Assembly: GCA_023250795.1 (NCBI GenBank)
Contig: JAHFAB010000017.1
Span: forward strand, 1 to 12,623
Source of the DNA: Bacteriovoracaceae bacterium
Lineage (GTDB): Bacteria > Bdellovibrionota > UBA1018
Direction: 5' to 3'
DNA length: 12,623 nucleotides
The notes beneath the pieces were generated by a model that had not been told where the DNA came from, searched no databases, and saw nothing but the letters and a program-made list of their open reading frames with translations. Made by a program: the position numbers and the translations under genes. The stretch's first letter is position 1. Each line of letters begins with the position of its first letter. Positions 1-12,623 of the stretch are shown here, in pieces.

Positions 1-1484
1 CGGCTCTCAATATGGGAAAATACCACTTGAGTCGTTTTGCCGTAGAAGAGCTCATGAAGAGGGAAAAATTCTCGCCTCAAGAGCTCATCACTGGAGTTTC
101 TAGCATAAAATCCTCTCCTGAGCTGTATAGAATTTCTTTTTCTGAAGATGAAATAAAAAATATCTTTTCTAAAAATATTTTTTCCAATGATGATTTAACC
201 AATAGCATCAATGAGACCAAGCTGAGTTTCATTTCAACTCTACTGCACGTTTTGTCAGAATCTACATCCATAGAAGAACAACTACCCATTATTTTTACTT
301 TGGGATCAATGCGCTGGGAAGGTCTAAGGGAATACTCGAATTCCGCAATCAAAATCCTCACCGAAAAACTTTCGCGCAATCCTCGTGAAGAAATTTCAGA
401 AGCGGCACTAGGTGCACTCGAAAACATCGCGCTCAGAGAAGAGCAGAAAACCCTGGTTACGCCCTCGCTACTCAATGCTTTTTTCGATCCCCAAATCAGG
501 GTTCGGAGCCAGGCAGAAAAAGTGCTTCAAAACATGGGAATAAGCTCTGAAAATAGAGTTTCTTATTTAACTCAAGCTCTTTTGCATTTGGATCCATTAG
601 AAGACCAGCTCATTCGTCACGAATCGGTTCGTGCGCTATTTTCACTAACTCAAAAGACGTTAGGTCCTTCGGAACTGGAAAAAACCATTCCTGCTCTGAT
701 TGGATCACTCAAAGACCCAGATTGGTTCGTCAGCATCTCAGCTCTCAATATCTTGTTAAACTTAGGAGTAAAAAATGGAGAGACGCTTTTACCTTTTTTG
801 ATCCAAGCGCTAGAAACTTACGACTCCTATGTTCTAAAATACACCGTAGCGTTGATTGGGAGTCTTGGAAAAACCGCCCTCAAAGCGGAATCTGAGTTAA
901 TGAAACTACAGAGTTCACGTGATCTAGACGTTCGAGAATTAGCGGCTGCTGTTCTCAATGAATTAGGGAAAAATCCCTCACAAGAATCTGCTTTGTCGCT
1001 GGAGTCAGCTTTAGACATTTCACTCAAGCACTCAGAGGGGTTTGTTTATCACGAAATCACCACAGAAAATCCTAAGGAACACCCTGTCGCTTTCGAAGGT
1101 TTTGGAATAGGAACACCGTGGGAAATATCTACTCTCGTTGAGCTTCTAAAAGAGCCCAATCGTTCGATCAGCTTCTATGGAATGATCGCACTTGGAAAAA
1201 TCAAAGACCAACTCAAAGCTGGACTCAGTAAACTCGAATTAGCCGAAATCAAAAATAGAATCGAAAAGTTACAATACAAACTGCCTAAAACTGAGGTAGC
1301 TCTTGTCCAGATGCTTCAAGATCCAAAACCTGACACATCTCTAGCCGCTATGGACGCTCTTTCTGAGTTTGAAAAACTTTCTCCAGACACCTTAATGGCG
1401 CTCAAAAATCTCACAAAAAGCGCTGATTATACAATCTCTTCAGAGGCGGAGAATTTCTTGATCCGGCATGGGGAAGACTATTAA
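1..1484 (+). CDS. HEAT-repeat protein, probably 5'-truncated by the window
   Basis: The product is a predicted all-helical HEAT-repeat solenoid, probably a protein-interaction scaffold; its partner and pathway cannot be read from the sequence. Repeats of about 35-40 residues are visible, for example TIPALIGSLKDPDWFVSISA and the following LNILLNLG, then LPFLIQALETYDSYVLKYTV with ALIGSLG, then a block ending VRELAAAVLNELG. A second set near the C-terminus includes STLVELLKEPNRSISFYGMI and VALVQMLQDPKPDTSLAAMD. Residues about 320-365 do not fit the repeat and may be a linker. The first ATG is at 12, but the frame is open to the window edge, the residues before it (ALN) read like the end of another repeat, and no ribosome binding site precedes it, so the true start is probably upstream. 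There is no signal peptide or membrane segment in the visible part. The gene ends just before a shared hairpin terminator. The HEAT call is fairly sure; the function is unknown. Confidence 0.8.
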   Translation, partial: ALNMGKYHLSRFAVEELMKREKFSPQELITGVSSIKSSPELYRISFSEDEIKNIFSKNIFSNDDLTNSINETKLSFISTLLHVLSESTSIEEQLPIIFTLGSMRWEGLREYSNSAIKILTEKLSRNPREEISEAALGALENIALREEQKTLVTPSLLNAFFDPQIRVRSQAEKVLQNMGISSENRVSYLTQALLHLDPLEDQLIRHESVRALFSLTQKTLGPSELEKTIPALIGSLKDPDWFVSISALNILLNLGVKNGETLLPFLIQALETYDSYVLKYTVALIGSLGKTALKAESELMKLQSSRDLDVRELAAAVLNELGKNPSQESALSLESALDISLKHSEGFVYHEITTENPKEHPVAFEGFGIGTPWEISTLVELLKEPNRSISFYGMIALGKIKDQLKAGLSKLELAEIKNRIEKLQYKLPKTEVALVQMLQDPKPDTSLAAMDALSEFEKLSPDTLMALKNLTKSADYTISSEAENFLIRHGEDY

Positions 1485-1512
1485 GCTAAATATTTCAGGC
1501 TTGGAGAATAAA

Positions 1513-1549
1513 AAAAGCCCCGGAGTCCGCAAGGAAGTCCGGGGCTTTT
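1513..1549. terminator. Bidirectional intrinsic terminator
   Basis: A 12-bp perfect stem (AAAAGCCCCGGA at 1513-1524 with TCCGGGGCTTTT at 1538-1549) carries an inner TCC/GGA helix capped by a GCAA tetraloop (1529-1532). It is A-rich on the left and T-rich on the right, so it reads as a G+C-rich hairpin plus U-tract on both strands. It lies 28 bp after the HEAT gene stop and 12 bp past the 5S 3' end, and can end both converging transcripts. Confidence 0.9.
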
Positions 1550-1561
1550 AAAGGAACAAAA

Positions 1562-1679
1562 TGGGGGCATCGAGCTACGTTTGCACCGAGCTACCTCGAC
1601 ACTAGAATCGCCGCAGGCGGGTTTCACTACTGAGTTCGGGATGGGATCAGGTGGGACACCGCCGCCAAAGACACCCCCA
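1562..1679 (-). rRNA. rrf: 5S ribosomal RNA
   Basis: The minus strand carries the 5S core CCCACCTGATCCCATCCCG followed by AACTCAGTAGTGAAA, about 118 nt long. Helix I closes the molecule: TGGGGG at the 5' end (about 1679-1674) pairs with CCCCCA at the 3' end (about 1562-1567). It is the last gene of the rRNA operon, about 90 bp after the 23S 3' end and just before the bidirectional terminator. The ends are set by helix I and may be off by 1-3 nt. Confidence 0.95.
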
Positions 1680-1721
1680 AAGGGTGGCTGACTGAGTTGT
1701 TCATTACAAAGCCTCAGAAAG

Positions 1722-1744
1722 CTGAGAATAGGGAAGAAAAGAGA
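1722..1744 (-). other. 23S processing stem, 3' arm
   Basis: On the minus strand this arm reads TCTCTTTTCTTC then CCTATTCTCAG. It pairs with 4803-4826 upstream of 23S: 11 perfect pairs (CTGAGAATAGG with CCTATTCTCAG), a single bulged T, then 12 more pairs with one G-U. A weaker G-U-rich extension continues outward. By analogy with other bacteria this is the double-stranded substrate for RNase III release of pre-23S. The pairing is seen directly; the nuclease is inferred. Confidence 0.8.
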
Positions 1745-1770
1745 ACTAAAAAAGGACTTTAAAAAAAAAA

Positions 1771-4773
<3,003 letters not shown>

Positions 4774-4802
4774 CTTTTCAGTTTCATGTGCTTTCTTTCG
4801 TA

Positions 4803-4826
4803 TCTCTTCTCTTCACCTATTCTCAG
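4803..4826 (-). other. 23S processing stem, 5' arm
   Basis: On the minus strand this reads CTGAGAATAGG, one bulged T, then GAAGAGAAGAGA. It is complementary over 23 pairs to 1722-1744 on the other side of 23S, bringing the two ends of the pre-23S together. It starts about 30 nt upstream of the mature 23S 5' end. Confidence 0.8.
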
Positions 4827-4862
4827 ACTCCTGAAACCTATTCTTTTTTTTATGTCTATTTT

Positions 4863-4892
4863 CGCTCTCGCTCTCGCTTTCGCTTCCGCTCA
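4863..4892. repeat. Hexamer tandem array in the rRNA spacer
   Basis: Five tandem 6-bp units read CGCTCT, CGCTCT, CGCTTT, CGCTTC and CGCTCA. It is a degenerate microsatellite-like tract in the 23S leader, and its function is unknown. Confidence 0.7.
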
Positions 4893-4960
4893 ATAAAAAC
4901 AAACATAAATTCTTCAAAATCTCAAAACTCTAAAAATAAATGAATTCGTGTTCTGCATAT

Positions 4961-4988
4961 TTTTACTTACTTTACTTTACTTACTTTT
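4961..4988. repeat. TTAC/TTTAC low-complexity repeat
   Basis: The units run TTTTAC, TTAC, TTTAC, TTTAC, TTAC, TTTT in an order that is symmetrical around the middle. It lies in the transcribed spacer and is probably slippage-prone. No function is apparent. Confidence 0.6.
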
Positions 4989-5154
4989 CTAATTTGTCTG
5001 CTTCTCTCTTAATTCCTTCATGCTTCCCTTGGCTTTCACCTCTGGTCACATAAAAAAATAATAAGATTAAACAAACATCAATGTTGGTATCATAATTTTA
5101 TTAAATGACTAGATCATGCTTATAAAAACTCAATCCAATCACTTAATGTCATAT

Positions 5155-5170
5155 TTAATTGTCAAAGAAC
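5155..5170 (-). promoter_or_regulatory. boxA antitermination signal in the 16S-23S spacer
   Basis: The minus strand reads GTTCTTTGACAATTAA, close to known rRNA boxA elements (E. coli TGCTCTTTAACA). The leader copy at 7684-7698 reads GTTCTTTGAAAATTT, sharing the first nine bases. Both copies sit a few nt after a hairpin. In the Nus antitermination system boxA binds NusB-NusE and protects rRNA transcription from Rho. Confidence 0.8.
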
Positions 5171-5173
5171 ACT

Positions 5174-5210
5174 GAGAGGGGAGAAATTTCTCATTTCTTC
5201 TCTTCTCTCG
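5174..5210 (-). promoter_or_regulatory. boxB-like hairpin before spacer boxA
   Basis: The minus-strand segment starts GAGAGAAGAG and ends CCCCTCTC, giving a GAGAG/CTCTC closing stem around a GAGAAATTTCTC palindrome. It ends three to four nt before boxA, the same order (hairpin, then GTTCTTTGA) as in the operon leader. The position supports a boxB-like role; the exact fold is an inference. Confidence 0.55.
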
Positions 5211-5258
5211 GAAACTTTTTTAAGCAGCAGCCCTGGTTAATTCTCCGGTCACTCCACT

Positions 5259-5300
5259 TCAGGGCGACTTTAGGGTCTCTAGCTCTAACACCAGCCCTGA
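5259..5300 (-). other. Structured hairpin in the spacer
   Basis: A 7-bp perfect closing stem (TCAGGGC with GCCCTGA) encloses an inner TTAG/CTAA pairing. Part of it, GGTGTTAGAGC, recalls a tRNA D-arm, but no anticodon arm or T-arm can be built, so it is called only a structured spacer element. Confidence 0.45.
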
Positions 5301-5366
5301 CTCAGACCTCACTTCGCCTAACGAAGTAAAACCACTCACTCCGCCTGCTAGTCAGAGATTCAGTCA

Positions 5367-7338
<1,972 letters not shown>

Positions 7339-7411
7339 AACTTTTTTCGCCTCTCCTTTCGGAAAGACTCAATCCTTTTAAACAAGCGCTTAATTCCTCG
7401 CTCAATCCTAT

Positions 7412-7427
7412 CTGGCTTTCTTCTTTC
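7412..7427 (-). other. 16S processing stem, 5' arm
   Basis: The minus-strand GAAAGAAGAAAGCCAG is complementary to 5613-5631 beyond the 16S 3' end, with small bulges. It lies about 75 nt upstream of the mature 16S 5' end. Confidence 0.6.
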
Positions 7428-7683
7428 TGCAGCTCGTCTTTTGCCTTTATGCTTCGAAAAATTTTACCCAAAAATCCTCACATACTCTGTGTATGCTCCG
7501 GTTTTTTCGTAAAATTTCCTCTCGCCTAAAGCCAAAATCCTTCGCTGTTCAAAAAAAGATTTCTATCTACTTCTTTTCATCGCTTTTTACTCGACAGAAT
7601 TGTTCGAGGCTCATCGACAGCACACCCTCTTCTCAGACGGTGTCTGCCTTTGCGCCCACTCTCTCTTTCAAAAAATTCATCCC

Positions 7684-7698
7684 AAATTTTCAAAGAAC
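7684..7698 (-). promoter_or_regulatory. boxA antitermination signal in the rRNA leader
   Basis: The minus-strand sequence GTTCTTTGAAAATTT shares GTTCTTTGA with the spacer boxA at 5155-5170. It lies about 40-50 nt after the predicted transcription start and directly after a hairpin, the usual position for rRNA antitermination. Confidence 0.8.
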
Positions 7699-7700
7699 CA

Positions 7701-7732
7701 CCCTGTTTCATCACAGAAAAAAAGAATCAGGG
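7701..7732 (-). promoter_or_regulatory. boxB-like hairpin before leader boxA
   Basis: CCCTG and CAGGG form the closing stem of a hairpin with an A/T-rich loop on the minus strand, ending two nt before boxA. The order is the same as in the spacer. Confidence 0.5.
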
Positions 7733-7743
7733 CAAGGTTCGAC

Positions 7744-7772
7744 GTAATAGCGGAGATAAAACCTAACTGCAA
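7744..7772 (-). promoter_or_regulatory. Candidate rRNA promoter, proximal
   Basis: The minus strand has TTGCAG (7767-7772), a 17-bp spacer and TATTAC (7744-7749). The core match is only moderate, but an A+T-rich stretch just upstream could act as an UP element. The predicted start is near 7737, giving a leader of about 400 nt. Confidence 0.45.
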
Positions 7773-7774
7773 GG

Positions 7775-7803
7775 ATTATTTGTAAAAAAATCAATTTTGT
7801 TAA
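7775..7803 (-). promoter_or_regulatory. Candidate rRNA promoter, distal
   Basis: TTAACA (7798-7803) and AATAAT (7775-7780) on the minus strand are separated by 17 bp; each differs from the sigma-70 consensus at one base. The predicted start is near 7768. With the proximal candidate it would make a tandem promoter pair about 31 bp apart. Confidence 0.5.
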
Positions 7804-7858
7804 TTTTTCAGTAGATTGCCTTATGTGGACACCTTGATTTTGTCCTGGATTGTCAAGC

Positions 7859-8059
7859 TTAAATCACATGATTCGAAGCAGCTAAAATTTTCTTTGGTTT
7901 TGCCAAATCTTTCTCTATTCGATCTAGTCTCGATTCAGATTTTTCTCTTTTCCAAAGCCCTTCTTTTAAAATTTGATTCAATAGTTTTTGATACGGAGCA
8001 CCTGTTTTACAGGATATTTTACGTAAAAGTTCGAGACTATCTTGATCTCTGTATCCCAT
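7859..8059 (-). CDS. Small ribbon-helix-helix (CopG-like) protein, N-terminally short
   Basis: This 66-residue ORF contains LELLRKISCKTGAPYQKLLN followed by QILKEGLWKRE, which resembles the helix-turn-helix part of CopG/BrnA-type ribbon-helix-helix antitoxins (compare the family pattern G-[IVA]-PYQ-x-L-I/L-x-x-x-L). The basic, charged tail is typical of such proteins. The N-terminal beta-strand that contacts DNA is missing: the only ATG is at 8059 and an in-frame TAA lies eight codons upstream. The start lies inside the 3' end of the PspF-like gene, overlapping it by 23 bp in another frame, so expression could be by translational coupling; no good ribosome binding site is seen. No toxin gene is adjacent. 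It may be a remnant of a toxin-antitoxin locus cut by the neighbouring gene, or a genuine small protein. Confidence 0.55.
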   Translation of the reverse strand: MGYRDQDSLELLRKISCKTGAPYQKLLNQILKEGLWKREKSESRLDRIEKDLAKPKKILAASNHVI

Positions 8060-8990
8060 AAGTCTGCAACCGTCTTACAAGGGTGGACTTGTTTAACCCA
8101 ATCCCTCTAGCCGTTCTGTTGACCCTCCCACGAAAATAAAAAAGGGCTTTTTCAAGGTATTCTTTTTCAAATCGTGAGATCGTATCTTGAAAATCTAAAG
8201 TGAGTGGAACCTCAGCAACGCCCAACAATCGCTCAGAGTTGGGATTCGAAACAGAGGGCTGCAGAAACCAAACCGGCAAGTCCGTCGTCACGATCTCTGT
8301 CCCCTGACAAACCAAAACTGCGTACTCTAAAACATTGCGAAGCTCCCGAATATTTCCAGGCCAAGGATATGATTCGAGCTTCTGTGCCACTTCTTCAGAT
8401 ATTTTATGCACCGATTTCTGATGAGTTTTCACAAGCTCCTCCAAAGCATAGTGAACAATTTCGTTAAACTCATCTTGCCGCTCGACTAAAGACTTCAAGT
8501 GGATAGAAATAACTCTCAAGCGATGAAATAAATCTTGTCGAAACTCATTTTGAGAAACAGCTTTCTCTAAATCTTTGTGAGTCGCCGCAATCACGCGCAC
8601 ATCCAGCCGGATTTCACGATTGCTCCCCACCGGGTTAATCACTTTGGACTGTAGAAAATCTAAGAGCCTGGCCTGCAAACGCGGCGTGAGTTCCCCCACC
8701 TCGTCCAGAAAAACAGTCCCGCCCTGAGCCATCTCGAACCGCCCCACTCTACGAAGATCCGCCCCCGTAAACGCCCCTTTTTCGTGGCCAAAGAGTTCAG
8801 ACTCCAACGTCCCTTCGTGAAGAGTGGCCAAATTCACACTCACAAAAGGCCGGTTTTGCCGCGGACTTTGCAAATGGATTTCCTTAGCTAAAGATGTTTT
8901 ACCCGTCCCTGTCGCCCCCGTAATCAAAACATTGGCGTCACTCTGATGCGCAATCCGAATTAAGTTTTTATCTTCATTTGAAATTTTCAT
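8037..8990 (-). CDS. PspF-like sigma-54 enhancer-binding activator
   Basis: This 317-residue AAA+ activator would remodel RNA polymerase holding sigma-54 at -24/-12 promoters. Visible motifs are Walker A GATGTGKT (25-32), the sigma-54-contacting loop GAFTGA (72-77), Walker B GGTVFLDE (D96-E97), sensor [12 protein letters not shown] (131-141), arginine-finger segment FRQDLFHRL (R151, R157), PWPGNIREL (209-217) and a Fis-type helix-turn-helix at the C-terminus ([20 protein letters not shown], 289-308). There is no receiver, GAF or PAS domain, and even the usual start of the AAA+ domain (the L-[IV]-G-x-S helix) is shortened, so activity must be controlled by another protein, by level or by its own promoter. 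The ATG at 8990 has GAGGAG (8998-9003) seven nt upstream. A sigma-54 promoter lies about 50-65 bp upstream. Its targets are unknown. Confidence 0.92.
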
Positions 8991-8997
8991 TCAGTCA

Positions 8998-9003
8998 CTC
9001 CTC
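8998..9003 (-). promoter_or_regulatory. Ribosome binding site of the PspF-like gene
   Basis: GAGGAG on the minus strand, seven nt before the ATG at 8990, complementary to the 16S tail CCTCC. It fixes the chosen start despite the shortened N-terminus. Confidence 0.8.
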
Positions 9004-9037
9004 ATTTGTTTAAATTCATTAACTCCACAAATCCTTT

Positions 9038-9054
9038 AGCAAAAACAGTGCCGG
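9038..9054 (-). promoter_or_regulatory. Sigma-54 (-24/-12) promoter
   Basis: The minus strand reads CCGGCACTGTTTTTGCT. It has GG at -24 and GC at -12 separated by exactly 10 nt, and matches the consensus TGGCACG-N4-TTGCW at nearly all informative positions. The predicted start is near 9027, about 37 nt before the ATG of the PspF-like gene, with a good ribosome binding site between. It implies that the activator gene is itself transcribed by sigma-54 polymerase, driven by the divergent NtrC-type regulator, by itself, or by another activator. Confidence 0.8.
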
Positions 9055-9059
9055 ACCCT

Positions 9060-9122
9060 TTTGAGCTCAAACTCCAAAAGAACTGTAGGGACCTCCCTCC
9101 ACAACCTAGGAGAAGCTGTAGG
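9060..9122. promoter_or_regulatory. Possible activator-binding sites upstream of the sigma-54 promoter
   Basis: A perfect 12-bp palindrome TTTGAGCTCAAA (9060-9071) lies just upstream of the -24 element, and a direct repeat CTGTAGG occurs at 9083-9089 and 9116-9122, 33 bp apart (about three helical turns). The palindrome is rather close to the promoter for a classic enhancer. Candidate operators only. Confidence 0.35.
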
Positions 9123-9172
9123 CAACTCCCAACGCATTGCAAAATAAAATCCGTGATTACTTGAGTTATTTG

Positions 9173-9181
9173 TGCTATTAA
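9173..9181 (+). promoter_or_regulatory. Candidate extended -10 promoter of the NtrC-type gene
   Basis: TGC followed by TATTAA has the form of an extended -10 element. It ends only six nt before the ATG at 9188, so the message would be nearly leaderless. No Shine-Dalgarno sequence is seen before that ATG, which fits. The -35 region is poor. Confidence 0.3.
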
Positions 9182-9187
9182 AGACCG

Positions 9188-10540
9188 ATGACTGAGCGCC
9201 CCCAAATCCTCATCTGCGATGACGACAAAATGTTTCACTTGGCTATCAAGTACGTACTGAAAGAAAAATACGACTGTAAATCCGCATACAACACCGATGA
9301 AGCTCTCAAGATTGTGAAAAACCAATCCATCGCGGCCCTTCTCTTAGACATCGAAATGAGAACTCCAGAGGAGGGAATCCAGTTCATCCCGATCATCAAA
9401 GAAGTCGACCCGGATCTTGCCATCGTAATGGTCAGTGGAAAGACTGATTTTCAAAGTGTGAAAAAATCGATGCAACTGGGAGCCAGCGATTATATTCCAA
9501 AAGCTTTTCAAGCAGATGATTTGGCTCACACGATCGCTCTGGTTTTAGAGCGCCAAAAACTTGTACAAATAAAAGAACAGCAAAATTTTGAGGTCAACAC
9601 ACAGCAAAAAGCAAATCAACTCATCGGTAGATCTTCTCAAATCAATGCACTAAAAAAATCCATTGAAAAAATCAAAATGAGTTCAGCCAACGTCATCATC
9701 ACAGGAGAAACCGGAACCGGAAAAGAAGTCATTGCCCGATCTTTGCGAGGAAATCACTCCGATGGAACTCTAGCTCCCTTTGTGGCCATAGATTCTGCCA
9801 CGATCCAAAGCTCTACAGCAGAAAGTATGCTCTTTGGTCACGAAAAAGGGGCTTTCACCGGAGCAGAAAAACAGACCAAAGGAATTTTTGAAGAAGCACA
9901 GGGTGGAATCGTTTACTTTGATGAAATTGGAAACATGCCTCTTGAGATCCAGGCTAAACTTTTACGAGTCATCCAAGAAAAACAAATTTCAAGATTAGGC
10001 TCTTCTAAAATTACCAATCTCGACTTTAGGGTTATTTGTGCAACCAATAAAAATCTAGATGAGATGGTCAAACAGGGTTTGTTTAAAGACGATCTCTTAC
10101 AAAGACTGAACGTCATCTCGATTCACGCATCTCCACTTCGTGAACGAAAAGAAGACATACCAGAGCTCTTGGGACATTTTCTCCATCAATATGCGAAATC
10201 AACTCAAAGAAAATTGAAGTTCACTGCCGAATGCATAGAAACTTTGCAAAATTACAATTGGCCTGGAAATATTCGCGAACTTGGAAATCTTGTGGCATTT
10301 CTCCTCACCATGATCGAGGGAGATGAAATCGACATCTCGGATCTCCCACCGAAAATTCGAGATCGCGCATGTAACAAAAAAGAAGAGACGGGTTTTTATA
10401 AAAAAGTATCTCAGTTTGAAAAAGAACTTCTCACTCAAGAGTATCAAAAGCTGGATGGAAATGTCAGCAAGCTGGCGCTCTCATTAGGGATGGATCGCTC
10501 GCATCTGTACACCAAACTCAGGGAATACAAGCTGCACTAA
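9188..10540 (+). CDS. NtrC-family sigma-54 response regulator
   Basis: A 450-residue, three-domain transcriptional activator. The receiver domain (about 5-122) has the acidic pocket DDD (11-13), phospho-acceptor D54 in LLLDIEM, the switch S83 and conserved K105. The AAA+ domain (about 145-385) has Walker A GETGTGKE (173-180), GAFTGA (221-226), Walker B YFDE (D245-E246), arginine-finger segment FKDDLLQRL and [10 protein letters not shown] Fis-type helix-turn-helix ends the protein (GNVSKLALSLGMDRSHLYTK). Phosphorylation by a sensor kinase would drive hexamer formation and open-complex formation by sigma-54 polymerase. No histidine kinase gene is in the window, so it is an orphan here. It is divergent from the PspF-like activator, whose sigma-54 promoter lies in the shared 197-bp gap. 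The receiver starts directly after this ATG, so the start is credible even without a Shine-Dalgarno sequence. The last codon abuts the palindromic element. Confidence 0.95.
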   Translation: MTERPQILICDDDKMFHLAIKYVLKEKYDCKSAYNTDEALKIVKNQSIAALLLDIEMRTPEEGIQFIPIIKEVDPDLAIVMVSGKTDFQSVKKSMQLGASDYIPKAFQADDLAHTIALVLERQKLVQIKEQQNFEVNTQQKANQLIGRSSQINALKKSIEKIKMSSANVIITGETGTGKEVIARSLRGNHSDGTLAPFVAIDSATIQSSTAESMLFGHEKGAFTGAEKQTKGIFEEAQGGIVYFDEIGNMPLEIQAKLLRVIQEKQISRLGSSKITNLDFRVICATNKNLDEMVKQGLFKDDLLQRLNVISIHASPLRERKEDIPELLGHFLHQYAKSTQRKLKFTAECIETLQNYNWPGNIRELGNLVAFLLTMIEGDEIDISDLPPKIRDRACNKKEETGFYKKVSQFEKELLTQEYQKLDGNVSKLALSLGMDRSHLYTKLREYKLH

Positions 10541-10541
10541 G

Positions 10542-10697
10542 TGCACAGTGATGGAATCAAAGAGGCTTTTTCTAAATTAGACAGTGATGTCGGGGACGCA
10601 CATCCATGTGCTCGCTGTGCCTATGTCCATCAGTGGACGCACACGCCCCTCACACTGTCTAATTTAGAAAAAGCCTCTTTGATTCCATCACTGTGCG
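10542..10697. mobile_element. 156-bp palindromic MITE-like element with CTAAG flanks
   Basis: Two perfect 44-bp inverted arms (10543-10586 and 10653-10696, starting GCACAGTGATGGAATC) flank a 66-bp centre. The outermost bases (10542 and 10697) would form a G-U pair. CTAAG occurs directly outside both ends (10537-10541 and 10698-10702), as expected for a 5-bp target-site duplication. There is no transposase ORF, so it would be non-autonomous. The left CTAAG includes the TAA stop of the NtrC-type gene, leaving that gene intact. Removing the element and one CTAAG leaves only about 5 bp between the two convergent genes. It could also serve as a bidirectional terminator or a stable RNA hairpin. The palindrome is certain; the mobile-element reading is inferred. 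Confidence 0.7.
10598..10638. other. Two hairpins in the head of the palindrome
   Basis: GCACA-TCCA-TGTGC (10598-10611) and GTCCA-TCAG-TGGAC (10625-10638) are perfect five-pair hairpins. With GGGG (10592-10595) facing CCCC (10646-10649), the centre folds as a branched head on the 44-bp stem. GGACGCACA is also repeated directly (10594-10602 and 10635-10643). Confidence 0.6.
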
Positions 10698-10706
10698 CTA
10701 AGCATA

Positions 10707-12134
10707 CTACTGAAATGGGTACTCATTTCTTTTCAGTATTTCACTTTTATAAATCTCCGCACTCGCTCTCGGTACCCTTTTCAAATTCTGATTGTATTGA
10801 ATTTCCACCAAGCCAAATCGGTAGGCGTACCCGTAAAGCCATTCGAAGTTATCCATCAGACTCCAATGATAGTAGCCTCGCAGATCCAGCGGATTTCCTA
10901 ATGAACTTCCAAACACTGCACCATCTAAAGAGTGCAAATGTGCCTCAATGAATTTCCCGCGTCTCGAATCGGCTCCATCAGCCAACCCATTTTCAGTTAC
11001 AACCAATGGGGTCTGTGGAAACTGCGCTGCAGTCTGCCTGAGAATTCTCTCCAGTCCCTCTGGGTAGATCGACCAACCGTTGTCCCCACTTGGCCCGGTC
11101 GGCATTACCCACTCCACTTTGAGCAAACTTTTGGGATTGTATTTAATATAATAGCGAGAATAATAGTTCACCCCAATCCAATCCATCAACCCATCTCCCA
11201 TCTGCCAAGGTTGCAGATCTTCTTTGGGAAACTCTCGGTTGAAATTTTTTCCAAAAATAATTTCTGGATGCAGTTTGAACTCTAAGCGATCTGAAATAAT
11301 TCCTCTGAGAAAATCCCAGTTATTGACTTGAGTCACCCAATCAGCAGCTTCGATATCTTTCTGGTTTTGCGGATCCAGAGGATCATAGAGATGAAGGGAA
11401 TTGGCTAAACCCACTCCCCGAAGCTTGCCATCTGGACCTCGTCCGTTCGGAGAGGGTCCTTGGACTTCGTGTATCATTGCGCTCACCATTCGATAGGCTC
11501 TCGCCATCTGAAAAGCTGCTTCGTAAGCCGAGTCTAATGATTGCAACTGGGGTGGAATCTCCGCTTTGAGATATCCCATCAGAACTAAAACCATGGGCTC
11601 GTTAAATGGTATCCAAAGATCACAGAGATCTCCCAGCTGAGTGACCACAAAATGGGCATATTCTAAAAACCACTTCGGACTCTCCTCTGAAAGCCATCCC
11701 CCTTTTGGATGGAACCATTTGGGATGAACAAAATGGTGGAGTGCAATCATGGGCTTGATACCCTTTGCACGCATGGCCTGAAAGCGTCTTCGATAATGTT
11801 CGATCACTTTCGTCGAAAAAACTCCATAGATCGGCTCGATTTTTTCCCACGCAAGAGAAGTTCTGACACTGTTTAGCCCAAGTTGGACGGCCTGGTTGTC
11901 ATCTATTTCGTAAAGCTCCCATTGGTTCACAGCCAAATCCGCTGTGTCAGCATTTCGAATAGGAGACGTTCCCGTCTGTGGGTGCTCAAAATCCCACCAG
12001 TCACTCAGCTCTCCCCCTCCTTGTACCCCCTCAGTTTGGTGAGCCGAATATGCGGCCCCCCAGATAAATCCAGGAGGATAGTGACTGTCTGCGTGTGCCA
12101 ACGGGTAAGCTAATAGAAAAAATAGAATAGACAT
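10707..12134 (-). CDS. Secreted family 1 beta-glycosidase
   Basis: A retaining glycoside hydrolase of family GH1, cleaving beta-linked glucosides or galactosides. In the 475-residue form the acid/base is E179 in WIPFNEP (174-180) and the nucleophile is E381 in VVTENG (378-383). Other family marks are FIWGAAYSAHQTEG (23-36), the LHHF segment (132-135) and WSLMDNFEW (424-432). The length is normal for GH1. The first in-frame ATG is at 12188, but it overlaps the divergent gene's ATG and adds 18 residues ahead of an otherwise typical Sec signal peptide. The ATG at 12134 gives MSILFFLLAYPLAHA, with likely cleavage after AHA, and has GGGGG just upstream, so it is preferred. Export is unusual, since most bacterial GH1 enzymes are cytoplasmic; this one probably acts in the periplasm or outside. 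Substrate unknown. The stop is 10 bp from the palindromic element. Confidence 0.93.
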   Translation of the reverse strand: MSILFFLLAYPLAHADSHYPPGFIWGAAYSAHQTEGVQGGGELSDWWDFEHPQTGTSPIRNADTADLAVNQWELYEIDDNQAVQLGLNSVRTSLAWEKIEPIYGVFSTKVIEHYRRRFQAMRAKGIKPMIALHHFVHPKWFHPKGGWLSEESPKWFLEYAHFVVTQLGDLCDLWIPFNEPMVLVLMGYLKAEIPPQLQSLDSAYEAAFQMARAYRMVSAMIHEVQGPSPNGRGPDGKLRGVGLANSLHLYDPLDPQNQKDIEAADWVTQVNNWDFLRGIISDRLEFKLHPEIIFGKNFNREFPKEDLQPWQMGDGLMDWIGVNYYSRYYIKYNPKSLLKVEWVMPTGPSGDNGWSIYPEGLERILRQTAAQFPQTPLVVTENGLADGADSRRGKFIEAHLHSLDGAVFGSSLGNPLDLRGYYHWSLMDNFEWLYGYAYRFGLVEIQYNQNLKRVPRASAEIYKSEILKRNEYPFQ

Positions 12135-12186
12135 AGGACCCCCGATAATAATTGACTCGCCTTTCCCCAAAGAATAAACACAGTTC
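12135..12186. promoter_or_regulatory. Divergent GH1/binding-protein intergenic region
   Basis: About 52 bp between the preferred GH1 start and the binding-protein start. On the plus strand TTGACT (about 12152-12157) is a fair -35, but only a weak -10 (TAAACA) follows at 17 bp. On the minus strand TATTAT is followed within ten nt by the GH1 ATG. Both transcripts would have very short leaders. Assignments are weak. Confidence 0.3.
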
Positions 12187-12623
12187 ATGAAAAAAACACT
12201 CTTTTTCGCTTTGGGATTCTTACTCTTGCAGCAGGCTCACGCGTCTGCAGAAAAAAAACAAATCTGGGTTTACACATCCATCTATAAGGAGTTTGCAGCT
12301 CCGTTAAAAAAAGCTTTCGAAGAAAAGCATCCCGATATCGATGTGCAGATTTTCCAGGGGGGGTCTGAGAAAATTCAGGCTAAAGTAGAAGCTGAAATTC
12401 TGGCCAAAAAACCCCAAGCTGATATTTTGATGACCTCTGATCCGTTTTGGAGTCTAGACTTGGTCAAAAGAGGGTTTGCTCTTACACGCCCCAAGCACAG
12501 CCCCAGTGAAACCAATTACTATTCTCTGATGGTGATGATTTGTCATAAAGATTTTCCGAGTGAGAAAAGACCGAGGTCTTTTCAGGATTTAACTAAACCT
12601 GAATATAAAAAACTCGTACAAAT
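12187..12623 (+). CDS. ABC-transporter substrate-binding protein, 3' end outside the window
   Basis: The first 145 residues of a periplasmic solute-binding protein are visible. A signal peptide MKKTLFFALGFLLLQQAHA is probably cleaved after AHA or ASA. The mature start (QIWVYTSIYKEFAAPLKKAF) and the later AEILAKKPQADILMTSDPFW match the family 1 extracellular binding proteins of the ferric-iron and 2-aminoethylphosphonate type (AfuA/FbpA/PhnS-like): a short strand ending in a YTS-type turn, an FEEKHPDIDV-like segment, then a QADILMTSD block. The frame is open to the window end, so permease and ATPase genes may follow downstream. No strong ribosome binding site is seen before the ATG, which shares bases with an alternative GH1 start. 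The ligand cannot be decided from this part; iron, phosphonate or polyamine are all possible. Confidence 0.85.
   Translation, partial: MKKTLFFALGFLLLQQAHASAEKKQIWVYTSIYKEFAAPLKKAFEEKHPDIDVQIFQGGSEKIQAKVEAEILAKKPQADILMTSDPFWSLDLVKRGFALTRPKHSPSETNYYSLMVMICHKDFPSEKRPRSFQDLTKPEYKKLVQ

Follow-up and report, generated by a model that had tools for sequence, protein, structure and literature searches.

A dispersed family of long hairpins with a predicted CsrA-docking head and concerted arms in a Bacteriovoracaceae bacterium

The palindrome that separates two convergent genes in the window (the whole stretch of DNA analysed, 12,623 nucleotides, which is the entire contig C240 of a draft genome of 2.43 Mb, 473 contigs and 77% completeness) is one of at least 52 related hairpins in its home genome. 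It is interpreted here, with moderate confidence, as a multi-copy hairpin element with a predicted CsrA-docking head, the arms of which are re-copied and the units of which are dispersed. The element is ordinary as a dispersed repeat, and unusual in that it combines a conserved head of the CsrA type with arms that change in sequence and remain paired. The conserved GGA-loop head is the main point, and was absent from the initial annotation, which had described a possible non-autonomous mobile element that might also act as a terminator.

The window hairpin consists of two 44-bp arms (10543–10586 and 10653–10696), each the exact reverse complement of the other, joined by a 66-bp centre (10587–10652). 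The same five bases, CTAAG, lie at both borders (10537–10541 and 10698–10702); neither arms nor borders are assigned a strand. This architecture agrees to the base with the initial annotation. When two mismatches are allowed the arms extend to 50 bp with 96% complementarity. The RNA folding z-score is −15.6 on the minus strand and −17.3 on the plus strand (against 200 dinucleotide shuffles each), and one Markov-3 shuffle of 349 kb of the home genome contained no arms of 16 bp or more. The left neighbour (9188–10540, plus strand) encodes an NtrC-type regulator with a receiver, a sigma-54 activation domain and a Fis-type HTH, and its stop codon TAA (10538–10540) falls within the left border. The right neighbour (10707–12188, minus strand) encodes a glycosyl hydrolase of family 1 (GH1), its stop codon TAG occupies 10707–10709, and the head strand of the element lies just downstream of this stop. 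Both genes were assigned from their open reading frames and Pfam. A Pfam scan of the five main open reading frames of the window found no transposase, as had been stated earlier. CTAAG and its counterpart CTTAG also match at 4 of 5 positions when inverted, so that a repeat finder takes the supposed duplication as the outer end of an imperfect inverted repeat. Should CTAAG be a duplication, removal of the element would leave the stop codons 5 bp apart, as the initial annotation noted; such spacing is ordinary in this genome, where the median gap is 21 (quartiles 3 and 84) for the 72 convergent pairs that are free of elements. Elsewhere in the window (1562–7338, minus strand) is an rRNA operon with tRNA-Ile (GAT) in its spacer, adjoining HEAT-repeat and sigma-54 activator genes.

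The part that is common to the family is the centre, and the arms are not shared. The window element matches 7 other places in the home genome, each match covering the centre and a few adjoining bases. The 44-bp arms, which had been suggested as a query for further copies, match only themselves in that genome. At five of these loci (L002–L006) the same centre is enclosed by long perfect hairpins (30–46 bp) with unrelated arm sequences; a further copy (L008) is slightly decayed and another (L007) truncated. Scans for long inverted repeats revealed two more head classes, B (approximately 78 nt) and C (mostly 46–63 nt), in addition to class A, to which the window copy belongs. The A and B heads have UGAGG...CCGACA in common, and the window head is found by model R3 and by model R2, which was built from class B only (35.7 bits, E 4.5e-6). 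Covariance models give 29 class C hairpins and one more at C121:469, 15 of class B and 7 of class A, the last being 8 model matches less one that belongs to class B. The resulting 52 copies are a lower bound because contigs break in such hairpins.

Several other features were observed alongside these copies. A separate dispersed hairpin repeat with arms near ATTTCGCAAAAAGTGAAAT and a GGGGCC-rich loop is present in the home genome (L031:3746-3823, L123:1542-1616, L013:2233-2331, L051:4218-4290 and 5162-5236) and was set aside as different. Head-to-head pairs of elements within approximately 300 bp, with their head strands pointing apart, are found in the home genome (L048:6751-7065) and repeatedly in genome G001 (L217, L218, L219, L226). 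Transfer RNA genes lie close to elements at L075:1619-1705, L182:1374-1446, L186:1928-1999 and L234:2729-2802.

BLAST of the class A core against 97 genomes reached the home genome only, and structure-based head models (R1, R2 and R3) were therefore used. Among the 97 genomes, the home genome included, R1 matched 10, R3 matched 7 and R2 matched 7 (limits 0.01, 0.01 and 0.001, respectively); most relatives gave no match to these models. Related hairpins are present in other genera: by eye, GGA-head hairpins with arms of at least 12 bp were recognized in G001, G041, G039, G002, G025, G021, G012, G095, G010, G047, G049, G009 and G027. No enclosing hairpin was found at L156, L157 and L164, and at L165 there is only one of 9 bp. 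A single match in G022 was excluded as a relative, the element, flank and coordinates being equal to those of home contig C64 (L152, G022:C158; L211, G000:C64); these genomes are said to differ in genus, and perhaps one contig was binned twice. The class A pattern had no exact match in the genome_contigs or viral_contigs collections, and blastn with the head returned nothing from the phages or plasmids collections. A 20-mer taken from the B head had no match in viral_contigs and two in genome_contigs, which are GC-rich, without an inverted repeat of 14 or more, and were judged to be chance. The idea that long hairpins are unique to the home genome proved wrong; in 321 kb from 20 relatives there were no arms of 18 or more, but these stretches were of 20 kb or less each and of higher GC.

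Read on the strand equivalent to the minus strand of the window, the heads are predicted to fold into branched RNAs, the exception being a copy of the C13 type (L013) with a different minimum-energy fold. On this head strand the mini-hairpins carry ANGGAN loops, of which B and C heads contain two or three and the window copy one that is intact. In the window the first mini-hairpin, GCAC-AUGGAU-GUGC (10598–10611, minus strand), presents a hexaloop of the ANGGAX form described in PMC4005645 and is an intact predicted CsrA-type site. The second, GUCC-ACUGAU-GGAC (10625–10638, minus strand), has a loop that has lost the GGA retained at the same place by the other six class A copies. The GGA motif is seen to decay: the window copy has lost one of two sites, and the second loop is without GGA in two class A copies.

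Among hairpins with arms of 25 or more and loops of 40–130, the motif CANGGANG occurs in 43 of 44 from the home genome (mean 3.1 and maximum 10 in shuffled sequences), on one strand only in 41 of them, and likewise in 23 of 26 from G001 (2.0 in shuffles) and 3 of 3 from G041; these counts take in related copies and, in part, loci that were fetched by their heads. On contigs that were not chosen for hairpins, all five hairpins with arms of 25 or more and a loop of 40 or more carry CANGGANG. In class C, the A, G, G and A of loop 2 are kept in 62 of 62 aligned rows, and the GGA of loop 1 is kept in 56 and lost in 6; the motif is itself part of the model that selected these rows, three of which repeat a place or sequence. 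The class C stems vary and covary, with a covariation of 0.747 compared with 0.170 in shuffled and at most 0.129 in slid alignments, and 88.3% pairing compared with 56.2%, in an alignment that was fitted to the structure. Two of the five covariation measures are weak, being reached by 12 and 102 of 500 shuffles. G-U pairs are few in the head stems, which would also be compatible with a hairpin formed by DNA.

The loops suggest that the head may be a docking site for CsrA. The high-affinity loop of RsmE is described as a hexaloop ANGGAX on a stem (PMC4005645), E. coli CsrA is reported to select RUACARGGAUGU in SELEX, and the CsrA dimer to bridge sites 10–63 nt apart (both PMC7652899). A CsrA gene is present in the home genome and in 56 of the 58 genomes searched. 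Among 4227 Rfam families the best match of the window is TwoAYGGAY (RF01731; 32.7 bits, E 0.0012 for 241 bases), for which CsrA binding was proposed from motif matches (PMC4333381). The match is on the minus (head) strand only, although the arms are common to both strands; stems alone attract miRNA models in Rfam. TwoAYGGAY is also the top Rfam family for class B copies, one of which scores 34.4 bits. The gathering cut-off of 43 bits was reached nowhere in 40 genomes (best 42.0); the 11 matches of the home genome in this search are all B heads, the window copy not among them. Matches at E ≤ 1, most of them weak, occur in 13 other genomes and in none of 14 control genomes, and 13 loci that carry elements of class C or A were without a match at E 0.5.

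The element may work like TwoAYGGAY without being filed in that family. As described in PMC4333381, TwoAYGGAY likewise has a poorly conserved outer stem with GGA-loop hairpins inside. The elements differ in that they score below its gathering cut-off, have three head classes and locus-specific stems as long as 87 bp, and occur in dozens of copies per genome, and class C loci of relatives are unmatched. Repeated ANGGAN hairpin loops on one strand are also the hallmark by which the element resembles CsrA-titrating small RNAs of the CsrB/RsmZ type. Those are dedicated small RNA genes, whereas the element has two or three sites per copy and is spread genome-wide. Searches of open-licence literature turned up no earlier account of CsrA-type hairpins as a dispersed repeat.

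The arms are matched within each copy and divergent between copies. In class B (14 copies) 5 of 831 arm pairs are mismatched within copies, while arms differ by 35% between copies (least 13%). Similarly, in class C2 (14 copies) 5 of 845 pairs are mismatched within copies, and the difference between copies is 28% (least 7%) for the arms and 8% for the heads. Mismatch within copies is thus 0.6%, compared with 28–35% between them, and indels in one arm are mirrored in the other. Across the 44 hairpins of the home genome 23 of 2619 arm pairs are mismatched, 8 of them G-U. All of these mismatch rates are lower bounds, as the extension rules favour matching ends. The initial annotation held that perfect arms require a recent origin or strong selection; arms that diverge between copies and stay matched within them do not bear out the need for recent origin. 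Arms that are near-perfect and nevertheless drift apart between loci suggest that one arm was re-copied from the other. A stem kept only as RNA would be expected to hold more G-U pairs, and their scarcity favours a copying of one arm from the other at the level of DNA. The route is perhaps template switching during replication, a published way in which perfect hairpins are created and maintained (PMC8794818). In the quasipalindrome correction covered by that source one arm is similarly re-made from the other to give perfect stems; here the process is deduced from a comparison of many copies, the stems of which reach 87 bp. SbcD was above its cut-off in none of 58 genomes (22 have weaker matches, and the home genome, 77% complete, none), compared with 8 of 14 controls. 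This would fit weakly with a tolerance of long palindromes; element-free genomes are without SbcD too, and its loss may permit the hairpins but does not explain them.

Elements persist at orthologous places in two species of one genus. The pair L274/L288 is 93.9% identical over 3506 bp, and a short deletion in L288 has removed one GGA hairpin. In the pair L280/L294 (93.0% over 2205 bp) a GGA stem has changed on both sides with AUGGAU unchanged, and the arm differences are one-sided by eye, with two mismatches in L280 and one in L294. In addition, L283 and L293, from two related species, are 98.3% identical over 233 bp in unrelated flanks, and represent a recent dispersal or transfer; on this point the earlier suggestion of mobility gained support. 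Class C2 units with both ends matched span 186–191 bp with ends near TTGTAACCGGTCAG (by eye). Two further arrangements were seen. In G041:C23 (L163:62-132 and 1501-1571) two inverted near-copies flank approximately 1.3 kb with a 198-residue open reading frame that is HNH nuclease-like by eye. At L218:1420-1640 (G001:C10; the same stretch in L167) the flanks beyond the hairpin form a second, diverged inverted repeat that seemingly includes the end of a reading frame (by eye), as if flanking DNA had been copied inverted.

Placement was examined for 51 of the 52 elements (C162 left out) with our own calls of open reading frames of 100 residues or more. Of these 51, 12 have a stop codon close to each end and 24 close to one end (36 of 51 near a stop), and a start codon is nearby in 16. 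Between convergent genes lie 16 of the 46 elements with two known neighbours, compared with 72 of 409 other pairs (Fisher p 0.009), and 8 of 46 lie between divergent genes. Relative to a single adjacent gene the head strand is sense in 9 cases and antisense in 15, which rules out the head as a 3′-UTR mark of the adjacent gene as a rule. Two readings remain: that the elements are decoys scattered over the genome, or that they are mobile and would use the head for their own ends.

MITEs and REP/REPIN sequences are short, dispersed, palindromic intergenic repeats, often found by gene ends, and the element resembles them in being short, dispersed, palindromic and intergenic. It differs in that its arms are unshared in class A and loosely shared in B and C2, that there is no general duplication and that no associated transposase was found. 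A plain non-autonomous transposon, with the arms as the terminal inverted repeats on which a transposase acts, the head as a passenger and CTAAG as a target duplication, is considered unlikely. It would account for the dispersed copies, the 233-bp unit in unrelated flanks, the C2 units of defined span and ends, and the one-armed remnants that occur. MITEs are recognized by terminal inverted repeats shared between copies, but the class A arms are unrelated, those of B and C2 are only loosely alike, and what class A conserves is the centre, not the ends. Direct repeats of five or more bases at the ends, which the initial annotation would lead one to expect, are found in 4 of 43 hairpins, slightly above expectation (1.0, p 0.016), and of these four one falls in a palindrome (L147) and another in a T-run (L211); with four or more bases the count is 5 of 43 (2.3 expected, p 0.054). 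There is no constant duplication, no autonomous copy was found, no transposase was recognized by eye in the open reading frames listed around copies in G002 and G001, and the loop motif and covariation are left unexplained. The earlier proposal of a mobile non-autonomous element holds for a dispersed repeat without its own transposase at many unrelated loci, but neither the 44-bp arm nor a TGCACAG end serves as its family signature. A REPIN-like alternative, in which a Y1 (RAYT-type) transposase would act on the head as a hairpin of single-stranded DNA, appears improbable. The few G-U pairs in the head stems would suit it, and Y1 transposase domains occur in 41 of 58 genomes, with three in the home genome. 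However, Y1 genes are frequent whether or not elements are present, a search with the class C model and for long-arm hairpins found neither near four Y1 genes (L196 and L197 of the home genome; L232 and L233 of G001), and the ANGGAN loops match CsrA in detail.

The excess between convergent genes and the stop codons near one or both ends are also what would be seen if each hairpin were a local bidirectional terminator, or an mRNA 3′-end barrier, for two convergent genes. We regard this as a poor candidate, for there is no T-run directly after the giant stem on either strand. A terminator function as proposed by the initial annotation may still exist; the two terminator-like matches are a stem of 5–6 pairs at the outer edge of the long stem (minus strand 10548–10532), which is the only part that scores. 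Moreover, the same head recurs at many loci, convergent gaps are small anyway, and elements also lie between divergent genes and near start codons. An assembly artefact might be suspected in a draft of 473 contigs, some of which terminate within hairpins of this kind (L247, L250) or contain N in one (L241), and is judged exceedingly improbable. The same design with other arms appears in several separately assembled genomes, and a divergence of 28–35% between copies with mirrored indels cannot stem from the merging of near-identical paths, although path merging could lower the 0.6% arm mismatch figure.

In the favoured interpretation as a dispersed hairpin with a CsrA-docking head, the element is a structured head of approximately 46–100 nt, with two or three GGA-loop mini-hairpins, carried by a long stem. 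Provided that transcription covers the head strand (minus in the window), the ANGGAN loops could dock CsrA, and many copies together could hold a share of the CsrA of the cell, or mark the RNAs that contain them, while the stem would stabilize or end the RNA. Selection on loops and pairing would maintain the head. The stem sequence would not be kept, one arm being re-copied from its partner, most simply by switching of template by the replication fork at the hairpin. Copies would spread as units of approximately 190–230 bp to intergenic sites, with an excess between convergent genes. A wider proposal is tentative: that this is a mobile family of CsrA-docking RNA hairpins, selfish or domesticated, in which 52 or more dispersed decoys partly set free CsrA, the palindromic DNA keeps the stems perfect and a lineage without SbcD above the cut-off may tolerate long palindromes. 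If the interpretation is correct, CsrA would be titrated also by a dispersed repeat family, and not just by a few dedicated small RNAs, and the family would provide dozens of natural replicates for how the copying of DNA keeps the arms of a drifting hairpin paired.
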